From: Deltaproteobacteria bacterium
GTDB taxonomy: Bacteria > Desulfobacterota > Deferrimicrobia > Deferrimicrobiales > Deferrimicrobiaceae
Direction: 5' to 3'
Assembly (NCBI GenBank): GCA_021815305.1
Contig: JAKAHC010000011.1
Location: forward strand, 1 to 63,735
Length of the DNA stretch: 63,735 bases
Part shown: positions 1-63,735 of the stretch, piece after piece
Numbering within the stretch: position 1 is the first letter of the stretch
Layout: every line of letters begins with the position of its first letter
The notes under the pieces: model-generated
The model's database searches: none
Told to the model about the DNA's origin: nothing
The model's input: the letters and a program-made list of their open reading frames with translations, nothing else
Translations under genes and position numbers: made by a program

Positions 1-127
1 TGATCCCGGCCACTATGCGAAAACCATAACCGCCAGCGTCGCTTCGCTCCGGAAGGCGGCCGGCATCCGCCGGATCAGGTGGCCGGGTTCCAACGGAACA
101 GGCGGCCGGAATCACCGGAATACGCAC
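1..127. repeat. Left copy of 127-bp terminal inverted repeat
   Basis: Bases 1-127 are an exact reverse complement of bases 63609-63735. Identity stops abruptly at base 128. The repeat holds several GGCCGG cores, such as GGTGGCCGGG and GGCGGCCGGAATC, which recall the repeated ends of IS21-like elements; that identification is inference only. An exact length of 127 equals a k-mer size widely used by de Bruijn graph assemblers, so this is most simply the edge of a multicopy element at which the contig stopped. Confidence 0.9.
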
Positions 128-231
128 ATTGGCTGGCTTTTAATGCGAACTCAATGCTTTGTGGCATTGGGGAGTGGATTGCGCGGTGCCACGTTGGTGC
201 CAAAGATTTCCGGGTTCCGGTAAGGTTAATC

Positions 232-261
232 TTGACAGGGACCCTCCTCATTTCGCATACT
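232..261 (+). promoter_or_regulatory. Sigma70 promoter of tRNA-Gly
   Basis: A perfect -35 TTGACA (232-237) is followed, after 18 bases, by CATACT (256-261), or after 17 by GCATAC. Transcription would start near base 267, six bases before the tRNA. Bases 128-231 between the terminal repeat and this promoter show no gene I can support. Confidence 0.6.
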
Positions 262-272
262 TCTGAATCTAC

Positions 273-347
273 GCGGGCGTAACTCAGCGGTAGAGTGCGA
301 CCTTGCCAAGGTCGAAGTCGCGAGTTCAAATCTCGTCGCCCGCTCCA
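273..347 (+). tRNA. tRNA-Gly (GCC)
   Basis: A full cloverleaf is visible. Acceptor GCGGGCG (273-279) pairs with CGCCCGC (337-343), the anticodon GCC lies at 305-307, the T-loop is TTCAAAT, and the CCA end (345-347) is encoded. A perfect terminator hairpin follows at 359-390, so the gene is a single transcription unit. Confidence 0.97.
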
Positions 348-358
348 TCGGTCGCAGT

Positions 359-390
359 CCCCCGGCGGCACCATGTCGCCGGGGGTTTTT
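359..390 (+). terminator. Rho-independent terminator after tRNA-Gly
   Basis: The stem CCCCCGGCG (359-367) pairs with CGCCGGGGG (377-385) and is followed at once by TTTTT (386-390). Confidence 0.9.
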
Positions 391-408
391 CGTATGGGGT
401 GGGGGACC

Positions 409-1761
409 ATGGCGGCGCTGCCCGTAGAGGGAAAGAGGGAGCGGGTCGGCTGGTACTTTTACGATTTCGCGAACTCGGCCTTCTCCACGACGGTGGTCAC
501 CGTTTTCACCGGGCCGTACCTGACCGCCGTCACGCGCGCGGCGGCCGACCGTTCGGGGTTCGTCCACCCCTTCGGCATCCCCGTGCTGGCCGGGTCGTTC
601 TTCCCGTATGTCGTCTCCCTTTCCGTCTTCCTGCAGGTCCTCGTCCTGCCCCTGCTGGGGGCGATCGCCGACTACTCCCACCGGAAGAGGCGGATGCTGT
701 TTCTCTTCGCCTACGGCGGGGCCGCGGCCACCATGGGCCTTTACTTTCTCGAGGGCACGCGGTACCTGCTCGGCGGCGGTCTGTTCGTCGCCGCCAACGT
801 CTGCTTCGGCGCCTCCGTGGTGTTCTACAACGCCTACCTTCCCGACCTGTCCCCTCCGGAGGATCGGGATTCGGTCTCTTCGGTCGGCTGGGCTCTGGGG
901 TACCTCGGGGGAGGGGCGCTCCTGGCGCTGAATCTCCTGCTCTTCTCCCGTGCGGGGGAGATCGGACTCTCGACGGGGGATGCGGTCCGCATCAGCCTGG
1001 CCTCGGCCGGCGCCTGGTGGGCCTTGTTCTCCCTGGTTCCTTTCGCCACGCTTCGGAGCCGTCGGCCGGTGCGGACGATGCCCCCGGGGGAGGGGATCGT
1101 TACCGTCGGGTTTCACCAGTTGCGCGGAACGATGCGGAAGGCGAAAGGCCACCCCCAGCTGCTGCTGTTTCTCGGCGCCTATCTGCTGTACAACGACGGC
1201 GTCCAGACGGTGATCTCCCTCTCCTCCCAGTTCGGCCAGGAGGAGCTGGGGCTCCCCGTGTCCACCCTGACCGCGGCGATCCTGATGGTCCAGTTCGTCG
1301 CTTTCCTCGGCTCCCTCCTGTTCAACACGTTCGCGAAGTTCGTGGGGGCGAAGCGCGCGGTGGCCGTCAGCCTCGTCCTCTGGACCGGAACGCTGGTATA
1401 CTCCTACGCGTGGTTGCGCTCCGAAGCCGGGTTCTATGCCCTCGCCGCCGCCATCGCCGTAGTCCTGGGCGGAAGCCAGGCCCTCTCCCGGTCGCTGTTT
1501 TCCCGCATGGTTCCGAAAGACCGGGAGTCCGAATACTTTTCCCTCTACGAAGTCAGCGAACGGGGGACGAGCTGGCTGGGGCCCCTCTTCTTCGGGCTGG
1601 CGCTGCAGTTCACGGGGAGCTACCGCGTCGCGATCCTCTCCCTGGCGGTGTTCTTCGTCGCGGGGCTTGTTCTCCTGCTGCGGGTGGACGTGGAACGCGC
1701 GGAGCGAGAGGCGTTGCCGGAGGGGGGCGATAAAGGAGACACTCCTGGAGCTCCTCGGTAG
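409..1761 (+). CDS. MFS transporter, UMF1 (Atg22-like) family
   Basis: A 450-residue polytopic membrane protein with about twelve hydrophobic segments. Its N-terminus carries the hallmark GWYFYDFANSAF of the UMF1/Atg22-like branch of the major facilitator superfamily, and a charged loop HRKRRM sits after the third segment region. The family is linked to export or vacuolar efflux of amino acids, but the substrate here cannot be read from sequence. Start chosen at ATG 409; an in-frame ATG at 394 lies almost on the tRNA terminator and is less likely. It converges with the liv operon, and a hairpin (1739-1778) covers its last codons. Confidence 0.85.
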   Translation: MAALPVEGKRERVGWYFYDFANSAFSTTVVTVFTGPYLTAVTRAAADRSGFVHPFGIPVLAGSFFPYVVSLSVFLQVLVLPLLGAIADYSHRKRRMLFLFAYGGAAATMGLYFLEGTRYLLGGGLFVAANVCFGASVVFYNAYLPDLSPPEDRDSVSSVGWALGYLGGGALLALNLLLFSRAGEIGLSTGDAVRISLASAGAWWALFSLVPFATLRSRRPVRTMPPGEGIVTVGFHQLRGTMRKAKGHPQLLLFLGAYLLYNDGVQTVISLSSQFGQEELGLPVSTLTAAILMVQFVAFLGSLLFNTFAKFVGAKRAVAVSLVLWTGTLVYSYAWLRSEAGFYALAAAIAVVLGGSQALSRSLFSRMVPKDRESEYFSLYEVSERGTSWLGPLFFGLALQFTGSYRVAILSLAVFFVAGLVLLLRVDVERAEREALPEGGDKGDTPGAPR

Positions 1762-1778
1762 CGCGGCTGGAGGAGTGT
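1739..1778. terminator. Hairpin between convergent MFS gene and livF
   Basis: ACACTCCT (1739-1746) pairs with AGGAGTGT (1771-1778), extended by partly complementary bases on both sides. There is no T-tract, so it may be a bidirectional RNA 3'-end hairpin rather than a classical intrinsic terminator. Confidence 0.4.
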
Positions 1779-1779
1779 C

Positions 1780-2484
1780 CTACCCCTGCCCGAGGTACGA
1801 CGCCTTGATCCTCGGTTCTTCAAGCAACTCCGCGGACGGCCCCGAAAGGACGATCCTTCCGGTTTCCAGGACATACGTGCAGGAAGAGACCTTCATCGCC
1901 TGCTTGACGTTCTGTTCCACGAGGAGGACGGTCGTCCCCGCGGCGTGGATCTGCCGGATGGTTCGAAAGATCTCGGAAACCACCAGGGGCGCCAGCCCCA
2001 GGGTCGGTTCGTCCAGAAGCAGGAGCCTGGGGGAGGACATCAACGCCCGCGCGATGGCGAGCATCTGCTGCTCCCCGCCGGAAAGCGACCCCCCGAGCTG
2101 CCCCTGCCGTTCCCGGAGGATCGGAAACCGGTCCATCAGGCGTTCCATGTCCGCAGCCACGCCGGGGTCTTTCCGGACGAACGCCCCCATCTCGAGGTTC
2201 TCCCGCACGGTCAGCCGCGCCAGGATCGCCCTCCCTTCCGGGACCAGGGCGATGCCCCGCCGCAGGATTCGGTGCGGGGGAAGGCCGGCGATCGGCTCGC
2301 CGAGAAAGGAGACCGTGCCCGAACGGGGCGCGAGTGCGCCCGCGATCGTCCGCAGCAGCGTGGTCTTCCCGGCACCGTTGGCGCCGATGATGCTCACGAT
2401 CGACTTCTCCGGGACGGATACGGATACCCCCTTGAGCGCCTGGATATCTCCGTGGAAGGTTTCCACTTCCCGGACTTCAAGCAT
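1780..2484 (-). CDS. livF: Branched-chain amino acid ABC transporter, ATPase LivF
   Basis: A 234-residue ABC ATPase, the usual LivF length. It shows Walker A GANGAGKTTLL, signature LSGGEQQMLA and Walker B LLLLDEPT. LivF pairs with LivG as the two nucleotide-binding subunits that power import through LivHM. It is last in the minus-strand order livK-H-M-G-F and overlaps livG by 8 bases, indicating coupled translation. The start ATG is preceded by a GGAAGGGG ribosome binding site. Confidence 0.95.
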   Translation of the reverse strand: MLEVREVETFHGDIQALKGVSVSVPEKSIVSIIGANGAGKTTLLRTIAGALAPRSGTVSFLGEPIAGLPPHRILRRGIALVPEGRAILARLTVRENLEMGAFVRKDPGVAADMERLMDRFPILRERQGQLGGSLSGGEQQMLAIARALMSSPRLLLLDEPTLGLAPLVVSEIFRTIRQIHAAGTTVLLVEQNVKQAMKVSSCTYVLETGRIVLSGPSAELLEEPRIKASYLGQG

Positions 2485-3259
2485 TTCCGTCCCCTTCCGA
2501 TGCCCCGAGGTAGGCCTCGATGACCCGGGGGTCGTCCCGGACCTTCTCCGGCGGGCCCTCGGTGATCTTCCGCCCGAAGTTGAACACCACCAGCCGGTCG
2601 CATGTCTTCATCACCAGGGACATGTCGTGCTCGATCAGGAGGATCGTCACCCCCAGCGACCGGATCCGCCGGATGAGGAGGGACATCTCCTGCGTCTCGG
2701 ACTCGTTCATTCCCGCCGCCGGCTCGTCGAGCAGGAGGATGCGCGGCCCGGACGCCATGGCCCGGGCGATCTCCAGGCGGCGCTGGTGCCCGTACGGGAG
2801 GCTGCCCGCCGGCTGCTCCGCATCGATGCCGCCCATCCCCACCAGGCCGAGCAGTTCCCGGGTTTTCCCGAGGATCCCGCGCTCCTCCTCACGCTGCCCG
2901 CGGGTCCGCAGAACGCTCCGCCACACCCCGGCGCGGCTGCGGCAGTGCCGGCCCACCATCACGTTTTCCGCCGCCGTCATCGTGGAGAAGAGGCGGAGGT
3001 TCTGGAAGGTGCGGCTCACCCCCCTCCGGGCGATCGCGTGCGGAGACAACCTGTCGATCCGCTCCCCGCCGAGGAGCACCTCGCCTTGGGTCGGGGGGAG
3101 CATGGCGGTGATCACGTGGAACAGGGTGGTCTTCCCCGCCCCGTTGGGGCCGATGATGCCGAGGATCTCGCCCTCCCTCACGGAAAAGGACACGTCCCCG
3201 AGGGCGGAGAGCCCCCCGAAGGTCTTGACGATGCGGTGCAGTTCGAGGAGATCGCTCAC
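2477..3259 (-). CDS. livG: Branched-chain amino acid ABC transporter, ATPase LivG
   Basis: A 260-residue ABC ATPase with Walker A GPNGAGKTTLF, a LPYGHQRRLEIARA signature region of the LivG type, and Walker B LLLDEPAAGM. It is the second ATP-hydrolysing subunit of the high-affinity Leu/Ile/Val importer. Start chosen at GTG 3259, which overlaps the livM stop by 4 bases (GTGA); the long open frame upstream of it is only antisense to livM. Confidence 0.95.
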   Translation of the reverse strand: MSDLLELHRIVKTFGGLSALGDVSFSVREGEILGIIGPNGAGKTTLFHVITAMLPPTQGEVLLGGERIDRLSPHAIARRGVSRTFQNLRLFSTMTAAENVMVGRHCRSRAGVWRSVLRTRGQREEERGILGKTRELLGLVGMGGIDAEQPAGSLPYGHQRRLEIARAMASGPRILLLDEPAAGMNESETQEMSLLIRRIRSLGVTILLIEHDMSLVMKTCDRLVVFNFGRKITEGPPEKVRDDPRVIEAYLGASEGDGNA

Positions 3260-4203
3260 GCCTTCCCCTTCCGCCGGAAACGCGCGAATCCTCGAAGCAG
3301 CGGGGGATCGAGGACCCCCTGCGGCCGGAAAACCATCGTCAGGACCAGCAGGATCCCGTAGAGGATGTCCCGGTAATCGCTGACGGAGCGCAGTGCCTCG
3401 GGAAGCATGGTGAGGAAGGCGGCGCCGAAGACGGGGCCCAGCAGGTGCTCGCTGCCCCCGAAGACCGCGAACACCAGGATCTCCACCGCGCGATGGTACG
3501 TGAAGTCCGACGGGCTCACGAACGACGTGGTGTGGGCGTACAGCGCTCCCGCGAATCCCGCAAGCATCGCACCCTGGGAGAAGGCGAGAACCTTGTAGTA
3601 GGTGACGGGGATCCCCGCCGCCTCCGCCGCCTTCTCGTCGAGCTTGATGGCGGCGTATGCCCTCCCCACGCGGGTGCGCCCCAGGCGCAGGAAGAAAAGG
3701 ACCGCGAGGAACGCGCACACGAAGAGGATCAGGAACACCGAGATGCCGATGAACTGGTTGTTCCTCAGCCCGATCGACTCCGGTGCGAAGCCCGCCTCCC
3801 GGGCGCGGGAGAGCAGGACCCTGCCCATCTGGGGGATCGCGGCGATTCCCACGGCGCCCCCCGTCAAGGATTCCCAGTTGACGAGTACCGCCCGGAGAAC
3901 CTCACCGGATCCCAGTGTGGCGATCGCGAGGTATACCCCCGAAAGCCGCAGGGACGGGATCCCGACGAGGATCCCCGCGATGCCCGCGAAAAGGCCGCCG
4001 AGAACGATCCCCGCGGGGATGGGACAACCGTACCGCGTGGAGAGGAGAGCCGCGGCGTACGCGCCGATTCCCATGAACCCGGCGTTCCCGAGCGAGAGCT
4101 GGCCGGTGGCCAGGGTGACGTAGATGCTCACGCCGAGGATGACGTTGATGAAGGCGAACGACGCCACCTGGAGGTGGTACGGGTTGATCCATTCCGGACC
4201 CAT
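3256..4203 (-). CDS. livM: Branched-chain amino acid ABC transporter, permease LivM
   Basis: A 315-residue integral membrane permease with the family motif GQLSLGNAGFMGIGAYAAAL near its N-terminus, several membrane-spanning stretches, and a positively charged tail (RFRRKGKA). With LivH it forms the channel for branched-chain amino acids or related substrates. It is one base downstream of livH and overlaps livG by 4 bases. The substrate is inferred from family membership; relatives can carry urea or amides. Confidence 0.93.
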   Translation of the reverse strand: MGPEWINPYHLQVASFAFINVILGVSIYVTLATGQLSLGNAGFMGIGAYAAALLSTRYGCPIPAGIVLGGLFAGIAGILVGIPSLRLSGVYLAIATLGSGEVLRAVLVNWESLTGGAVGIAAIPQMGRVLLSRAREAGFAPESIGLRNNQFIGISVFLILFVCAFLAVLFFLRLGRTRVGRAYAAIKLDEKAAEAAGIPVTYYKVLAFSQGAMLAGFAGALYAHTTSFVSPSDFTYHRAVEILVFAVFGGSEHLLGPVFGAAFLTMLPEALRSVSDYRDILYGILLVLTMVFRPQGVLDPPLLRGFARFRRKGKA

Positions 4204-4204
4204 G

Positions 4205-5089
4205 CTACCGGCGCATCCCGGGCGCCGCCTGCCCGAACAGCCCCTGCGGCCGGATGAGGAGCACGACGATGATGGTCAGGAAGGCGATGGAGTCCCTGTA
4301 GCCGGAGTCTCCGTATGCCACCACGAGGGTTTCCGCGATGCCGAGGATCAGTCCTCCCGCCATGGCGCCGTAGACGCTCCCCATGCCGCCGAAGATGATG
4401 ATCGCAAGCCCCTTGAGGCCCATCGAAAGCCCGATCTGGTTGTTGATGTAGTTGAACGCCATCCCCACCAGCACTCCCGCGACGCCGCCCATCGCCGATG
4501 CGATGACGACGGTCGCGGTGATCATCAGGTTCGTGTCCACCCCGAGCAGCCCGGCGGTCGCGAGATTTTCGGCGGTGGCTCGCAGCGCCCTCCCCGTGCG
4601 GGTGCGGGCAAGCCACAGCGCCAACCCCGTCATCAGGGCAAGGGAGACGAACAGGATCAGCGCCTGCACCAGGTAGACGGTGACCCCGCCGACCCGGAAG
4701 CGGATCTCCGCGAAGGGAGTCTCGAAGAGATGGTTCCCCGCCCCGAAAACCTTCTGGGCCACGTTCTCCAGAAGGATCGAGACGCCGATCGTGCTGATGA
4801 GGGAGGAGAGGTTCGAAACGCCCGGGGCTTTCCGGAGCGGCCGCAGGGCGAACCGCTCGAGGAGAAGGCCCATCGCCCCGGTGACGACGATCGCGCCGAG
4901 GAACGCCACGGGGAGGGGAGCGCCCGCCTTGCTCACGATGAGCATCCCGACGAACGCCCCGAACATGAAGATTTCGCCGTGAGCCATGTTGATGATGTCC
5001 AGGACGCCGAAGACGAGCGTGTACCCCAGCGCGACGATGGCGTAGATGCTGCCCAAAGTGACCCCGTTGACCAGTTGCTCGAGGAACAC
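4205..5089 (-). CDS. livH: Branched-chain amino acid ABC transporter, permease LivH
   Basis: A 294-residue membrane permease. The N-terminus reads EQLVNGVTLGSIYAIVALGY, then GVLDIINMAHGEIFMFGAF, both typical of LivH. The C-terminus IRPQGLFG is also characteristic. Start chosen at GTG 5089, directly before the conserved sequence and behind a GGAAGG-type ribosome site; the frame continues upstream but that part is antisense to livK. It lies 23 bases after livK. Confidence 0.92.
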   Translation of the reverse strand: MFLEQLVNGVTLGSIYAIVALGYTLVFGVLDIINMAHGEIFMFGAFVGMLIVSKAGAPLPVAFLGAIVVTGAMGLLLERFALRPLRKAPGVSNLSSLISTIGVSILLENVAQKVFGAGNHLFETPFAEIRFRVGGVTVYLVQALILFVSLALMTGLALWLARTRTGRALRATAENLATAGLLGVDTNLMITATVVIASAMGGVAGVLVGMAFNYINNQIGLSMGLKGLAIIIFGGMGSVYGAMAGGLILGIAETLVVAYGDSGYRDSIAFLTIIVVLLIRPQGLFGQAAPGMRR

Positions 5090-5112
5090 GCCCGCCGAAG
5101 CCTTCCGCCCGG

Positions 5113-6255
5113 TCAGTGGAAGGGCTGGAACTTCCCGTCCTTGACGATCAGGACGACGGGTTGCATCTCGACGTCCCGGCCGGCGTCGAAGGAGAATTTC
5201 CCGAGGACGCCGTCGAAGTTCCGGGTCGCAGCGAGCGCGTCGCGGAGCCTGCCGCGGTCCGCCGCGCCGGCCCTCTCCAGGGCGTTCGCCAGGATGTAGA
5301 GGGCGTCGTACGCCTGCGCGGCGAACTGGTCCGGTTTCCTGCCGTACGCCTTCCCGTACCTCGCGACGAACGCCTTCACCTTGGGTGTGCCGCGGTCGGC
5401 GAACCACGGGGTGGCGACGACGAGCCCTTCCGCAGCTCCCTTGGCGATCTCGACGACCTTCGGCGAGTTGAAGCCGTTCCCGCCGACGAAGGGAACGGAG
5501 ATCCCCATCTTCCTTGCCTGGGAGAGGATGACCGCGCCTTCCTCGTACAGGGCCGAGCAGAAGATCGCGTCGGGCTTGAGGGAGGCGATCCTGGTCAGCT
5601 GCGCCTTATAGTCCGCCTGCCCCTTCTGGAACTCCTGGACGGTCAGAATTTTCAGCCCGAGCCTTCCCGAGACCTCCTTCATCGTGTCGAACCCGGACTT
5701 GGTGAACACGTCGTCGTTCCCGTAGAGGAGGGCGACCTTCCTTACATGGTACTTTTTCACGACCGCGCCGATGGACGCCGGGATCGCGAGAGACTCCGGA
5801 AGGGAGTTCCGGAAGACATACTTCCCGATCTGCGGGATCCCCTTTGCCGTGGTGGAGGTCCCCAGGATCGGGACGCCGCTGGCGTTGGCCTCGGGACCGA
5901 CCACCTTCATCTCGTTGGAAAGGGTGGGGCCGAGGATCGCCACGACCCGGTCGGAATTGATGAGCTTCTGCGCCGCGGCGAGCGCCTGCTCCTGCTTCGC
6001 GCCGGAGTCCTCGATGACCAGCTCGATGTTCACCGCTCCTTTCGCGTTGATCTCGTCCCGGGCGAGCTTGAAGCCGTCGGTGATCGCTTCGCCGTATCCG
6101 GCACCCTGTCCGGTGAGGATGGAGATGACTCCGATCCTCGCGCGGATCGGCGCCGCCTTCGCTCCGTTCGCGGGCCGGGCCTCCCGCGCGCCCAGGAACA
6201 ACAGGGAGAAGAGAAGGCACGCAAGAGCGACGGACGTTCGCAGATTTCGTTTCAT
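5113..6255 (-). CDS. livK: Branched-chain amino acid ABC transporter, periplasmic binding protein LivK
   Basis: A 380-residue periplasmic ligand-binding protein (type 1 periplasmic binding fold). Residues 1-30 form a signal peptide (MKRN, then a hydrophobic core ending near AREARPA), followed by the family start RIGVISILTGQGAGYGEAI. It captures the amino acid and delivers it to LivHM. It is first in the operon. The start ATG 6255 has an ideal AGGAGG ribosome site; an in-frame ATG 33 bases upstream lacks one. A TTGACC/TATAAT promoter lies just upstream. Confidence 0.94.
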   Translation of the reverse strand: MKRNLRTSVALACLLFSLLFLGAREARPANGAKAAPIRARIGVISILTGQGAGYGEAITDGFKLARDEINAKGAVNIELVIEDSGAKQEQALAAAQKLINSDRVVAILGPTLSNEMKVVGPEANASGVPILGTSTTAKGIPQIGKYVFRNSLPESLAIPASIGAVVKKYHVRKVALLYGNDDVFTKSGFDTMKEVSGRLGLKILTVQEFQKGQADYKAQLTRIASLKPDAIFCSALYEEGAVILSQARKMGISVPFVGGNGFNSPKVVEIAKGAAEGLVVATPWFADRGTPKVKAFVARYGKAYGRKPDQFAAQAYDALYILANALERAGAADRGRLRDALAATRNFDGVLGKFSFDAGRDVEMQPVVLIVKDGKFQPFH

Positions 6256-6286
6256 GGCAATCCTCCTGCATGGCTTGAAAAATGTC

Positions 6287-6315
6287 ATTATATTGGATAC
6301 TTATGTGACGGTCAA
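6287..6315 (-). promoter_or_regulatory. Sigma70 promoter of the liv operon
   Basis: Read on the minus strand, TTGACC (6315-6310) and a perfect TATAAT (6292-6287) are separated by exactly 17 bases. Transcription would begin around 6280, leaving a leader of about 25 bases before livK. Confidence 0.8.
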
Positions 6316-6399
6316 GAAGATCGCCAGAAGATCGCCGCCTGTCCGCGGGATTGCGGAATCATGCGCTTGCGCCGGCGGGCGGTGCAAATCGCTCCCTCT

Positions 6400-6425
6400 C
6401 TGGAACATATATCTGGAACATATAT
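6400..6425. repeat. Tandem 13-bp direct repeat in the liv/hox intergenic region
   Basis: CTGGAACATATAT occurs twice in tandem (6400-6412 and 6413-6425), followed by CTG and then TTGACA (6429-6434). It lies between the divergent liv and hox operons and may be a regulator binding site; no regulator can be assigned. Confidence 0.6.
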
Positions 6426-6474
6426 CTGTTGACAGGTCATCCGACATGGTCCACCATTTGGTAGGATTGTCAGA

Positions 6475-6491
6475 CCGTATACAGTATACGG
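6475..6491. promoter_or_regulatory. 17-bp perfect palindrome (operator candidate) upstream of hoxF
   Basis: CCGTATAC-A-GTATACGG is a perfect inverted repeat 60 bases before the hoxF start. A second dyad, ATGGT-CC-ACCAT, lies at 6446-6457. Both resemble operators of GntR/FadR-type regulators, whose sites often contain GTATAC or TGGTnnACCA. It is probably the control site of the hydrogenase operon; the regulator is not encoded next to it. Confidence 0.55.
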
Positions 6492-6551
6492 GTTGCGGGC
6501 GGGTCGAGGACGGCGCGGAGGGGACTTCAGCCCACCCCATGGGAGGCGGAA

Positions 6552-8363
6552 GTGAAACAGGCGACGGCGAAGGTTACCGGCGAGATCTGCCGGAAGTTCG
6601 GGAACGACCGGACCCGCATGATGGACATCGTCCTGGAGGTCCAGGCCCGGTTCGGATGCGTTTCGCCCGATGCCATGGAGGAAATCGCGCGCGCGCTCGG
6701 CACGCACCGGGTCGAGGTCGAAAGCGTGGTGACGTTCTACGCGTTCCTTTCCGTGAAGCCGCAGGGCAGGGTCGTCATCCGGCTCTGCAGCGACATCGTC
6801 GACTGGATGAAGGGCTACGAGGAAGTGGCCGTGGCGATGGCGAAGGAGCTCGGCGTCACCATGGGCGAAACGACGGCGGACGGCGCCATCACGCTGACCC
6901 GCACCCCGTGCATCGGGATGAGCGACCAGGCCCCGGCCGCCCTCATCGACGATGTCGTGGTGACGCACCTGACTCCCGATCGCGCCCGCCAGCTGGTCCG
7001 CGACCTGAGGCGCCACCTCGATCCGCACCAGCTGGTCACGATGGTCGGCGACGGGAACAACGCCCATCCGCTGGTGCGCTCGATGGTGCGCAACAACATC
7101 CGGCATCGCGGTGCCGTCCTCTTCGCCGATTTCGTGCCGGGGAGCGGGCTTCGCCGGGCGTTGGAGCTCGGGCCCGAAGGGGTGATCCGCGAAATGAAGG
7201 AGTCCCGGCTGCGCGGCCGCGGCGGCGCCGGCTTTCCTGCCGGGATGAAGTGGGAAATGGCACGCAACGCTCCGGGAGAGAGGCGCTACATCCTGTGCAA
7301 CGCGGACGAGGGCGAACCGGGAACCTTCAAGGATCGCGTCCTCCTCACGGAGCGCACAGATCTGCTGCTCGAGGGGATGGCGATCGCGGGGTATGCCGCC
7401 GGAAACGCAACGGGAATCATCTACCTGCGCGGCGAATACCGCTATCTCCTGCCGTTTCTTACGAACGCCATCGAGCAGCGGAGGGAACGGGGGCTTCTGG
7501 GCAGGAATCTCCTGGGCAGGAAAGACTTCAACTTCGATGTCCGCATCCAGCTCGGCGCAGGCGCCTACATCTGCGGCGAGGAGACCGCGCTCATCAGTTC
7601 GTGCGAGGGGCTGCGCGGCGACCCCAGGAACCGGCCCCCGTTCCCACCCCAGCATGGGTACCTCGGCTGCCCCACCATCGTGAACAACGTCGAGACATTC
7701 TGCTGCGCTTCGAGGATCCTCGTCGAGGGCGCGCCGTGGTTCGCGGCGATGGGGTCCTCCCGGACCACCGGCACGAAGGTCCTGAGCATCTCCGGGGACT
7801 GCCGGAAGCCCGGGGTGTACGAGGTGCCGTTCGGGATCACCGCGAGGGAACTGATCGAAATGGCCGAGGCGGACAACGCCGGCTCCATGCTGATCGGGGG
7901 GCCGTGCCGCCGGATGATCGGGCCGGAGCGCTTCGAAGGCAGGATCTGCTACGACGACCTCGCCACCGGCGGTGCGATCATGATCTTCAACCGCGCCCGC
8001 AACAAGCTGGAGATCGCGGAACATTATCTCGATTTCTTCATCGAGGAGAGCTGCGGCCACTGCACGCCATGCAGGGTCGGGCTGATCCTCCTGAAGAAAG
8101 CGGTGCACAAGGTGGTCGCCGGCGCGGGCGAACCGTCCGACCTTGCCGGCATGCGAGACCTGTCGAACTTCATCATCCGCACGAGCCGCTGCGGCCTCGG
8201 ACAGGCCGCCCCCAACCCGGTGCTGGGGGCCCTGGAGAATTTCGGCGATCTTTACTCGGGGCTCGTGACGGAGCGCAAACCGGGGTTGCTGCCGGAGTTC
8301 GACCTTTCCAAGGCAGTCGTCGACGCCGAGCTGCGTGCCGGCCGGCAGTCGAAATACGTCTGA
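6552..8363 (+). CDS. hoxF: NAD-coupled [NiFe] hydrogenase, diaphorase subunit HoxF (HoxE-HoxF fusion)
   Basis: A 603-residue flavoprotein, about the length of the fused HoxF of Ralstonia-type soluble hydrogenases. Residues 1-160 are a NuoE-like thioredoxin-fold domain. Only two of the four usual 2Fe-2S cysteines remain (C79 and C120; the partners are D84 and S124). The rest is NuoF-like: RGRGGAGFPAGMKW binds NADH/FMN, CNADEGEPGTFKDR contacts FMN, and CGHCTPCR plus a later Cys in TSRCGLG bind a 4Fe-4S cluster. It exchanges electrons between NAD(H) and the hydrogenase module. Start GTG 6552 has GGAGG five bases upstream. First gene of hoxFUYHW. Confidence 0.93.
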   Translation: MKQATAKVTGEICRKFGNDRTRMMDIVLEVQARFGCVSPDAMEEIARALGTHRVEVESVVTFYAFLSVKPQGRVVIRLCSDIVDWMKGYEEVAVAMAKELGVTMGETTADGAITLTRTPCIGMSDQAPAALIDDVVVTHLTPDRARQLVRDLRRHLDPHQLVTMVGDGNNAHPLVRSMVRNNIRHRGAVLFADFVPGSGLRRALELGPEGVIREMKESRLRGRGGAGFPAGMKWEMARNAPGERRYILCNADEGEPGTFKDRVLLTERTDLLLEGMAIAGYAAGNATGIIYLRGEYRYLLPFLTNAIEQRRERGLLGRNLLGRKDFNFDVRIQLGAGAYICGEETALISSCEGLRGDPRNRPPFPPQHGYLGCPTIVNNVETFCCASRILVEGAPWFAAMGSSRTTGTKVLSISGDCRKPGVYEVPFGITARELIEMAEADNAGSMLIGGPCRRMIGPERFEGRICYDDLATGGAIMIFNRARNKLEIAEHYLDFFIEESCGHCTPCRVGLILLKKAVHKVVAGAGEPSDLAGMRDLSNFIIRTSRCGLGQAAPNPVLGALENFGDLYSGLVTERKPGLLPEFDLSKAVVDAELRAGRQSKYV

Positions 8364-8379
8364 TCCCGGGAGGACGGCG

Positions 8380-9084
8380 ATGAGCCGCGTCACATTCACG
8401 ATCGACGGGAAAACCGCCACGGCCGAGCAGGGGCAGACCATCCTCAAGGCGGCGGAAGCCGCGGGCGTCTACATCCCGCGGCTGTGCGCCTGCAAGGACC
8501 TCGTCCCCCACGGCAGCTGCCGCGTCTGCTCGGTGCGGGTGAACGGCCGCATCCAGGCGGCGTGCGTGCAGATCGTCACCGAGGGAGCGATCGTCGAAAA
8601 CGAGTCCGACGAGATCCGGGAATACCGGCGCAACATCATCGACATGCTCTTCGTGGAAGGGAACCATTTCTGCATGTTCTGCGAGAAGAGCGGCCACTGC
8701 GAGCTGCAGGCGCTCGCCTACCGGTTCGGGATCGCTGCACCCAGGTACCGGTACCTCTACCCGAAGCGGGAAATCGACCTCTCGCACCCGGATGTCTACC
8801 TGGACCACAACCGTTGCATCCTGTGCGGCCGCTGCGTACGGGCTTCCCAGGACCTGGACCACAAGAACGTCTTCCAGTTCGTCGAGCGCGGCTGCAGGAA
8901 ACGGCTGCAGGTCGACGGCGAGGCTCTCGCAGCCACCGACCTGCGGGTGACGGACGAGGCGGTCGCATCCTGTCCGGTGGGGGCCCTGATGAGGAAGCGC
9001 GTCGGCTATGCGGTGCCGGTGGGCCGGCGGCCCTACGATGAAATCCCGATCGGGAAGGACATCGAAAGCCCGGGAGAGGAATAG
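8380..9084 (+). CDS. hoxU: NAD-coupled [NiFe] hydrogenase, electron-transfer subunit HoxU
   Basis: A 234-residue iron-sulfur protein homologous to the N-terminal part of NuoG. A 2Fe-2S ferredoxin domain carries RLCACKDL, GSCRVCSV and a following Cys. The HxxxCxxCxxxxxC-type segment reads GNHFCMFCEKSGHCELQ, and CILCGRCVRA is the first half of a 4Fe-4S site completed by ASCPVGAL. It relays electrons between HoxF and HoxY. Start ATG 8380 is preceded by GGGAGG; the spacing to hoxF is 16 bases and hoxY starts one base after its stop. Confidence 0.94.
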   Translation: MSRVTFTIDGKTATAEQGQTILKAAEAAGVYIPRLCACKDLVPHGSCRVCSVRVNGRIQAACVQIVTEGAIVENESDEIREYRRNIIDMLFVEGNHFCMFCEKSGHCELQALAYRFGIAAPRYRYLYPKREIDLSHPDVYLDHNRCILCGRCVRASQDLDHKNVFQFVERGCRKRLQVDGEALAATDLRVTDEAVASCPVGALMRKRVGYAVPVGRRPYDEIPIGKDIESPGEE

Positions 9085-9085
9085 G

Positions 9086-9634
9086 ATGAGCAGCAAGGCG
9101 CGCATCGCGACCGTCAGCCTGGCGGGGTGTTTCGGTTGCCACATGTCCATCCTGGACATCGACCAGCGGATTCTTCAGCTGGCGGACCTCGTCGAGTTCG
9201 ACCGCTCCCCGATCAACGACTACAAGGATTTCCAGGGCCGCTGCGCCGTCGGCATCGTGGAGGGCGGGTGCTGCAACGAGGAGAACGTCCACGTGCTCGA
9301 ACGGTTCCGCAGGCAGTGCGACGTGCTGGTCTCCCTCGGGGATTGCGCCATCAACGGAGGCATCCCCGCGATGCGGAACAACATCCCCTTGCGCGAATGC
9401 CTCGAGGATGCCTACCTGAAATCGCCGGGAGTCTACAACCCCGCGGGGACCGTTCCGAACGATCCGGAACTCCCGCTTCTCCTGAACCGGCTGTACCCGT
9501 GCCACGAGGTCGTCAGGATCGACCATTTCATCCCGGGGTGCCCCCCCCCGGCGGACGCCATCTGGGACGCCCTGGTCGGGCTCCTTACGGGAAAGCCCGT
9601 GGCGCCCGTCTACAACCGCCTGAAGTACGACTAG
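9086..9634 (+). CDS. hoxY: NAD-coupled [NiFe] hydrogenase, small subunit HoxY
   Basis: A 182-residue small subunit of the short cytoplasmic type, with no Tat signal. It keeps the cysteines for the proximal 4Fe-4S cluster: AGCFGCHMS, VEGGCCNEEN, SLGDCAINGG and PGCPPPAD. It sits next to the NiFe centre in HoxH and passes electrons to HoxU. The GCPPP motif is encoded over a run of nine C (9541-9549). Start ATG 9086 follows AGAGGAATAGG. Confidence 0.94.
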   Translation: MSSKARIATVSLAGCFGCHMSILDIDQRILQLADLVEFDRSPINDYKDFQGRCAVGIVEGGCCNEENVHVLERFRRQCDVLVSLGDCAINGGIPAMRNNIPLRECLEDAYLKSPGVYNPAGTVPNDPELPLLLNRLYPCHEVVRIDHFIPGCPPPADAIWDALVGLLTGKPVAPVYNRLKYD

Positions 9635-9648
9635 GGGGGAACCGCACG

Positions 9649-11127
9649 ATGCCGACCAGTGAAACGATCCGGAAGCACACGATCCTCCCGCTGACCCGCG
9701 TCGAGGGGCACGGCAAGGTCACGATCCACAGGAACGGCGACGGGGAGGTGGAGCAGGCGAGGCTGCACATCGTCGAGTTCCGCGGTTTCGAACGCTTCAT
9801 CCTCGGCAGGCCCTATTGGGAAGTCCCGGTGATCGTGCAGCGCCTGTGCGGGATCTGCCCCGTAAGCCACCACCTGGCGGCGGCCAAAGCCATGGACCGG
9901 ATCGTGGGAGGCGAGCGGCTCACGCCCACCGCGGAGAAGATCCGGCGGCTCATGCACCACGGCCAGATGTTCCAGAGCCATGCCCTCCACTTCTTCCACC
10001 TCGCGAGCCCCGACTTCCTGTTCGGAACGGACGGCACGGCGGCGAGCGCGTTCAGCGCCCCCGTGGAACAGCGCAACGTGCTTGCGGTCGCGGCCAGGCA
10101 TCCGGACCTGGCGGTCCAGGGAGTGATGATGCGCCGGTACGGCCAGGAGATCATCCGGGCGACGGCCGGGAAGAAGATCCACGGGACCGGCGCCATCCCG
10201 GGCGGCGTGAACAAGAACCTTTCCCTGTCCGAGCGGGATGCGCTCCTGAGGGATGCCGGGCGGATGCTTGCGTGGGCCCGCGGCGCCCTGGCCATCGCCC
10301 GCGATTTCACCATGGACCATCTCGTCGAGCTCACCCCCTTCGGATCGTTCGACTCCAACCACCTGTCCCTGGTGCGCGGGGCGGACGGGGCCCTCGATCT
10401 CTACGACGGGGTTCTGCGCGCGGTGGACAAGGACGGCAACCGGCTCGTCGACGACGTGGACTACCAGCGGTATCTCGAGGTCGTCGGCGAGGAAGTGCGC
10501 CCCTGGTCGTACATGAAGTTTCCCTTCCTGAAGAAACTGGGGCCCGAGCAGGGCTGGTACCGGGTCGGGCCGCTGGCGCGGCTCAACACCTGCAGCTTCA
10601 TCGACACGCCCGAGGCGGAGGCGGCCCGCAGGACGTTTTTGTCGCTGACCAAGGGACGGCCGAACAACGTCACCATGTGCTATCACTGGGCGCGGATGAT
10701 CGAGCTTCTCCATTCCATCGAGAGCATACGGGTTCTCCTGGAGGACCCGGATCTCCAGGGAGAGGATCTGGTCGTCACCGGTCCGCGCCGCGAGGAAACG
10801 GTAGGCGTGATCGAAGCTCCGCGCGGGACGCTCTTCCATCACTACCGCGTGAACCGGAACGACGAGGTGACCCTGTGCAATCTCATCGTCTCCACCACCC
10901 ACAACAACGAGCCGATGAACCGCGCGGTCACCAGGGTGGCGAAAGACCATCTCCGCGGCGGAGACGGGATTCCCGAAGGGCTTCTGAACCACATCGAGGT
11001 GGCGATCCGGGCATACGATCCCTGCCTTTCCTGCGCAACGCACGCCGTGGGCGGAATGCCGCTGATCGTAGAGCTTCACGACGCCGACGGCGTCGTCGTG
11101 GACAGGCGGGTGCGCGGCGGCGGATAG
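9649..11127 (+). CDS. hoxH: NAD-coupled [NiFe] hydrogenase, large subunit HoxH
   Basis: A 492-residue catalytic subunit carrying the NiFe(CN)2CO site. The ligand motifs are RLCGICPVSHH (C67, C70) near the N-terminus and DPCLSCATH (C459, C462, H465) near the C-terminus. A 27-residue tail after H465 is the typical maturation extension removed by a protease such as the downstream HoxW. The order and motifs fit group 3d bidirectional hydrogenases, which couple H2 to NAD(P). No hyp maturation genes are in the window, so they must be elsewhere. Confidence 0.95.
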   Translation: MPTSETIRKHTILPLTRVEGHGKVTIHRNGDGEVEQARLHIVEFRGFERFILGRPYWEVPVIVQRLCGICPVSHHLAAAKAMDRIVGGERLTPTAEKIRRLMHHGQMFQSHALHFFHLASPDFLFGTDGTAASAFSAPVEQRNVLAVAARHPDLAVQGVMMRRYGQEIIRATAGKKIHGTGAIPGGVNKNLSLSERDALLRDAGRMLAWARGALAIARDFTMDHLVELTPFGSFDSNHLSLVRGADGALDLYDGVLRAVDKDGNRLVDDVDYQRYLEVVGEEVRPWSYMKFPFLKKLGPEQGWYRVGPLARLNTCSFIDTPEAEAARRTFLSLTKGRPNNVTMCYHWARMIELLHSIESIRVLLEDPDLQGEDLVVTGPRREETVGVIEAPRGTLFHHYRVNRNDEVTLCNLIVSTTHNNEPMNRAVTRVAKDHLRGGDGIPEGLLNHIEVAIRAYDPCLSCATHAVGGMPLIVELHDADGVVVDRRVRGGG

Positions 11128-11178
11128 GAGAGCCGCGCCTCCGTCCCGGTCCCGGGAACACCGGTCCGCGAGGGTGCC

Positions 11179-11694
11179 ATGACGGGGAAAAGGATACTGG
11201 TCATCGGGTACGGCAACCCGGGGAGGGCCGACGACGGCCTCGGCCCGGCGTTGGCCGAGCGGCTCGAAGCCCTGCGCATTCCGGGGGTCACCGTCGAGAC
11301 CGACTACCAGCTTTCGATCGAACATGCCGCGCTCGCCGCGGAGCACGACATCGTGATCTTCGCGGACGCGGACGCGAACGCCGGGGCCCCGTTCTACATC
11401 CGGCCGGTTTCGCCCATCCCGGCCGGAAGGTTCACTTCCCACAGCGTGGCGCCCGGCGAGGTTCTCCACATCGCCCGCTCCTGCTTCAACGCCTCTCCGG
11501 AGGGGTACCTGCTGGGGATGCGCGCCGTGGACCTCGGCCGGTTCGGGGAAGGCATGAGCGAAGGCGCCCGGGAGGGGCTCGGAGCCGCAATGGAATTTCT
11601 GCCGCGGTTCCTCGCCGGGAACGCGGATGACCGCGTGGCGGCCGGTCCGGAGCCACCGGCGGCGGGACCGCGACCAGGGATGCGGAAATGCTGA
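11179..11694 (+). CDS. hoxW: Hydrogenase maturation protease (HoxW/HyaD family)
   Basis: A 171-residue endopeptidase. The N-terminal VIGYGNPGRADDGLGP is the family motif, with the nickel-sensing acidic residue at its end; a second acidic site lies in IVIFADADA. It should cleave the HoxH C-terminal tail after nickel insertion. It follows hoxH by 51 bases. The last 30 or so residues are low-complexity, rich in Pro, Gly and Ala, and probably unstructured. Confidence 0.9.
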   Translation: MTGKRILVIGYGNPGRADDGLGPALAERLEALRIPGVTVETDYQLSIEHAALAAEHDIVIFADADANAGAPFYIRPVSPIPAGRFTSHSVAPGEVLHIARSCFNASPEGYLLGMRAVDLGRFGEGMSEGAREGLGAAMEFLPRFLAGNADDRVAAGPEPPAAGPRPGMRKC

Positions 11695-11716
11695 TATGAT
11701 CGGACGGAGGCACAGC

Positions 11717-12109
11717 ATGCGGAACGGAAAGTTCGTCGTTCTCTGCGTCGATGACGACCCGGATGTCCTGGCGTCCCTGAAAGTCGTTCTGGAATCCGGG
11801 GGGTACGCGGTGGTGACGGCTCCCGACGCGAAGGAGGGGCTCCAAACCTTCCGGGGGGCCAGGCCCGATCTCGTCATACTGGACCTGATGATGGAGGAGA
11901 TCGACGCGGGGGCGCGGCTGGCGAAGGAGATGCGGGAACTGGACCGAGGGGTGCCCATCTTCATGCTCAGCTCCACCGGCGATTATCTCCAGGGGGCGAC
12001 CGACATCGACGGCCTCGGCCTGGCGGGCGTGTTCCAGAAGCCGGTCGATCCGAAAATCCTCCTGGGGCTCCTGCGGGCGAAGCTGAAAGTTCCGGGACCC
12101 GCATCGTGA
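11717..12109 (+). CDS. Single-domain response regulator
   Basis: A 130-residue CheY-like receiver without an output domain. It has the acidic pocket VDDDPD, the phosphoacceptor Asp in LVILDLMM, the switch Ser in LSSTG, and the Lys in FQKPVDP. It probably signals by protein contact. The start ATG 11717 follows ACGGAGG; an upstream in-frame ATG at 11699 has no such site. It overlaps the histidine kinase gene by 4 bases and follows hoxW closely, so a role in hydrogen or redox sensing is plausible but inferred from context only. Confidence 0.88.
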   Translation: MRNGKFVVLCVDDDPDVLASLKVVLESGGYAVVTAPDAKEGLQTFRGARPDLVILDLMMEEIDAGARLAKEMRELDRGVPIFMLSSTGDYLQGATDIDGLGLAGVFQKPVDPKILLGLLRAKLKVPGPAS

Positions 12110-13980
12110 GACGGGATCCGTCCCCGCGGGCGGGACCGAGGATGGATCCGGCGGCCGTCGAGCCCGTTGTCCTGCCGCTCGACAAGGAGCTGCAGGAGCG
12201 GATCGACTGGTTCATCCGGTTGCGCTGGCTGGCGGGCATCGCCATCCTCGCGGGGACCGGTTTCGCCCCCCGCCTCCTGGGAATACCGCTCCCGTTCCTC
12301 CCGCTTTGTCTCGTCGGATTCGCGGTCCTGTCCTATAACCTGGTCCTTCACGTCAACCGGCACGGGATCGCCGCCGCGCCTTCCCGGTTGCGGCGGGCGA
12401 TCCACCTGCAGATCGCCTTCGACTGGGCGGCCCTGACCTGCACGGTGTACCTGACCGGCGGCATCGGCAGCCCGGTCAGCCTCGGATACGGTTTCCATCT
12501 CATCATCGGCTCCATCCTGCTTTCGCGCAGGGCCTGTTACCTGCTGGCTTTCGGGGCGAGCCTCCTCCTGGGTGCCCTTGCGATGGCGACGGCATTCACC
12601 CCATTCCTTGCGCACACTCCCGTCCTGGGCGGCACGGCGGCGGATTCGACCGGCCTGCTGAAGATCTGGATGGGCCTCACGTTCTTCTTTTTCGTGACGG
12701 CATACCTGGCCACCTCCATCACGGCGCGGCTGCGGGAGAAGGAGGAAGCCCTGTCCCGGTCGAGCAGGGCGTTGAACCGCTCCTGCCAGGAGATGGAGTC
12801 GCTGTACAGGATCGGGCAGCTGGTGAACTCCACGCTGGATCTGGACGAGGTCCTGCGCCTGGTCGCCGAGAACACCACACGGCTGTTCGGAGCGAAGGCG
12901 TGCTTCCTGCGGCTCTTCGACAGGAGCGGAAAGAAGCTGTCCATCGGGGGCTCGTACGGCGTGAGCCAGGCCTACATCAACAAGGGGCCGGTGGAGGTGG
13001 AGAAGAGCTCGGTCGATTCCGAGGTCTTGAAGGGGATGACGATCCAGGTCGAGGACGTGACGGAAGACAGCCGGTTCCAGTACCGCGAGGAGGCCCGGCG
13101 CGAGGGACTCCGTTCGATGCTTTCCTGTCCGATCCGGGCGAAGAACCGCACGCTCGGTGTCATCCGGGTCTACACGGGGGAGCCGCACGTGTTCAGCGAA
13201 CCGGAGCAGCGGCTGCTCGAGAACCTCGCGAATCTCGGCGCCCTCGCCCTGCAGAACGCCCACACCTTCCGGGAGATGCGGGCGCTGGACCAGGAGCGGG
13301 TCTGGTTCGCCCGCACGACGCACCATCAGCTCCGGGCCCCGCTCGCCGCCGCCCAGGGGGCGATCGAGGCCCTGCCTTTCGCGGGACCGCTGAACCAGGC
13401 GCAACAGGATCTGCTCGCCCGCGCCAGGCGCAGGATCCAGGATTCCTTCGACACGGTCCGCGATCTCCTGGACTCGGCTGCCGCGCATCGCTTCCAGGAA
13501 CCGGATGCGTTGGAACCCGTCCGCATGCCGGAGTCGATTCGGCGGGTCATCGACACGGCCCGGGAACAGGCGCGCGCCAAGGGCCTTTCCTTCGTCGAGG
13601 AACTGGATGGGGAAGACTGCCTCCTGCTTGCCGAGCCCGGCGACCTGGAGAAGATCTTCTCCAATCTTCTGACCAACGCGGTGAACTACACCTTTTCCGG
13701 AAAGGTCGTCTTCGGCATGCGCCGGGGAAACGGCTGGGTCGAGGCATGGGTGGGGGACACGGGAATCGGCATCGAGAAGGAGGAGATGGCCCGGATATTC
13801 AACGGTTTCTACAGGACCGCGGCCGCCAAGGCCACCGGGGTGGCCGGAACCGGGCTGGGACTTTCCATCGTGGCGCGGCTGGTGCAGAGGGTGGGAGGGA
13901 CCCTCTCGGTGGACAGCGAGCCCGGCAAAGGGTCGCGGTTCATCGTTCGCCTCCCCATGGCGAACCCGGTGACCCCCTGA
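12106..13980 (+). CDS. Membrane sensor histidine kinase with GAF domain
   Basis: A 624-residue kinase. Residues 30-210 contain about six hydrophobic segments, followed by a short coiled coil, a GAF domain (about 230-395), the phospho-histidine box HHQLRAPLAAAQGAIEAL, and a HATPase domain with N box NLLTNAVNY, G1 DTGIG and G2 GTGLGLSIV. It probably phosphorylates the adjacent response regulator, to which it is translationally coupled (GTGA overlap, GTG start). The signal is unknown; a GAF domain can bind a small ligand or haem. Confidence 0.9.
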   Translation: MRRDPSPRAGPRMDPAAVEPVVLPLDKELQERIDWFIRLRWLAGIAILAGTGFAPRLLGIPLPFLPLCLVGFAVLSYNLVLHVNRHGIAAAPSRLRRAIHLQIAFDWAALTCTVYLTGGIGSPVSLGYGFHLIIGSILLSRRACYLLAFGASLLLGALAMATAFTPFLAHTPVLGGTAADSTGLLKIWMGLTFFFFVTAYLATSITARLREKEEALSRSSRALNRSCQEMESLYRIGQLVNSTLDLDEVLRLVAENTTRLFGAKACFLRLFDRSGKKLSIGGSYGVSQAYINKGPVEVEKSSVDSEVLKGMTIQVEDVTEDSRFQYREEARREGLRSMLSCPIRAKNRTLGVIRVYTGEPHVFSEPEQRLLENLANLGALALQNAHTFREMRALDQERVWFARTTHHQLRAPLAAAQGAIEALPFAGPLNQAQQDLLARARRRIQDSFDTVRDLLDSAAAHRFQEPDALEPVRMPESIRRVIDTAREQARAKGLSFVEELDGEDCLLLAEPGDLEKIFSNLLTNAVNYTFSGKVVFGMRRGNGWVEAWVGDTGIGIEKEEMARIFNGFYRTAAAKATGVAGTGLGLSIVARLVQRVGGTLSVDSEPGKGSRFIVRLPMANPVTP

Positions 13981-14078
13981 CCCATTGCGTTCCGCGGGCG
14001 GATCATGCAACCCGTGGATTCCATCCCGCATCTGAAGGCAACGGAGCCCATTCCCCATTGCCGAAGGAGGCAGTGAAC

Positions 14079-15128
14079 ATGCTGAAGACCGCCGCGTACG
14101 CCGCATTTTCCCCCACGACGCCGCTTGCGCCGCATACCATCGAACGCAGGGAGCCCGGACCGCACGACGTGCAGATCGACATCCGCTACTGCGGGGTTTG
14201 CCACTCCGACATCCACCAGGTGCGGGACGAGTGGGGAGGCTCCATCTTTCCGATGGTCCCGGGACACGAGATCGTGGGCACCGTGGTCCGTGTGGGGAAC
14301 GGGGCCGGAAAATGGAAGGTGGGCGATATCGTCGGTGTCGGCTGCTTCGTCGATTCCTGCCGGGAATGCGAGGCGTGCCGGGAAGGCGAGGAGCAATACT
14401 GCGCGGAGGGGATGACCCTGACGTACAACGCGTATGAGCGCGACCGCAAGACGCCCACCTTCGGAGGCTACTCCACGCGCATCACCGTAAACGAGGATTA
14501 CGTCCTGCGCATCCCGGCGGGGTTGCCGCTGGAGCGCACCGCGCCGCTCCTTTGCGCCGGCATCACCACCTACTCCCCGCTGCGGCGGTTCGGCGTCAAG
14601 GCGGGCGACAGCGTCGGCGTGGTGGGACTCGGTGGCCTCGGTCACATGGGCGTGAAGCTCGCCAGGGCGTTGGGGGCGAAGGTCACCGTGCTCAGCCATT
14701 CGCAGAACAAGCGCGGCGATGCGCTGCAACTCGGTGCGGACGACTTTGTCGCGACCCGCGACGAGAAGGTGTTCAAGAAAAACGCGGGCCGCTTCGACTT
14801 CCTCCTCGACACGGTCTCCGCAAGGCACGACTACAACGACTACCTGAACCTGCTGCGCCGCGACGGGACGATGGTCCTGGTGGGGGTGCCCGAGCCGACG
14901 GCGCTCTCCGCGGGGTCGCTGATCTTCGGGCGGAGAAGGCTCGCCGGCTCGCTCATCGGGGGGATCCGCGAAACCCAGGAGATGCTCGATTTCTGCGCCG
15001 CGCACGGCGTCGCCTCCGACGTGGAGGTGATCCCCATCCAGGGGATCAACGAGGCGTACGACCGCGTGGTCCGGAGCGACGTGCGGTACCGCTTCGTCGT
15101 CGATATCGCAAGCCTGAAGAAGCCCTGA
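14079..15128 (+). CDS. Zinc-dependent NAD(P) alcohol dehydrogenase (YahK/AdhC-like)
   Basis: A 349-residue medium-chain dehydrogenase. The catalytic zinc site is CGVCHSDIHQ and GHEIVG, the structural zinc site uses the cysteines of DSCRECEACREGEEQYC, and the Rossmann motif is GLGGLGHMGVK. It belongs to the cinnamyl alcohol dehydrogenase-like group that reduces aldehydes with NADPH. The start ATG 14079 is preceded by GAAGGAGG. It stands alone after the sensor kinase; the physiological substrate is unknown. Confidence 0.9.
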   Translation: MLKTAAYAAFSPTTPLAPHTIERREPGPHDVQIDIRYCGVCHSDIHQVRDEWGGSIFPMVPGHEIVGTVVRVGNGAGKWKVGDIVGVGCFVDSCRECEACREGEEQYCAEGMTLTYNAYERDRKTPTFGGYSTRITVNEDYVLRIPAGLPLERTAPLLCAGITTYSPLRRFGVKAGDSVGVVGLGGLGHMGVKLARALGAKVTVLSHSQNKRGDALQLGADDFVATRDEKVFKKNAGRFDFLLDTVSARHDYNDYLNLLRRDGTMVLVGVPEPTALSAGSLIFGRRRLAGSLIGGIRETQEMLDFCAAHGVASDVEVIPIQGINEAYDRVVRSDVRYRFVVDIASLKKP

Positions 15129-15179
15129 CGCCGGGTCCCGACGGAGGGAACGGAGGCCCGTCGGCGGAGGATTCCATGT

Positions 15180-15267
15180 TGGTGCCCGGGGCGGGAATCG
15201 AACCCGCACGGCTTGTTCAGCCTCGGGATTTTAAGTCCCGTGCGTCTGCCAGTTCCGCCACCCGGGC
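15180..15267 (-). tRNA. tRNA-Leu (UAA)
   Basis: A class II tRNA of 88 bases with a long variable arm. The acceptor GCCCGGG (15267-15261) pairs with CCCGGGC, the anticodon stem CGGGA/TCCCG encloses a loop with anticodon TAA, the T-loop is TTCGATT, and CCA is encoded at 15182-15180. Confidence 0.97.
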
Positions 15268-15324
15268 GCACCACCACCATGCCACAAGAACGCCCGCGTT
15301 TCTACAGGAGGGGGATGCGCGAAC

Positions 15325-15356
15325 GGGGACGTCCCTGCCCAGGCAGGACCGTCCCC
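15325..15356. repeat. GGGGACG palindrome between two tRNA genes
   Basis: GGGGACG (15325-15331) pairs with CGTCCCC (15350-15356); the inner arms TCCCTGCC and GGCAGGA also pair with one bulge, leaving a two-base loop. It lacks a T-tract. The GGGGACGT core matches the REP-like array at 48.4 kb, so it may be a solitary member of that family. Confidence 0.55.
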
Positions 15357-15372
15357 GCTCTCGGTCGGGAAA

Positions 15373-15447
15373 TGGAGGCGGCACCCGGATTCGAACCGGG
15401 GGATAAAGGATTTGCAGTCCTCTGCCTTACCACTTGGCTATGCCGCC
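15373..15447 (-). tRNA. tRNA-Cys (GCA)
   Basis: A 75-base cloverleaf with acceptor GGCGGCA/TGCCGCC, anticodon GCA in loop CTGCAAA, T-loop TTCGAAT and encoded CCA. It lies upstream of tRNA-Leu on the same strand, with a GGGGACG hairpin between them. Confidence 0.97.
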
Positions 15448-15504
15448 GCACGAAAGAGCCGAAGAGACCGGGAAAAAAGCCGGAGATACCCGGATACAAG
15501 GAGA

Positions 15505-15533
15505 ATTATATGCGACCGGTTCCCGCGAAAATC
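15505..15533 (-). promoter_or_regulatory. Promoter candidate for tRNA-Cys
   Basis: A perfect TATAAT (15510-15505, minus strand) lies 57 bases before the tRNA. A weak -35, GATTTT (15533-15528), is 17 bases upstream. It overlaps the 3' side of the preceding minus-strand gene region. Confidence 0.4.
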
Positions 15534-15544
15534 CACCCCAATCC

Positions 15545-16237
15545 TCACGGGGCGGGCGACAATCCGTTGCCCTTCACGAACGCGATGATCTCCATGGACG
15601 GCATCCACCGCGAGACGCCGGGGCGTGCGCCGTCCGCCTTCCCGTCCTCCGGCGCCCCGGCAACGGAACGGAGGTGCATGCCGAACACTTCGCCCGACGC
15701 GACGAAGCCGGGGCATCCGGAGGCGTCCCCGTACATCGGGGAGTCCGTCTCGTAATACCCTGCCGCATCCCCGTCCCCGCCGTTCGCGCCGACGAAGGCG
15801 GAGATGTTCCCTCCCTGGAACAGCTCGATGAGCGAGACGCCGATCCGGGGCGCGGCGCCCACCGCAATCCGCGGAAAGCCGGAAGCCCCGCACGGCGTGC
15901 CGACCGGCACCGGACCGGGGAGCATCCTCAGGCTGGCGGCGGAGCGCGGCGCGTGAATCCGGAGCAGCGCGATGTCGTTGCGGGGGTCCACCGCGAGCAG
16001 CACCGCCGTTTCCGCCTTCTTCCCGATGTCCGGGGCGCGGATCACCGCAACTTCCGCGCGGGGCGGCCCGCCCGCGTCTGTTTCGCCGCGCACCGCACGG
16101 GCCGTCGTCACCAGGAGCCCCGGTGCCGCCGCAAAGCCCGTCCCGGCCGCGGGAGTGATGACGTTTTCCCGCGCGGAAGCGGGTGCGAGGACCGCGTAGA
16201 TCGCCTCGCGGTTCGCCATGCACGATCTGCTGAACAT
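15545..16237 (-). CDS. Trypsin-like serine protease fold protein, probably inactive
   Basis: A 230-residue cytoplasmic-looking protein without a signal peptide. The fold markers are GTGFAAAPGLLVTTARAV, NDIALLRI and DASGCPGFVASGEVFGMHL, which align with the His, Asp and Ser regions of trypsin-like peptidases (Trypsin_2 type). The Asp and Ser positions are kept, but the expected TxAHxV histidine is Arg, so normal proteolysis is unlikely. The start ATG 16237 follows GGAGAGG. It is flanked by tRNA-Cys and a divergent sugar-metabolism operon; its role is unknown. Confidence 0.7.
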   Translation of the reverse strand: MFSRSCMANREAIYAVLAPASARENVITPAAGTGFAAAPGLLVTTARAVRGETDAGGPPRAEVAVIRAPDIGKKAETAVLLAVDPRNDIALLRIHAPRSAASLRMLPGPVPVGTPCGASGFPRIAVGAAPRIGVSLIELFQGGNISAFVGANGGDGDAAGYYETDSPMYGDASGCPGFVASGEVFGMHLRSVAGAPEDGKADGARPGVSRWMPSMEIIAFVKGNGLSPAP

Positions 16238-16362
16238 GATGCCTCTCCAATGGGTTCCGCATCGAACCCGCGACTTGAAAACGATTCCGGGATCTTACCG
16301 GTTCTGCGATAGTATGAAAAGGGAAACGCGGGGGTGGTATCCAGAACCGGGAGGTGAAAAGA

Positions 16363-17352
16363 TTGCCACGGACCGTGTTCGTCACAGGCGCCGCCGGTTT
16401 CATCGGCTCCCACGTCTCGGAAACGCTGCTCTCCCGCGGGGACCGGGTCCACGGCCTCGACAACTTCGATCCGTTCTACGCGAGATCCGTCAAGGAGAGG
16501 AACCTCGAGGGGCTTCTCCGCGAGCCGGGATTCACCTTCACCGAGGGCGACATCCGGGATGCGCCGGCGCTTGCGCGGTGGGGCGGCGGCGCGCGTGCCG
16601 ACGTGCTGATCCACCTGGCGGCCAAGGCGGGGGTGCGGCCGTCGGTCGCCGATCCCGCGGGGTACGCGGACGTCAACGTGCACGGCACCATCCGCGTCCT
16701 CGAGTGGGCGCGGGAGCGGGGGGTCCGAAGGGTTCTCTTCGCGTCCTCATCCTCCGTCTACGGCGGGAACGAGAAGGTGCCGTTCTCGGAGGACGACTTC
16801 GTCGACCGGCCGGTGAGCCCTTACGCCGCGACGAAGAAGGCGGGCGAACTTCTCTGCCACACCTACTGCCACTTGTACGCGATGAACATCGTTTCGCTGC
16901 GCTTCTTCACGGTGTACGGGCCGAGGCAGCGCCCGGAGATGGCCATCCACAAGTTCACCCGGCGGATCTTCGAAGGGAAGGAGATCGAGCTGTACGGGGA
17001 CGGGTCCGCCCGCCGGGACTACACCTACATCGACGACATCGTTTCCGGCGTGCTGGGGGCGCTCTCCGCGCCCGCCGGCTACAGGGTGTACAACCTCGGG
17101 GAGTCCGGGACGATCTCCCTGACCGATCTCGTGGGGTTGCTGGAGCGGGCATGCGGGCGGAGCGCGAAACGCCGTCATCTCCCCCCCCAGCAGGGCGATG
17201 TCCCTGTTACGTTCGCCGACGTCTCCCGGGCGCGGGCGGAGATCGGCTATGACCCCCGTGTTTCCATCGAAAAGGGCGTGGGACGGTTCGTCGAATGGTA
17301 CCGCGAACAGGCAGACGGCTTGGAAAGCCGGGAAGGGAGGGGTGTCCGATGA
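16363..17352 (+). CDS. NAD-dependent sugar epimerase (UDP-glucuronate 4-epimerase-like)
   Basis: A 329-residue extended short-chain dehydrogenase. It has the NAD motif TGAAGFIGSH, the substrate Ser in FASSSSVYG, the catalytic Tyr-Lys pair SPYAATKKAGE, and RFFTVYGPRQRPEMA typical of UDP-glucuronate/UDP-galacturonate epimerases. It should supply galacturonate units for surface polysaccharide. Start chosen at TTG 16363, five bases after the strong ribosome site GGAGGTGA; an in-frame GTG at 16354 lies inside that site. It overlaps the next gene by 4 bases (ATGA). Confidence 0.88.
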   Translation: MPRTVFVTGAAGFIGSHVSETLLSRGDRVHGLDNFDPFYARSVKERNLEGLLREPGFTFTEGDIRDAPALARWGGGARADVLIHLAAKAGVRPSVADPAGYADVNVHGTIRVLEWARERGVRRVLFASSSSVYGGNEKVPFSEDDFVDRPVSPYAATKKAGELLCHTYCHLYAMNIVSLRFFTVYGPRQRPEMAIHKFTRRIFEGKEIELYGDGSARRDYTYIDDIVSGVLGALSAPAGYRVYNLGESGTISLTDLVGLLERACGRSAKRRHLPPQQGDVPVTFADVSRARAEIGYDPRVSIEKGVGRFVEWYREQADGLESREGRGVR

Positions 17353-18470
17353 ACGTGACGCTGTCGGTCATCAAGGCGGATATCGGCTCCGTGGGGGGCC
17401 ACATCCGGCCGAGCGCGAAACTGCTGGAGGCGGTGCGGGAAACCGTGTCGGAGGGGGGGAAACGGTTCCTGATCGACGCGTATATCGGCTTCACGGGGGA
17501 CGACGTGGCGATCCTCATGTCGCACCGGGGCAGGGTGGGGGACGCGCGGGTGCACAAGCTCGCCTGGGATGCCTTCCTCGCGGGCACGGAGGTGGCGAAG
17601 GCGCAGGGGCTGTACGGCGCGGGCCAGGACCTCCTGAAGGACTCCTTCTCGGGGAACGTGAAGGGAATGGGACCCGCGGTGGCGGAGATGGAGGTCGAGG
17701 AGCGCCCCAACGAACCGTTCCTCCTCTTCGCCGCGGACAAGACCGATCCCGGCGCATACAACCTTCCGTGCTACCTCGCCTTCGCGGACCCGATGGTCTC
17801 ATCGGGCCTCATCCTCTCCCCGAAGGTGGGGAAGGGGTTCACTTTCCGCATCATGGACGTGGCGCACACGGAAGGGGACAGGGTGATCGACCTCTCCGCG
17901 CCCGAGGACCTCTACGACATCGCCGCGCTGCTGCGCGACCAGGAGCGCTTCGTGGTCGAATCGATCCGGTCCCGCGCGACGGGGGAGATCGCGGTGTCGG
18001 TCAGCACCACGCGGCTCCACAACATCGCAGGCAAGTACACCGGCAAGGACGACCCGGTGATGCTGGTCCGGACGCAGGGGAACTTCCCCGCCACGGGTGA
18101 GGTCCTCGCCCCCTTCACGATCGGGCACTTCGTGGCCGGGTTCATGCGCGGGAGCCACCACGGGGCCCTGATGCCGGTGCCGAGGAACACGGGGACGTCC
18201 TTCTTCGACGGACCGCCCATCGTGTCGTGCCTGGCCTTTTCCGTGAAGAACGGGAAGTTCACCGAGCCGGCGGACGCGTTCGACCATCCGTACTGGGAGT
18301 ACGTGCGGACGCGGGTATCCGCGAAGTCCGAGGAGCTGCGGCGGCAGGGGTTCTTCGGCCCCGCGATGCTGCCGTACAGCGAGCTGGAGTACGGCGGGAT
18401 CGTGGACCGGCTGAAGGGGATGGAGTCCAGGTTCCGGACCGGGAAGGAGAAGGAAACGGCCGGGGCGTGA
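17349..18470 (+). CDS. fbp: Fructose 1,6-bisphosphate aldolase/phosphatase (class V FBPase)
   Basis: A 373-residue protein that matches the archaeal-type bifunctional enzyme along its whole length, starting MNVTLSVIKADIGSVGGH and including AADKTDPGAYNLP and MRGSHHGALMPVP. It makes fructose 6-phosphate from triose phosphates in gluconeogenesis, using Mg ions held by Asp/Gln residues and a Schiff-base Lys. It occurs in archaea and deep-branching or anaerobic bacteria. It is coupled to the upstream epimerase and followed by pgi, giving a short gluconeogenic unit. Confidence 0.93.
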   Translation: MNVTLSVIKADIGSVGGHIRPSAKLLEAVRETVSEGGKRFLIDAYIGFTGDDVAILMSHRGRVGDARVHKLAWDAFLAGTEVAKAQGLYGAGQDLLKDSFSGNVKGMGPAVAEMEVEERPNEPFLLFAADKTDPGAYNLPCYLAFADPMVSSGLILSPKVGKGFTFRIMDVAHTEGDRVIDLSAPEDLYDIAALLRDQERFVVESIRSRATGEIAVSVSTTRLHNIAGKYTGKDDPVMLVRTQGNFPATGEVLAPFTIGHFVAGFMRGSHHGALMPVPRNTGTSFFDGPPIVSCLAFSVKNGKFTEPADAFDHPYWEYVRTRVSAKSEELRRQGFFGPAMLPYSELEYGGIVDRLKGMESRFRTGKEKETAGA

Positions 18471-18505
18471 GAAGCGGGGAGCATCGGACAACAGGGGAGG
18501 GCGGC

Positions 18506-19921
18506 ATGGGCGACGGGATCCGGTTCCGGTTCGATTTTTCCCTGGTCGGGGAGAGCAACCTGCATGGCGGGGACGGGATCGGCGCCCCCGCCTTCCGCGC
18601 GGCGATGTGGAAAGTCGACAAGGCCGTGCAGGAGATCGAGAAAAAGCACGAGCGCGGGGAGGTGGGCTTTCCGGATCTGCCGTTCCTGGTGAAGGAGGCC
18701 AGGGCGATCGCGCGGGACGCGTCGGCGCTTTCGAAGGAGTACACCCACATCCTCGTGCTCGGCATCGGCGGGTCGGCGCTCGGGACCCGGGCGGTGTACG
18801 AGGCGGTGGGGGGCGAAGCGGCGCGCAGGGGCATGAAGCTTTCCGTCGCCGACAACGTGGATCCGGACGAGTTCATTCCGCTCCTGCGGGCCCATCCCAT
18901 GAAGAGGACCGTCGTGGCGGCCATCAGCAAGTCGGGGGGAACCGCGGAGACCAACGCGCAGCTCTCGATGACGATCGCGGCCCTCAAGAAGGCCGTGGGA
19001 CCGCAATGGAAGGAGCACCTGATCCTCATCACCGACCCGGTGAAGGGGGTCTTCCGCAGGATGGTGGTCGCGGAGGGGTTGAAGAGCTACCTCGTGCCCC
19101 CGAACGTGGGAGGGCGCTTCTCCGTCCTCTCTCCGGTGGGACTCGTGCCGCTCGCCGCGGCGGGCGTGCGCGTGGAGCGGCTGCTCTCCGGGGCCGCCCA
19201 GATGGAGTCGGTCTTCCTCCATACGAAGGGGACGGACAACCCGGTGCGGTTCGCGGCGGCGGTCTACACCCATTATCTGCTGCAGAACCCCAAGCACATC
19301 CAGGTGTGGTTCACCTACGGCGCGGGGCTCTCCCGCGTCGCGGAGTGGTGGCAGCAGCTCTGGGCGGAGAGTCTGGGCAAGAAGCGCAAGGACGGCACCT
19401 CCGTGGGGCAAACGCCCGCGCGGGCCGTGGGGGTGACGGACCAGCACTCCCAGGCGCAGCTCTACCAGGACGGTCCCTCGGACAAGGTCTTCACGTTCGT
19501 GCGCTGGATGAAAGGAAGGGAGAGGGGAAGCGTGCCGGATGCGGGCTTCGCTCCCGCCATGACGATGCTGGGCGGACGGCCCCTCCGGGACCTGTTCGAC
19601 GCGGAGTTCGAGGGGACGATCGGCGCGCTCTGGTCCGCGGGGCGGCCCATCGTGCGGATGGAGATCGGGGAGCGGAACGAGGAGCACGTGGGGGCCTTCC
19701 TCCATTTCTGGGAGTGGGTGACGGCGATCGTCGGGGAGTGCGCCGGGATCGACCCGTTCGACCAGCCCGGAGTGGAGGAAGGGAAGAAGATCGCGAGGGC
19801 GCTGATGGGCGAGAAGGGATCCGAGAAGCGCCGGCAGGCCTTCGAGGAACGGGTCGCCGGCATCCGGCGGGCGGAGATCCGCATCGGGGAGGACGCCCCG
19901 GCCCGAAAGAGGAGGAGGTAG
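18506..19921 (+). CDS. pgi: Glucose-6-phosphate isomerase
   Basis: A 471-residue enzyme interconverting fructose and glucose 6-phosphate. It shows the sugar-isomerase motifs LVLGIGGSALGTRAVYEA, AISKSGGTAETNAQL, and the C-terminal DQPGVEEGKK signature. It directly follows class V FBPase, its metabolic predecessor. The start ATG 18506 is behind GGGGAGGGCGGC. The C-terminal tail (PARKRRR) is basic. Confidence 0.94.
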   Translation: MGDGIRFRFDFSLVGESNLHGGDGIGAPAFRAAMWKVDKAVQEIEKKHERGEVGFPDLPFLVKEARAIARDASALSKEYTHILVLGIGGSALGTRAVYEAVGGEAARRGMKLSVADNVDPDEFIPLLRAHPMKRTVVAAISKSGGTAETNAQLSMTIAALKKAVGPQWKEHLILITDPVKGVFRRMVVAEGLKSYLVPPNVGGRFSVLSPVGLVPLAAAGVRVERLLSGAAQMESVFLHTKGTDNPVRFAAAVYTHYLLQNPKHIQVWFTYGAGLSRVAEWWQQLWAESLGKKRKDGTSVGQTPARAVGVTDQHSQAQLYQDGPSDKVFTFVRWMKGRERGSVPDAGFAPAMTMLGGRPLRDLFDAEFEGTIGALWSAGRPIVRMEIGERNEEHVGAFLHFWEWVTAIVGECAGIDPFDQPGVEEGKKIARALMGEKGSEKRRQAFEERVAGIRRAEIRIGEDAPARKRRR

Positions 19922-21673
19922 TTGTCCCTCCGCATCCGGTCCCTGCCGGACGACGTGGTCAACCGGATCGCCGCGGGAGAGGTGGTGGAACGCCCCGCGT
20001 CGGTCCTCAAGGAGCTCCTCGAGAACGCGGTCGACTCGGGGGCGGGGAGGGTGGAAGCCGAGGTTTCCGGGCCGTTCCCGTACACCCTCCGCGTCACGGA
20101 CGACGGGTGCGGCATGAGCCGTGAGGAAGCGGAGCTCGCCGTGCGCCGCCACACCACGAGCAAGATCTCCTCTTCGGACGACCTCGACCACATCGCCAGC
20201 TTCGGGTTTCGCGGGGAGGCGCTTCCCTCGATCGCCTCCGTGGCGCGCCTGTCCGTGGTCACAAGGCCGCCCGATCGTCCGGCGGCCTCGGAGGTCGTGG
20301 TGGACGGAGGAGTGGTGATCTCCCTGCGCGATGCCGGCGCTCCCTCCGGCACGACGGTCACCGTGACCGACCTGTTCCGGAACGTCCCGGCGAGGCGCAA
20401 GTTCCTGAAGAGCGAGCGCACGGAGCTGTCCCATCTGCGGGAGGTGTTCCACGGCGTGGCCGTTCCCGGGGAGGGGATCTCTTTCCGGTTCGTCGAGGGC
20501 CAGGGGACCCTCGAGTACGAGGGCCACGAGTCCGCCCTGGACCGTGCGAAACGGCACGCCGGCGACGACGCCCAATACCTCGCGCCCGTGGACTTCTCCT
20601 CGGCCTTCTTCCGGGTGTGCGGCTTCGCGGGGCTTCCGCAACTCTCCCGCGCGGGTGGGTCGGGCCTCTGGTTCTTCGTCAACGGGCGGCGGTTCCGCGA
20701 CCGGGGGCTCTACGCCGCGGTTCGCGAGGCGTACCGGGGAATCCTCCCCGTCGACCGCCTGCCGGTAGCCTGCCTCTTCGTCACGTGCAGTCCTCTCGAG
20801 GTCGACGTGAACGTTCACCCGGCGAAGACCGAGGTCCGGTTCCGTTACCCGCGGGACCTGTACGAACTGGCGCGCCACGCCATCGGCCGGGCGCTGGGCG
20901 AGATCCCCGGCGGGGCGGAGCCGGCCGCTCCGCGGGGAGGAATGCCGTCCCGCCGTCCGTACGGGGAACAAGGGACGCCCCTCCGTATGCCGGCGCCGAT
21001 GGAAATTCCGCCGCCGGAACCCGGGGACGGCACGACGCCCACGGGGAAGTTGCCTTTCGCCGCGCCGGCGGGCGAAAGGGGGTCGCGGGAGCGGTTCTTC
21101 TCTTCCCTCGTCCCGGTGGGGCAGGCGCTGGAGACGTACCTGGTGTGCGAGGGGGAGGGAGGGCTGGTTCTCATCGACCAGCACGCCGCGGACGAGCGCA
21201 TCGTCTTTTCCCGGCTCAAGGACCGGTACCTCGGCGGGGGGGCCCCGGTGCAGCGATGGCTTCATCCGGTGGAGGTGGAGCTCCCCGGGGTGTGGGAGGG
21301 GGAACGTCCCGCACTGGAGTCGTTCCTTTCCCGCACGGGGTTCGCCTTCGAACCCGCGGGGGAAGGGAAGATCCTTCTCACAGGCGGTCCCGCGGTTCTG
21401 CCCCGGTTCGACGCGCGCCGCTGGTGGGAAGATCTCTGCGAGTCGCTCCGCGAGCAGGAGACCCCCCCGAAGGACCTCTTCGACGGGGACCGGGAGCTTT
21501 GGAGAATGGCATGCCACGCCGCCGTCCGTGGGGGCGATCGCGTGGGTCCGGAACGCACGCGGCTCCTCCTTTCGGAGCTCGACGAGGCGGTTGCCGCCCA
21601 CAGCTGCCCGCACGGCCGCCCCGTGTGGGTCCGCATCACCCGTTCGCAGCTCGAAACCATGTTCCGACGCTAA
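19922..21673 (+). CDS. mutL: DNA mismatch repair protein MutL
   Basis: A 583-residue MutL. The GHKL ATPase half has ELLENAVDSGA, DDGCGMS and GFRGEAL; a Pro/Gly-rich linker (about residues 330-390) joins the dimerisation half. That half carries DQHAADERIVFS and SCPHGRP, the endonuclease motifs, but the final Glu of the DQHAxxExxxxE consensus is Ser. Nicking activity may therefore be altered. It transmits mismatch recognition from MutS, encoded at 33 kb. The start is TTG 19922, directly after the pgi stop and behind GAGGAGG. Confidence 0.94.
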   Translation: MSLRIRSLPDDVVNRIAAGEVVERPASVLKELLENAVDSGAGRVEAEVSGPFPYTLRVTDDGCGMSREEAELAVRRHTTSKISSSDDLDHIASFGFRGEALPSIASVARLSVVTRPPDRPAASEVVVDGGVVISLRDAGAPSGTTVTVTDLFRNVPARRKFLKSERTELSHLREVFHGVAVPGEGISFRFVEGQGTLEYEGHESALDRAKRHAGDDAQYLAPVDFSSAFFRVCGFAGLPQLSRAGGSGLWFFVNGRRFRDRGLYAAVREAYRGILPVDRLPVACLFVTCSPLEVDVNVHPAKTEVRFRYPRDLYELARHAIGRALGEIPGGAEPAAPRGGMPSRRPYGEQGTPLRMPAPMEIPPPEPGDGTTPTGKLPFAAPAGERGSRERFFSSLVPVGQALETYLVCEGEGGLVLIDQHAADERIVFSRLKDRYLGGGAPVQRWLHPVEVELPGVWEGERPALESFLSRTGFAFEPAGEGKILLTGGPAVLPRFDARRWWEDLCESLREQETPPKDLFDGDRELWRMACHAAVRGGDRVGPERTRLLLSELDEAVAAHSCPHGRPVWVRITRSQLETMFRR

Positions 21674-21676
21674 GGG

Positions 21677-22591
21677 ATGACCGCCGCCCGCATCGTCGTC
21701 CTTTCCGGCCCCACCGCTTCCGGGAAGTCGGGGCTGGCCCTCTCTCTCGCGAGGGTCTTCCCGCTGGAGATCGTCAACGCCGACTCCCTCCAGGTGTACC
21801 GCCACATGGACATCGGCACCGCCAAGCCCTCCCTCGAAGAGCGAGGGGAAGTTCCCCACCACCTCATCGACGTGGCGGATCCGGACGAAACGTACGACGC
21901 CGGCCGATACGTGGGCGAAGCGGAAGGAGCGATCGCCGGGATCCTGGCCCGGGGGAAGGTTCCCATGGTGGTCGGGGGGACGGGGATGTACATCCGCGCG
22001 CTGCTGCGCGGCCTCGATCCGCTCCCGTCGGACCCGGAGGTGCGGCGGTCCCTCGAGCGGAGATGGGCGGAGGAAGGCGGCGGCTCGCTGCACTCGGAGC
22101 TGGCCCGGGTCGACCCGGAAACCGCGGCGCGGGTCCACCCCTCCGACCGCATCCGCGTCGTCCGCGCCCTCGAGATCTTCGCCGTCACGGGTGTTCCCCC
22201 CGGCCGCGCACGTTCGGCATGGGGCGGCGCCGGGAAATACCGGCACCTGTTCCTCGCCTTGTGGCCGGACCGGGAGACGATGCGCCGGCGGATCGACGCC
22301 CGGACCGAGGAAATGTTCGCCAAGGGGCTCCTGGAAGAGGTCCGGGGACTGCTCGACCGGGGATACGGGCGGGATCTCAAGCCCATGGGAGCGCTGGGGT
22401 ATCGCCATGCGGTCGCGCACCTGCGGAACGGGGTTCCCCTCCGCGAGACGATCGACGCGGTGAAGCGGGACACAAGGAGGTACGGCAAACGGCAGGTGAC
22501 GTGGCTGTCCGCGGAGCCTGAGGCTTTGCGCCTTTCTCCGGAGGAGTCCTTCCGGAGCGCGAGGGAAAAGGTCAAAATGTACTTGTTCTGA
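21677..22591 (+). CDS. miaA: tRNA dimethylallyltransferase MiaA
   Basis: A 304-residue enzyme that adds a dimethylallyl group to A37 of tRNAs reading UNN codons. It carries the P-loop GPTASGKS, the motif NADSLQVYRHMDIGTAKP, VVGGTGMYIRALLRG and the C-terminal DTRRYGKRQVTW. It starts three bases after the mutL stop, as in many bacteria where mutL-miaA are linked. Confidence 0.95.
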   Translation: MTAARIVVLSGPTASGKSGLALSLARVFPLEIVNADSLQVYRHMDIGTAKPSLEERGEVPHHLIDVADPDETYDAGRYVGEAEGAIAGILARGKVPMVVGGTGMYIRALLRGLDPLPSDPEVRRSLERRWAEEGGGSLHSELARVDPETAARVHPSDRIRVVRALEIFAVTGVPPGRARSAWGGAGKYRHLFLALWPDRETMRRRIDARTEEMFAKGLLEEVRGLLDRGYGRDLKPMGALGYRHAVAHLRNGVPLRETIDAVKRDTRRYGKRQVTWLSAEPEALRLSPEESFRSAREKVKMYLF

Positions 22592-22643
22592 CGGAAATTC
22601 AAAGTAGGATAATGGATTACGCCACTTCTGCAGGGGGGGGGAC

Positions 22644-23615
22644 ATGATCCTCCAATACCTCGATTTCGAGCGGCCGATCGTCGACCTCGAGAACCGGCTG
22701 GACCAGCTCAAGCGCCTTGACGACGGGACGGACAAGGGCGTCAAGGAAGAGATCGGAAAACTCGAGAGGAAGATCGGGAAGATCCGCAAGGAGGTCTTCT
22801 CCAACCTCACCCGCTGGCAGATCACCCAGCTGGCCCGCCACCCGAACCGTCCGTACATGCTCGACTACATCGGCCACTGCTTCAGGAACTTCCTCGAGAT
22901 CCACGGCGACCGGGCATTCCGCGACGACCCTCCGGTGGTGTGCGGTTTCGCCGAGCTGGAGGGACAGCGGGTCCTCCTCATCGGGCAGCAGAAGGGGCGC
23001 AACACCAACGAGAAGATCCACCGCAATTTCGGCATGGCGAACCCGGAAGGGTACCGCAAGGCGTTGCGGGTGATGAAGATGGCGGAGAAGTTCCGGTTGC
23101 CCGTCATCACCTTCATCGACACGCCGGGCGCCTTTCCCGGGATCGGGGCGGAGGAGCGGGGGCAGTCCGAGGCGATCGCGCGCAACCTGCTGGAAATGGC
23201 GCACTTGAAGACACCCATCGTGGTGGCGGTCATCGGCGAGGGGGGAAGCGGCGGCGCGCTGGCGCTGGGCGTGGGCGACGAGATCCTCATGATGGAGCAC
23301 GCCGTCTACTCCGTCATCTCCCCCGAGGGGTGCGCGTCGATCCTCTGGCGCGACACCGCGAAGGCGGAGGTCGCGGCGGAAATGATGAAGATCACCGCCC
23401 CGGACCTGAAGAAGTTCGGGGTGATCGACCGGATCGTCCCGGAGCCGCTGGGCGGGGCGCACCGGGACCACAAGGCGGCGGCCGATGCGCTGAAGGCCGC
23501 GCTGGTCGAGACGCTGTTCCCCCTGGTCTCCATGCCGCTGCCGCAGCTGCTCGACCGGCGGTACAGGAAGTTCCGCGAGATGGGTGCGATCAAGCGGAAG
23601 GCCGGGGGAGCGTAG
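22644..23615 (+). CDS. accA: Acetyl-CoA carboxylase carboxyltransferase subunit alpha
   Basis: A 323-residue protein starting with FERPIVDLENRLDQLKRL, followed by the crotonase-fold core with RNFGMANPEGYRKALR, PGAFPGIGAEERGQSEAIA and IGEGGSGGALALGVGD. It forms malonyl-CoA with AccD, which is not in the window. Its ribosome site sits in a run of nine G (22633-22641). It ends where pheA begins. Confidence 0.95.
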   Translation: MILQYLDFERPIVDLENRLDQLKRLDDGTDKGVKEEIGKLERKIGKIRKEVFSNLTRWQITQLARHPNRPYMLDYIGHCFRNFLEIHGDRAFRDDPPVVCGFAELEGQRVLLIGQQKGRNTNEKIHRNFGMANPEGYRKALRVMKMAEKFRLPVITFIDTPGAFPGIGAEERGQSEAIARNLLEMAHLKTPIVVAVIGEGGSGGALALGVGDEILMMEHAVYSVISPEGCASILWRDTAKAEVAAEMMKITAPDLKKFGVIDRIVPEPLGGAHRDHKAAADALKAALVETLFPLVSMPLPQLLDRRYRKFREMGAIKRKAGGA

Positions 23616-24689
23616 TTGACGCGGGACCGCCTCAAGGAACTCCGCTCCGAGATCGACGCGCTCGACGACCGGATCCTCGAACTCCTGAACCGCAGGGCGG
23701 CGGCGGCCCTCGAGGTGGGCCGGATCAAGTCGCAGGAGAACCTCACGTTCCACGTTCCCGAACGGGAGGTGGAGATCCTCCGGCGCCTCACCGCCGGCAA
23801 TCCCGGGCCGTTTCCCAACGAGGGGCTCAAGGCGATCTACCGGGAGGTCATCTCCGCGTCCCTTTCGCTCGAGAAGCCCCTGTCCGTCGCGTTCCTCGGC
23901 CCCCAGGCCACCTTCACCCACCTCGCCTGCCTCAAGCATTTCGGCGAGAGCGCGCAGTACGTACCCCAGATCAACCTCTCCGAGGTGTTCGACGCGGTGG
24001 AGCGGAACCTGGCCGACTTCGGCGTGGTGCCCATAGAGAACTCGAGCGAGGGGATCGTGAGCAACACGCTGGACATGTTCGTCGAGTGCAACCTCCTCAT
24101 CTGCGGGGAGATCCTGGTCGAGGTTTCCCACGCCCTGCTCTCGGTCACCGGCGACCTCGACCACGTGAAGAAGATCTATTCCCATCCCCACGCCATCGCC
24201 CAGTGCCGCGCCTGGCTGGAACGCAACATGCGCAAGGTCCCCGTCTTCGACGTGGAGAGCACCGCGCGGGCCGCGGAACTGGCCGCCGACGACCCGTCGG
24301 CCGCGGCGATCGCGGGGGAGGCGGCCGCCAAGATCTACGGACTTGCGGCCATCCGGAAAAGGATCCAGGACAACACGAACAACTTCACCCGCTTCATCAT
24401 CCTCGGGAAGCGGGCGTCCGCTCCCACGGGGGACGACAAGACGTCGATCCTGTTTTCCGCCCGGGACGAGGTGGGAGCCCTGTACCTGATGCTCGAGCCC
24501 TTCTCGAAATACAGCGTGAACCTGACGAAGATCGAATCCCGCCCCGTCAAGAAGAAGGCGTGGGAGTACCTCTTCTTCCTCGACATGACGGGCCACCTCA
24601 CCGACGGGTCCGTCTCGAAGGCCCTGGACGAACTCAAGATGCGGGCCCACTACCTCAAGATCCTGGGATCGTACCCACGGGCCGTATAG
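23616..24689 (+). CDS. pheA: Chorismate mutase / prephenate dehydratase
   Basis: A 357-residue bifunctional P-protein for phenylalanine synthesis. Residues 1-85 are an AroQ chorismate mutase (LRSEIDALDDRILELLNRR). Residues about 90-270 are the dehydratase (VAFLGPQATFTHLA, VPIENSSEGIV, TNNFTRFIILG). The last 80 residues are an ACT domain, with KIESRPVKKKAWEY, for feedback inhibition by Phe. Start TTG 23616 abuts the accA stop. Confidence 0.95.
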   Translation: MTRDRLKELRSEIDALDDRILELLNRRAAAALEVGRIKSQENLTFHVPEREVEILRRLTAGNPGPFPNEGLKAIYREVISASLSLEKPLSVAFLGPQATFTHLACLKHFGESAQYVPQINLSEVFDAVERNLADFGVVPIENSSEGIVSNTLDMFVECNLLICGEILVEVSHALLSVTGDLDHVKKIYSHPHAIAQCRAWLERNMRKVPVFDVESTARAAELAADDPSAAAIAGEAAAKIYGLAAIRKRIQDNTNNFTRFIILGKRASAPTGDDKTSILFSARDEVGALYLMLEPFSKYSVNLTKIESRPVKKKAWEYLFFLDMTGHLTDGSVSKALDELKMRAHYLKILGSYPRAV

Positions 24690-24746
24690 CGACCGCGAGT
24701 CCGCGGAACCGCCCGGAGGATCCCGTTTCGTGAAAGGAGTTTGCGC

Positions 24747-25760
24747 ATGATCATCGTTCTGCGCGCCGGTGCCACCGAGGGGGAGGTCCGGCAGATCGAG
24801 GACACGATCCGCGCCAAGGGCCTCAGCGCGCACATATCGCGGGGCGTCGAGCGGACCATCATCGGAGCGATCGGCGACGAGAGGAAGATCGACACCGCGT
24901 CGTTCGAGGGGCTGCCCTTCGTGGACAAGGTCCTCCGGATCCTGGCCCCTTTCCGGCTCGTGAGCAGGGAGTTCCAGAAGGAGGACACGGTCATCACCGT
25001 CCGCGGAAAGACCGTGGGGGGGAAGCGGCTCGCCCTCTTCGCCGGGCCGTGCTCGGTCGAGGACCGCGGCATGATGGTGGGGATCGGGGAGCGCGTCGCT
25101 GCCTGCGGCGCGACCTTCCTGCGCGGCGGCGCGTTCAAGCCGCGCACCTCCCCGTACGCCTTCCAGGGGCTGGGCGAGGAAGGGTTGAAGTACCTCGCCG
25201 AAGCGCGGGAGGCGACGGGTCTTCCCGTGGCCACGGAGCTCATGGATCCGAGGGACCTGGACCTCGTGGCGCGCTACGCCGACGTCATCCAGATCGGTGC
25301 GCGGAACATGCAGAATTTCCGTCTCCTCACCGAGGTCGGCAAGCTCGACAAGCCGGTGATCCTCAAACGCGGGATGAGCGCAACGATCCAGGAGTGGCTC
25401 ATGTCGGCGGAGTACATCGCCTCGGAGGGGAACCAGAAGATCATCCTTTGCGAGCGAGGCATCCGCACCTACGAGCCGGCGACGCGGAACACCTTCGACG
25501 TGTCCTCGATCCCGGTGGTCAAGTCCCTCTCCCATCTGCCCGTGGTCGCGGATCCGAGCCACGCCGCGGGAAAGGTGACGCTGGTGGAGCCGCTGGCGGC
25601 GGCGGCGATCGCCGCGGGGGCGGACGGGCTGATGATCGAGGTGCACCACCAGCCTTCGATGGCGCTCTCCGACGGTCCCCAGTCGCTCAAGCCGGATGCG
25701 TTCGAACAGATGGTCCTGCGGCTGCGGAGAGTGGCCGAGGCGGTGGGGAGGAACCTCTAA
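24747..25760 (+). CDS. aroF: 3-deoxy-7-phosphoheptulonate synthase (DAHP synthase, type I-beta)
   Basis: A 337-residue enzyme of the first shikimate step. Residues 1-70 are the ferredoxin-like regulatory domain ([19 protein letters not shown]). The catalytic barrel has [37 protein letters not shown] and [10 protein letters not shown]. Start ATG 24747 lies seven bases after AAGGAG; an in-frame TTG at 24741 is less well placed. It sits between pheA and tyrA in an aromatic amino acid run. Confidence 0.94.
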
Positions 25761-25763
25761 CCC

Positions 25764-26618
25764 GTGGCCGGGCGAAGGCTGGGGATCCTTGGGCTGGGAC
25801 TGATCGGCGGCTCCCTGGGGCTTGCACTGCGGGGGAAGCGCGGCGCCCCCGAGGTGTGGGGGTGCGACCGGAACCGGGAACACGTCCGGCTGGCCCTGGA
25901 AGCCGGGGCGATCGCCCGGGGCTGCGCGGAGCGGGAGCTCTCCGACTGCGACATGGTGGTCGTCTGCATCCCGGTGCTCCGGGCCGTGGAAGCCCTGAGG
26001 GATCTCGGACCGCGGATGCGTCCCGGGGCGGTGCTCACCGATGCCGGGAGCGTCAAGTCCGGGATCGTCCGGGAGGGGAACCGCGCCGTCGCCCGGGGCG
26101 CGTTCTTCGTGGGGGGACACCCCATCGCGGGGACGGAGCGATCGGGGTTCTCCGCCGCGGACCCGCACCTCTTCCGGGGGCGGTCGTTCATCGTGACCCC
26201 GACGAAGCGTACGGACGAGGGAGCCATGCGGCGGGTGGAGCGTCTCTGGAAGATGGCGGGCTCCGCGGTCCTCCTGCGGATGCCCCCGAAAACGCACGAC
26301 CACGTCTTCGCCTACGTTTCCCACCTCCCCCACGCGGTGGCGTACGCCCTTGTCCATTCCGTGGCGACCCTCCCCTCCAGGGTCCCGCTGGGGTACTCCG
26401 CCGGGGGCTTCCTGGACTTCACGCGCATCGCTTCGAGCAACCCGGAGATGTGGAAGGACATCGTGCTTCAGAACCGCGCGGAAGTGCTGCGCGCCGTCGT
26501 CCACTACCGCAGGAACCTGGACCTCCTCGAGCGCCGTATCGCCCGCGGGGACGTTTCGGGGCTCCTCGAATATTTCCGCCGGGCGAAAAAAACCCGCGAC
26601 GCGCTGGTTTCGCCGTGA
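25764..26618 (+). CDS. tyrA: Prephenate dehydrogenase
   Basis: A 284-residue NAD-dependent enzyme of tyrosine synthesis. The N-terminus LGILGLGLIGGSLGLALRG is the Rossmann motif; VGGHPIAGTERSGFSAA and VSHLPHAVAYALV are TyrA motifs that contain the catalytic His. There is no fused ACT domain. Start GTG 25764; it overlaps aroA by 4 bases. Confidence 0.93.
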   Translation: MAGRRLGILGLGLIGGSLGLALRGKRGAPEVWGCDRNREHVRLALEAGAIARGCAERELSDCDMVVVCIPVLRAVEALRDLGPRMRPGAVLTDAGSVKSGIVREGNRAVARGAFFVGGHPIAGTERSGFSAADPHLFRGRSFIVTPTKRTDEGAMRRVERLWKMAGSAVLLRMPPKTHDHVFAYVSHLPHAVAYALVHSVATLPSRVPLGYSAGGFLDFTRIASSNPEMWKDIVLQNRAEVLRAVVHYRRNLDLLERRIARGDVSGLLEYFRRAKKTRDALVSP

Positions 26619-27892
26619 GCGGCCCCCCGATCCTCCGCGGGGAGGTCTCCGTCCCCGGCGACAAGTCGATCAGCCACCGCGCGGCGATGTTCTCGGCGAT
26701 CGCGACGGGGACCGGCCGGGTGCGGGGGTTCCTCCACGCGGAGGACACGCTCCGGACGGTCTCGATGGTCCGGTCTCTCGGAGTGCGGGTCGAGGCCGTG
26801 TCGCCCACCGAGCTCCGGATCGGCGGGCAGGGGATGAGGGGGCTTTCCGAGCCTCCCGATGTGATCGACGCGGGGAACTCGGGAACGACGATCCGCATCG
26901 GTTCGGGGATCCTCGCCGCCCAGCCGTTCCTCTCGGTGATCACGGGGGATCCGTATCTCCGTCGTCGCCCGATGGCCCGGGTGATCCGCCCCCTGGTCCG
27001 GATGGGGGCGAAGATCCTGGCCCGCGACGGGGACCGTCTGCCGCCCCTGTGCATCCGCGGGGGAGGGCTCAGGGGGATCCGGTACGAGATGCCCGTGGCG
27101 TCCGCGCAGGTCAAGTCCGCCCTGCTGCTCGCCGGCCTGTACGCCGATGCGCCCGTCACCGTGATGGAGCCGTTGCCGACCCGGGACCACACGGAGCGGA
27201 TGCTCGGGGCGATGGGCGCGGACATCGCGCGGGAGGGGAACGCGGTCACCGTCCGGCCCGCGGAACGGCTCTCTCCCCTGGACGTCGCCGTCCCCGGGGA
27301 CATCTCCTCTGCGGCGTTCTTCCTCGTGCTCGCATCCGTCCACCCGATGTCGGAAATCACCGTCCGCGGCGTCGGGGTGAATCCCCACCGCACGGGGCTT
27401 CTCGCAGTGCTGCGCCGCATGGGGGCGGACCTCCGGTATGCCGACGAGCGCTCCGAGGGGGGCGAGCCGGTCGCCGACATCGTCGCCCGGGGGGGGGAAC
27501 TCGTCGCGGTCCGCGTCGATCCCGGGGAGATCCCGGGGCTCGTCGACGAGGTGCCGGCCCTGTGCGTGGCAGCCGCCTTCGCGCGGGGGCGGACGGAGGT
27601 CCGCGGCGCCGCCGAGCTGCGGGTCAAGGAGTCGGACCGGATCAGCGCGATCGTTTCGAACCTCGCCGCCCTGGGCGTCGCCTGCGGCGAGTACCCCGAC
27701 GGCCTGTGGGTGGAAGGGCCCGCCGCGATCCGCCCCTGCGGCCCGCTCGACAGCCGGGGGGACCACCGGATCGCCATGGCCCTCCTGGCGATGGGGAAAG
27801 CGGGCGGCGTCCCCTTCGACGTCCCCGACACGGCGTGCATCGACACCTCCTTCCCGGGGTTCCAGCCCTTGCTGGAGAGGCTGACGCGGTGA
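26615..27892 (+). CDS. aroA: 5-enolpyruvylshikimate-3-phosphate synthase
   Basis: A 425-residue EPSP synthase, the sixth shikimate step. Seen are VPGDKSISHRAAMFSAIA, DAGNSGTTIRIGSGILAA, YLRRRPMARVIRPL and RVKESDRISAI. The segment after LLAGQ-type glyphosate-contact residues has Ala (GSGILAAQPF), so class II-like behaviour is possible but untested. The GTG start overlaps the tyrA stop (GTGA) and its own stop overlaps the cmk start. Confidence 0.94.
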   Translation: MSGPPILRGEVSVPGDKSISHRAAMFSAIATGTGRVRGFLHAEDTLRTVSMVRSLGVRVEAVSPTELRIGGQGMRGLSEPPDVIDAGNSGTTIRIGSGILAAQPFLSVITGDPYLRRRPMARVIRPLVRMGAKILARDGDRLPPLCIRGGGLRGIRYEMPVASAQVKSALLLAGLYADAPVTVMEPLPTRDHTERMLGAMGADIAREGNAVTVRPAERLSPLDVAVPGDISSAAFFLVLASVHPMSEITVRGVGVNPHRTGLLAVLRRMGADLRYADERSEGGEPVADIVARGGELVAVRVDPGEIPGLVDEVPALCVAAAFARGRTEVRGAAELRVKESDRISAIVSNLAALGVACGEYPDGLWVEGPAAIRPCGPLDSRGDHRIAMALLAMGKAGGVPFDVPDTACIDTSFPGFQPLLERLTR

Positions 27893-28560
27893 GGCGGCGC
27901 CCGGTGATCACCATCGACGGCCCTTCGGGGGCGGGAAAGACCACGGTTTCGAAGCGGCTGGCGGAAGTTCTGGGGATGGTCCGGCTCGACACGGGGGCGA
28001 TGTACCGGGCATGCGCCCTCGCGGCGGAGCGGGCGGGGGTTCCGTGGGACGACGCGGCCCGGCTCGGCGAGCTGGCGCGGGGCATGGAGCTCTCCTTCCG
28101 GAACGCCGGCGGGGCGCGGCGGGTGTTTCTCGGCGACGAGGACGTGACCGAATCGATCCGGACACCCGGGATGAGCATGGGCGCCTCGGCGGTATCGGCG
28201 CACGGGCCGGTCCGCGAAGCGCTGGTGGCGAAGCAGAGGGAGATGGGGCGCGACGGGGGGGTCGTCCTCGAGGGGAGGGACACCGGGACGGTGGTGTTTC
28301 CCGACGCGGAAGCGAAATTCTTCCTCGACGCGGCGGCGGCGGTGCGCGCCCTGCGGCGACACAGCGAAACCGGGTCCTCCGGCGGCCAGACCTTCGAAGA
28401 GGTCTTCCGGGACGTCCTCCGCCGCGACGCCCATGACAGCACGCGGCGCCACTCCCCCCTGAAGATCGCCGACGGGGCGATCTACATCGACTCGACGACC
28501 CTTTCGGTCGACGAGGTGGTGGAGGCGATGAGGCGCCGGATCCATGGGCATGCGGGATGA
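27889..28560 (+). CDS. cmk: Cytidylate kinase
   Basis: A 223-residue CMP/dCMP kinase with P-loop IDGPSGAGKTTVSKRLA, RLDTGAMYRA, and the catalytic EGRDTGTVVFPDAEAKFFLDA. It recycles cytidine monophosphate. It is tightly placed between aroA and ispH with 4-base overlaps on both sides. Confidence 0.94.
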   Translation: MRRRPVITIDGPSGAGKTTVSKRLAEVLGMVRLDTGAMYRACALAAERAGVPWDDAARLGELARGMELSFRNAGGARRVFLGDEDVTESIRTPGMSMGASAVSAHGPVREALVAKQREMGRDGGVVLEGRDTGTVVFPDAEAKFFLDAAAAVRALRRHSETGSSGGQTFEEVFRDVLRRDAHDSTRRHSPLKIADGAIYIDSTTLSVDEVVEAMRRRIHGHAG

Positions 28561-29447
28561 AACGGATCCTCGTCGCCCGGTACGCGGGATTCTGCTTCGG
28601 GGTCAAGCGCGCCATCGCCATCGCCGAAAAAACGGCGGAGGAAGCGCGGAGAGGAAAGGGGCAGGACGACCGCATCCACTCGCTGGGCCCCATCATCCAC
28701 AACCCCCAGGCGGTCGATCGATTGGCGCAAAAAGGGGTCCATGTCGTCGGAACGGTCGACGAGATCTCCTGCGGGAAGGCGATCATCCGCTCCCACGGCG
28801 TCACGAGATCCGACAGGAAATCTCTTGAAGGGAAAAAGATTTCCATCGTGGACGCCACCTGTCCCTTCGTCGCCAAGGCCCAGGAGCATGCCCGGGATTT
28901 GAGCCGGGAAGGGTACGCGGTCGTCGTCGTGGGCGACCGGGAACATCCGGAGGTGAAAAGCATCATCAGTTACATCGAGATAGGGATCCCGGTCTTCACT
29001 TCCCTGTCGGAATTGGACGCCGCCAAGGGAGTCCGCAAGGTGGGGATCGTCGCCCAGACGACCCAATCCTTCGAAAAACTGGCGGCCTTCGTCACCGCGG
29101 CGACGAAGCGATTCAAGGAAGTGCGGGTCTTCAACACGATCTGCGACGCGACGACCCTGCGGCAGGGGGAGGCCACCGGGCTTGCCGGGAAGGTGGACGC
29201 CATGTTCGTTCTGGGGGGGTACAACAGCGCGAACACCCGCCGCCTGGCCGAGATCTGCCGGGAGATCAATCCCAGGACCCGCCACATCGAGGCCCCGGAG
29301 GAACTGAAACCGGAGATGGTCGAGGGAGCGGGCTCCGCGGGAGTTACCGCGGGTGCTTCCACCCCGCAGTGGATCATCGACGGGTTCGTGGATCGGCTCA
29401 AGGAGCATTGGTCGGGAGAAGAAACTGAAGTGTCCTTTTACCGATAA
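28557..29447 (+). CDS. ispH: 4-hydroxy-3-methylbut-2-enyl diphosphate reductase
   Basis: A 296-residue 4Fe-4S enzyme making IPP and DMAPP in the last step of the MEP pathway. The three cluster cysteines lie in YAGFCFGVKRAI, VDATCPFVAKAQ and NTICDATTLRQ; other marks are RSHGVT and GGYNSANTRRLAE. This shows isoprenoid synthesis through the MEP route. It overlaps cmk by 4 bases and precedes rpsA, the order seen in Geobacter relatives. Confidence 0.95.
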   Translation: MKRILVARYAGFCFGVKRAIAIAEKTAEEARRGKGQDDRIHSLGPIIHNPQAVDRLAQKGVHVVGTVDEISCGKAIIRSHGVTRSDRKSLEGKKISIVDATCPFVAKAQEHARDLSREGYAVVVVGDREHPEVKSIISYIEIGIPVFTSLSELDAAKGVRKVGIVAQTTQSFEKLAAFVTAATKRFKEVRVFNTICDATTLRQGEATGLAGKVDAMFVLGGYNSANTRRLAEICREINPRTRHIEAPEELKPEMVEGAGSAGVTAGASTPQWIIDGFVDRLKEHWSGEETEVSFYR

Positions 29448-29465
29448 GGAGTTACGGTGTATAGT
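29437..29465 (+). promoter_or_regulatory. Promoter candidate for rpsA
   Basis: TTTACC (29437-29442), a 17-base spacer, and TATAGT (29460-29465) lie at the end of ispH. The predicted leader to the rpsA ATG is about 26 bases and holds an AGGAG ribosome site. It would let S1 be made independently of the upstream operon. Confidence 0.5.
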
Positions 29466-29497
29466 ATTAGCTCGCAATCCAACCACAGGAGCCCGGA

Positions 29498-31264
29498 ATG
29501 GACGACAAACCCACCAACAAACCCGACTTGCCCGAAAGCATGAACCTCGATTCGCCGGCCCAGGCCGGGGGAGGGTCGGGAGAGGAAGACTTCGCACGGA
29601 TGTTCGCCGACAGCCTCGAAAGCAGCGGCGAGGGCCAAGTCATCCACGGGAAGGTGATCAAGGTCCTCAAGGAGTTCCTGGCGGTCGACATCAACAAGAA
29701 ATCCGAGGGAATGCTCCCGCTCGAGGACCTTACGGAGGAGGAGCGCTCCTCGATCGGACCGGGCGACCCCATCGAGGTGATGACGGAAGGGTACGACCAG
29801 GCCCAGGGGTTCATCCGTCTCTCCCGTTCGAAAGTCGTCAAGATCCGCGTGTGGGACGACCTGCAGAAATCGTTCGACGAGGGAACCCCCGTGCAGGGGG
29901 CGATCGTCGCCAAGGTCAAGGGCGGCTACACGGTCGATATCGGCGTGAAGGCGTTCCTCCCCGGGAGCCAGGTGGACCTGCGGCCCGTGCGGGACAGCGA
30001 CCCGGTCATCGGGATCCAGGGGAAGTTCAAGATCCTCAAGTTTTCCCGCAAGAAGACCAACGTGGTGGTTTCCCGGCGCGCTTTCCTGGAAGAGGCGAGG
30101 GAAGAGCAGCGCAAGGGACTCCTGGACCACATCCAGGAGGGGGACACGGTCGAGGCGCGCGTCAAGAACATCACCGATTACGGCGTCTTCATGGACCTCG
30201 GGGGCCTCGACGGCCTGATGCACGTCACCGACATGAGCTACGGAAAGGTGGGGCACCCCTCCGACGTCTGCAAGGTGGGCGACCTCCTGAAGGTCAAGGT
30301 CATCCGCTTCGACCGGGAGCGGGGGAGGATCTCCCTGGGGCTCAAACAGACCAAGTCGGATCCCTGGCTCGACCTGGAGGCGAGGTACCGGCCGGGGATG
30401 CGCGTCCGGGGGAGGGTGACCAACACCACCAAGTACGGCGCCTTCGTGGAACTCGAGGAGGGCGTGGAAGGCCTTCTCCATATCTCCGAGATGTCGTGGA
30501 GCAAACGGTTGAAGGACCCCTCCGAGTTGATGAAGGCGGGAGACCGGATCGAGGTCGAGGTGCTGAAGGTCGACAGGGCGAACAAGAAGGTTTCGCTGGG
30601 GTACAAGCAGCTGCAGTCCAACCCGTGGGACGATCTCAAGGCGCGCCATCCCGAAGGGTCCGTCGTCGAGGGGGTGGTGAAGAACATCGCCGAATTCGGG
30701 CTGTTCATCGACATCGGCGGGGAGATCGACGGGCTGGTCCACGTCTCCGACCTCTCCTGGAACACGCGCGTGAAGTCCCCATCCGACCTGTTCAAGAAAG
30801 GCGACCGCATCCAGGCGAAGGTCCTGAAGATCGATCCCGAGAACCAGAAGTTCTCCCTGGGCATCAAGCAGACGGGCGAGGACCCGTGGACGGGCATCGA
30901 GAAGCGGTTCCGGAAAGGCGACCTGCTCACCGGGAAGGTGACCCGGGTGGCCGACTTCGGCGCCTTCGTCGAGATCGCCGAAGGGGTCGAGGGGCTGGTC
31001 CACGTCTCGGAGATCTCGCGCGAGAAGATCGAAAGCCCCGCGGCGGTCCTCAAGGCGGGGGACGAGGTGGGCGCGGTGGTCCTCGGGGTGGACCGGGTGA
31101 ACAAGAAGGTCTCCCTCAGCATCCGCGGCTACCAGGAGGAGCTCGACCGCAAGAACATGGAGTCGTACCTCGGGAAACCGTCCGACCCCTCCAACGAGAG
31201 CATCGGCGCCCTCGGAGAGGCGCTCCTCGCGAAGCTGAAGCCCAACGGCGACCAGGGGGCCTGA
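29498..31264 (+). CDS. rpsA: 30S ribosomal protein S1
   Basis: A 588-residue protein with six S1 RNA-binding domains. Typical units such as VKNITDYGVFMDLGGLDGLMHV and VADFGAFVEIAEGVEGLVHV repeat about every 85 residues. It promotes mRNA binding on the ribosome. The first 45 residues are acidic and low-complexity. Start ATG 29498 has AGGAG six bases upstream. Confidence 0.95.
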   Translation: MDDKPTNKPDLPESMNLDSPAQAGGGSGEEDFARMFADSLESSGEGQVIHGKVIKVLKEFLAVDINKKSEGMLPLEDLTEEERSSIGPGDPIEVMTEGYDQAQGFIRLSRSKVVKIRVWDDLQKSFDEGTPVQGAIVAKVKGGYTVDIGVKAFLPGSQVDLRPVRDSDPVIGIQGKFKILKFSRKKTNVVVSRRAFLEEAREEQRKGLLDHIQEGDTVEARVKNITDYGVFMDLGGLDGLMHVTDMSYGKVGHPSDVCKVGDLLKVKVIRFDRERGRISLGLKQTKSDPWLDLEARYRPGMRVRGRVTNTTKYGAFVELEEGVEGLLHISEMSWSKRLKDPSELMKAGDRIEVEVLKVDRANKKVSLGYKQLQSNPWDDLKARHPEGSVVEGVVKNIAEFGLFIDIGGEIDGLVHVSDLSWNTRVKSPSDLFKKGDRIQAKVLKIDPENQKFSLGIKQTGEDPWTGIEKRFRKGDLLTGKVTRVADFGAFVEIAEGVEGLVHVSEISREKIESPAAVLKAGDEVGAVVLGVDRVNKKVSLSIRGYQEELDRKNMESYLGKPSDPSNESIGALGEALLAKLKPNGDQGA

Positions 31265-31271
31265 TTTCCTC

Positions 31272-32177
31272 ATGAACGACGGCTACCTCACCCCGCCCCC
31301 CGTTCGAAAGCGCCGGCCCTTCCTGCGGGGGTGCCTGACGGTCCTCCTGGTCCTTGCCGCGTTCTTCGTGCTGCTGATGGCCGTCTCGCGGATGGGCGGC
31401 TTTCCGTGGGGAAAGGGGGAGCGGGTGGCGGTCATCCCGCTGACCGGCCTGATCTCCGACTCCGAGCCCCTGGTCGAAAATCTGAAGAGATTCGGAAAGG
31501 ACAACTCGGTGAAGGCGATCGTCCTCCGGATCGAGTCCCCCGGGGGGGGCGTCGCGGCGTCCCAGGAAATCTATGAGGAAGTGAAGAAGGTGCGGGCGAA
31601 GAAGCCGGTGCTCACGAGCATGGGGGCGCTCGCCGCCTCGGGGGGGTACTACGTCGCCTGCGCCACCCAGAAGGTGTACGCCAACCCCGGAACGATCACC
31701 GGATCGATCGGCGTCATCATGCCTTTCGTGAACGTGAAGGACCTGATCGAGAAGATCGGCATCAAGGGGATGACGGTCAAGAGCGGCCAGTACAAGGACA
31801 TGGGGTCGCCGCTGCGGGAAATGACCCCGCAGGAGCGGCAGCTCCTCCAGACGGTGGTGGACAACGTCCACCAGCAGTTCGTCGACGCAGTGGCGGAGGG
31901 GCGCCGCATGGACCGGGAGGACGTGGTGAAGATCGCGGACGGCCGGGTGTTCACGGGCGCCCAGGCGAAGGCGCTGGGACTGGTCGACGCCCTCGGGGGC
32001 CTCGAGGACACGATCGCCGAGGCGGGCAGGCTGGGGAAGATCGCCGGGGAGCCGAAGGTGGTCACTCCCCCGAAGAAGAAGATCTCGCTGTTCGACCTGC
32101 TGAAGGAGGAGACACGCACCCTGATCGACGAAAAACTGTCCGGAAACCGTCTGCGCCTGGACTATTCGGCGCAATAA
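31272..32177 (+). CDS. sppA: Signal peptide peptidase SppA (short form)
   Basis: A 301-residue membrane serine peptidase of family S49. One N-terminal membrane segment (about residues 17-38) precedes the peptidase domain with RIESPGGGVAASQEIYE, the nucleophile Ser in GALAASGGYYVA, and the general-base Lys in KSGQYKDMGS. It degrades leftover signal peptides. It has a single catalytic domain, unlike the doubled E. coli protein. Confidence 0.93.
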   Translation: MNDGYLTPPPVRKRRPFLRGCLTVLLVLAAFFVLLMAVSRMGGFPWGKGERVAVIPLTGLISDSEPLVENLKRFGKDNSVKAIVLRIESPGGGVAASQEIYEEVKKVRAKKPVLTSMGALAASGGYYVACATQKVYANPGTITGSIGVIMPFVNVKDLIEKIGIKGMTVKSGQYKDMGSPLREMTPQERQLLQTVVDNVHQQFVDAVAEGRRMDREDVVKIADGRVFTGAQAKALGLVDALGGLEDTIAEAGRLGKIAGEPKVVTPPKKKISLFDLLKEETRTLIDEKLSGNRLRLDYSAQ

Positions 32178-32198
32178 TCGTCTGGAGGGAACGTGGGA

Positions 32199-32477
32199 AT
32201 GACCAAGAGCGATCTGGTGGAAAAGTTGTCGGAGTCGTTGACGAGCCTCACCAAGAAGGAGTGCGAGGTCATCGTCGACACCGTGTTCCACAACATGAAG
32301 GACGCCCTCCAGAGAGGGGAGAAGATCGAGATCCGCGGGTTCGGCAGCTTCACGGTGCGGGTCCGCAGGGCCAAGGAGGGGCGCAACCCCAAGACCGGGG
32401 AGAAGGTCTCCATCCCCGAAAAGCGGATTCCCTTCTTCAAGGTCGGCAAGGAACTGCGGGAAATGGTCAACGCCTGA
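32199..32477 (+). CDS. ihfB: HU/IHF family DNA-binding protein, IHF beta-like
   Basis: A 92-residue basic DNA-bending protein. TKSDLVEKLSE begins the dimerisation helices, and the arm reads IRGFGSFTVRVRRAKEGRNP with the intercalating Pro in GRNPKTGE. IHF or HU shapes the nucleoid and assists promoters and site-specific recombination. Start chosen at ATG 32199, nine bases after GGAGGG; an in-frame GTG at 32193 is too close. Confidence 0.9.
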   Translation: MTKSDLVEKLSESLTSLTKKECEVIVDTVFHNMKDALQRGEKIEIRGFGSFTVRVRRAKEGRNPKTGEKVSIPEKRIPFFKVGKELREMVNA

Positions 32478-32486
32478 GCGGCTGCC

Positions 32487-32987
32487 ATGGACCGCATGTT
32501 CTCCCCCTGGAGGATCGGGTATGTCCGCCAGGACGGCGGGAGCGGGGGGGGCCGGGGGTGCGTCTTCTGCGTGCCGGAGGCCGATCAGGCGGACCCCGAG
32601 AGGCTTCTCCTGGGAGTCTGGCCGTGCACCGTCGCCCTCCTCAACCGGTATCCCTACAACAACGGGCACGTCCTGATCGCTGCGAGGCGACACGTCGCGA
32701 ACCTGTGGGAGCTCGAGGCGGAAGAGCTGCGGGAGCTGTTCTCGCTGGTCTCTCTCGGGGCGCGGGCGCTCAAGGAATCGTTCCGCGCCGAGGGGATGAA
32801 CGTGGGGATGAACATCGGGAAGGTCGCCGGCGCGGGAGTTGCCGACCACCTCCACGTCCACCTCGTCCCGAGGTGGCGGGGCGACACGAATTTCATGACA
32901 TCGGTGCACGACACGCGGGTTCTCCCCGAGTCGCTCCTTTCCACCCGCGAATGCCTGTTGCCGGTCTTCCGTTCCCTGCGTCCGTAA
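32487..32987 (+). CDS. HIT-family nucleotide hydrolase or transferase
   Basis: A 166-residue HIT protein of the Ap4A phosphorylase-like branch. It has a zinc-type CVFC near the N-terminus, LNRYPYNNGHVLIAARRH, and the catalytic histidine triad DHLHVHLVPRW. Substrates are probably dinucleoside polyphosphates or AMP-linked compounds; the exact one is not known. It lies in the run ihfB-HIT-mutS. Confidence 0.9.
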   Translation: MDRMFSPWRIGYVRQDGGSGGGRGCVFCVPEADQADPERLLLGVWPCTVALLNRYPYNNGHVLIAARRHVANLWELEAEELRELFSLVSLGARALKESFRAEGMNVGMNIGKVAGAGVADHLHVHLVPRWRGDTNFMTSVHDTRVLPESLLSTRECLLPVFRSLRP

Positions 32988-33012
32988 CCCTGTTCCTTCC
33001 CCCCCGTCTCCG

Positions 33013-35601
33013 ATGAGCCTCCAGCTGACCCCCGCGATGCGGCAGTACGTGGAAATCAAGTCCCGGTACCGGGACTGCATCCTCTTCTTCCGGATGGGAG
33101 ATTTCTACGAGATGTTCTTCGAGGACGCCATCCGGGCCTCCCGGCTCCTCGACATCGCGTTGACCTCCCGGGACAGGGAGTCGAACATCCCGATGTGCGG
33201 CGTGCCGCACCACGCCCGCAATGCGTATCTCTCGAAGCTGATACGGGAGGGGTGCAAGGTGGCCATCTGCGAGCAGGTGGAGGAGCCCGGGCAAAAAGGG
33301 ATCTTCCGCCGCGAGGTGACCGAGGTCGTGACCCCGGGGCTGGTCTTCAACGAGGAGTGCCTGGATGCGCGAGGGAACAACTTCCTGGCTGCCGTCCGCT
33401 TCTCCCCGCCCTTCGCCTGCGCGGCGCTGGACGCGACCACCGGCGAGTTCCTCTACGAGACGTGCGGAACGGAGGACGCGCTGGCGGACGCCCTGTTTCC
33501 GCTGGCCCCCGCCGAGTTCGTCGCCATCGAGGGGGAGGGGTCGCCGTCCGGCTCCCGGGGGAAACGTCTCCTGGAAGGGAAGCTGCTGACCTTGCTCTCC
33601 CCCTCCGCGGTGGCGGCGTTCTCGCCCGCCCGGAAGATCGAGGGGATCCCCGCCCCGGACCACCCTGCGGGAGGGGTCGTGCGCGCCGTCCTTTACTATC
33701 TCCATCTGCACCAGCCGGCGGCCCTCTCCGAGATCGCGAGGCTTTCGGAGCGGGAGGGGCGGCGCTACCTCGCGATGGACGAGACGGCCGTGCGGACCCT
33801 GGAGATCTTCTCGAACCTGGCCGGGGAGCGAAAGGGAAGCCTCCTGTGGGCGGTGGACCGCACCCGCACGCCGATGGGCGCGCGGATGCTGCGCTCCTGG
33901 CTCGCCGCCCCGCTGGTGGACGCCGCGGGGATCGCCGAACGGCACGACGCGGTGGAGGAACTGCTCGATGGGCACGCGGTGCGCAAGTCCCTCTCCGCCG
34001 GGCTCGATGCGATGGGGGACCTGTCGCGCCTCTGCTCCCGGCTGGCGCAGGACCGGTCCGGCCCCCGCGACGTTTCGGCCTTGCGGGACAACCTGCTGGC
34101 CCTCCCGACCCTTGCGGCCGCTCTCGGGGAATCGCGTGCGAGCCGGCTCGCTGTGCTGCGCGAGAGGCTGGGTGACCATGCCGAGGCGGCGGCGCTCGTC
34201 GCGAACGCGCTTGCCGACGAAGTCCCCGCCGGGTACAGGGAAGGCGGCGTCTTCCGTGCGGGGTACGATGACCGCGTGGACGAACTCACCCGCCTTCTGA
34301 CCCACGGCAAGGGGATGCTGGCGGAGCTGGAGGCGCGCGAGCGCCGGGCCACGGGCATCCAGACGCTCAAGGTGGGGTACAACCGCGTCTTCGGCTACTA
34401 CATCGAGGTTTCGAAAGCCAACCTGGACAAGGTGCCCGCAGGCTACATCCGCAAGCAGACGCTGGTCAACGCGGAACGGTTCATCACTCCGGATCTCAAG
34501 GAGTTCGAGTCGCGGGTGCTTCGCGCCCGGGAGGAGCGCAACGCGCTGGAGGAGGAGCTGTTCCTCGCGTTGCGGGAGTCGCTCAAGGGATACCTTCCGG
34601 CGGCCTTCGCGGCGGCGGAGGGGGTCGCGGAGCTCGACGCGCTCCTGTCCTTCGCGGAGTCCGCGGCCACGGGCGGATACTGCCGTCCGCGCGTGAACGG
34701 GGGGAAGGAGATCGTCATCGAGAACGGCCGGCACCCGGTGGTCGAGAAGATCCTGGGGCGGCACGCCTTCGTTCCGAACGACTGCAGGCTGTCCCCGGGG
34801 GGGGCGCGCCTTCTGGTCATCACCGGGCCGAACATGGCGGGGAAATCCACCTACATCCGCCAGGTGGCCCTGATCGTCCTCCTGGCCCAGGCGGGGTCGT
34901 TCGTCCCCGCAGACCGTGCCGAGATCGGCGTGGTGGACCGGATCTATACGCGTATCGGGGCCTCCGACGACCTGTCCCGCGGGGAGAGCACCTTCATGGT
35001 GGAGATGCGGGAGACGTCGAGGATTTTGTCCGGCGTCACCGACCGGACGCTGGTGGTCCTGGACGAGGTGGGCCGGGGGACGAGCACCTACGACGGGCTG
35101 AGCATCGCGTGGGCGGTGGCGGAGCACCTTCACGACGCCCCGGAGAGGCCGAAGGTCCTCTTCGCGACCCATTTCCATGAGCTTACCGACATCGTAACCA
35201 CGTCCCCAGACGCACGGAACTTCCACGTGGCGGTGCGGGAGTGGCAGGGGGACATCATCTTCCTGCGCCGCATCGACGAGGGGAGCGCAAGCAAGTCGTA
35301 CGGCATCCAGGTGGCGCGCCTGGCCGGCCTCCCGCCCGCGGTGATCGACCGTGCCAGGGATATTTTGAAAAACCTGGAGTCCGCCGAGTATAATGAATAC
35401 GGCCTGCCGACGCTCGCAGGGGCGCACGGCGCCCAGGGAGCCGACGCGGCCCAGATGGAGCTTTTCGCGCGACGGGAACGCGGGGAGGAAGACGCCATTC
35501 TGGAGGAGATCCGCCGGGCGGATCCGGAACGTCTCTCCCCTCTGGACGCCCTCATGCGCCTTGCGGCGTGGAAGGAGAGGCTGGGGAAGAAGACATCGTG
35601 A
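33013..35601 (+). CDS. mutS: DNA mismatch repair protein MutS
   Basis: An 862-residue MutS1. The mismatch-reading motif is MGDFYEMFF near residue 30. The ATPase has Walker A GPNMAGKSTYIRQVAL, a Ser/Asp loop DDLSRGESTFMVEM, and Walker B LDEVGRGTSTYDG. The C-terminal helix-turn-helix FATHFHELTD follows. It works with MutL at 20 kb. It overlaps amiC by 4 bases. Confidence 0.96.
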   Translation: MSLQLTPAMRQYVEIKSRYRDCILFFRMGDFYEMFFEDAIRASRLLDIALTSRDRESNIPMCGVPHHARNAYLSKLIREGCKVAICEQVEEPGQKGIFRREVTEVVTPGLVFNEECLDARGNNFLAAVRFSPPFACAALDATTGEFLYETCGTEDALADALFPLAPAEFVAIEGEGSPSGSRGKRLLEGKLLTLLSPSAVAAFSPARKIEGIPAPDHPAGGVVRAVLYYLHLHQPAALSEIARLSEREGRRYLAMDETAVRTLEIFSNLAGERKGSLLWAVDRTRTPMGARMLRSWLAAPLVDAAGIAERHDAVEELLDGHAVRKSLSAGLDAMGDLSRLCSRLAQDRSGPRDVSALRDNLLALPTLAAALGESRASRLAVLRERLGDHAEAAALVANALADEVPAGYREGGVFRAGYDDRVDELTRLLTHGKGMLAELEARERRATGIQTLKVGYNRVFGYYIEVSKANLDKVPAGYIRKQTLVNAERFITPDLKEFESRVLRAREERNALEEELFLALRESLKGYLPAAFAAAEGVAELDALLSFAESAATGGYCRPRVNGGKEIVIENGRHPVVEKILGRHAFVPNDCRLSPGGARLLVITGPNMAGKSTYIRQVALIVLLAQAGSFVPADRAEIGVVDRIYTRIGASDDLSRGESTFMVEMRETSRILSGVTDRTLVVLDEVGRGTSTYDGLSIAWAVAEHLHDAPERPKVLFATHFHELTDIVTTSPDARNFHVAVREWQGDIIFLRRIDEGSASKSYGIQVARLAGLPPAVIDRARDILKNLESAEYNEYGLPTLAGAHGAQGADAAQMELFARRERGEEDAILEEIRRADPERLSPLDALMRLAAWKERLGKKTS

Positions 35602-36860
35602 CCTTCTCGCGGCGACACGTCGTGGCGGCGCTGCTTTCCGCCGCCGTCCTCTGCGCGACGGTCCTTTCTTCCGCGTTCGCTGCAGGTGTCCCGAAGACTC
35701 CCGGCTCTCCCGTTCTCTCCGAAATCCACGCCTGGACCAACGAGATCTACACCCGCGTCGCGGTCTACACGGGAGACGAGGTTTCCTGGCAGGCGGACAC
35801 CTTGCCGGCCGACCTGAAGCGGGGCCTCCCGCCGAGGATCTTCATCGACATCCGGGGCGCGGGGATAAAGAACGACATCCTGCACAATCCGGTCGACGTC
35901 CACAACGGCCTGCTCCGGCAGGTCCGCGCCGGGCGGTTCAGCAGGGACGTCGTCCGCGTGGTGATCGACCTGGAGCGGGCGAGCACGTACCGGGTCTTCG
36001 CCCTCGACGACCCGTTCCGGATCATCGTCGACATCGACGGGGAAGGGAAGATCCCCGTTCCCGGCGCGGAGGCGGCCACGCAGGCGTCCCCCGCCTCCCC
36101 TCCGGCCCTCGCGTCTCCCGAGGCGCCGTCGCAGGTGCTCTTCGCGCCCCAGCCCCCGCCGAAGCCTTACCGGGTCCGCGTGATGATCGATCCCGGGCAC
36201 GGAGGGAAGGACTCCGGTGCGGTCGGTCCGACGGGCCTGAAGGAAAAGGACGTGGTGCTGTCCATCGGACGGATGGTCCGGGAGAAGCTGGCGCGCATCG
36301 GCGAGTACGAGGTTCGGATGACCCGGGACACCGACGTCTTCATCCCCCTCGAGGAGCGCACCGCGATGGCGAACAAGTGGCAGGCGGACGTCTTCGTCTC
36401 CCTTCACATCAACGCCAGCCGGAACCGGCATGCCGAGGGGGTCTCCACGTACGTCCTCTCCCGGGGGGCATCCAACCGCGAGGACCTGGAAGTCGCGGCG
36501 CGGGAGAACGGCGTCCCGGTCGCGAAGCTCTCCGGCGTGAAGTTCATCATCGACGACCTGTTCACCGGCAACCGCAAGAACGAGTCGCTGCGGCTGGCGA
36601 AGACCTTGAACGACGCCATCTTCCGGAAGGTCTCTTCCCGCTACCGGAACGTGCAGAACCTGGGCCTGAAGCAGGCTCCCTTCTACGTACTGGTGGGGGC
36701 GCGGATGACCGCGGTGCTGGTCGAATCTTCCTTCATCAGCAACGCCCGCGAGGAGGAGCGTCTGCGGGACCCCGCCTACATGGAGCGGATCGCCGACGGG
36801 GTCGTGGAGGCGGTGCGGTATTACGGCCAGAACGGGGCCCTCGCCCGTTCCGACTCCTGA
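35598..36860 (+). CDS. amiC: N-acetylmuramoyl-L-alanine amidase with AMIN domain
   Basis: A 420-residue periplasmic cell-separation enzyme. It has a signal peptide (FSRRHVVAALL to SAFA), an AMIN targeting domain (about residues 35-140), a Pro/Ala-rich linker, and an amidase_3 domain. The zinc site is in IDPGHGGKDSGAVGPTG, LEERTAMAN and SLHINAS, with the catalytic Glu in VLVESSFISN. It splits septal peptidoglycan. The GTG start overlaps the mutS stop (GTGA). Confidence 0.93.
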   Translation: MTFSRRHVVAALLSAAVLCATVLSSAFAAGVPKTPGSPVLSEIHAWTNEIYTRVAVYTGDEVSWQADTLPADLKRGLPPRIFIDIRGAGIKNDILHNPVDVHNGLLRQVRAGRFSRDVVRVVIDLERASTYRVFALDDPFRIIVDIDGEGKIPVPGAEAATQASPASPPALASPEAPSQVLFAPQPPPKPYRVRVMIDPGHGGKDSGAVGPTGLKEKDVVLSIGRMVREKLARIGEYEVRMTRDTDVFIPLEERTAMANKWQADVFVSLHINASRNRHAEGVSTYVLSRGASNREDLEVAARENGVPVAKLSGVKFIIDDLFTGNRKNESLRLAKTLNDAIFRKVSSRYRNVQNLGLKQAPFYVLVGARMTAVLVESSFISNAREEERLRDPAYMERIADGVVEAVRYYGQNGALARSDS

Positions 36861-36871
36861 AGCGGTCCCGC

Positions 36872-39547
36872 GTGTCGCTTCCTTCCCTCACCCGGGATCT
36901 TCTGCGGCCCGGCCTCTCCGACCGCGAGTGCCTCGACCGCCTGAAGGCGTATCTGGCCGAGACGCACCTTGCCCTGCGCAAGGAGCCGTGCGAGCACGTC
37001 CGGATGGGGTGCACCGCCTGCCGGCGGCTGTCCGACGCCATGGATACGATCCTTGCCGCCCTCCACGATCGGGCCAGGGCGCGGTTTTTGTCCTCGGCGC
37101 CCGACCTACGGTACCGGATGGCCGTGGTCGCGGTGGGGGGGTACGGCCGCCGGGAGCTGTGCCCCCGTTCCGACGTGGACCTCCTTTTCCTTCATCCGTA
37201 CAAGGTGGACCGGTACGTCGAGGCGATGACGGAGTGGATGCTCTATCCCCTGTGGGACCTGGGTCTGGAGGTGGGCCACAGCGTACGCAATGTGAAGGAG
37301 ACCATCCGGATGGGAACGTCCGACGATTCCATCCGCACTTCCCTCATGGATTACCGCTTCATCGTCGGGAACGAGTCGTTCTTCGCGGAAGCGTCGAAGG
37401 AGCTCGAGCGGTTCCTCTACTTCACCTCCGGAGACAAGTTCATCGAGAAGAAGATCGGGGAGATGCGGGCCCGCCACATGAGGATGGGATCCACGGTCTA
37501 CCTGCTCGAGCCGAACGTCAAGGAAGGGTGCGGCGGGCTGCGCGACCTGCAGACCGCGGTCTGGGCCGCGCGCATCAAGTACAAGAGCCACGACCTGGGA
37601 GAACTCCGGCAGAAGGGCGTGATGGGAGTCCAGGCGGTCGAGGCGGTCCGCCACGTGACGGACTACCTCCTGCGGGTGCGCAACGAGCTGCACTATCTCC
37701 TCGGGAAGAAGTCGGACGTCCTCACCTTCGAGGCGCAGGAGACCCTCGCCGAACGGTTCGGGTACCGGAGACAGGGTGCGAGCCAGGGCGTCGAGCGGTT
37801 CATGAGGACGTACTACATGCACGCCGCCTCCGCCTCAAGGCTCACCGACGAGATCCTGGAAGAGGTGGACCGCTTCCTGCCGGAAGAGGGGGGCCACAAG
37901 CCGTTCTTCTTCCTCAAGCGCAAGCTGGTCGGCGACGGGGGGATCCTCTACAAGGGGAAGCTTCAGGTGAAGGACCGCACGTCCCTCGAGAGGGACCCGA
38001 TACGGATCCTCGAGTTCTTCCGGGCGATGCAGCGGACGAAAGCGACCCTCTCCCCCCAGGCCCGGCGGACGATCCAGCGGGCGCTCCCCGCGGTGGGTGC
38101 GGCGTTCCGCGAGAGCCGCGAGGCGGCGAAGCTCTTCCTGACGATCCTCTCCGACCCGGTCCACCTGCACGAGACGCTCTACGCCATGAACGAGAGCCGG
38201 TTTCTCTCCCGGTACATCCCGGAGTTCGCCCCGCTCTACTGCAGGGTGCAGCGGGACATCTATCACATCTACACGGTGGACGTGCACTCCATCCGGTGCG
38301 CCAGCGTGCTGGCCCGGCTCGAGACCCGTGCGGATCGGACGGAGGAGGAGGAGAGGTTTTACCGGATCTGGAAAAACGTGCAGAACCCTGCGTTGCTGAA
38401 CCTGGCGATCCTGTTCCACGACATCGGGAAAGGGAGGGGACACGGGCACAGCAAGATCGGCGCGGAGATCGTGGCCCGCATCGGGGCGCGCTTCTGCCTC
38501 GCGGAGAATGAGATCGCGGACCTCGTGTTCCTCGTGGAGCGCCACCTGCTGATGGCGAACGTCTCCCAGCGGCGCGACCTGCACGACATCGAGCTGATCC
38601 TTTCGTTCACCGAGACGGTGGGGACCGTCTCCCGGCTCGACCAGCTCTACCTCCTGACGTACGCCGACATGAAGGAGGTGGCTCCCGAGGTCTGGACCCA
38701 GTGGAAGGCGATGCTCCTGGCGGAGTTGTACGACAAGGGGCGCAACGTCCTTGAGCAGGGGGTGCTGAAGCGCCCCTTCGAGGAGCAGGCCGACCGCCGG
38801 CGCGAACAGGTGAGGGAGTGCCTCCGCGGGAAGCCGCCGGACGACGTCGACGCCTTCGTCGCGCGCATGGACGACCGGTACATCATGTCGACTCCCGACG
38901 GACGTCTCACCGAGCATTTCCGCCTCCTCTCCCTCTTCGACGGGAGTGCCCCCATCGTGGAGGCGATCGACCTGCCGGAGACGGCGACCACGGAGTTCAT
39001 CGTCGTGTCCCCCGATCACCGGGGGCTTTTCGCCCGGATCGCGGGGACCCTGTCGGCCAACGGGCTGAACATCCTGAACGCCGTCATCTCCACCACCAGG
39101 GACAACGTGGCGCTGGACACGTTCTACGTGGACTACAACGGGAAGAGCCTCTCGGGGGATGCGAAGAAAGGGCGGGTGATCGCGGACGTCGTTCGCGTGC
39201 TCCGCGGGGAGACTACCGTAGAGGCGCTCCTTGCGGAGCCGCGGGTCCCGCGGTTCGTGCGCGACAGGATCCCCAGGTACCGGCCGACCCGTGTGAAGTA
39301 CGACAACGACGTCTCGTCCCGCTACACGGTCGTGGACATCTTCACCTACGACCGGATCGGGCTTCTCTACGACATCACCAGCGCCCTCGCAGCGCTGGGG
39401 ATCGACATCCACCTTTCCAAGATCTCAACGAAGGCCGACCAGGTGGCGGACGTCTTCTACATCGCCGACCGGGACGGAGGGAAGATCGTCGACCCGGCCC
39501 GGCAGGAGGAGATCCGCCAGGCGCTGTTTGCGGCAATCGGGGCGTGA
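36872..39547 (+). CDS. glnD: [Protein-PII] uridylyltransferase / uridylyl-removing enzyme GlnD
   Basis: An 891-residue nitrogen sensor. Its nucleotidyltransferase site is GGYGRRELCPRSDVDLLFL, its HD phosphohydrolase has FHDIGKGRGHGHSKIG, and two ACT domains end the protein (around residues 705-790 and 810-891). It adds or removes UMP on PII in response to glutamine. Start GTG 36872 lies 11 bases after amiC; no other start fits the conserved N-terminus. Confidence 0.95.
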   Translation: MSLPSLTRDLLRPGLSDRECLDRLKAYLAETHLALRKEPCEHVRMGCTACRRLSDAMDTILAALHDRARARFLSSAPDLRYRMAVVAVGGYGRRELCPRSDVDLLFLHPYKVDRYVEAMTEWMLYPLWDLGLEVGHSVRNVKETIRMGTSDDSIRTSLMDYRFIVGNESFFAEASKELERFLYFTSGDKFIEKKIGEMRARHMRMGSTVYLLEPNVKEGCGGLRDLQTAVWAARIKYKSHDLGELRQKGVMGVQAVEAVRHVTDYLLRVRNELHYLLGKKSDVLTFEAQETLAERFGYRRQGASQGVERFMRTYYMHAASASRLTDEILEEVDRFLPEEGGHKPFFFLKRKLVGDGGILYKGKLQVKDRTSLERDPIRILEFFRAMQRTKATLSPQARRTIQRALPAVGAAFRESREAAKLFLTILSDPVHLHETLYAMNESRFLSRYIPEFAPLYCRVQRDIYHIYTVDVHSIRCASVLARLETRADRTEEEERFYRIWKNVQNPALLNLAILFHDIGKGRGHGHSKIGAEIVARIGARFCLAENEIADLVFLVERHLLMANVSQRRDLHDIELILSFTETVGTVSRLDQLYLLTYADMKEVAPEVWTQWKAMLLAELYDKGRNVLEQGVLKRPFEEQADRRREQVRECLRGKPPDDVDAFVARMDDRYIMSTPDGRLTEHFRLLSLFDGSAPIVEAIDLPETATTEFIVVSPDHRGLFARIAGTLSANGLNILNAVISTTRDNVALDTFYVDYNGKSLSGDAKKGRVIADVVRVLRGETTVEALLAEPRVPRFVRDRIPRYRPTRVKYDNDVSSRYTVVDIFTYDRIGLLYDITSALAALGIDIHLSKISTKADQVADVFYIADRDGGKIVDPARQEEIRQALFAAIGA

Positions 39548-39560
39548 AGGGGAGACGCCG

Positions 39561-40061
39561 GTGAAGGCGGGAATCCTCTCCGACACCCACGATTATCGGC
39601 CGGCCGCCGAAGGGGCACTGGCCCTCTTCCGTGCGGAGGGGATCGGCATCCTCCTTCACCTGGGCGACGTCTGCTCCCCGGAACTCCTTGACGGCTACCC
39701 GGACCTGGGGATCCCGCTGGTGTGCGTCTTCGGGAACAACGACACGGACCGCGACGGCCTGCAGGCCGCGACCCGCGGGGCGTTCCGCCAGGGCCCCCAC
39801 ATCGAGGAGGTGGCGGGACGCAGGATCCTCATGGCGCACTCCTACCGGGATCTCGAGGCCGAACTGGGGGAGCGGGGGCGCTTCGACCTGGTGCTGTTCG
39901 GCCACACGCACCGCCCCCTCACGATGCGCGTGGGGCGCGCCCTGGTGCTCAACCCGGGGGAGGGTTGCGGTTTCATGCGCGGGAAGCCCACGTGCGCGGT
40001 CGTGGAACTGGACACGATGGAGCCCCGCATCGTACCGATTCCGCTGCCGGAGCCGCGTTGA
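39561..40061 (+). CDS. YfcE/MJ0936-type metallophosphodiesterase
   Basis: A 166-residue calcineurin-fold protein with metal motifs SDTHDYRP, HLGDV, GNND and FGHTHRP. Relatives hydrolyse phosphodiesters in vitro; the natural substrate is unclear. Start GTG 39561 has an AGGGGA ribosome site. Its stop shares a base with the xerD start (TGATG). Confidence 0.88.
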   Translation: MKAGILSDTHDYRPAAEGALALFRAEGIGILLHLGDVCSPELLDGYPDLGIPLVCVFGNNDTDRDGLQAATRGAFRQGPHIEEVAGRRILMAHSYRDLEAELGERGRFDLVLFGHTHRPLTMRVGRALVLNPGEGCGFMRGKPTCAVVELDTMEPRIVPIPLPEPR

Positions 40062-40951
40062 TGGACAACGACGCCCTCGCGGAGGAGTTCCTTCTGCACC
40101 TCGCGACGGAACGGCGCCTTTCCGGGAACACGCTCGACGCGTACGGCTCCGACCTGAGGCGGTTCCTGGAGTTTCTCGAGCGCCGCGGGCTCGGCGTGGA
40201 AACGTTCCGCCGCGGGGACTACCTGTCCTGGCTCACGGGGCTCCGGGAAGAGGGGTTGTCGGCCCGGTCCACGGCCCGGCACGTCTCCACGCTGCGCTCC
40301 TTCTACCGTTTCCTGGTCCGGGAGGGGCGTCTCCCGGGGAGCCCCATAGCTGACGTGCGGGCGCCGAAGCTCGGCCGGCCGCTGCCCAGGTACCTCACCG
40401 TGACGCAGGTCGCAAGCCTCCTCGATGCCCCCGACGGCGCGACCCACGAGGGGATCCGGGACAGGGCGATGCTGATGCTCATGTACGCTTCGGGATTGCG
40501 CGCATCCGAGATGGTTTCGCTGCGGCTGGAAAACGTCGACGTGCACGCCGGGTTCCTGCGGGTTTTGGGGAAGGGGAGGAAGGAGCGCGTGGTCCCCGTG
40601 GCCGACGCCGCGCTGTCGGCCCTCGCGGAATACATCGAGCGGGCGCGGCCGCACTTCCTGAAGGGGAAGGCGATCAACGCCGTCTTCCTCTCGCGCCTGG
40701 GGAAGCCGATCACCCGCCAGACCCTCTGGAACCGGATCCGGCTCTGGGCCCTCGCCGCGGGGATCGAGGATCGGATCTCCCCCCACACCCTGCGTCACTC
40801 CTTCGCGGGGCACCTCCTGGCGGGCGGCGCCGACCTGCGGGCGGTCCAGGCGATGCTGGGGCACGTGGACATCGCGACCACCCAGATCTACACCCACGTC
40901 ACCCCCGAGCGGCTGCGCGACGTCCACCGAAAGCACCATCCCCGGGGCTGA
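40061..40951 (+). CDS. xerD: Tyrosine recombinase XerD/XerC
   Basis: A 296-residue site-specific recombinase that resolves chromosome dimers at dif. The N-terminal SAM-like domain (about residues 1-90) is followed by the catalytic set: Arg in YASGLRASEMVSLRL, HTLRHSFAGHLL, LGHVDIATTQIYTHV with nucleophile Tyr. It is chromosomal housekeeping, distinct from the element integrase at 55 kb. XerC versus XerD cannot be settled here. Confidence 0.9.
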   Translation: MDNDALAEEFLLHLATERRLSGNTLDAYGSDLRRFLEFLERRGLGVETFRRGDYLSWLTGLREEGLSARSTARHVSTLRSFYRFLVREGRLPGSPIADVRAPKLGRPLPRYLTVTQVASLLDAPDGATHEGIRDRAMLMLMYASGLRASEMVSLRLENVDVHAGFLRVLGKGRKERVVPVADAALSALAEYIERARPHFLKGKAINAVFLSRLGKPITRQTLWNRIRLWALAAGIEDRISPHTLRHSFAGHLLAGGADLRAVQAMLGHVDIATTQIYTHVTPERLRDVHRKHHPRG

Positions 40952-41020
40952 AGAATCCGCGGGCCCGAAGTCCGGGTCCCGGCGGTCGATCACCGGTTGC
41001 CGTATCCATGGGCCGGACCG

Positions 41021-42397
41021 TCAAGGTTCCGGCGGATCGGAAGACGGGTCCGGCGACGGCGATTCCGGCGCCCCGTCGGCAAGCCGTTGCGCGAAGAACG
41101 CGCAGAAGCGCGCCGCCGCCGTTCCGTCGAGGGCCCGGTGGTCCCACGACAGCGAGAGCGGCAGGATCCGCCGCGGGGCGAACCGCCTGCCGTCCCACAC
41201 CGGCCGGACGGCGGCGCGGCACACGCCAAGGATCGCCACCTCGGGGGCGCGGAGGATCGGTGTGAAATACGTGCCGCCGATCCCCCCGAGGCTGGAGATC
41301 GTGAAGCAGCCGCCCTGCATGTCGGCCGGAGAAAGGCTCCCTTCCCCGGCCCGGAACGAGAGCTGCGCAACTTCCCCCGCGATCTCGACCACGCCCTTCC
41401 GGTCGGCGTCCCGGATCACCGGCACCACAAGACCTTCGGCGGTGTCCGCCGCGAAGCCGATGTGGTAGTACCGTTTCAGGATCAGGTTCCCCTGTTCCAG
41501 CGAGGCGTTGAACTCGGGAAACGCTTTCAGGGAGGCGACCGCCGCCTCGATCAGGAAGGCGAGCAGCGTGACCTTGAATCCCTCCTTCCCCCGTTCCCCG
41601 TTGATGCGTGTCCGGTACGCTTCGAGGCGGGTGATGTCTGCCTCTTCGTGGTTGGTGACATGGGGAATCATCACCCAGTTTCGATGCAGGTTCGCGCCGG
41701 TGATCTTCCGGATGCGCGAAAGGGGCCGGGATTCCGTGGGGCCGTACTTGCCGAAGTCGACCGAGGGCCACGGCAACAGGTGGAGCTCCGTTCCCGGGAC
41801 CTCCGCCGCCGAATCGCCGGGGCTTCGAGGGCGTGCAAGCTCGCTCCGGACGTAGCGTCGGACGTCTTCCTGCAGGATGCGCCCCAGGGGGCCGCTGCCA
41901 TGGACGCGTTCCAGGTCGACCCCCAGTTCCCGAGCGAAACGGCGAACGGAGGGGCCGGCGTGGGCCCAAGAGCGGCGGGGCTCTTCGGGAGGAACGGTCG
42001 GCGCGGGGGGCCGGAAAACGTTCGCGGGAAGCTCCGCGACGGGAGCGGCTACCCCCGCCTCCGGATCGGGGCCGGCGGGCGCGATGAAGGCGGCGGCATG
42101 CGGCGTCGGACCGGCGGGCGCGCCGCCTCCGGCCCGCGGCGCCGCAACGGAGCCGCCCTCGACGGCCAGAGTGAGGATCAACGTCCCCTCGGATACCGTG
42201 TCGCCCGCCTTGACCGACACTTCCCTCACGACTCCCGCAGCGGGAGAGGGGACCTCCAGGGTCGCTTTTTCCGACTCCATGGTGACCAGCGTGTCGCCCC
42301 CGTTCACCTTGTCGCCGGCCGTAACCGGTACTTCGATCACCAGCACGGAGTCGAAGTCCCCCAGGTGGGGGATGAGGATTTCGCTCAACGCTTCCAC
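41021..42397 (-). CDS. aceF: Pyruvate dehydrogenase E2, dihydrolipoamide acetyltransferase
   Basis: A 458-residue E2 with one lipoyl domain (Lys in TMESEKATLEVPSP), a Pro/Ala-rich linker, an E1/E3-binding domain (PSVRRFARELGVDLERVHGS) and a catalytic domain ending in LSLSWDHRALDG. It passes the acetyl group to CoA. Start GTG 42397 follows GGAGGAGG; the open frame upstream is antisense shadow. It is 17 bases downstream of aceE. No E3 gene is adjacent. Confidence 0.93.
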   Translation of the reverse strand: MEALSEILIPHLGDFDSVLVIEVPVTAGDKVNGGDTLVTMESEKATLEVPSPAAGVVREVSVKAGDTVSEGTLILTLAVEGGSVAAPRAGGGAPAGPTPHAAAFIAPAGPDPEAGVAAPVAELPANVFRPPAPTVPPEEPRRSWAHAGPSVRRFARELGVDLERVHGSGPLGRILQEDVRRYVRSELARPRSPGDSAAEVPGTELHLLPWPSVDFGKYGPTESRPLSRIRKITGANLHRNWVMIPHVTNHEEADITRLEAYRTRINGERGKEGFKVTLLAFLIEAAVASLKAFPEFNASLEQGNLILKRYYHIGFAADTAEGLVVPVIRDADRKGVVEIAGEVAQLSFRAGEGSLSPADMQGGCFTISSLGGIGGTYFTPILRAPEVAILGVCRAAVRPVWDGRRFAPRRILPLSLSWDHRALDGTAAARFCAFFAQRLADGAPESPSPDPSSDPPEP

Positions 42398-42414
42398 AAG
42401 GATCCTCCTCCAGG

Positions 42415-45111
42415 TCACCGGTTCCAGGGATCCGGGGCTTCGGTGTCGATGCCGTAGCGGCGGATGGCGTCGGCCACCTCGGCGGGCGAAATTCCTCCGC
42501 CGTCCCGGGCGACGGACTGGAGCGCGGAGACGACGATCTGGCGGCGGTCCACCTCGAAGAACCTGCGCAGCGCCGATCGCGTGTCGCTGCGCCCGAAGCC
42601 GTCCGTGCCCAGGGCGACGAACCTCCCCTCCACGTAGGGAGCGATCATCTGGGGGTACGCGCAGACGTAGTCGCTGGCGGCGATCACCGGGTCCGCTCCC
42701 TCCAGGCAGCGTTCTAGGTGGCTGTGCCTCGCTTCCCGCTCCGGGTGCAGGCGGTTCCATCGTTCGGTTTCCCGCGCCTCGCGGGAGAGCTCCCCGTAGC
42801 TGGTGACGCTGAAGACCTCGCTTGCAACCCTCCAGTCGCGGGCGAGCATCTCCGACGCGGCGAGGGCCTCGCGCAGGATGGCTCCGGACCCCAGGAGGCG
42901 AACGCGGCCCCTTGCGTCCCCCACCCCGTTTTCCGCGAACCGGTACATCCCCTTGACGATGCCTTCCTCCGATCCCTCCGGAAGCGACGGCTGCGCGTAG
43001 CTCTCGTTGGTCACCGTGAGATAGAAGAAGACGTCCTCCTGCCGGTCCAGCATCGCGCGCGCGCCGTGGTCCAGGAGGACCGCCAGCTCGCAGGCGAACG
43101 CCGGGTCGTAGGCGCGGCAGTTCGGAACGGTCGCGGCGATAACGTGGCTGGCCCCGTCCTGGTGCTGCAGCCCCTCTCCCGCGAGGGTCGTGCGACCTGC
43201 GGTGGCGCCGATGAGGAAGCCGCGGGCCCGCTGATCCCCCGCCGCCCAGATCAGGTCCCCGACCCGCTGGAACCCGAAGACCGAGTAGTAGAAGTAGAAG
43301 GGGAGCATGGGGATCCCGTGCACGCTGTAGGAGGTTGCCGCGGCGATCCAGGAGGACATCGCCCCCGCCTCGTTGATCCCCTCTTCCAGGATCTGCCCGT
43401 CCCTGGCCTCGCGGTAGGACAGCATCGATTCGGCGTCTTCCGGCTCGTAGAGCTGGCCCGCAGAGGAGTAGATCCCCACCTGGCGGAACAGCCCGGCCAT
43501 GCCGAAGGTGCGCGCCTCGTCGGCGACGATGGGGACCAGGCGGTGGCCCAGCCCACGGTCCTTGAGCAGGTTCGAGAAGAGGCGCACCACGGCCATGGTG
43601 GTGGACATCTCCTTTCCCCCCGCGTGCAGGGCGAAATGCCCGTACTCCGCAAGCGGCGGGGGCGTCGCCTGGGGTGCATCCCCCCGGCGGGAGGGGAGCC
43701 ACCCTCCCAGGGCTGCGCGCCGTTCCCGCAGATACTCCATCTCGCGGCTGTCCCCGGACGGGCGGTAGAAGCGCATGCCGGCCACGTCCTCGTCGCGCAG
43801 CGGAAGGTGGAACCGGTCGCGGAACGCAAGCAATGCCTCCGTATCCAGCTTCTTCTGCTGGTGGGCCGTCATGCGCGACTCGCCGGCCCCGCCCATCCCG
43901 AACCCTTTCTTGGTCTTGGCGAGGATGACGGTGGGTTGTCCGGCGTGTTCCCGGGCGGCGCGCAGGGCGGCGTACAGTTTCCGGTGATCGTGCCCGCCGC
44001 GCGTGAGGCCGTCGATCTCCGCCGGCGACATGTGGGCCACCAGCGCGCGAAGCTCCGGGTCCGGGTCGAAGAAGTGGGCCTGGTTGTAGGCGCCGTCGTT
44101 GGCGCCCAGGGTCTGGTACTGGCCGTCGACCGTGGCGGCGAAGCGGCGGAGCAGCGCGTGGCGGACGTCGCGGGCGAACAGCGCGTCCCAGTCCGATCCC
44201 CACAGGACCTTGATGACGTTCCACCCGGCCCCGGTGAACAGCGACTCGAACTCCTGGATGACCTGCCCGTTGCCGCGCACCGGCCCGTCCAGGCGCTGGA
44301 GGTTGCAATTGATGATGAACGTCAGGTTGTCGAGCTTTTCTCTTGCGGCAAGGGTCAGCGCCCCGACGGATTCCGGCTCGTCCATCTCGCCGTCGCCGAA
44401 GATGCCCCAGACGCGCCGGCCCGCCGCGTCGGCGATCCCACGGTGCTCCAGGTAGCGCAGGAAGCGCGCCTGGTAAATCGAGGTGACGGGGCCAAGACCC
44501 ATGGAGCCGGTGGGAAACTGCCAGAAGTCCGGCATGAGCCACGGGTGCGGATAGGAGCACAACCCGTCGCCGCCGACCTCCCGCCTGTAGTTGGCGAGCC
44601 GATCCTCGGAAATCCTCCCTTCCAAGTAGGCGCGGGCGTAGATGCCGGGAGCCGAGTGGGGCTGGAAGAACACCAGGTCGCCGCGGCGATCCTCCCCCGG
44701 CCCGCGGAAGAAATGGTTGAAGCCGACCTCGAAGATCTCGGCCGCCGAGGCGTAGGTGGCGATGTGGCCTCCCAGCTCCCCGTGCGCCTGGTTGGCGCGG
44801 GCGACCATCGCCAGCGCGTTCCAGCGGTTGATGGAGGTGATCCGCTCCTCGATCGCCAGGTCGCCGGGGTAGGCTCCCTGTCGGTCGAGGGGGATCGTGT
44901 TCCGGTACGCGGAGTACGGGGGTACGTTGGCCACGATCCCCATCTGCTGCGCCTCCTCCTCCAGCCGCTTCAGGAGAAAAAGGCCGCGCGCGTGGCCGGC
45001 CTCGCGCACCACGCCGGAGAGGGCGTCGACCCACTCGGCGGTTTCCCGGGGGTCTGCGTCCTCCGGCGGCAGTTGCGGGGAGGGTCTCGGGGGAAGGAGG
45101 TCTTCGGGCAT
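42415..45111 (-). CDS. aceE: Pyruvate dehydrogenase E1 component, homodimeric type
   Basis: An 898-residue thiamine diphosphate enzyme of the AceE type. Recognisable stretches are INRWNALAMVARANQ, FFQPHSAPGIYARAYLEGR, the ThDP motif GDGEMDEPES with NCNLQRLDGPVRGN, and a C-terminal DGFGRSDTR. It decarboxylates pyruvate and acetylates E2. Start ATG 45111 has GAGGTGCGAC before it. It is divergent from an Lrp/AsnC gene, its likely regulator. Confidence 0.95.
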   Translation of the reverse strand: MPEDLLPPRPSPQLPPEDADPRETAEWVDALSGVVREAGHARGLFLLKRLEEEAQQMGIVANVPPYSAYRNTIPLDRQGAYPGDLAIEERITSINRWNALAMVARANQAHGELGGHIATYASAAEIFEVGFNHFFRGPGEDRRGDLVFFQPHSAPGIYARAYLEGRISEDRLANYRREVGGDGLCSYPHPWLMPDFWQFPTGSMGLGPVTSIYQARFLRYLEHRGIADAAGRRVWGIFGDGEMDEPESVGALTLAAREKLDNLTFIINCNLQRLDGPVRGNGQVIQEFESLFTGAGWNVIKVLWGSDWDALFARDVRHALLRRFAATVDGQYQTLGANDGAYNQAHFFDPDPELRALVAHMSPAEIDGLTRGGHDHRKLYAALRAAREHAGQPTVILAKTKKGFGMGGAGESRMTAHQQKKLDTEALLAFRDRFHLPLRDEDVAGMRFYRPSGDSREMEYLRERRAALGGWLPSRRGDAPQATPPPLAEYGHFALHAGGKEMSTTMAVVRLFSNLLKDRGLGHRLVPIVADEARTFGMAGLFRQVGIYSSAGQLYEPEDAESMLSYREARDGQILEEGINEAGAMSSWIAAATSYSVHGIPMLPFYFYYSVFGFQRVGDLIWAAGDQRARGFLIGATAGRTTLAGEGLQHQDGASHVIAATVPNCRAYDPAFACELAVLLDHGARAMLDRQEDVFFYLTVTNESYAQPSLPEGSEEGIVKGMYRFAENGVGDARGRVRLLGSGAILREALAASEMLARDWRVASEVFSVTSYGELSREARETERWNRLHPEREARHSHLERCLEGADPVIAASDYVCAYPQMIAPYVEGRFVALGTDGFGRSDTRSALRRFFEVDRRQIVVSALQSVARDGGGISPAEVADAIRRYGIDTEAPDPWNR

Positions 45112-45178
45112 GTCGCACCTCGGTTTCGTCGTTCTCCCCATTATGCGGCGGCGGGCGCCGCACGGGGTTCCGTATCGA

Positions 45179-45207
45179 TTGACCTGAGCGGTGCGATTCG
45201 GCATAAT
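45179..45207 (+). promoter_or_regulatory. Promoter of the Lrp/AsnC gene
   Basis: TTGACC (45179-45184), a 17-base spacer and CATAAT (45202-45207) point rightward. An imperfect dyad (45196-45226, ATTCGGCATAAT against ATCCGGATAATT) covers the -10 and start region. This AT-rich dyad is a good candidate for Lrp-type binding, giving autoregulation and control of divergent aceE. Confidence 0.6.
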
Positions 45208-45238
45208 ATGTTGTAATTATCCGGATAGGGTGTTGATT

Positions 45239-45721
45239 ATGCCGCCAAGAAAGTTTGACTCGATAGATGTGAGCATCCTGGGGCAACTGCAGGAGAACGC
45301 CAAGCTCACCAACGTGGAGCTTGCGGGGAGGGTGCATCTTTCCCCGTCCCCCTGCCTGGCCCGCGTCAGGGCGCTCGAGAGCGACGAAGTCATCAGCCGC
45401 TACGTCACCCTCCTCAACCCCCTGGCCCTCGGCCTGAACGTGAGCGTCTTCATCCAGATCAGCCTCGAGAAGCAATCGAAAAAGGCGCTGGAGATCTTCG
45501 AGGACGCGATCCGGAAGCGGTCCGAGGTGATGGAGTGCTACCTGATGACCGGCGACGCGGACTACCTGATCCGGGTGGTCGTGACGGACGTCCAGGCGCT
45601 GGAGCGGTTCATCGTGGATGAGCTCACGCGGATCCCGGGGATCGCCAGCATCCGGTCCAGCTTCGCCCTAAAGCAGGTGAAGTACGCAACCGCCCTGCCG
45701 CTACCCGGGGGGAAGCGCTGA
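45239..45721 (+). CDS. Lrp/AsnC family transcriptional regulator
   Basis: A 160-residue regulator with an N-terminal winged helix ([22 protein letters not shown], recognition helix near [13 protein letters not shown]) and a C-terminal RAM ligand-binding domain ([13 protein letters not shown]). The family senses amino acids and binds AT-rich DNA as octamers. Divergent placement suggests it controls aceEF, as PdhR-like substitutes do, but this is inference. Start ATG 45239; an in-frame ATG-type start at 45191 lies within the promoter. Confidence 0.88.
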
Positions 45722-45731
45722 AAGGGCGTCT

Positions 45732-45760
45732 TTGACTCCCCTTCCGCAAATGCCGATACT
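45732..45760 (+). promoter_or_regulatory. Promoter of the tRNA nucleotidyltransferase gene
   Basis: TTGACT (45732-45737), a 17-base spacer and GATACT (45755-45760). The expected start near 45767 is only about three bases before the ATG at 45770, so the transcript may be leaderless. Confidence 0.6.
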
Positions 45761-45769
45761 TGGAGTCGT

Positions 45770-48421
45770 ATGGACGTCATCACCACCCATGTGAACGCGG
45801 ACTTCGACACGATTGCGTCGATGCTGGCCGCGCACAAGCTGTACCCCGACGCGGTCTGCGTCCTCCCAGGCTCCCAGGAGGAGTCGGTGAAGGGGTTCCT
45901 CGTCCGGTCCGCCTTCTACACGCTCCCGATGCGCAAGCCGCGCGAGATCGACCTCGACAAGGTCACCCGCCTCATCCTCGTCGACATCCGCAACAGCGGC
46001 CGGATCGGGATCTTCGCGAAGCTGGTGGGCCGCCCCGGGGTGTCGATCCACGTCTACGACCACCACCCGGACGAGGAGTCCGACCTGCAGGGGGCGGTGG
46101 AAATCATCCGCCGCGTCGGCTCCACGACGACGATCCTCGTGGGGATGCTCAAGGAGCGGGAGGTCCCGATCTCCCCGGACGAGGCCACAGTGATGATGCT
46201 GGGGATCTACGAGGACACGGGGTCCCTCATCTTCCCCTCCACCACCGTGGACGACTACATGGCCGCGGCGCACCTGCTCTCCTGCGGGGCGAGCCTTGCG
46301 ACGGTGTCCGACATCCTGGCGAGGGACCTGACCTCCGCGCAGATCTCCCTTCTGTACGACCTGATGCAGGGGGCGCGCTCCTACACGATTCACGGCGTGG
46401 AGGTGGTCTTGGCCGAGGCTCGTCGCGAGGAATACGTGGGGGACCTCGCGGTGCTGGTGCACAAGCTGAGGGACATGGAGGCGGTCAACGTCCTCTTCGT
46501 CCTGTGCCAGATGGGCGACCGCGTGGTCATGGTGGGACGGAGTCGCAAGCCCGAGGTTGACGTGGGGGCCGTGATGCGGGAATTCGGAGGCGGCGGGCAC
46601 CCCTACGCAGCCTCCGCTTCGGTCAAGGACGCCACGATCTTCCAGGTGCGGGAGAAGATGCTGCGCGTCCTTGCGGAGGAGGTCATCCCGCACCGCACCG
46701 CGCGGGACCTGATGGCCGCTCCCCCGCGGAGCACCGAGGCCGGGAGCACGATCTACGACGTTCACCGGATGATCTCCCGCTCCAACATCAACGCCGTGCC
46801 GGTGATGCGCGAGGGGGAGGTGGCGGGGATCATCACACGCCAGGTGGTGGAAAAGGCGGTCTACCACGGGCTGGGGGAGGAGACGGCCGCGGAGTACATG
46901 AACACCGATTTCGATACCGTGGAGCCGGACGCCTCCATCGAGCGGATCCAGGAGGTCATCATCGGGAAGAACCAGCGGCTGGTCCCGGTGGTGCGGGGGA
47001 AGGAACTCCTCGGGATCATCACGCGGACGGGCCTCCTGCGCTTCCTGTACGACGTGCGGGACGTGGAGCGCCCGGACACCGAGGAGGACATTTCCGCGGA
47101 AGGGGCGATGGCGCGGCCCAAGAGCGTTACGCACCTGATGCGGGAGCGTCTCCCGGAACCCGTGATGTCGCTCCTTGCGAGGGCGGGGGAGTGCGCCGAA
47201 GGGCTCGGGATGGAGGCCTACGCGGTGGGCGGGTTCGTCCGGGACCTGGTGATGCGGGTGGAGAACCTGGACGTGGACATCGTGGTCGAGGGGGACGGGA
47301 TCGCCTTCGCCGAGGCGTTCGCGGCGGCGCTTGGCGCGCGCGTCCGGCCGCACCACAAGTTCGGCACCGCGGTGCTCGTTTTCCCGGACGGATTCAAACT
47401 GGACGTGGCCACCGCCCGGGTGGAGTATTACCTCGAGCCGGCGGCCCTGCCGACCGTGGAGTACAGCAGCCTGAAGCAGGACATGTACCGGCGCGACTTC
47501 ACCATCAACACGCTCGCCGTGCGCCTGTCCCCCGGCGGGTTCGGGGAACTGATCGATTTCTTCGGGGCGCAGCGGGACATCAAGGAGAGGGTGATCCGGG
47601 TGCTCCACTCCCTGTCGCTCGTGGAGGACCCCACGCGCATCCTGCGGGCGCTTCGGTTCGAGCGCCGGTTCGGGTTCGCGATCAGCCGGCACACGCTGAA
47701 CCTCATCCGGAACGCGGTTCGGCTCGACCTGGTTCGCAGGCTACCAAAACCACGTCTTTTCGATGAGTTGGAGTTGATTCTTGAAGAAGAAGATCCGATC
47801 TCTATCCTGCGCCGCATGCCGGAGCTCGAGCTGGGAACTTCGATCCACCCGGCCCTGACGCTGGACAAGGGGCAGATCGCACTGCTCGAGGAAACGGGAG
47901 AGGTGCTGGTCTGGTTCTCCCTCCTGTATCTGGAGGAGAAGGTGGAGAAGTGGGCGGTCCTGTTCCTGTCACTGCTGGATCCGCTTTCGCCGGAAGAAGG
48001 GAAGCGGCTGGCGAGGGAGTTTGGCGTGCGCTCCCGCGTGCGGGAGTGGGTGCGGGTATGCAAGGATGTGGGGGTGAGCGTGGTGCAGCGCCTGATCGCC
48101 ACGCCGTCGATCTCGCGGAAGATGATCTACGACGTGTTGTCCGCGCTTCCCAACGAGGTGATCCTCTACCTGATGGCCCGCTCAAAACATGCTGATATCA
48201 AACGATATATATCCCTGTATTTCACCCAACTCAAGAACATCCGCCCGCATCTTCGGGGACAGGACCTCCTCGATATGGGATACGCTCCGGGCCCGCAATT
48301 CAAAATGATCTTCGACGCCGTCCTGGAGCGCCGGTTCGCCGGCGACCTCCGCAGCAAGGCCGAGGAGACCTCCTTCATCCTCTCCCGTTTCCCGCAGAAG
48401 GGGCAACAAAAGGGGACGTAG
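45770..48421 (+). CDS. tRNA nucleotidyltransferase fused to DHH and CBS domains
   Basis: An 883-residue fusion. Residues 1-300 are a DHH/DHHA1 phosphoesterase module (HVNADFDTIAS, YDHHPDE, GGGGHPYAASA). Residues 310-430 hold two CBS domains. Residues 460-870 are a class II tRNA nucleotidyltransferase with AVGGFVRDL and NLDVDIVVEGDG. Such fusions in deltaproteobacteria often act as A-adding enzymes paired with a separate C-adding one; that split is inferred. The last codons and the TAG stop lie inside a REP-like repeat, so the tail QQKGT is repeat-derived. Confidence 0.9.
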   Translation: MDVITTHVNADFDTIASMLAAHKLYPDAVCVLPGSQEESVKGFLVRSAFYTLPMRKPREIDLDKVTRLILVDIRNSGRIGIFAKLVGRPGVSIHVYDHHPDEESDLQGAVEIIRRVGSTTTILVGMLKEREVPISPDEATVMMLGIYEDTGSLIFPSTTVDDYMAAAHLLSCGASLATVSDILARDLTSAQISLLYDLMQGARSYTIHGVEVVLAEARREEYVGDLAVLVHKLRDMEAVNVLFVLCQMGDRVVMVGRSRKPEVDVGAVMREFGGGGHPYAASASVKDATIFQVREKMLRVLAEEVIPHRTARDLMAAPPRSTEAGSTIYDVHRMISRSNINAVPVMREGEVAGIITRQVVEKAVYHGLGEETAAEYMNTDFDTVEPDASIERIQEVIIGKNQRLVPVVRGKELLGIITRTGLLRFLYDVRDVERPDTEEDISAEGAMARPKSVTHLMRERLPEPVMSLLARAGECAEGLGMEAYAVGGFVRDLVMRVENLDVDIVVEGDGIAFAEAFAAALGARVRPHHKFGTAVLVFPDGFKLDVATARVEYYLEPAALPTVEYSSLKQDMYRRDFTINTLAVRLSPGGFGELIDFFGAQRDIKERVIRVLHSLSLVEDPTRILRALRFERRFGFAISRHTLNLIRNAVRLDLVRRLPKPRLFDELELILEEEDPISILRRMPELELGTSIHPALTLDKGQIALLEETGEVLVWFSLLYLEEKVEKWAVLFLSLLDPLSPEEGKRLAREFGVRSRVREWVRVCKDVGVSVVQRLIATPSISRKMIYDVLSALPNEVILYLMARSKHADIKRYISLYFTQLKNIRPHLRGQDLLDMGYAPGPQFKMIFDAVLERRFAGDLRSKAEETSFILSRFPQKGQQKGT

Positions 48422-48553
48422 CTACAAAACTGCCAAGCAACAAAAGGGGACGTTGCTACAAAACTGCCAATGGAAATTTCCCTGTTCGGGAAACCCCCCT
48501 GCATCGCAGTTTTGTAGCAACGTCCCCTTTGTAGCAACGTCCCCTTTTGTTGC
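48403..48553. repeat. REP/BIME-like palindromic repeat array
   Basis: Two tandem 34-bp copies (48403-48436 and 48437-48470) begin GCAACAAAAGGGGACGT and differ by one base. After a 35-base spacer with its own small hairpin (TTTCCC/GGGAAA), one partial and one near-complete copy follow in inverted orientation (48506-48553). The whole can fold into a long stem. It resembles GGGGACGT repetitive extragenic palindromes, probably spread by REP-associated transposases; none is encoded here. Confidence 0.85.
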
Positions 48554-48605
48554 CGTCCCATGTTGATGGTAAAATGTTTTTCTTTTTCATACAGAGAGGA
48601 TGCCT

Positions 48606-49304
48606 TTGCCCGACATCGCCCAATTCGTCCACAAGCTGTCCATCTATGCACTCCCCGTGATCATCGCCATCACTTTCCACGAGGCGGCGCACGGTTATGT
48701 AGCCAACAAGAAAGGGGACCCCACCGCCTACATGCTGGGGCGGGTGACGCTCAACCCGATCCCCCACATCGACCCGATCGGGACAATCCTGCTCCCGGGT
48801 CTCCTGCTCCTCATGGGCACCGGGATCATCTTCGGCTGGGCCCGGCCGGTTCCCGTCAATTTCCGGCTTCTGCGCGATCAAAAACGGGACCCGATCTACG
48901 TGGCGGCCGCCGGCGTGGTGATGAACCTGATCCTTGCCGTCATCTCCGGCATCATCTTCCGCATCATCACCTTCTTCGATCCCGGGCTGCTGGTCGAGGC
49001 GATGACGCAGGGCGGGGGGGCCGCAACGCCCGGCCTTGCGCGCATGATCCTGGTCCCGATCACTCTCATGTGCGTGGTGTCGGTACAGTTCAACGCGCTG
49101 CTGGCCGCCTTCAACATGATCCCGGTACCCCCTCTGGACGGGGGGCGGATCGCCGTGGGGCTCCTGCCTCCCCGCGCCTCCATGGCACTGGCGTCCGTGG
49201 AACGGTACGGCATGCTGATCGTACTTGCCCTTCTCATGTTCGGTCCGGTTGGTATAATCTGGCACTTCGTACAACTGATCTCGTCCTTCATCCTTGGCGG
49301 ATAA
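48606..49304 (+). CDS. Site-2 protease family protein (M50 zinc metalloprotease)
   Basis: A 232-residue membrane protease. The zinc site HEAAH lies in the first membrane segment, followed by NPIPHIDPIG and the third ligand region NMIPVPPLDGGRI. About five or six membrane segments are visible. It may cleave membrane-bound substrates inside the bilayer. TTG 48606 is preferred because AGAGAGGA ends five bases before it; an ATG at 48600 sits directly on that site. Confidence 0.88.
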   Translation: MPDIAQFVHKLSIYALPVIIAITFHEAAHGYVANKKGDPTAYMLGRVTLNPIPHIDPIGTILLPGLLLLMGTGIIFGWARPVPVNFRLLRDQKRDPIYVAAAGVVMNLILAVISGIIFRIITFFDPGLLVEAMTQGGGAATPGLARMILVPITLMCVVSVQFNALLAAFNMIPVPPLDGGRIAVGLLPPRASMALASVERYGMLIVLALLMFGPVGIIWHFVQLISSFILGG

Positions 49305-49328
49305 TCCCGAACCGACGGAGGCAAGGCG

Positions 49329-50309
49329 TTGCGGAAACGGGTATTGAGCGGCATGCGGCCGAGCGGCAAGTTGCACCTGGGGCACTTCCTCGGGGTGCTC
49401 ATGAACTGGAAGAAGCTTCAGGAGGAGCACGACTGCTTCTTCTTCGTTGCCGACTGGCACGCGCTGACCACGGAATACGACCGCACCTCCATCATCCGCG
49501 AGAGCATCGACGACATGGTCATCGACTGGATGGCTTCCGGGATCGACCCTGCGAAGGCGACCCTGTTCACCCAAAGCCACGTCCCCGCGCACGCGGAGCT
49601 GCACCTGCTCCTTTCGATGATCACGCCGCTGTCGTGGCTGGAGCGCAATCCGACCTACAAGGAGCAGCTGCGGGAGCAGACCACCCGCGACCTGCAGACG
49701 TACGGTTTCCTCGGCTACCCGGTTCTCCAGGCGGCCGACATCCTGATGTACGATGCCTCCCTGGTTCCCGTCGGCATCGACCAGGTCCCGCACCTGGAGC
49801 TCACCCGCGAGATCGCCCGGCGCTTCAACTTCCTCTACAAGGGGATCCTGACGATCCCCGAGGCGTACCTCACCGACACGCCGAAGCTGATGGGCACCGA
49901 TAACCGGAAGATGAGCAAGAGCTACGGGAACGCCATCCTGCTCTCCGACACGGAGGAAGAGGTGTGGGCCAAGGTCAAGCCCATGGTCACCGACCCCGCC
50001 CGCCAGCGGAGGACCGACTGCGGCAACCCGGAGATCTGCAACGTCTTCTCCTACCACAAGATCTTCTCGGACGAGGAGACGGTCCGGAAGGTCGATGTCG
50101 GCTGCCGCACCGCGGGGATCGGCTGCATCGAGTGCAAGAAGTGGATGTTCGAAGGGATGGAGAAGGTCCTGAAACCCATCCGCGAGAGAAGGGTCCGGAT
50201 CGTCGGAAGCACCGTCTCCGTGCGCGACATCCTCGAAGAGGGGACTCGCAAGGCGAGGGAAACCGCATCCGCCAAGATGAAGGAGGTCCGCGAAGCTGTC
50301 AGGATCTGA
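49329..50309 (+). CDS. trpS: Tryptophanyl-tRNA synthetase with a Fe-S-type cysteine motif
   Basis: A 326-residue class I synthetase with the HIGH-like PSGKLHLGHF and KMSKS in NRKMSKSYGN. Its anticodon-binding part contains C-x21-C-x6-C-x2-C (ICNVF...VGCRTAGIGCIEC). This nearly matches the 4Fe-4S motif known in Thermotoga maritima TrpRS. Start TTG 49329 follows GGAGG by seven bases. scpA begins inside its last codons. Confidence 0.94.
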   Translation: MRKRVLSGMRPSGKLHLGHFLGVLMNWKKLQEEHDCFFFVADWHALTTEYDRTSIIRESIDDMVIDWMASGIDPAKATLFTQSHVPAHAELHLLLSMITPLSWLERNPTYKEQLREQTTRDLQTYGFLGYPVLQAADILMYDASLVPVGIDQVPHLELTREIARRFNFLYKGILTIPEAYLTDTPKLMGTDNRKMSKSYGNAILLSDTEEEVWAKVKPMVTDPARQRRTDCGNPEICNVFSYHKIFSDEETVRKVDVGCRTAGIGCIECKKWMFEGMEKVLKPIRERRVRIVGSTVSVRDILEEGTRKARETASAKMKEVREAVRI

Positions 50310-51141
50310 GAACAAGACGGTCGACACCCTCCAGGGGGAGTCCCGGGGGACATCCGGATCGCCGGTCAGCCCCGCCCAGGAGATCCCCCTGCGCCTCGAC
50401 ATCTTCGAGGGGCCGATGGACCTGCTCCTCCACCTGGTCCGCGAGCAGAAGCTCGATATCAACGACATCCCGATCGCGAAGATCACCGAGCAGTACCTCG
50501 CCTACATCGACGTGATGCAGACGCTGAACTTGGACGTGGCGGGCGAATTCCTGGTGATGGCCTCCACGCTCCTCTACATCAAGTCGAAGTCGCTCCTGCC
50601 GCGCCACGAGGACGAGGAGGAGGGCGAAGAGGACCCCGAATTCATGCGCCAGGAGCTGTCCCGTCGCCTGGTGGAGTACGAGAGGTTCAAGGAGGCGGCG
50701 GCCCGCCTGGGCGACCGCCCGGTGCTGGGCCGGGACGTATTCGTCCGCGATTTCCTCGGGGAGGAGGTCCCGGAGGGGGAGGTCGTCATTACCGAGCTGT
50801 CGATGGCCGACCTCATCACCGCCTTCAAGGATGTCCTCACGCGCATGCCCGCCCGGGAAGCCCACGAGGTCTTCGTCGAGCGGATCACCATCGCGGACGC
50901 CATCAACTTCCTTCTCGAACGGATCCGGGAGGAGGGGAGCCTCAAGTTCGAGAGCATCGTGGCGATGTGCAAGAGGCGCAACGAGATCGTATCTTATTTC
51001 CTGGGCATCCTGGAGTTGGTCCGCATGAAGACGATCCGCGTGTACCAGGCCAATCCCCTGGGACTGATCAGCATCGTGCCCGCCGTACGGGAGAGCGAAA
51101 ATGGACGAGACCCGGAACCCGAATCCGCCGACGCAGAGTGA
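50296..51141 (+). CDS. scpA: Segregation and condensation protein ScpA (apparent CTG start)
   Basis: A kleisin of about 281 residues that links SMC heads with ScpB. The family N-terminus (IPLRLDIFEGPMDLLLHLV) lies upstream of the first ATG (50416). The frame is closed by TGA at 50278-50280, and between there and 50416 no ATG, GTG or TTG occurs. CTG 50296 stands eight bases after a near-perfect AGGAGGT and is the only credible start. The C-terminal winged helix ends near SIVPAVRESE. It overlaps scpB by 41 bases. Confidence 0.88.
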   Translation: MSGSENKTVDTLQGESRGTSGSPVSPAQEIPLRLDIFEGPMDLLLHLVREQKLDINDIPIAKITEQYLAYIDVMQTLNLDVAGEFLVMASTLLYIKSKSLLPRHEDEEEGEEDPEFMRQELSRRLVEYERFKEAAARLGDRPVLGRDVFVRDFLGEEVPEGEVVITELSMADLITAFKDVLTRMPAREAHEVFVERITIADAINFLLERIREEGSLKFESIVAMCKRRNEIVSYFLGILELVRMKTIRVYQANPLGLISIVPAVRESENGRDPEPESADAE

Positions 51142-52024
51142 CCACCCTTTCGCGGAGGAGGCGACCGCAAATGCGCCGCCCGCCGTGGAGGTTCCCGCGG
51201 AGCCCATCAGCGTCGACGAACTGCTGAACCTCTCCGAACCCGGGGAAGGGGAGACGCAGGTCGATCTGGCGCGGGCCGCCTCGATCCTGGAGAGCCTGCT
51301 CCTGGTCTCCGGCGAGCCCCTCTCCTTCGACAAGGTCGGGCAGCTGCTGGGGGGGCTGTCCAAGGCCGAGGTGCGCGAGGTTCTCGGAATTCTGCGGACG
51401 AAGTATCCCGCCGACGTCTCGGGGATCCTTGTGGAAGAGGTGGCCAGGGGTCTCCAGCTGCGCACCAATCCTGCGAATCAGGAACACGTGCGCAAGCTCT
51501 TCGACACGAAGCCCCCGCGCTTCTCCCGCGCCGCCCTCGAGACGCTGGCGATCATCGCCTACAAGCAGCCGCTGACCCGGCAGGAAGTCGAGCAGATCCG
51601 CGGCGTGGACTGCGCCGGGTCGATCAGGACGCTGATGGACCGTCGCCTGATCAAGGTGGTGGGGAAGAAGGACGTCCCCGGGAAACCGTTCCTCTTCAGC
51701 ACCACGCGCGAGTTCATGGAGGTCTTCGGCCTTGGGGCACTCTCCGATCTGCCCTCCATGCGGGAGATCGAGGAGTTCCTGGCCGCCTCCACGGCCACGC
51801 CGGTGGAAGGGGCCCGCCCGGGACTTTATGACGCCACGCCTTGGGTGGTTGCCGCAGAGACGCCCCGCGACGAACTCGTCGAGAGCCTCGAGGGGACCGC
51901 TTCCGCCGGGGAGGGAGTGCTCCCCCCGGAGGGGGGCATCCCTGGGGACGTTTCCGACGCCGACCTGGTGGAGGCCGCCTCGAAGGAGGCGGGAGAGGGG
52001 AACGGGCCCGCCGATGGCGACTGA
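51101..52024 (+). CDS. scpB: Segregation and condensation protein ScpB
   Basis: A 307-residue protein. Two winged helices (about residues 55-215) carry the family marks RAASILESLLLVSGEPLS, ALETLAIIAYKQPLTRQEVE and the LFSTTREFMEVFGL region. The first 50 and last 80 residues are acidic, low-complexity extensions. With ScpA and SMC it condenses the chromosome. It begins inside scpA and ends inside rluB, so translation is coupled. Confidence 0.93.
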   Translation: MDETRNPNPPTQSDHPFAEEATANAPPAVEVPAEPISVDELLNLSEPGEGETQVDLARAASILESLLLVSGEPLSFDKVGQLLGGLSKAEVREVLGILRTKYPADVSGILVEEVARGLQLRTNPANQEHVRKLFDTKPPRFSRAALETLAIIAYKQPLTRQEVEQIRGVDCAGSIRTLMDRRLIKVVGKKDVPGKPFLFSTTREFMEVFGLGALSDLPSMREIEEFLAASTATPVEGARPGLYDATPWVVAAETPRDELVESLEGTASAGEGVLPPEGGIPGDVSDADLVEAASKEAGEGNGPADGD

Positions 52025-52991
52025 GCGCCTGAACCGCTACATCTCCCTGGCCGCCGGCGTCTCCCGCCGCGTGGCCGACGAGATGGTCCGCAACGGGCGC
52101 GTCACCGTGGGAGGAGTCCCGGTCCTGGATCCGGGTGCCCTTTGGGACCCCGCCAACGAGGAAGTCCGCCTGGACGGCCGGACGCTTGTCCCCGTCCGGG
52201 AAGAGAAGGTCTACATCATGCTGTACAAGCCCGACAACGTGGTCACCACGATGAAGGACCGCGAGGGGCGCAAGACCGCACCGGCGCTGATCGGCGAGAT
52301 GTCCAGCCGGGTCTTCCCCGTCGGCCGCCTCGACTTCCACACGACCGGCCTGCTTCTGCTCACCAACGACGGCGAGTTCGCCTACCGCCTCACGCACCCG
52401 CGGTTCGGCGTGGAGAAGACCTACATCGCCAAGCTCATGAGCGTCCCCCGGCCGCAGGAACTCGCGGTCCTGCGGAAGGGTTTGCCCGTCGACGGGAAGA
52501 TGACGAACCCCGCGCAGGTCCAATTCCTCGACAAGAAGTCCGGCAAGGCGTGGGTGATGATCCGGATCGCCGAGGGCCGGCATCACCAGGTCCGCAAGAT
52601 GTTCGACGCCATCGGCCACCGGGTGACGAAACTCCGGCGCACCGCGATCGGCCCGCTGGAACTGTCCGGCGTCGAACCGGGGGAGTGGCGGTACCTCACC
52701 CCGAAGGAGGTGCGGGATCTCTCCGACTACATGGACCGTCGATCGGAGGAGGTGGCCGGCCAGGGACCGCCTCCCGAGGTCCCGCGCCACCCAAGGCGCA
52801 CTGAGACGCCCGCCGACCGGGCGAAGCGCAGGACCGTAAAGGATGCGATCGCGCAAGCGGCCCGCAAAAAGGCGGTCGTCGGGGAACGGGCGGCACGCGA
52901 AGCCCGCGACACGGAGCGCAAAAAACCGCGTCAACCCAAGCCTGCCTGGAAGAAAGGTCCCCGCATACCGGAAAAGTACGGGAAAAGGTAA
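52014..52991 (+). CDS. rluB: 23S rRNA pseudouridine synthase RluB/RsuA family
   Basis: A 325-residue enzyme with an N-terminal S4 RNA-binding domain (ERLNRYISLAAGVSRRVADE) and a catalytic Asp in VGRLDFHTTGLLLLTNDG. The RsuA/RluB/E/F group modifies rRNA; linkage to scpAB favours RluB. The last 80 residues form a basic Lys/Arg-rich tail. It overlaps scpB by 11 bases. Confidence 0.9.
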   Translation: MATERLNRYISLAAGVSRRVADEMVRNGRVTVGGVPVLDPGALWDPANEEVRLDGRTLVPVREEKVYIMLYKPDNVVTTMKDREGRKTAPALIGEMSSRVFPVGRLDFHTTGLLLLTNDGEFAYRLTHPRFGVEKTYIAKLMSVPRPQELAVLRKGLPVDGKMTNPAQVQFLDKKSGKAWVMIRIAEGRHHQVRKMFDAIGHRVTKLRRTAIGPLELSGVEPGEWRYLTPKEVRDLSDYMDRRSEEVAGQGPPPEVPRHPRRTETPADRAKRRTVKDAIAQAARKKAVVGERAAREARDTERKKPRQPKPAWKKGPRIPEKYGKR

Positions 52992-53011
52992 CCTCCCTCC
53001 CTATTCCGGTC

Positions 53012-53998
53012 TCACTTCGTCACCCTCAGGACAATCTTGCCGATGTTCGCGTTTGTCTCCATCCGCTCGTGGGCCTTGGCCACGTCGTTCCAGTCGAAGA
53101 CCGTATCGACCCGCGGCACGAGCCTGCCGTCGGCGAAACGGGGGAGGGCGAACTCGGCGAACTTCCGCGTCAGGGCGACCTTGCGCGGGACATCCATGGA
53201 GCGCAGCGCGGCGCCCGTGATCTGGAGCCGTTTCGTCATGAGGGCGCGAAGGCTGAACTTCTCGACCTGTGCGCCTCCCATGGTTCCGATGACGACCATC
53301 CTCCCGTCCGTGGCCAGCGATTGGAGGTTCTGCTCGAAGTACGAGGCGCCCACGAAATCCAGGACGATGTCGACCCCGCGCCCCCCGGTCTGCCCGGCGA
53401 CCCAGGGAGCGAAAGGCCCGCCATTGTAGTTCCATCCGGCCCGCGCGCCGAGGATCAGGCACGACTCGATCTTCTCGCGGGATCCCGCGGTGACGAGCGA
53501 GACCGCGTTCGCTTCGCGGATCAACTGGATCGCCGCCGTCCCCACGCCGCCCGCCGCGGCGTGCACCAGGACGACTTCACCCGGTACGAGGCGCGCGACG
53601 TGGAACAGGTTCTGGTACGCGGTGAGAAACACTTCGGGAATCGCCGCCGCCTGCTCGAAGGACAGGTTTTCCGGGATGCGCATCGCCATCCCGACGGGAA
53701 TCGCGGCGAGTTCCGCGTAGCCGGCCCCCGGCAGCAACGCGCACACCCGGTCACCAACCTTGAAGTCCCCGCACGCGGGGCCGGTCCCGACGACCTCGCC
53801 CGCCATCTCGAGTCCGAGGATGTCGGGAACGCCTTTCGGGGGCGGATGCATCCCGCGCCGCTGCAGCAGGTCGGCGCGGTTGAGCGCCGTCGTGCGGACC
53901 CGCACGAGCAGTTCGTCATCCTTCGGGACAGGATCCGGGTGTTCGCCGATATGAAGCACCTCCACGCCGCCGATTCCTCTCATCAGGACTGCCTTCAC
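53012..53998 (-). CDS. NAD(P)H:quinone oxidoreductase, zinc-independent MDR family
   Basis: A 328-residue medium-chain reductase resembling PIG3/QorA proteins. Signs are TTALNRADLLQRRGMHPPP, the nucleotide motif HAAAGGVGTAAIQLI, and NANIGKIVLRV at the end; zinc ligands are absent. It probably reduces quinones or enones with NADPH. Start GTG 53998 follows GGAGG and overlaps a small upstream frame by 4 bases. Confidence 0.88.
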   Translation of the reverse strand: MKAVLMRGIGGVEVLHIGEHPDPVPKDDELLVRVRTTALNRADLLQRRGMHPPPKGVPDILGLEMAGEVVGTGPACGDFKVGDRVCALLPGAGYAELAAIPVGMAMRIPENLSFEQAAAIPEVFLTAYQNLFHVARLVPGEVVLVHAAAGGVGTAAIQLIREANAVSLVTAGSREKIESCLILGARAGWNYNGGPFAPWVAGQTGGRGVDIVLDFVGASYFEQNLQSLATDGRMVVIGTMGGAQVEKFSLRALMTKRLQITGAALRSMDVPRKVALTRKFAEFALPRFADGRLVPRVDTVFDWNDVAKAHERMETNANIGKIVLRVTK

Positions 53999-54276
53999 GC
54001 CGGTCCTCCTTTTTCGTCGAGCGGCGGGTCGCCGGTCGCATAGTCGTTTCTTCCGTACACCGGGCACCACGAATAGAGTATCGCGCCTCGGCGAAGAACG
54101 TACCGGTTTCCTTCCGGGATGCCCGCGCTACGCTTGGCGCCCGCAGGAGGAATATCCAGCGAAATACTCCGGGGTGTTTGCGGGGATACGCTCGCGGGTG
54201 TCGAGACATTCGCTGGTGTCATTTGCGGCTGTTCATTCGCTGGTTGACATGATGCGATGCAAGGGGTATATTTCAC
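53995..54276 (-). CDS. Small hypothetical protein, possibly coupled to the quinone reductase
   Basis: A frame of up to 93 residues with start GTG 54276 or a later start. It ends GRNDYATGDPPLDEKGGPA and its TGA overlaps the GTG of the next gene, which favours real translation. The N-terminal half is low-complexity (Pro, Ser, Thr) and overlaps the tRNA-fMet promoter on the other strand, so the true start is probably further in. No family is recognised. Confidence 0.35.
   Translation of the reverse strand: MKYTPCIASCQPANEQPQMTPANVSTPASVSPQTPRSISLDIPPAGAKRSAGIPEGNRYVLRRGAILYSWCPVYGRNDYATGDPPLDEKGGPA
54245..54273 (+). promoter_or_regulatory. Sigma70 promoter of tRNA-fMet
   Basis: A perfect TTGACA (54245-54250), a 17-base spacer and TATATT (54268-54273). 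The tRNA begins 14 bases after the -10 box. Confidence 0.85.
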
Positions 54277-54286
54277 AATTCACACC

Positions 54287-54368
<82 letters not shown>

Positions 54369-54370
<2 letters not shown>

Positions 54371-55526
54371 AAAGGGTTACGGGAATTTCCCGTAGCCCTT
54401 TTTCTTTGGATTGCCGTAATTCTGCCGTAAAACACTCGGCCGGAATTGCAGGCGTCTCCGTTTCCCATCCTGCCTCCCGCAAGCCTGCCAAGAAACGCCC
54501 TCCGTCCTTGCGCATCCGGTTCCGGATGTATTTGCCGTAATGCCGGTAGAGCATCTCGGTGCTCGTGTGGCCCAGCATCCGTGCGCCCCACAGGGGATCT
54601 TCGCCGGCCGAGAGCATCAGCGAGGCGAAGGTGTGGCGCGTCTGGTACATCGTGCGTCTTCTTAGGCCGCACTTGTCGAGCGTGGGATACCAGGTGCGCT
54701 TGCGCAGGTTGTTTACATCCAGCGGGGCCCCCTTCGGACTGGTGAAGACGTAGACGGCGTCGGGAGGGGACATCGCCCGATGCCGCTTCAGCACCTCGAG
54801 CAGCGGCGGCAGGATGTCGATGTCCCGGTACGAGGAGTCGGTCTTGGGCGGGCCCTCCTTGCCCTGAACGCGGCCCTCCTTCACCGAGATCATCTTGAGG
54901 TGTATGAGATCCACGTTGACCCATTTCAGCGCCAGCATTTCGTTCGGGCGCATCCCGGTGAAGAAGCAGGTGAAGAAATACGCCTGATACTCCGGCTCCA
55001 CGGTCTCCAGGAAGAGGCGCATTTCCTGGATGGAGAACGGATCGGCGAACACCTTCTCCTCGCGGAACTTCTCGATTTCCGAAAACGGGTTTTCGTTGAT
55101 GTCCTTGCGCTTCTTCGCCTCGTTGAAGAGGCATTTCACCGGGACGCAGATGTTGTTCTTTCTCTTGCCGGAGAGGTTGCCGAGGCTGTCCGCGAAATCC
55201 TCGACGTCGCGGACCGCGATGCGGGACATCGGCATCTTCCCGAAGTGCGGGATGGCGTAGAGGTCCATGATGGACCGATAGTCCCGCCAGGTGGACAGGG
55301 CGAGTTTCTTCTTTTTCCGCTCCAGCCACTGTTCGGCATACTCCTTAAACGTGGTCGAAACCGAATCGTAGATTCCCAGGTGGACCTGCTTGGCAATCTT
55401 CACGCGCAGGTCCTGCTCCACGAGCTCCGCGACGGACCTGGAGCAGCCGACCATCTTCCGGATCCTTCCACCTCGGCCGTCGCTTAAATCCACCATGTAC
55501 GAATTGCCGATGCTCCGTAAGGACAC
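54369..55526 (-). CDS. int: Tyrosine integrase of the element
   Basis: A 385-residue phage-type integrase. It has an N-terminal arm-binding segment (1-55), a SAM-like core-binding domain (about 60-160), and a catalytic domain with Arg in TGMRPNEMLALKW, YQTRHTFASLML, LGHTSTEMLYRHY and nucleophile Tyr in that last motif. The usual first His of HxxR is Tyr here, a variant seen in related integrases. It converges on the tRNA. Start GTG 55526 follows CGGAGG by six bases. Confidence 0.92.
54372..54404 (+). terminator. Terminator of tRNA-fMet, overlapping the integrase 3' end
   Basis: AAGGGTTACGGGA (54372-54384) pairs with TCCCGTAGCCCTT (54388-54400), followed by TTTC. The same stem encodes the last residues of the integrase on the other strand. 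Confidence 0.8.
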
Positions 55527-55593
55527 GGCTTACCTCCGTCGGTCACCCAACGGCAGGTAACGGCGTTTAGACTCCATCACCTCCTTTCCCTCC

Positions 55594-55863
55594 TCAAGCC
55601 TTGCTCGTTTTCCGGGTTCTTGCAAGGCGTATCCGGTGGGTGGAAAGGATCTCCGAGGCGATCTCTTCCGGCTTCCTGGCCTCCGATGTCCCTTTGGCCA
55701 TGGCGCGTGTCCACTCGACGATGACGTCAGGCTCGAATCGGACGGCGGCGGGAAGCTTGATGTGGGGGATGAACCCCTTGCTCGTCCAGTACCGAACCGT
55801 CGAGATCGGGACGGCGAGGTATTTTGCGACGTCATCGGCCCTCCAGAGCGTTTGCATGTCCAT
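55594..55863 (-). CDS. AlpA/MerR-type helix-turn-helix protein (excisionase candidate)
   Basis: An 89-residue protein with a typical excisionase-type winged helix: TLWRADDVAKYLAVPISTVRYW followed by a wing reading IKLPAAVRFEPDVIVEW. Such proteins next to integrases direct excision or control int. Start chosen at ATG 55863, six bases after GAGGAG; the frame runs nine codons further but without a ribosome site. It lies 67 bases upstream of int in transcription order. Confidence 0.8.
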   Translation of the reverse strand: MDMQTLWRADDVAKYLAVPISTVRYWTSKGFIPHIKLPAAVRFEPDVIVEWTRAMAKGTSEARKPEEIASEILSTHRIRLARTRKTSKA

Positions 55864-55977
55864 CGATTGCTCCTCAAATATTTCTTTCAACCTGCCCGCC
55901 GCTATGCAAACGAATCACATATAAAAAAACGGGGGGCTCACCAAAATCGGTGAGCCCCTGGTTGCCGCCGCCTTCCT

Positions 55978-56433
55978 TCACTTCGCCCGGGCCTTCTCCT
56001 TGCTCTGCTCCAGAAGCTTCGTCACGATCGAGCCGACCTTTTCCTCAAGCTGGGCGTTAAACTCCGCCTCCTCAGGCCGCGGGGAAAGTCGCTCGACGAT
56101 CCCATACCCCGCGAGGTAGTCAGCATCGTTTTCCGGAATATGGACAATCTCCCCGGGCACAACGTGGGCCCCATTGATCCCGCAGGGGCGCAGGATCCTC
56201 ACTTCGACCGGGCCGCTGTGCAGCGCCTCCTGGCGCCTCTTCTCCTCTGCCTGCGCCGCGGCCACCGGATCCGGCAGGGAGTAGGCCGCCTGGCCCCAGC
56301 CCACGAGTTGCCGGGCATCTTCTTCGGGCACCTTTACGACGGCACCGGCAGGCATGTGCACTCCCGCGATCCCGACGGGCTTGAGGAGATGTACCTCGAC
56401 GATTTTCGGTGCCTCGACTGGAAATCTCTCCAT
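55978..56433 (-). CDS. Hypothetical protein with two tandem sequence repeats, next to capsid gene
   Basis: A 151-residue protein. Two related units of about 40 residues share the pattern VxVxxLxPxGIxGxHxxxGxxVxxPExDAxxLxGxG (about residues 12-50 and 75-113). A charged Gln/Glu/Ala helix separates them, and a Lys-rich helix ends the protein. I recognise no family. It starts 29 bases after the capsid stop behind GAAGGAGG, so it may be a capsid accessory or decoration protein; this is inference from position. Confidence 0.75.
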   Translation of the reverse strand: MERFPVEAPKIVEVHLLKPVGIAGVHMPAGAVVKVPEEDARQLVGWGQAAYSLPDPVAAAQAEEKRRQEALHSGPVEVRILRPCGINGAHVVPGEIVHIPENDADYLAGYGIVERLSPRPEEAEFNAQLEEKVGSIVTKLLEQSKEKARAK

Positions 56434-56462
56434 TTCAGCCTCCTTCGTGTGGTGTTATCGAA

Positions 56463-57524
56463 TCAGCTCACGGTCGTGGCTACGGTGAACGCCGACGGGA
56501 AGGGAACGCCGACGTCCGCGTACAGGAACCCGAAGAACTCGACGAGCCCCTGCTTTTTGAAGATGAACGGGTCGACCACCAGGTCGAGTCCTCCCCACAT
56601 TCCGATGACGAGCTGTGAAAAGTCCCCGCCCACGATGTTCCCGGCGTCAACCTGGGCTGTCGCATGGCACGGATACGGGCCGATCTTGTTTTCCTCGTTG
56701 ACGATGAAGCCCAGGTACGTTCCCCTCGCCCGGTTCTTTAAGAGGTCCCGGGTGTCGGGATGGGCGACGTAGGCGAACGTCTCCTCGTTCGCGTTTGCCG
56801 CGAGAGTGTTCTTCTCAAAGGTAGTAATCCCCTGCCAGTCGATTGACGCCCCGGCCACCGATCCGATGGCGGTCTGGTTGAAGAGGCCCTTCGGCTGCCC
56901 CGAAGCGCCGCTGCCGAAGAACGCCGCCCGGTCGAGCGCCACGCTTAAGGATTTGGCCAGGCCATTGAGGAGTAGATCGGTTAAGAGCGGGTTGTCTGCC
57001 TGTTCGAGCCATTGTCTTGTCGCCTGCGTCGCCCCGTACCCGATCTTCGGCGAGAGCGTGACCTGGCCGAAAGTCGGGATGTCCGGCGTGATATCGGTCC
57101 CGGGCGCCTCGACCGTCCACCCGTTGCTGTAATCCCCGGTCTGTTTCACGATTGCGATGTTGCTCTTGAGATCCGGGAGCACCGTGGCGCCCGCCTTCAT
57201 CGCGACCGTCTTGTTCCGCAGAACCTCGACGAACGGCATGACCGAGGTCTGAACCGCCGCTCCACCGGCGGAAAAGGTCCCCTGATGGAGCGGCGCCCGA
57301 ACCAAAAGATCGAGGGGGATATAAATCCCGCGGGGTGCCCGCTCGCACCTTTTGGCGATCATCTCGGAAACCTCCGTCTCGATCCCCTTGTAGCTGCGAT
57401 CGTCGATAGCGGCCCGAATGAAGTTGCCGATGTTGTAACGCTTTCTTTCACGCTCGGAGAGGGCGACCCCTCCGAGAAGTTCAGTTTCTTCCGGTGCCCA
57501 TGGCTTTGCTCGTAGTGCGCTCAT
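56463..57524 (-). CDS. HK97-fold major capsid protein
   Basis: A 353-residue protein of the phage HK97 capsid type. The segment RKRYNIGNFIRAAI resembles the region before the mature capsid domain, which continues through GGDFSQLVIGMWGGLDLVVD and AFYGS-like AAFFGSGASGQPKGL. Start chosen at ATG 57524 (AGGAGG five bases upstream); upstream in-frame codons encode a basic stretch of doubtful reality. No protease, portal, terminase or tail genes are nearby. An encapsulin-like shell protein is a less likely alternative. Confidence 0.85.
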   Translation of the reverse strand: MSALRAKPWAPEETELLGGVALSERERKRYNIGNFIRAAIDDRSYKGIETEVSEMIAKRCERAPRGIYIPLDLLVRAPLHQGTFSAGGAAVQTSVMPFVEVLRNKTVAMKAGATVLPDLKSNIAIVKQTGDYSNGWTVEAPGTDITPDIPTFGQVTLSPKIGYGATQATRQWLEQADNPLLTDLLLNGLAKSLSVALDRAAFFGSGASGQPKGLFNQTAIGSVAGASIDWQGITTFEKNTLAANANEETFAYVAHPDTRDLLKNRARGTYLGFIVNEENKIGPYPCHATAQVDAGNIVGGDFSQLVIGMWGGLDLVVDPFIFKKQGLVEFFGFLYADVGVPFPSAFTVATTVS

Positions 57525-57659
57525 CTTTGCCTCCTGGCTCGCTCGCGAGGAGCGTTTTTTTCTTGCCACTGCTACGTCTGTTGCCACCGTTGCCCGTCGC
57601 CGGGTCTCACGCCGTTTCCGCCGGCGGAAGGAAAGGAAAGTTCGTCGCATCGCGCGAAC

Positions 57660-57923
57660 TCATCGCGTCCTGACCCATCCGCCGAGGTAGTCGTCGTGGA
57701 ACCCGGCCCATGGCGTGTATCCCTTTCGTTCCTTGAACTTCTTCAGGTAGACCTCGTAGAAGATCAAGTTGCCTTCGAGCCAGTACACCCCCGGCCGAAG
57801 GCGCTTAAGGATTCCGGCGTGGGTTAGTTGCTGGACCCTGCGGGGGGAAATGCCCAATTCGAGCGCCAGGGTCGTCACGTCGACGAAATGCCTCCGCGTA
57901 CGTCGCATTCCTTTTCGCGGCAA
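57660..57923 (-). CDS. Small helix-turn-helix protein (Nu1/MerR-like)
   Basis: An 87-residue protein with the helix-turn-helix VTTLALELGISPRRVQQLTHAGIL and a short wing. The fold matches the N-terminal domain of phage small terminases (Nu1 type) and of excisionases. Position directly before the capsid gene makes DNA packaging recognition attractive, but transcription control is equally possible. Start TTG 57923 lies ten bases after AAGGAG; ATG 57908 is an alternative. Confidence 0.65.
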   Translation of the reverse strand: MPRKGMRRTRRHFVDVTTLALELGISPRRVQQLTHAGILKRLRPGVYWLEGNLIFYEVYLKKFKERKGYTPWAGFHDDYLGGWVRTR

Positions 57924-58072
57924 GTCAGGTTTTCTCCTTATTTTTCAAAGGTCGGACCCCCAAAGAGAAACGCAACGGAAGAATTTTTTCCTATCGCTAG
58001 CCGAAGACCGCGGTCGCGCGTCACCCGCTTCCAATAGGCCCCGGAAGTACCTATGGCCGCCAGGGGGCACCG

Positions 58073-58273
58073 TCAGTTCAACCTCTCTTTACCCGTCGCC
58101 CGCTCGCACATTTGGGTAAACGCCGCCCGCTCCTCCGGCGTGGCCTTCTCCAACTTGTCCATGCACTCGTGGCAGATCGCATGAACGACGACCTGATGGC
58201 CGGTGAGATGGTCATGCCAGGTACCGAGGGTACCGGCGAGAAACATAGACTTGCCGCACCCGGGGCAGTTCAT
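58073..58273 (-). CDS. Small zinc-ribbon protein
   Basis: A 66-residue protein with CPGCGKSM and CHECMDKL, a CxxC/CxxC pair typical of a single zinc ribbon, separated by a His-rich strand (HDHLTGHQVVVHA). The C-terminal helix is charged. Function unknown; it lies between the replication gene and the capsid module. The start ATG 58273 has only a weak G-rich ribosome site. Confidence 0.6.
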   Translation of the reverse strand: MNCPGCGKSMFLAGTLGTWHDHLTGHQVVVHAICHECMDKLEKATPEERAAFTQMCERATGKERLN

Positions 58274-58401
58274 ACAGCCCCCGCCACGGGGGCCATGGGA
58301 TCGCAACGTCTCATTCCGACTCCTCCTATTCGCGGTCTGTGGATGGTTTCAGGTATTCCGACTCGGGATCGGGTAATGGCGGATTGGGGGTTGTCGAACT
58401 C

Positions 58402-58622
58402 TTCACCTTTCACCACCCCCTCACGCGCACACGCGGAAACGGGGGCAAATAAGGCGCGATTACTGATAAGCGCGAGAGGGGGTGAAAGGTGAAGAGTGGT
58501 GAAGAGAATACAAAAGGTATTGAAATATATATAACTCTCTCCATATTCTCGCTTCTCACTTTTCACCACTTTTCACCCCCTCCCCGGCGGCGGTCACCGA
58601 ACTGTTCACCAAACTATTCACC
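58402..58622. other. Putative replication origin: TTCACC iterons flanking an AT-rich patch
   Basis: TTCACC occurs at 58402, 58409, 58562, 58572, 58605 and 58617, and its complement GGTGAA at 58481, 58488 and 58498. The copy at 58603-58610 is TGTTCACC, the octamer I recall as the type I iteron of satellite P4. The left groups form an inverted repeat with CTCTTCACCTTTCACC. Between the groups, 58501-58555 is strikingly AT-rich. It overlaps the 3' end of the replication gene. Confidence 0.6.
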
Positions 58623-60802
58623 CCTCGACTTGCCTTCCAGTCTCCCGCCTCGCCGACATCCTGCATGGCATCCCGTTCTCGGAGTCGATAGAATCGACGG
58701 GCCGGACCAGAGGTGCTCACCGGCGCGTGGATCGTGATCGTTCCCTGCTGTTGCAGTGTTTCCACGAGGGTGACGAATCGGCGGGAATCGGTTTTCATCC
58801 GCTTCAGGAGGACGCTGTGGGCAAGTTCGCCTCCCGGGGCTTTCCGAAGCTTCTGCAGGAACTTCAAGCACTCAGCGTGGAATGGATTGTCCGCCACGTG
58901 GCTTTTGGCCATGAAAAGCATTCGTCTCGTTTGGTGGACGACGAAGCGGCTGGCCCACTCGGCCGCCGTCTTTCCGATTTCCGGGTTCTCGTGGTTTTCG
59001 CTCACCGCGTAGAGCAGCGCGAGCTTGAAGGCGTGCTCGCTCACCCGGCCCCAGACCGTCGTCCCGACCGAGTCGCCCCCGGCTTCCGCTCGGTCATATT
59101 CCCTTTCCGCCTCCAGCCGAGTCTGGGTGAGGATCTCCATCGCCTCGTCCGTGTGCGCGATGATTCGTGGTACCGGATGCCATTTCTCGAGGTTCCCCGT
59201 GCCCGGATGGAAATCGGCCCACCACTTCGCAGTTGAAAGCACCCGTTCTGGCAGCGCGCGGATCTTGGGATACTGGCCCGGGCCCCTGGCTCCGCATTCC
59301 AGGATGATCATCCGTGCAAAGAATCCATTGGTGAGCATCCGCTCGGAGAGCGCCTCGTAGTAGTGGTTCGGGATCGCCGTGCCGAAGATCACCAGGTGCG
59401 GCTGGTCGATGTTTCCCGCCGATTCCTTGCCGGCCTTGCTCCGCATGGGGAAGGCCGAGTTGGCCGAGGAGTACATCGTCAACAGCGTGCCCATGATGCT
59501 CTCGTGCCGGGCGTCTTTTGCCTTGTTGATCGACTGGAGCATTCCGTCGATCTCATCGGTCTGGAACAGCATGCAGGATTGCAGAAACAATGCGTCCTGG
59601 ATTCCTTCCCCGGATGCGAAACGTCCGCCGACGTGGTTGGAGAGTCCCACGGCGTTCAGGATTTCCATGTTGACCTTCCGCGGTTGATCCTTTCCGGCGG
59701 CGGAGTGCGCCAGCCCCAGGAGGTAAAGGTTCGTCCGGTTGTCGGCCGGATCGCGGACCTTGCGTCCCGCGAGCACGGCCTGAAGCGCCAGTGCCCCACC
59801 GAAGGCCATCACCACGTTGGGGTACGGCGCGATCGCAAGGCAGTGGTCCATGACCTCGGAGATGAATCCGGGGACCCGCATGAGTTCCGCCGGGAGAAGC
59901 CCGGGATCGGGTAAAGCGGACGCAGGGTCGTCGAACGACAACTCGCACGCATGGTCCTGCCCCCAATGGTCTTCGACCATCGCAACGGCCGCTTGATCGG
60001 GTTCGTAGCGGCAAATGGAGGCTGCGACCTGCTCAACCTCGCGGATGGGCAATGGCGGGCGGCACCGGATTCGGTTCACTTGTTCGAGGGCACCGAAGAT
60101 CTCCTCCTGGCACATCCCCACTCGTCGCATGGTGCCCGCCAGGCGCGCCAGGGTGCCATTCCGTTGGCCTTCGGGAATCAGGTTACTCTCCGGCGGCAGA
60201 TCGGCGCCCTGGGGCGAAACGTGGGCGCCCTGGGCCGGGATCTGGCCGTCCCCGCCGTTGTCGTTCGCGCCACGGGCAAAGAGGTCGCCCGGGCTGTCGA
60301 GCAGATCGACCAGCCAGGCTGGCGGCTCGGGCACATCCTCAGGGGCGACGTTCAGCTCGAACGTTTCAGCCCACCGGTACGCCTTGCCGTCTACCACCGA
60401 GGGCGGCGCGACGATATAGCCGCCGTCGGCCCGTGTGTCGACGTTGGGCGCGATCTTCCCGGTCGTGTTCCGCCAGGTCTTCCCGACCGGCTGCCGGAAG
60501 ATGTGGTGGCGCCCCCCGCGAGGGGTACGGGACATGGGGCCACGGACGAGGTCCAGCGCTTTCTCCGCGTCGGCCGGCCAAGGATTGTCCGCTCCATCTA
60601 CGTCAATGACCAGCAGACTTGCTGTAGGAATTCCTACGTTGGCGTCCGGATATTTCTCCCACCACGATTGGATCTGCCCCGGATCGGTGGTCGCATCCTT
60701 GAACCCACTGGGTGTCAAGGGCGCCTTGCCCCCAGGGACACAGGGGAAGACCGGGTATCCCAGCGCCGCGTACCGCAGTGCGGCCTCCATCGTCATCGGC
60801 AT
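58556..60802 (-). CDS. Replication protein: PrimPol N-domain with DUF3987-type helicase domain
   Basis: A 748-residue protein. Residues 1-190 form a bifunctional primase-polymerase domain (ALGYPVFPCVPGGKAPL, catalytic VIDVDG, RTPRGGRHHIF, TRADGGYIVAPPS). A linker to about 270 includes a PriCT-like segment. Residues about 290-660 form an ATPase with a variant P-loop AHSAAGKDQPRK (Asp in place of Ser/Thr) and acidic FQTDEIDGML. It should start replication of the element at the neighbouring iterons. The start ATG 60802 has only AAGG before it; ATG codons also lie at residues 3 and 5. Confidence 0.85.
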   Translation of the reverse strand: MPMTMEAALRYAALGYPVFPCVPGGKAPLTPSGFKDATTDPGQIQSWWEKYPDANVGIPTASLLVIDVDGADNPWPADAEKALDLVRGPMSRTPRGGRHHIFRQPVGKTWRNTTGKIAPNVDTRADGGYIVAPPSVVDGKAYRWAETFELNVAPEDVPEPPAWLVDLLDSPGDLFARGANDNGGDGQIPAQGAHVSPQGADLPPESNLIPEGQRNGTLARLAGTMRRVGMCQEEIFGALEQVNRIRCRPPLPIREVEQVAASICRYEPDQAAVAMVEDHWGQDHACELSFDDPASALPDPGLLPAELMRVPGFISEVMDHCLAIAPYPNVVMAFGGALALQAVLAGRKVRDPADNRTNLYLLGLAHSAAGKDQPRKVNMEILNAVGLSNHVGGRFASGEGIQDALFLQSCMLFQTDEIDGMLQSINKAKDARHESIMGTLLTMYSSANSAFPMRSKAGKESAGNIDQPHLVIFGTAIPNHYYEALSERMLTNGFFARMIILECGARGPGQYPKIRALPERVLSTAKWWADFHPGTGNLEKWHPVPRIIAHTDEAMEILTQTRLEAEREYDRAEAGGDSVGTTVWGRVSEHAFKLALLYAVSENHENPEIGKTAAEWASRFVVHQTRRMLFMAKSHVADNPFHAECLKFLQKLRKAPGGELAHSVLLKRMKTDSRRFVTLVETLQQQGTITIHAPVSTSGPARRFYRLRERDAMQDVGEAGDWKASRGVNSLVNSSVTAAGEGVKSGEK

Positions 60803-60923
60803 TGGCTGACCTTAAAATGGCACATCGGCCAGATCCTCCTTCTTCTCGTTCTCACGTGCGTCTTCCTCCTCGTTCCATCCCGGTTCCCGCCGGTAGCACT
60901 TCTTCTCCCGGGTAGAAAGAAGA

Positions 60924-61187
60924 TCACCCCTTCGCATCCTCGCGGGGCGTGATGCGGTGCTGTTCCCGCCAGGCGAGCAGGTCCGCGAGTAGGTACCGCA
61001 CGGCGCGGCCGTACTTGCAGTATCGCGGGCCGCGGCCCAGGTGCCGCCAGTTCCGAAGGGTTTGAAGGCTTACGCCAAGGATTGCTACAACATCCCGTTC
61101 TCCGACAGCCCGAAGCTGTCCGATCTCGGGAGGGAGCGGGGTCAGATTCGTCATCGGGATACCTGCAGTTCGTTCATCGATTCGCAT
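60924..61187 (-). CDS. Helix-turn-helix DNA-binding protein (excisionase/AlpA-like)
   Basis: An 87-residue protein with RAVGERDVVAILGVSLQTLRNW, a MerR/excisionase-type helix-turn-helix, then GRAVRYLLADLLAW as wing. It is first in the leftward transcription order and so may control the element's replication-capsid operon. Start ATG 61187 has GGAGGTG before it; an upstream in-frame start at 61238 does not. Confidence 0.75.
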   Translation of the reverse strand: MRIDERTAGIPMTNLTPLPPEIGQLRAVGERDVVAILGVSLQTLRNWRHLGRGPRYCKYGRAVRYLLADLLAWREQHRITPREDAKG

Positions 61188-61934
61188 AAGCACCTCCAAA
61201 ATGGAAAGGCCCGGGAAGCCATGAGCCGCCCGGGCCATCCTTGCGTCTTCTCCGACGCGAGATTGAGTATGTCCTGAAACTAACGGGTATTCGGAAGGTA
61301 CTCCAAATTTACCCCTTTCCCGGGGGGATCAGGAAGGGGTCAAATTGGATCACGTGAACCCCCGCCCGCTTCCCGACACGATCCGGATCATATTCCAGAA
61401 ACTACCCGATATCTGGGGGGTAGACAAATCAAAGCGGGGTAAAACGGGGAAGCGTCCATAATCCTTATGGTATTTGTGCTCACCAGCTCCAATTTCGGGC
61501 GCTCCTACCCGCTGACCACAATTACCACCTATATCTTAAACGATACCGTTTTACCGGGGGGTCGTAAATACCGTGCCTCCGGAATCGGTGCATTTTTTCC
61601 ACGCCCCGACCATGAAACGGGAATCGGCGCGTTTTTATCGGAAAGCAAGGTGGAGCCTCTCGCCGCGGGTGATAGGTTGGAATGCCGTAAGACCGAGTTA
61701 TCCGGCATTATGTGAGTGGCGATATTCAGATGGAACAGGGCCCACGTGATGGAAAGGTACCGTCATCAGACCGCATGGTACGAGAATGGGCAGAAGAAGG
61801 GCGAAGCCGAATACCGAACGACCTCCAGATGCCGGGGTGGAAGGGTTGGGGGGTGTAGGGGAATTCCTTGATAGTCGGCGGGAAGAGTGAATAGGATATC
61901 CGCGAGGTGTAGGATATAATAGAGCGAAAATAAG
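61188..61934. other. Long non-coding control region between divergent element modules
   Basis: About 750 bases with no gene I can support. It holds an imperfect inverted repeat, AATTTACCCCTTTCC (61306-61320) against GGAAGGGGTCAAATT (61332-61346), and two 17-base direct repeats of pattern GGAATCGGYGCRTTTTT (61581-61597 and 61620-61636). It should contain the leftward promoter. A small rightward frame at 61467-61715 lacks coding character and a ribosome site. Confidence 0.6.
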
Positions 61935-61964
61935 TTGACAAATGTGCCTCTGTTTCGCTATATT
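61935..61964 (+). promoter_or_regulatory. Strong promoter of the cargo operon
   Basis: TTGACA (61935-61940), an 18-base spacer and TATATT (61959-61964) within AT-rich DNA. Transcription should begin near 61971, five bases before the ATG at 61976, which has no ribosome site; the first gene may be read from a leaderless mRNA. Confidence 0.75.
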
Positions 61965-61975
61965 TTTTTACGGCA

Positions 61976-62560
61976 ATGGCGACTTACACCGAACGTGCTT
62001 CCGATTTGTTATCTAAAGCGGAGAAGGCATTGCGCGACTTGGTTTCGGAAGCCGCAATGTCGGGGGATTATAGCAGCGTTGTCCGTATTGCCGAATGGGC
62101 CCAAACGATACGCGAACTGCTGCACGGAAAGCAAGCATTACAGGTGCGATCGCACAGAACCGCAAAAGCAAAGCCGACGGCAGGGAAGTCCCATGTTTCC
62201 CGCAAGCAGGGTGAGTATCCCCGTTTTTTTCGAAATGACAACGAGCTCATACGGGTCGCGTGGTCGAAACGTGCAAAGAGGCAATACCGGCACAAAGCAG
62301 CCTATTCCGTTGTCGAAGCCGTGGCTCGTGCAATGCATGAGAAGGGTGCCGAGGGCCGTGTCTTTTCGACAGATGTGTTCTTGCCCGTTCGAGATAGGGA
62401 AGCTGAGGACATACCGAATTATCAAGTGTATGTTGCAATTGCGCTCCTCAAACACGCTGGATTAATCGATCAGCACGGACGACAGGGCTATTCAATTCGA
62501 CAGCCGCACGATTTTCGAAATGCAGTGGAAGCCGTCTGGAAGAATTTGCCAAGGCAATAA
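61976..62560 (+). CDS. Cargo protein 1: small basic protein, predicted winged helix
   Basis: A 194-residue protein of no family I can name. The N-terminus is helical (about 1-50), followed by a basic linker (HRTAKAKPTAGKSHVSRKQG), a core with YPRFFRNDNELIRVAWSKR, and a C-terminal helix-turn-helix-like end reading YQVYVAIALLKHAGLI then GRQGYSI, which looks like a winged helix. It is followed 16 bases later by a GHKL ATPase gene in the same direction, so the two probably act together. Codon use is AT-richer than in host genes, a sign of transfer. Confidence 0.75.
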   Translation: MATYTERASDLLSKAEKALRDLVSEAAMSGDYSSVVRIAEWAQTIRELLHGKQALQVRSHRTAKAKPTAGKSHVSRKQGEYPRFFRNDNELIRVAWSKRAKRQYRHKAAYSVVEAVARAMHEKGAEGRVFSTDVFLPVRDREAEDIPNYQVYVAIALLKHAGLIDQHGRQGYSIRQPHDFRNAVEAVWKNLPRQ

Positions 62561-62576
62561 AGTTTAGGGAGACAGC

Positions 62577-63735
62577 ATGGTCCAACCAACTTCGCTTTCT
62601 GATTATGTTCAGCCGCAAGAATTCATTTCAGCGGCGTTGAAAGCCACTACACTGTCCGATGTTGAATCATTATTGTCAAAACTGCCTATCACACCTGAAG
62701 ATAAGTACATATACGACGTAGGCAATCCTGAAAATGGCTGGCAAGCCGGGAAGTTTCACTGGATTCCGGTCGGAGGGGAACGCGGCAATGCAGGCCGGAT
62801 CAAACAAGCGAACCAGCCGGTTAACCCCATCGCAGAGCGCGCCGTCAACGGCATGGAAGCAATTATTGAAATGGCCAGGCAACGAGAAATACGGAAGGAC
62901 GCTGCCATCACCGCCCCCGTCAGTCCTCGCGATGCCGTGTTGCGATATTTTGGGTTGCCTGCCCTGGATCAACTTCCCAAGCTGGATGAAACCGAATCAT
63001 CTAAAGCAATCCGCACAAAGGCTCGCGATTTGGCGCGACAGCTACGCGTCCGCCTGATCTTCGATAAAGCCAGCCGTGAATTCACAGTTGCCATCGAAGA
63101 CGACGGGATCGGACAAGCCCCGATTCATGCTCACTCTACTCTGCTTTCTCTCGGATCTACTACAAAAGCGGACAAGTGGTACTTGATCGGGGTATTTGGC
63201 CAAGGCGGATCATCTGCGTATGCCGTAAGCAAATATTCATGGGTAATATCGCGCCGTGCAAAGGACTTACTCGACGGTGATTCCGATGGCGCAGGATGGA
63301 CGATCATCAAACACGTGTTTCCAAAAGGCCGACGAGATGACTATTTTGCTTATCTCGCCGCAGCCCCGGATGGACGTGTCCCAAGCGTCTCAGCTTGTGA
63401 TGCTGATGCTGCCCACATTTCTAACGGTACTCGGTTTGTCCACATTGGGTACGACTTCGGCCGTGGCGGTTCAGCGATTTCGCGGCAGCTGTATCCCGCC
63501 ATGAATCATGTACTCTATAACCCTGTGCTTCCGTTTGAGCTCCGCGTTGGAGAAACGGAGGCAGTTGTTTATGGAAACGGCTACCGACTTTCGTCGCTGG
63601 GTGTTCGAGTGCGTATTCCGGTGATTCCGGCCGCCTGTTCCGTTGGAACCCGGCCACCTGATCCGGCGGATGCCGGCCGCCTTCCGGAGCGAAGCGACGC
63701 TGGCGGTTATGGTTTTCGCATAGTGGCCGGGATCA
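62577..63735 (+). CDS. Cargo protein 2: GHKL-type ATPase, 3' end cut by contig-end repeat
   Basis: The frame is open from ATG 62577 (GGGAG before it) to the contig end, 386 codons with no stop. It has the three ATP-binding boxes of the Hsp90/MutL/histidine kinase fold: N box ERAVNGMEA (Glu in place of the usual Asp), G1 EDDGIG, and G2 GVFGQGGSSAYAVS. No kinase His box is present. Native sequence ends near 63608, where the 127-bp repeat takes over in frame, so the gene is either disrupted by an insertion or cut by assembly. Full-length relatives should be longer. A role in element defence or competition is inference. Confidence 0.8.
   Translation, partial: MVQPTSLSDYVQPQEFISAALKATTLSDVESLLSKLPITPEDKYIYDVGNPENGWQAGKFHWIPVGGERGNAGRIKQANQPVNPIAERAVNGMEAIIEMARQREIRKDAAITAPVSPRDAVLRYFGLPALDQLPKLDETESSKAIRTKARDLARQLRVRLIFDKASREFTVAIEDDGIGQAPIHAHSTLLSLGSTTKADKWYLIGVFGQGGSSAYAVSKYSWVISRRAKDLLDGDSDGAGWTIIKHVFPKGRRDDYFAYLAAAPDGRVPSVSACDADAAHISNGTRFVHIGYDFGRGGSAISRQLYPAMNHVLYNPVLPFELRVGETEAVVYGNGYRLSSLGVRVRIPVIPAACSVGTRPPDPADAGRLPERSDAGGYGFRIVAGI
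63609..63735. repeat. Right copy of 127-bp terminal inverted repeat
   Basis: An exact reverse complement of bases 1-127. It joins the cargo ATPase gene at 63608/63609. Both contig ends enter the repeat in the same outward orientation, so they are not a circular overlap. Confidence 0.9.

What the first reader, a model, noticed from the sequence alone, without database searches (positions are those of the whole stretch)
61976..63608. Unrecognised two-gene cargo operon with a GHKL ATPase
At the distal end of the element, where satellites often carry anti-phage genes, a strong promoter drives a small winged-helix-like basic protein followed by a GHKL ATPase (ERAVNGMEA, DDGIG, GVFGQGGSSA) with no kinase domain. 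AT-rich composition sets it apart from the core. A DNA-binding adaptor plus an Hsp90/MutL-like ATPase would be a plausible new defence system.
Basis: inference. Interest (0 to 1): 0.78.

Follow-up and report, generated by a model that had tools for sequence, protein, structure and literature searches.

The report
DNA-modification-linked split GHKL ATPase cassette
At the far end of a satellite-like mobile element sits the front half of an undescribed bacterial gene cassette, interrupted here by an insertion sequence: a small DNA-binding-type protein and an Hsp90/MutL-like ATPase that relatives carry beside a DNA methyltransferase, which suggests a restriction-type defence against foreign DNA that the reference libraries searched do not recognise.

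Summary
ORF 61976-62560 (194 aa, pI 10, C-terminal winged helix) and ORF 62577-63608 (GHKL ATPase with N-box, G1 and G2 motifs) form a tight operon after an 11/12 promoter match. The ATPase is cut at codon 344 by an insertion-sequence terminus, where the contig ends. The nearest relative (Phycisphaeraceae MAG, 72% over all 344 aa) shows the gene would have ended about 18 codons later. It continues in a second gene (~605 aa) completing a naturally split GHKL+S5 ATPase, then a convergent DNA methyltransferase (TSPPY, PF01555). The pair is conserved in all four known small-protein loci; the three readable ones end in that methyltransferase. Wider relatives have the same methyltransferase family (nine loci in all) or SspBCD phosphorothioation genes (four loci). 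In 395 genomes, all four close family methyltransferases lie beside the ATPase. PADLOC, Pfam, NCBIfam and PHROGs do not recognise the pair. Best reading: a DNA-modification-linked exclusion system with a MORC/paraMORC-like ATPase clamp. Function is inferred, not tested. In this genome the cassette is interrupted and its partner genes are missing from the assembly. The broad idea (GHKL ATPases in restriction-modification) was published in 2008.

The parts
61935..61964 (+). promoter-like site TTGACA-18-TATATT; -10 ends 11 bp before the start codon
   Evidence: 11/12 matches
61976..62560 (+). small basic protein, 194 aa, pI 10.0: N-terminal helical hairpin, linker, C-terminal winged helix
   Evidence: homologues at 38-44% identity in L033, L034, L035
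62577..63608 (+). GHKL ATPase (first half of a split GHKL+S5 ATPase), 344 codons before the IS; about 18 codons short of the end seen in L034
   Evidence: 72% identity to L034:10592-11680
63609..63735 (+). terminus of a repeated insertion sequence (TGCGTATTCCGG...), shared by C3, C7 (both ends), C11 and the window start; contig ends here
   Evidence: 7- and 8-bp target duplications at two other copies
54286..54362 (+). tRNA-Met, attachment site of the element (its 3' end recurs at G000:C3:9-33)
54369..55526 (-). tyrosine integrase of the element
   Evidence: phrog_1, 7.4e-64
56463..57650 (-). HK97-type major capsid protein of the element
58556..60802 (-). Prim-Pol / PriCT_1 / DUF3987 primase-helicase of the element
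60924..61238 (-). HTH_17 excisionase/AlpA-like regulator, divergent from the cargo

Best explanation
The window holds the promoter-proximal part of a four-gene, DNA-modification-linked exclusion (restriction-type) cassette carried as cargo by a tRNA-Met satellite-like element. Shown in relatives: the order is wHTH protein, GHKL subunit (~360 aa), S5/second subunit (~605 aa), and a convergent PF01555 DNA methyltransferase with a TSPPY motif. Inferred: the methyltransferase marks host DNA (SPPY suggests N4-methylcytosine). The wHTH protein recognises DNA or its modification state and recruits the ATPase. The two ATPase polypeptides form one Hsp90/MutL/MORC-like, ATP-gated dimeric clamp that closes on unmarked incoming DNA and blocks its use or recruits a host nuclease. 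Related fused ATPases apparently do the same next to SspBCD, where the mark is phosphorothioate. In this genome the ATPase gene is interrupted by an insertion sequence and the downstream genes are not in the assembly, so this copy is probably inactive.
For: Pair conserved with 16-18 bp spacing in all four small-protein loci. Methyltransferase of one family adjacent to the ATPase in L033, L034, L035, L040, L041, L042, L049, L053 and L061. Reciprocal test: in 395 genomes the four strong family methyltransferases (E<1e-150) lie beside the ATPase, one of them at a contig edge. More distant ATPases adjoin SspB/C/D in four loci. The split gene is seen twice (362+604 aa in L034, 360+609 aa in L053) with a shared end LDK.F..Q.VG, and these two form a clade with the window (98/99). 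AF2 plus VIA-align: GHKL+S5 fold, Hsp90 Z 17, MutL Z 14.9, Morc3 Z 14.9.
Against: No nuclease domain was recognised in any part, so the effector step is a guess. No defence library recognises the ATPase or small protein. About eight of 21 ATPase homologues with usable flanks show neither the methyltransferase nor Ssp genes nearby, so the ATPase family is broader than this system. The window's own methyltransferase and second subunit were never seen. No experiment was done.
Confidence: 0.55

Rival explanations
1. The same genes form an abortive-infection or signalling device: the wHTH/GHKL complex senses loss or absence of the modification and triggers an effector or growth arrest, not direct exclusion of DNA.
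For: No nuclease or helicase recognised in the cassette; GHKL ATPases can be switch modules, e.g. VcSduA (PMC12137116); L053 has an extra unannotated 455-aa gene directly upstream.
Against: No toxin or effector domain is shared across the loci; the constant partner is a DNA methyltransferase.
Confidence: 0.2
2. The GHKL ATPase acts in upkeep or silencing of mobile DNA (MORC/SMCHD1-like compaction of the element or of plasmids), with the methyltransferase setting its target; defence is secondary or absent.
For: Fold matches to MORC and SMCHD1 ATPase modules; homologues on plasmids, satellites and viral contigs.
Against: Convergent modification gene in varied elements and lineages and swapping with SspBCD fit self/non-self marking better.
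Confidence: 0.15
3. A decayed remnant without function in this genome; the pair survives only by recent transfer. (This concerns the state of this copy and is compatible with the best explanation for intact relatives.)
For: IS terminus inside the ATPase gene; second subunit and methyltransferase absent from a 97%-complete assembly, with a positive control for the second subunit.
Against: Assembly breaks at the IS and the partner contig is missing, so loss is not shown; the 344 codons upstream are open and 72% identical to L034.
Confidence: 0.4

Closest known systems
MORC / paraMORC1-5 GHKL ATPases in restriction-modification operons (Iyer, Abhiman and Aravind 2008, PMC2292703)
   Same: GHKL+S5 ATPase in mobile loci beside DNA methylases; no kinase domain
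   Different: The MORC-specific S5 motif is absent in all 23 homologues; no SFII helicase or fused RE-fold nuclease seen; naturally split ATPase, wHTH partner and convergent SPPY methyltransferase are not among the operon types in the two parts of that paper read here
SspABCD / type 4 BREX phosphorothioation systems
   Same: Fused relatives of the ATPase lie next to SspB, SspC and SspD (PADLOC hits)
   Different: Known restriction partners are SspE and SspFGH; the window branch uses a methyltransferase, not SspBCD
Type II-like restriction-modification with PF01555 methyltransferases
   Same: Stand-alone methyltransferase with PADLOC MTase_II hits next to a DNA-acting partner
   Different: No restriction endonuclease recognised; partner is a GHKL ATPase with a wHTH protein
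HEF_HK paraMORC-related two-component-like elements (PMC8011034)
   Same: HATPase_c_3 proteins with DNA methylases; one lies beside the ATPase in Ensifer and Devosia
   Different: Those carry a C-terminal histidine-kinase HATPase_c; the window family does not
VcSduA (Shedu with GHKL N-terminus; PMC12137116)
   Same: GHKL ATPase in an anti-phage protein
   Different: No DUF4263 nuclease domain in the window family

Membership tests
GHKL ATPase superfamily | N-box ExxxN, G1 DxGxG, G2 GxxxxG motifs | tested here: met
   ERAVN-87, DDGIGQ-175, GVFGQG-205 in the window protein
GHKL ATPase superfamily | GHKL plus S5 transducer fold | tested here: met
   Fused homologue L033: residues 43-489 match Hsp90 (Z 17), MutL (14.9), Morc3 (14.9), Topo VI (14.4); in the window only the first part is present
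MORC family proper | GhXhhpXXRhl motif in the S5 domain | tested here: not met
   No strict or loose match in 23 homologues; some of the rows, including the window, lack part or most of the S5 domain
paraMORC / RM-associated GHKL (as a kind) | GHKL+S5 with DNA methylase neighbours, lacking the MORC motif | tested here: met
   assignment to one of paraMORC1-5 was not tested
paraMORC / RM-associated GHKL (as a kind) | linked SFII helicase or RE-fold nuclease | tested here: inconclusive
   None recognised in the conserved cassette; L034 has a RecD-like helicase and Mrr_N protein upstream only
Shedu (SduA) | DUF4263 nuclease domain | tested here: not met
   No Pfam hit in full-length homologues
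SspABCD system | SspB, SspC, SspD neighbours | tested here: inconclusive
   Present beside four distant homologues but not beside the window's close relatives; nothing can be seen past the window's contig end
Type II R-M | cognate DNA methyltransferase | tested here: inconclusive
   Present in all readable relatives of the window clade; absent from the window genome's assembly
Type II R-M | restriction endonuclease | tested here: inconclusive
   No nuclease domain found by Pfam or PADLOC in cassette proteins
PICI / phage satellite | integrase at a tRNA att site, AlpA-like regulator, primase, few structural genes | tested here: met
   helper dependence not testable

The most novel reading that the evidence does not exclude
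A widespread family of GHKL clamp ATPases acts as an exchangeable, nuclease-free exclusion module that reads different self-marks: DNA base methylation in one branch, phosphorothioate in another. In the window's branch the ATPase is naturally split into two polypeptides and uses a wHTH reader, giving a prokaryotic counterpart to MORC silencing of unmarked or foreign DNA.
Probability: 0.25. Interest if true: 0.85.

Novelty: new variant of a known kind. Interest (0 to 1): 0.58.

Why it matters
If it works as inferred, it adds a modification-linked defence type without a recognisable nuclease, built on the same ATPase fold as MORC, Hsp90 and MutL. It would make testable the 2008 proposal that prokaryotic MORC relatives restrict foreign DNA by remodelling it. 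It also shows one ATPase family paired with two chemically different self-marks, and none of the four libraries searched here recognises the ATPase or the wHTH protein.

Tried and rejected
Second ATPase subunit and methyltransferase in the window's own genome: none or only weak generic matches. Other half at contig ends that carry the opposite IS end (C4, C6): no homology; those ends pair with C7 and C10-left by target duplication. Phage records: no match to the ATPase; plasmids: no small-protein match. Solved structures by sequence: nothing useful for the small protein or ATPase. Foldseek on the small protein: nothing at E<0.001; only VIA-align gave winged-helix matches, Z 7-8, which may mean a common arrangement. 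The Ig-like matches for ATPase residues ~545-660 rest on a model of mean pLDDT 65 and carry little weight. Considered and dropped: AbiEi (PADLOC 0.014 for the small protein), MORC proper, Shedu, histidine kinase. IS21 identity is suggested by end structure, 7-8 bp duplications and IstB fragments on C4 but not proven. Literature searches found no description of this cassette in the open-access library; subscription papers were not searched and only two of four parts of the 2008 paper were read.

Full report
What is there. The window is contig C10 of a 13-contig, 2.77-Mb genome. ORF 61976-62560 (194 aa, pI 10) and ORF 62577-63608 lie in one operon 16 bp apart after a TTGACA-18-TATATT site. The second ORF has the GHKL N-box, G1 and G2 motifs but only a sub-threshold HATPase_c_3 match. 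From 63609 the sequence is the terminus of a repeat that also ends contigs C3, C7 (both ends) and C11 and begins the window itself. Two other copies show 7- and 8-bp target duplications (C10-left/C6-left GCCAATG; C7-left/C4-left GGATACGG), so it is an insertion sequence, IS21-like by its ends. No partner contig for the window's right end was found.

The complete cassette in relatives. The single genome-collection scan with the small protein returned two loci, and a viral contig had already been found with the ATPase. In all three the small protein is immediately upstream of the ATPase and a PF01555 DNA methyltransferase is convergent downstream. The nearest, L034 (Phycisphaeraceae MAG), is 72% identical to the window ATPase over all 344 residues and 44% in the small protein. 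Its gene stops at 362 codons and is followed by a 604-aa ORF with its own GGAGG site. L053 (IMG/VR contig) independently has 360+609 aa, with the same end LDK.F..Q.VG. The window, L034 and L053 form a clade (98/99). So the window belongs to a split-ATPase branch and lacks about 18 codons, the second subunit and the methyltransferase.

The wider family. Fused ~760-840-aa homologues in other bacteria, viral contigs and plasmids sit next to the same methyltransferase family (L033, L035, L040, L041, L042, L049, L061) or next to SspB/SspC/SspD (L010, L011, L012, L043). A distant one on a Rhodococcus plasmid adjoins a DndB-annotated gene. In the tree, methyltransferase-linked and Ssp-linked rows separate with one change, fewer than nearly all shuffles (1 of 500 as low). 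About eight of 21 loci with usable flanks show neither partner. The converse search, with the methyltransferase profile in 395 genomes of the window's phylum, found four strong family members. Three adjoin an ATPase, and the fourth ends about 30 bp before an ATPase C-terminus (46% identity) at its contig edge. Chance adjacency within 1 kb in a 3-Mb genome is below 0.1% per pair.

Structure. The small protein's AF2 model (4 sequences, pLDDT 83-93 from residue 110) has a C-terminal winged helix; structural matches are winged-helix proteins at Z 7-8. The L033 ATPase model (10 sequences, mean pLDDT 65) has a GHKL+S5 module over residues 43-489 (Hsp90 Z 17, MutL 14.9, Morc3 14.9, Topo VI 14.4), then a beta-sandwich and C-terminal helices. 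No nuclease was recognised. The MORC-specific S5 motif is absent from all 23 homologues.

Element. tRNA-Met 54286-54362 is followed by integrase, capsid, Prim-Pol primase and an AlpA-like regulator on the minus strand, with the cargo divergent at the distal end. The tRNA 3' end recurs at C3:9-33 beside integrase remnants up to 96% identical. The missing cargo therefore probably lay between the window's right end and contig C3. The second subunit was not found in the assembly, with a positive control in the L034 genome, and the methyltransferase only as weak generic matches.

Interpretation. Shown: conserved gene order, linkage to DNA modification by two chemistries, a GHKL+S5 fold, and interruption here. 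Inferred: the methyltransferase marks self (SPPY favours m4C), the wHTH protein reads DNA, and the ATPase clamps or excludes unmarked DNA. The general idea that GHKL ATPases serve restriction-modification systems is published (PMC2292703). The split ATPase, the wHTH partner, the convergent SPPY methyltransferase and the exchange with SspBCD were not found in the papers I could read.

Noticed in passing
window 1-127 and 63609-63735: Both window ends are termini of the same insertion sequence; C10-left and C6-left share a 7-bp target duplication GCCAATG, so these contigs can be ordered.
   Followed up: yes
window 54286-54362 and G000:C3:1-1700 (L087, L089): tRNA-Met is a repeated integration site: a second copy of its 3' end on C3 is followed by fragments of several related integrases (61-96% identity).
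   Followed up: partly
window 54369-61238: Satellite-like element with its own HK97 major capsid gene, Prim-Pol primase, AlpA-like regulator and integrase; resembles capsid-encoding satellites.
   Followed up: partly
L034:2139-9687: Directly upstream of the Phycisphaeraceae cassette: Eco57I/MmeI-type methylase, Mrr_N protein and a RecD-like helicase, possibly another restriction system.
   Followed up: no
L060:2675-4489: A second GHKL protein (PADLOC MzaB, 5.7e-9) directly upstream of the fused ATPase.
   Followed up: no
L010:5279-7609 and L011:12612-14972: HATPase_c_3 plus HATPase_c 'sensor histidine kinase' proteins (HEF_HK/paraMORC-like) lie next to both SspBCD and the ATPase in Ensifer and Devosia plasmids.
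   Followed up: partly
L041:10684-11928 and L048:8876-9997: A different upstream partner (373-414 aa, 43% identical to each other, C-terminal PaaX-like winged helix) replaces the small protein beside fused ATPases.
   Followed up: partly
L031 and L052: Distant ATPase homologues on very large viral contigs (597 kb and 372 kb) without visible modification genes nearby.
   Followed up: no
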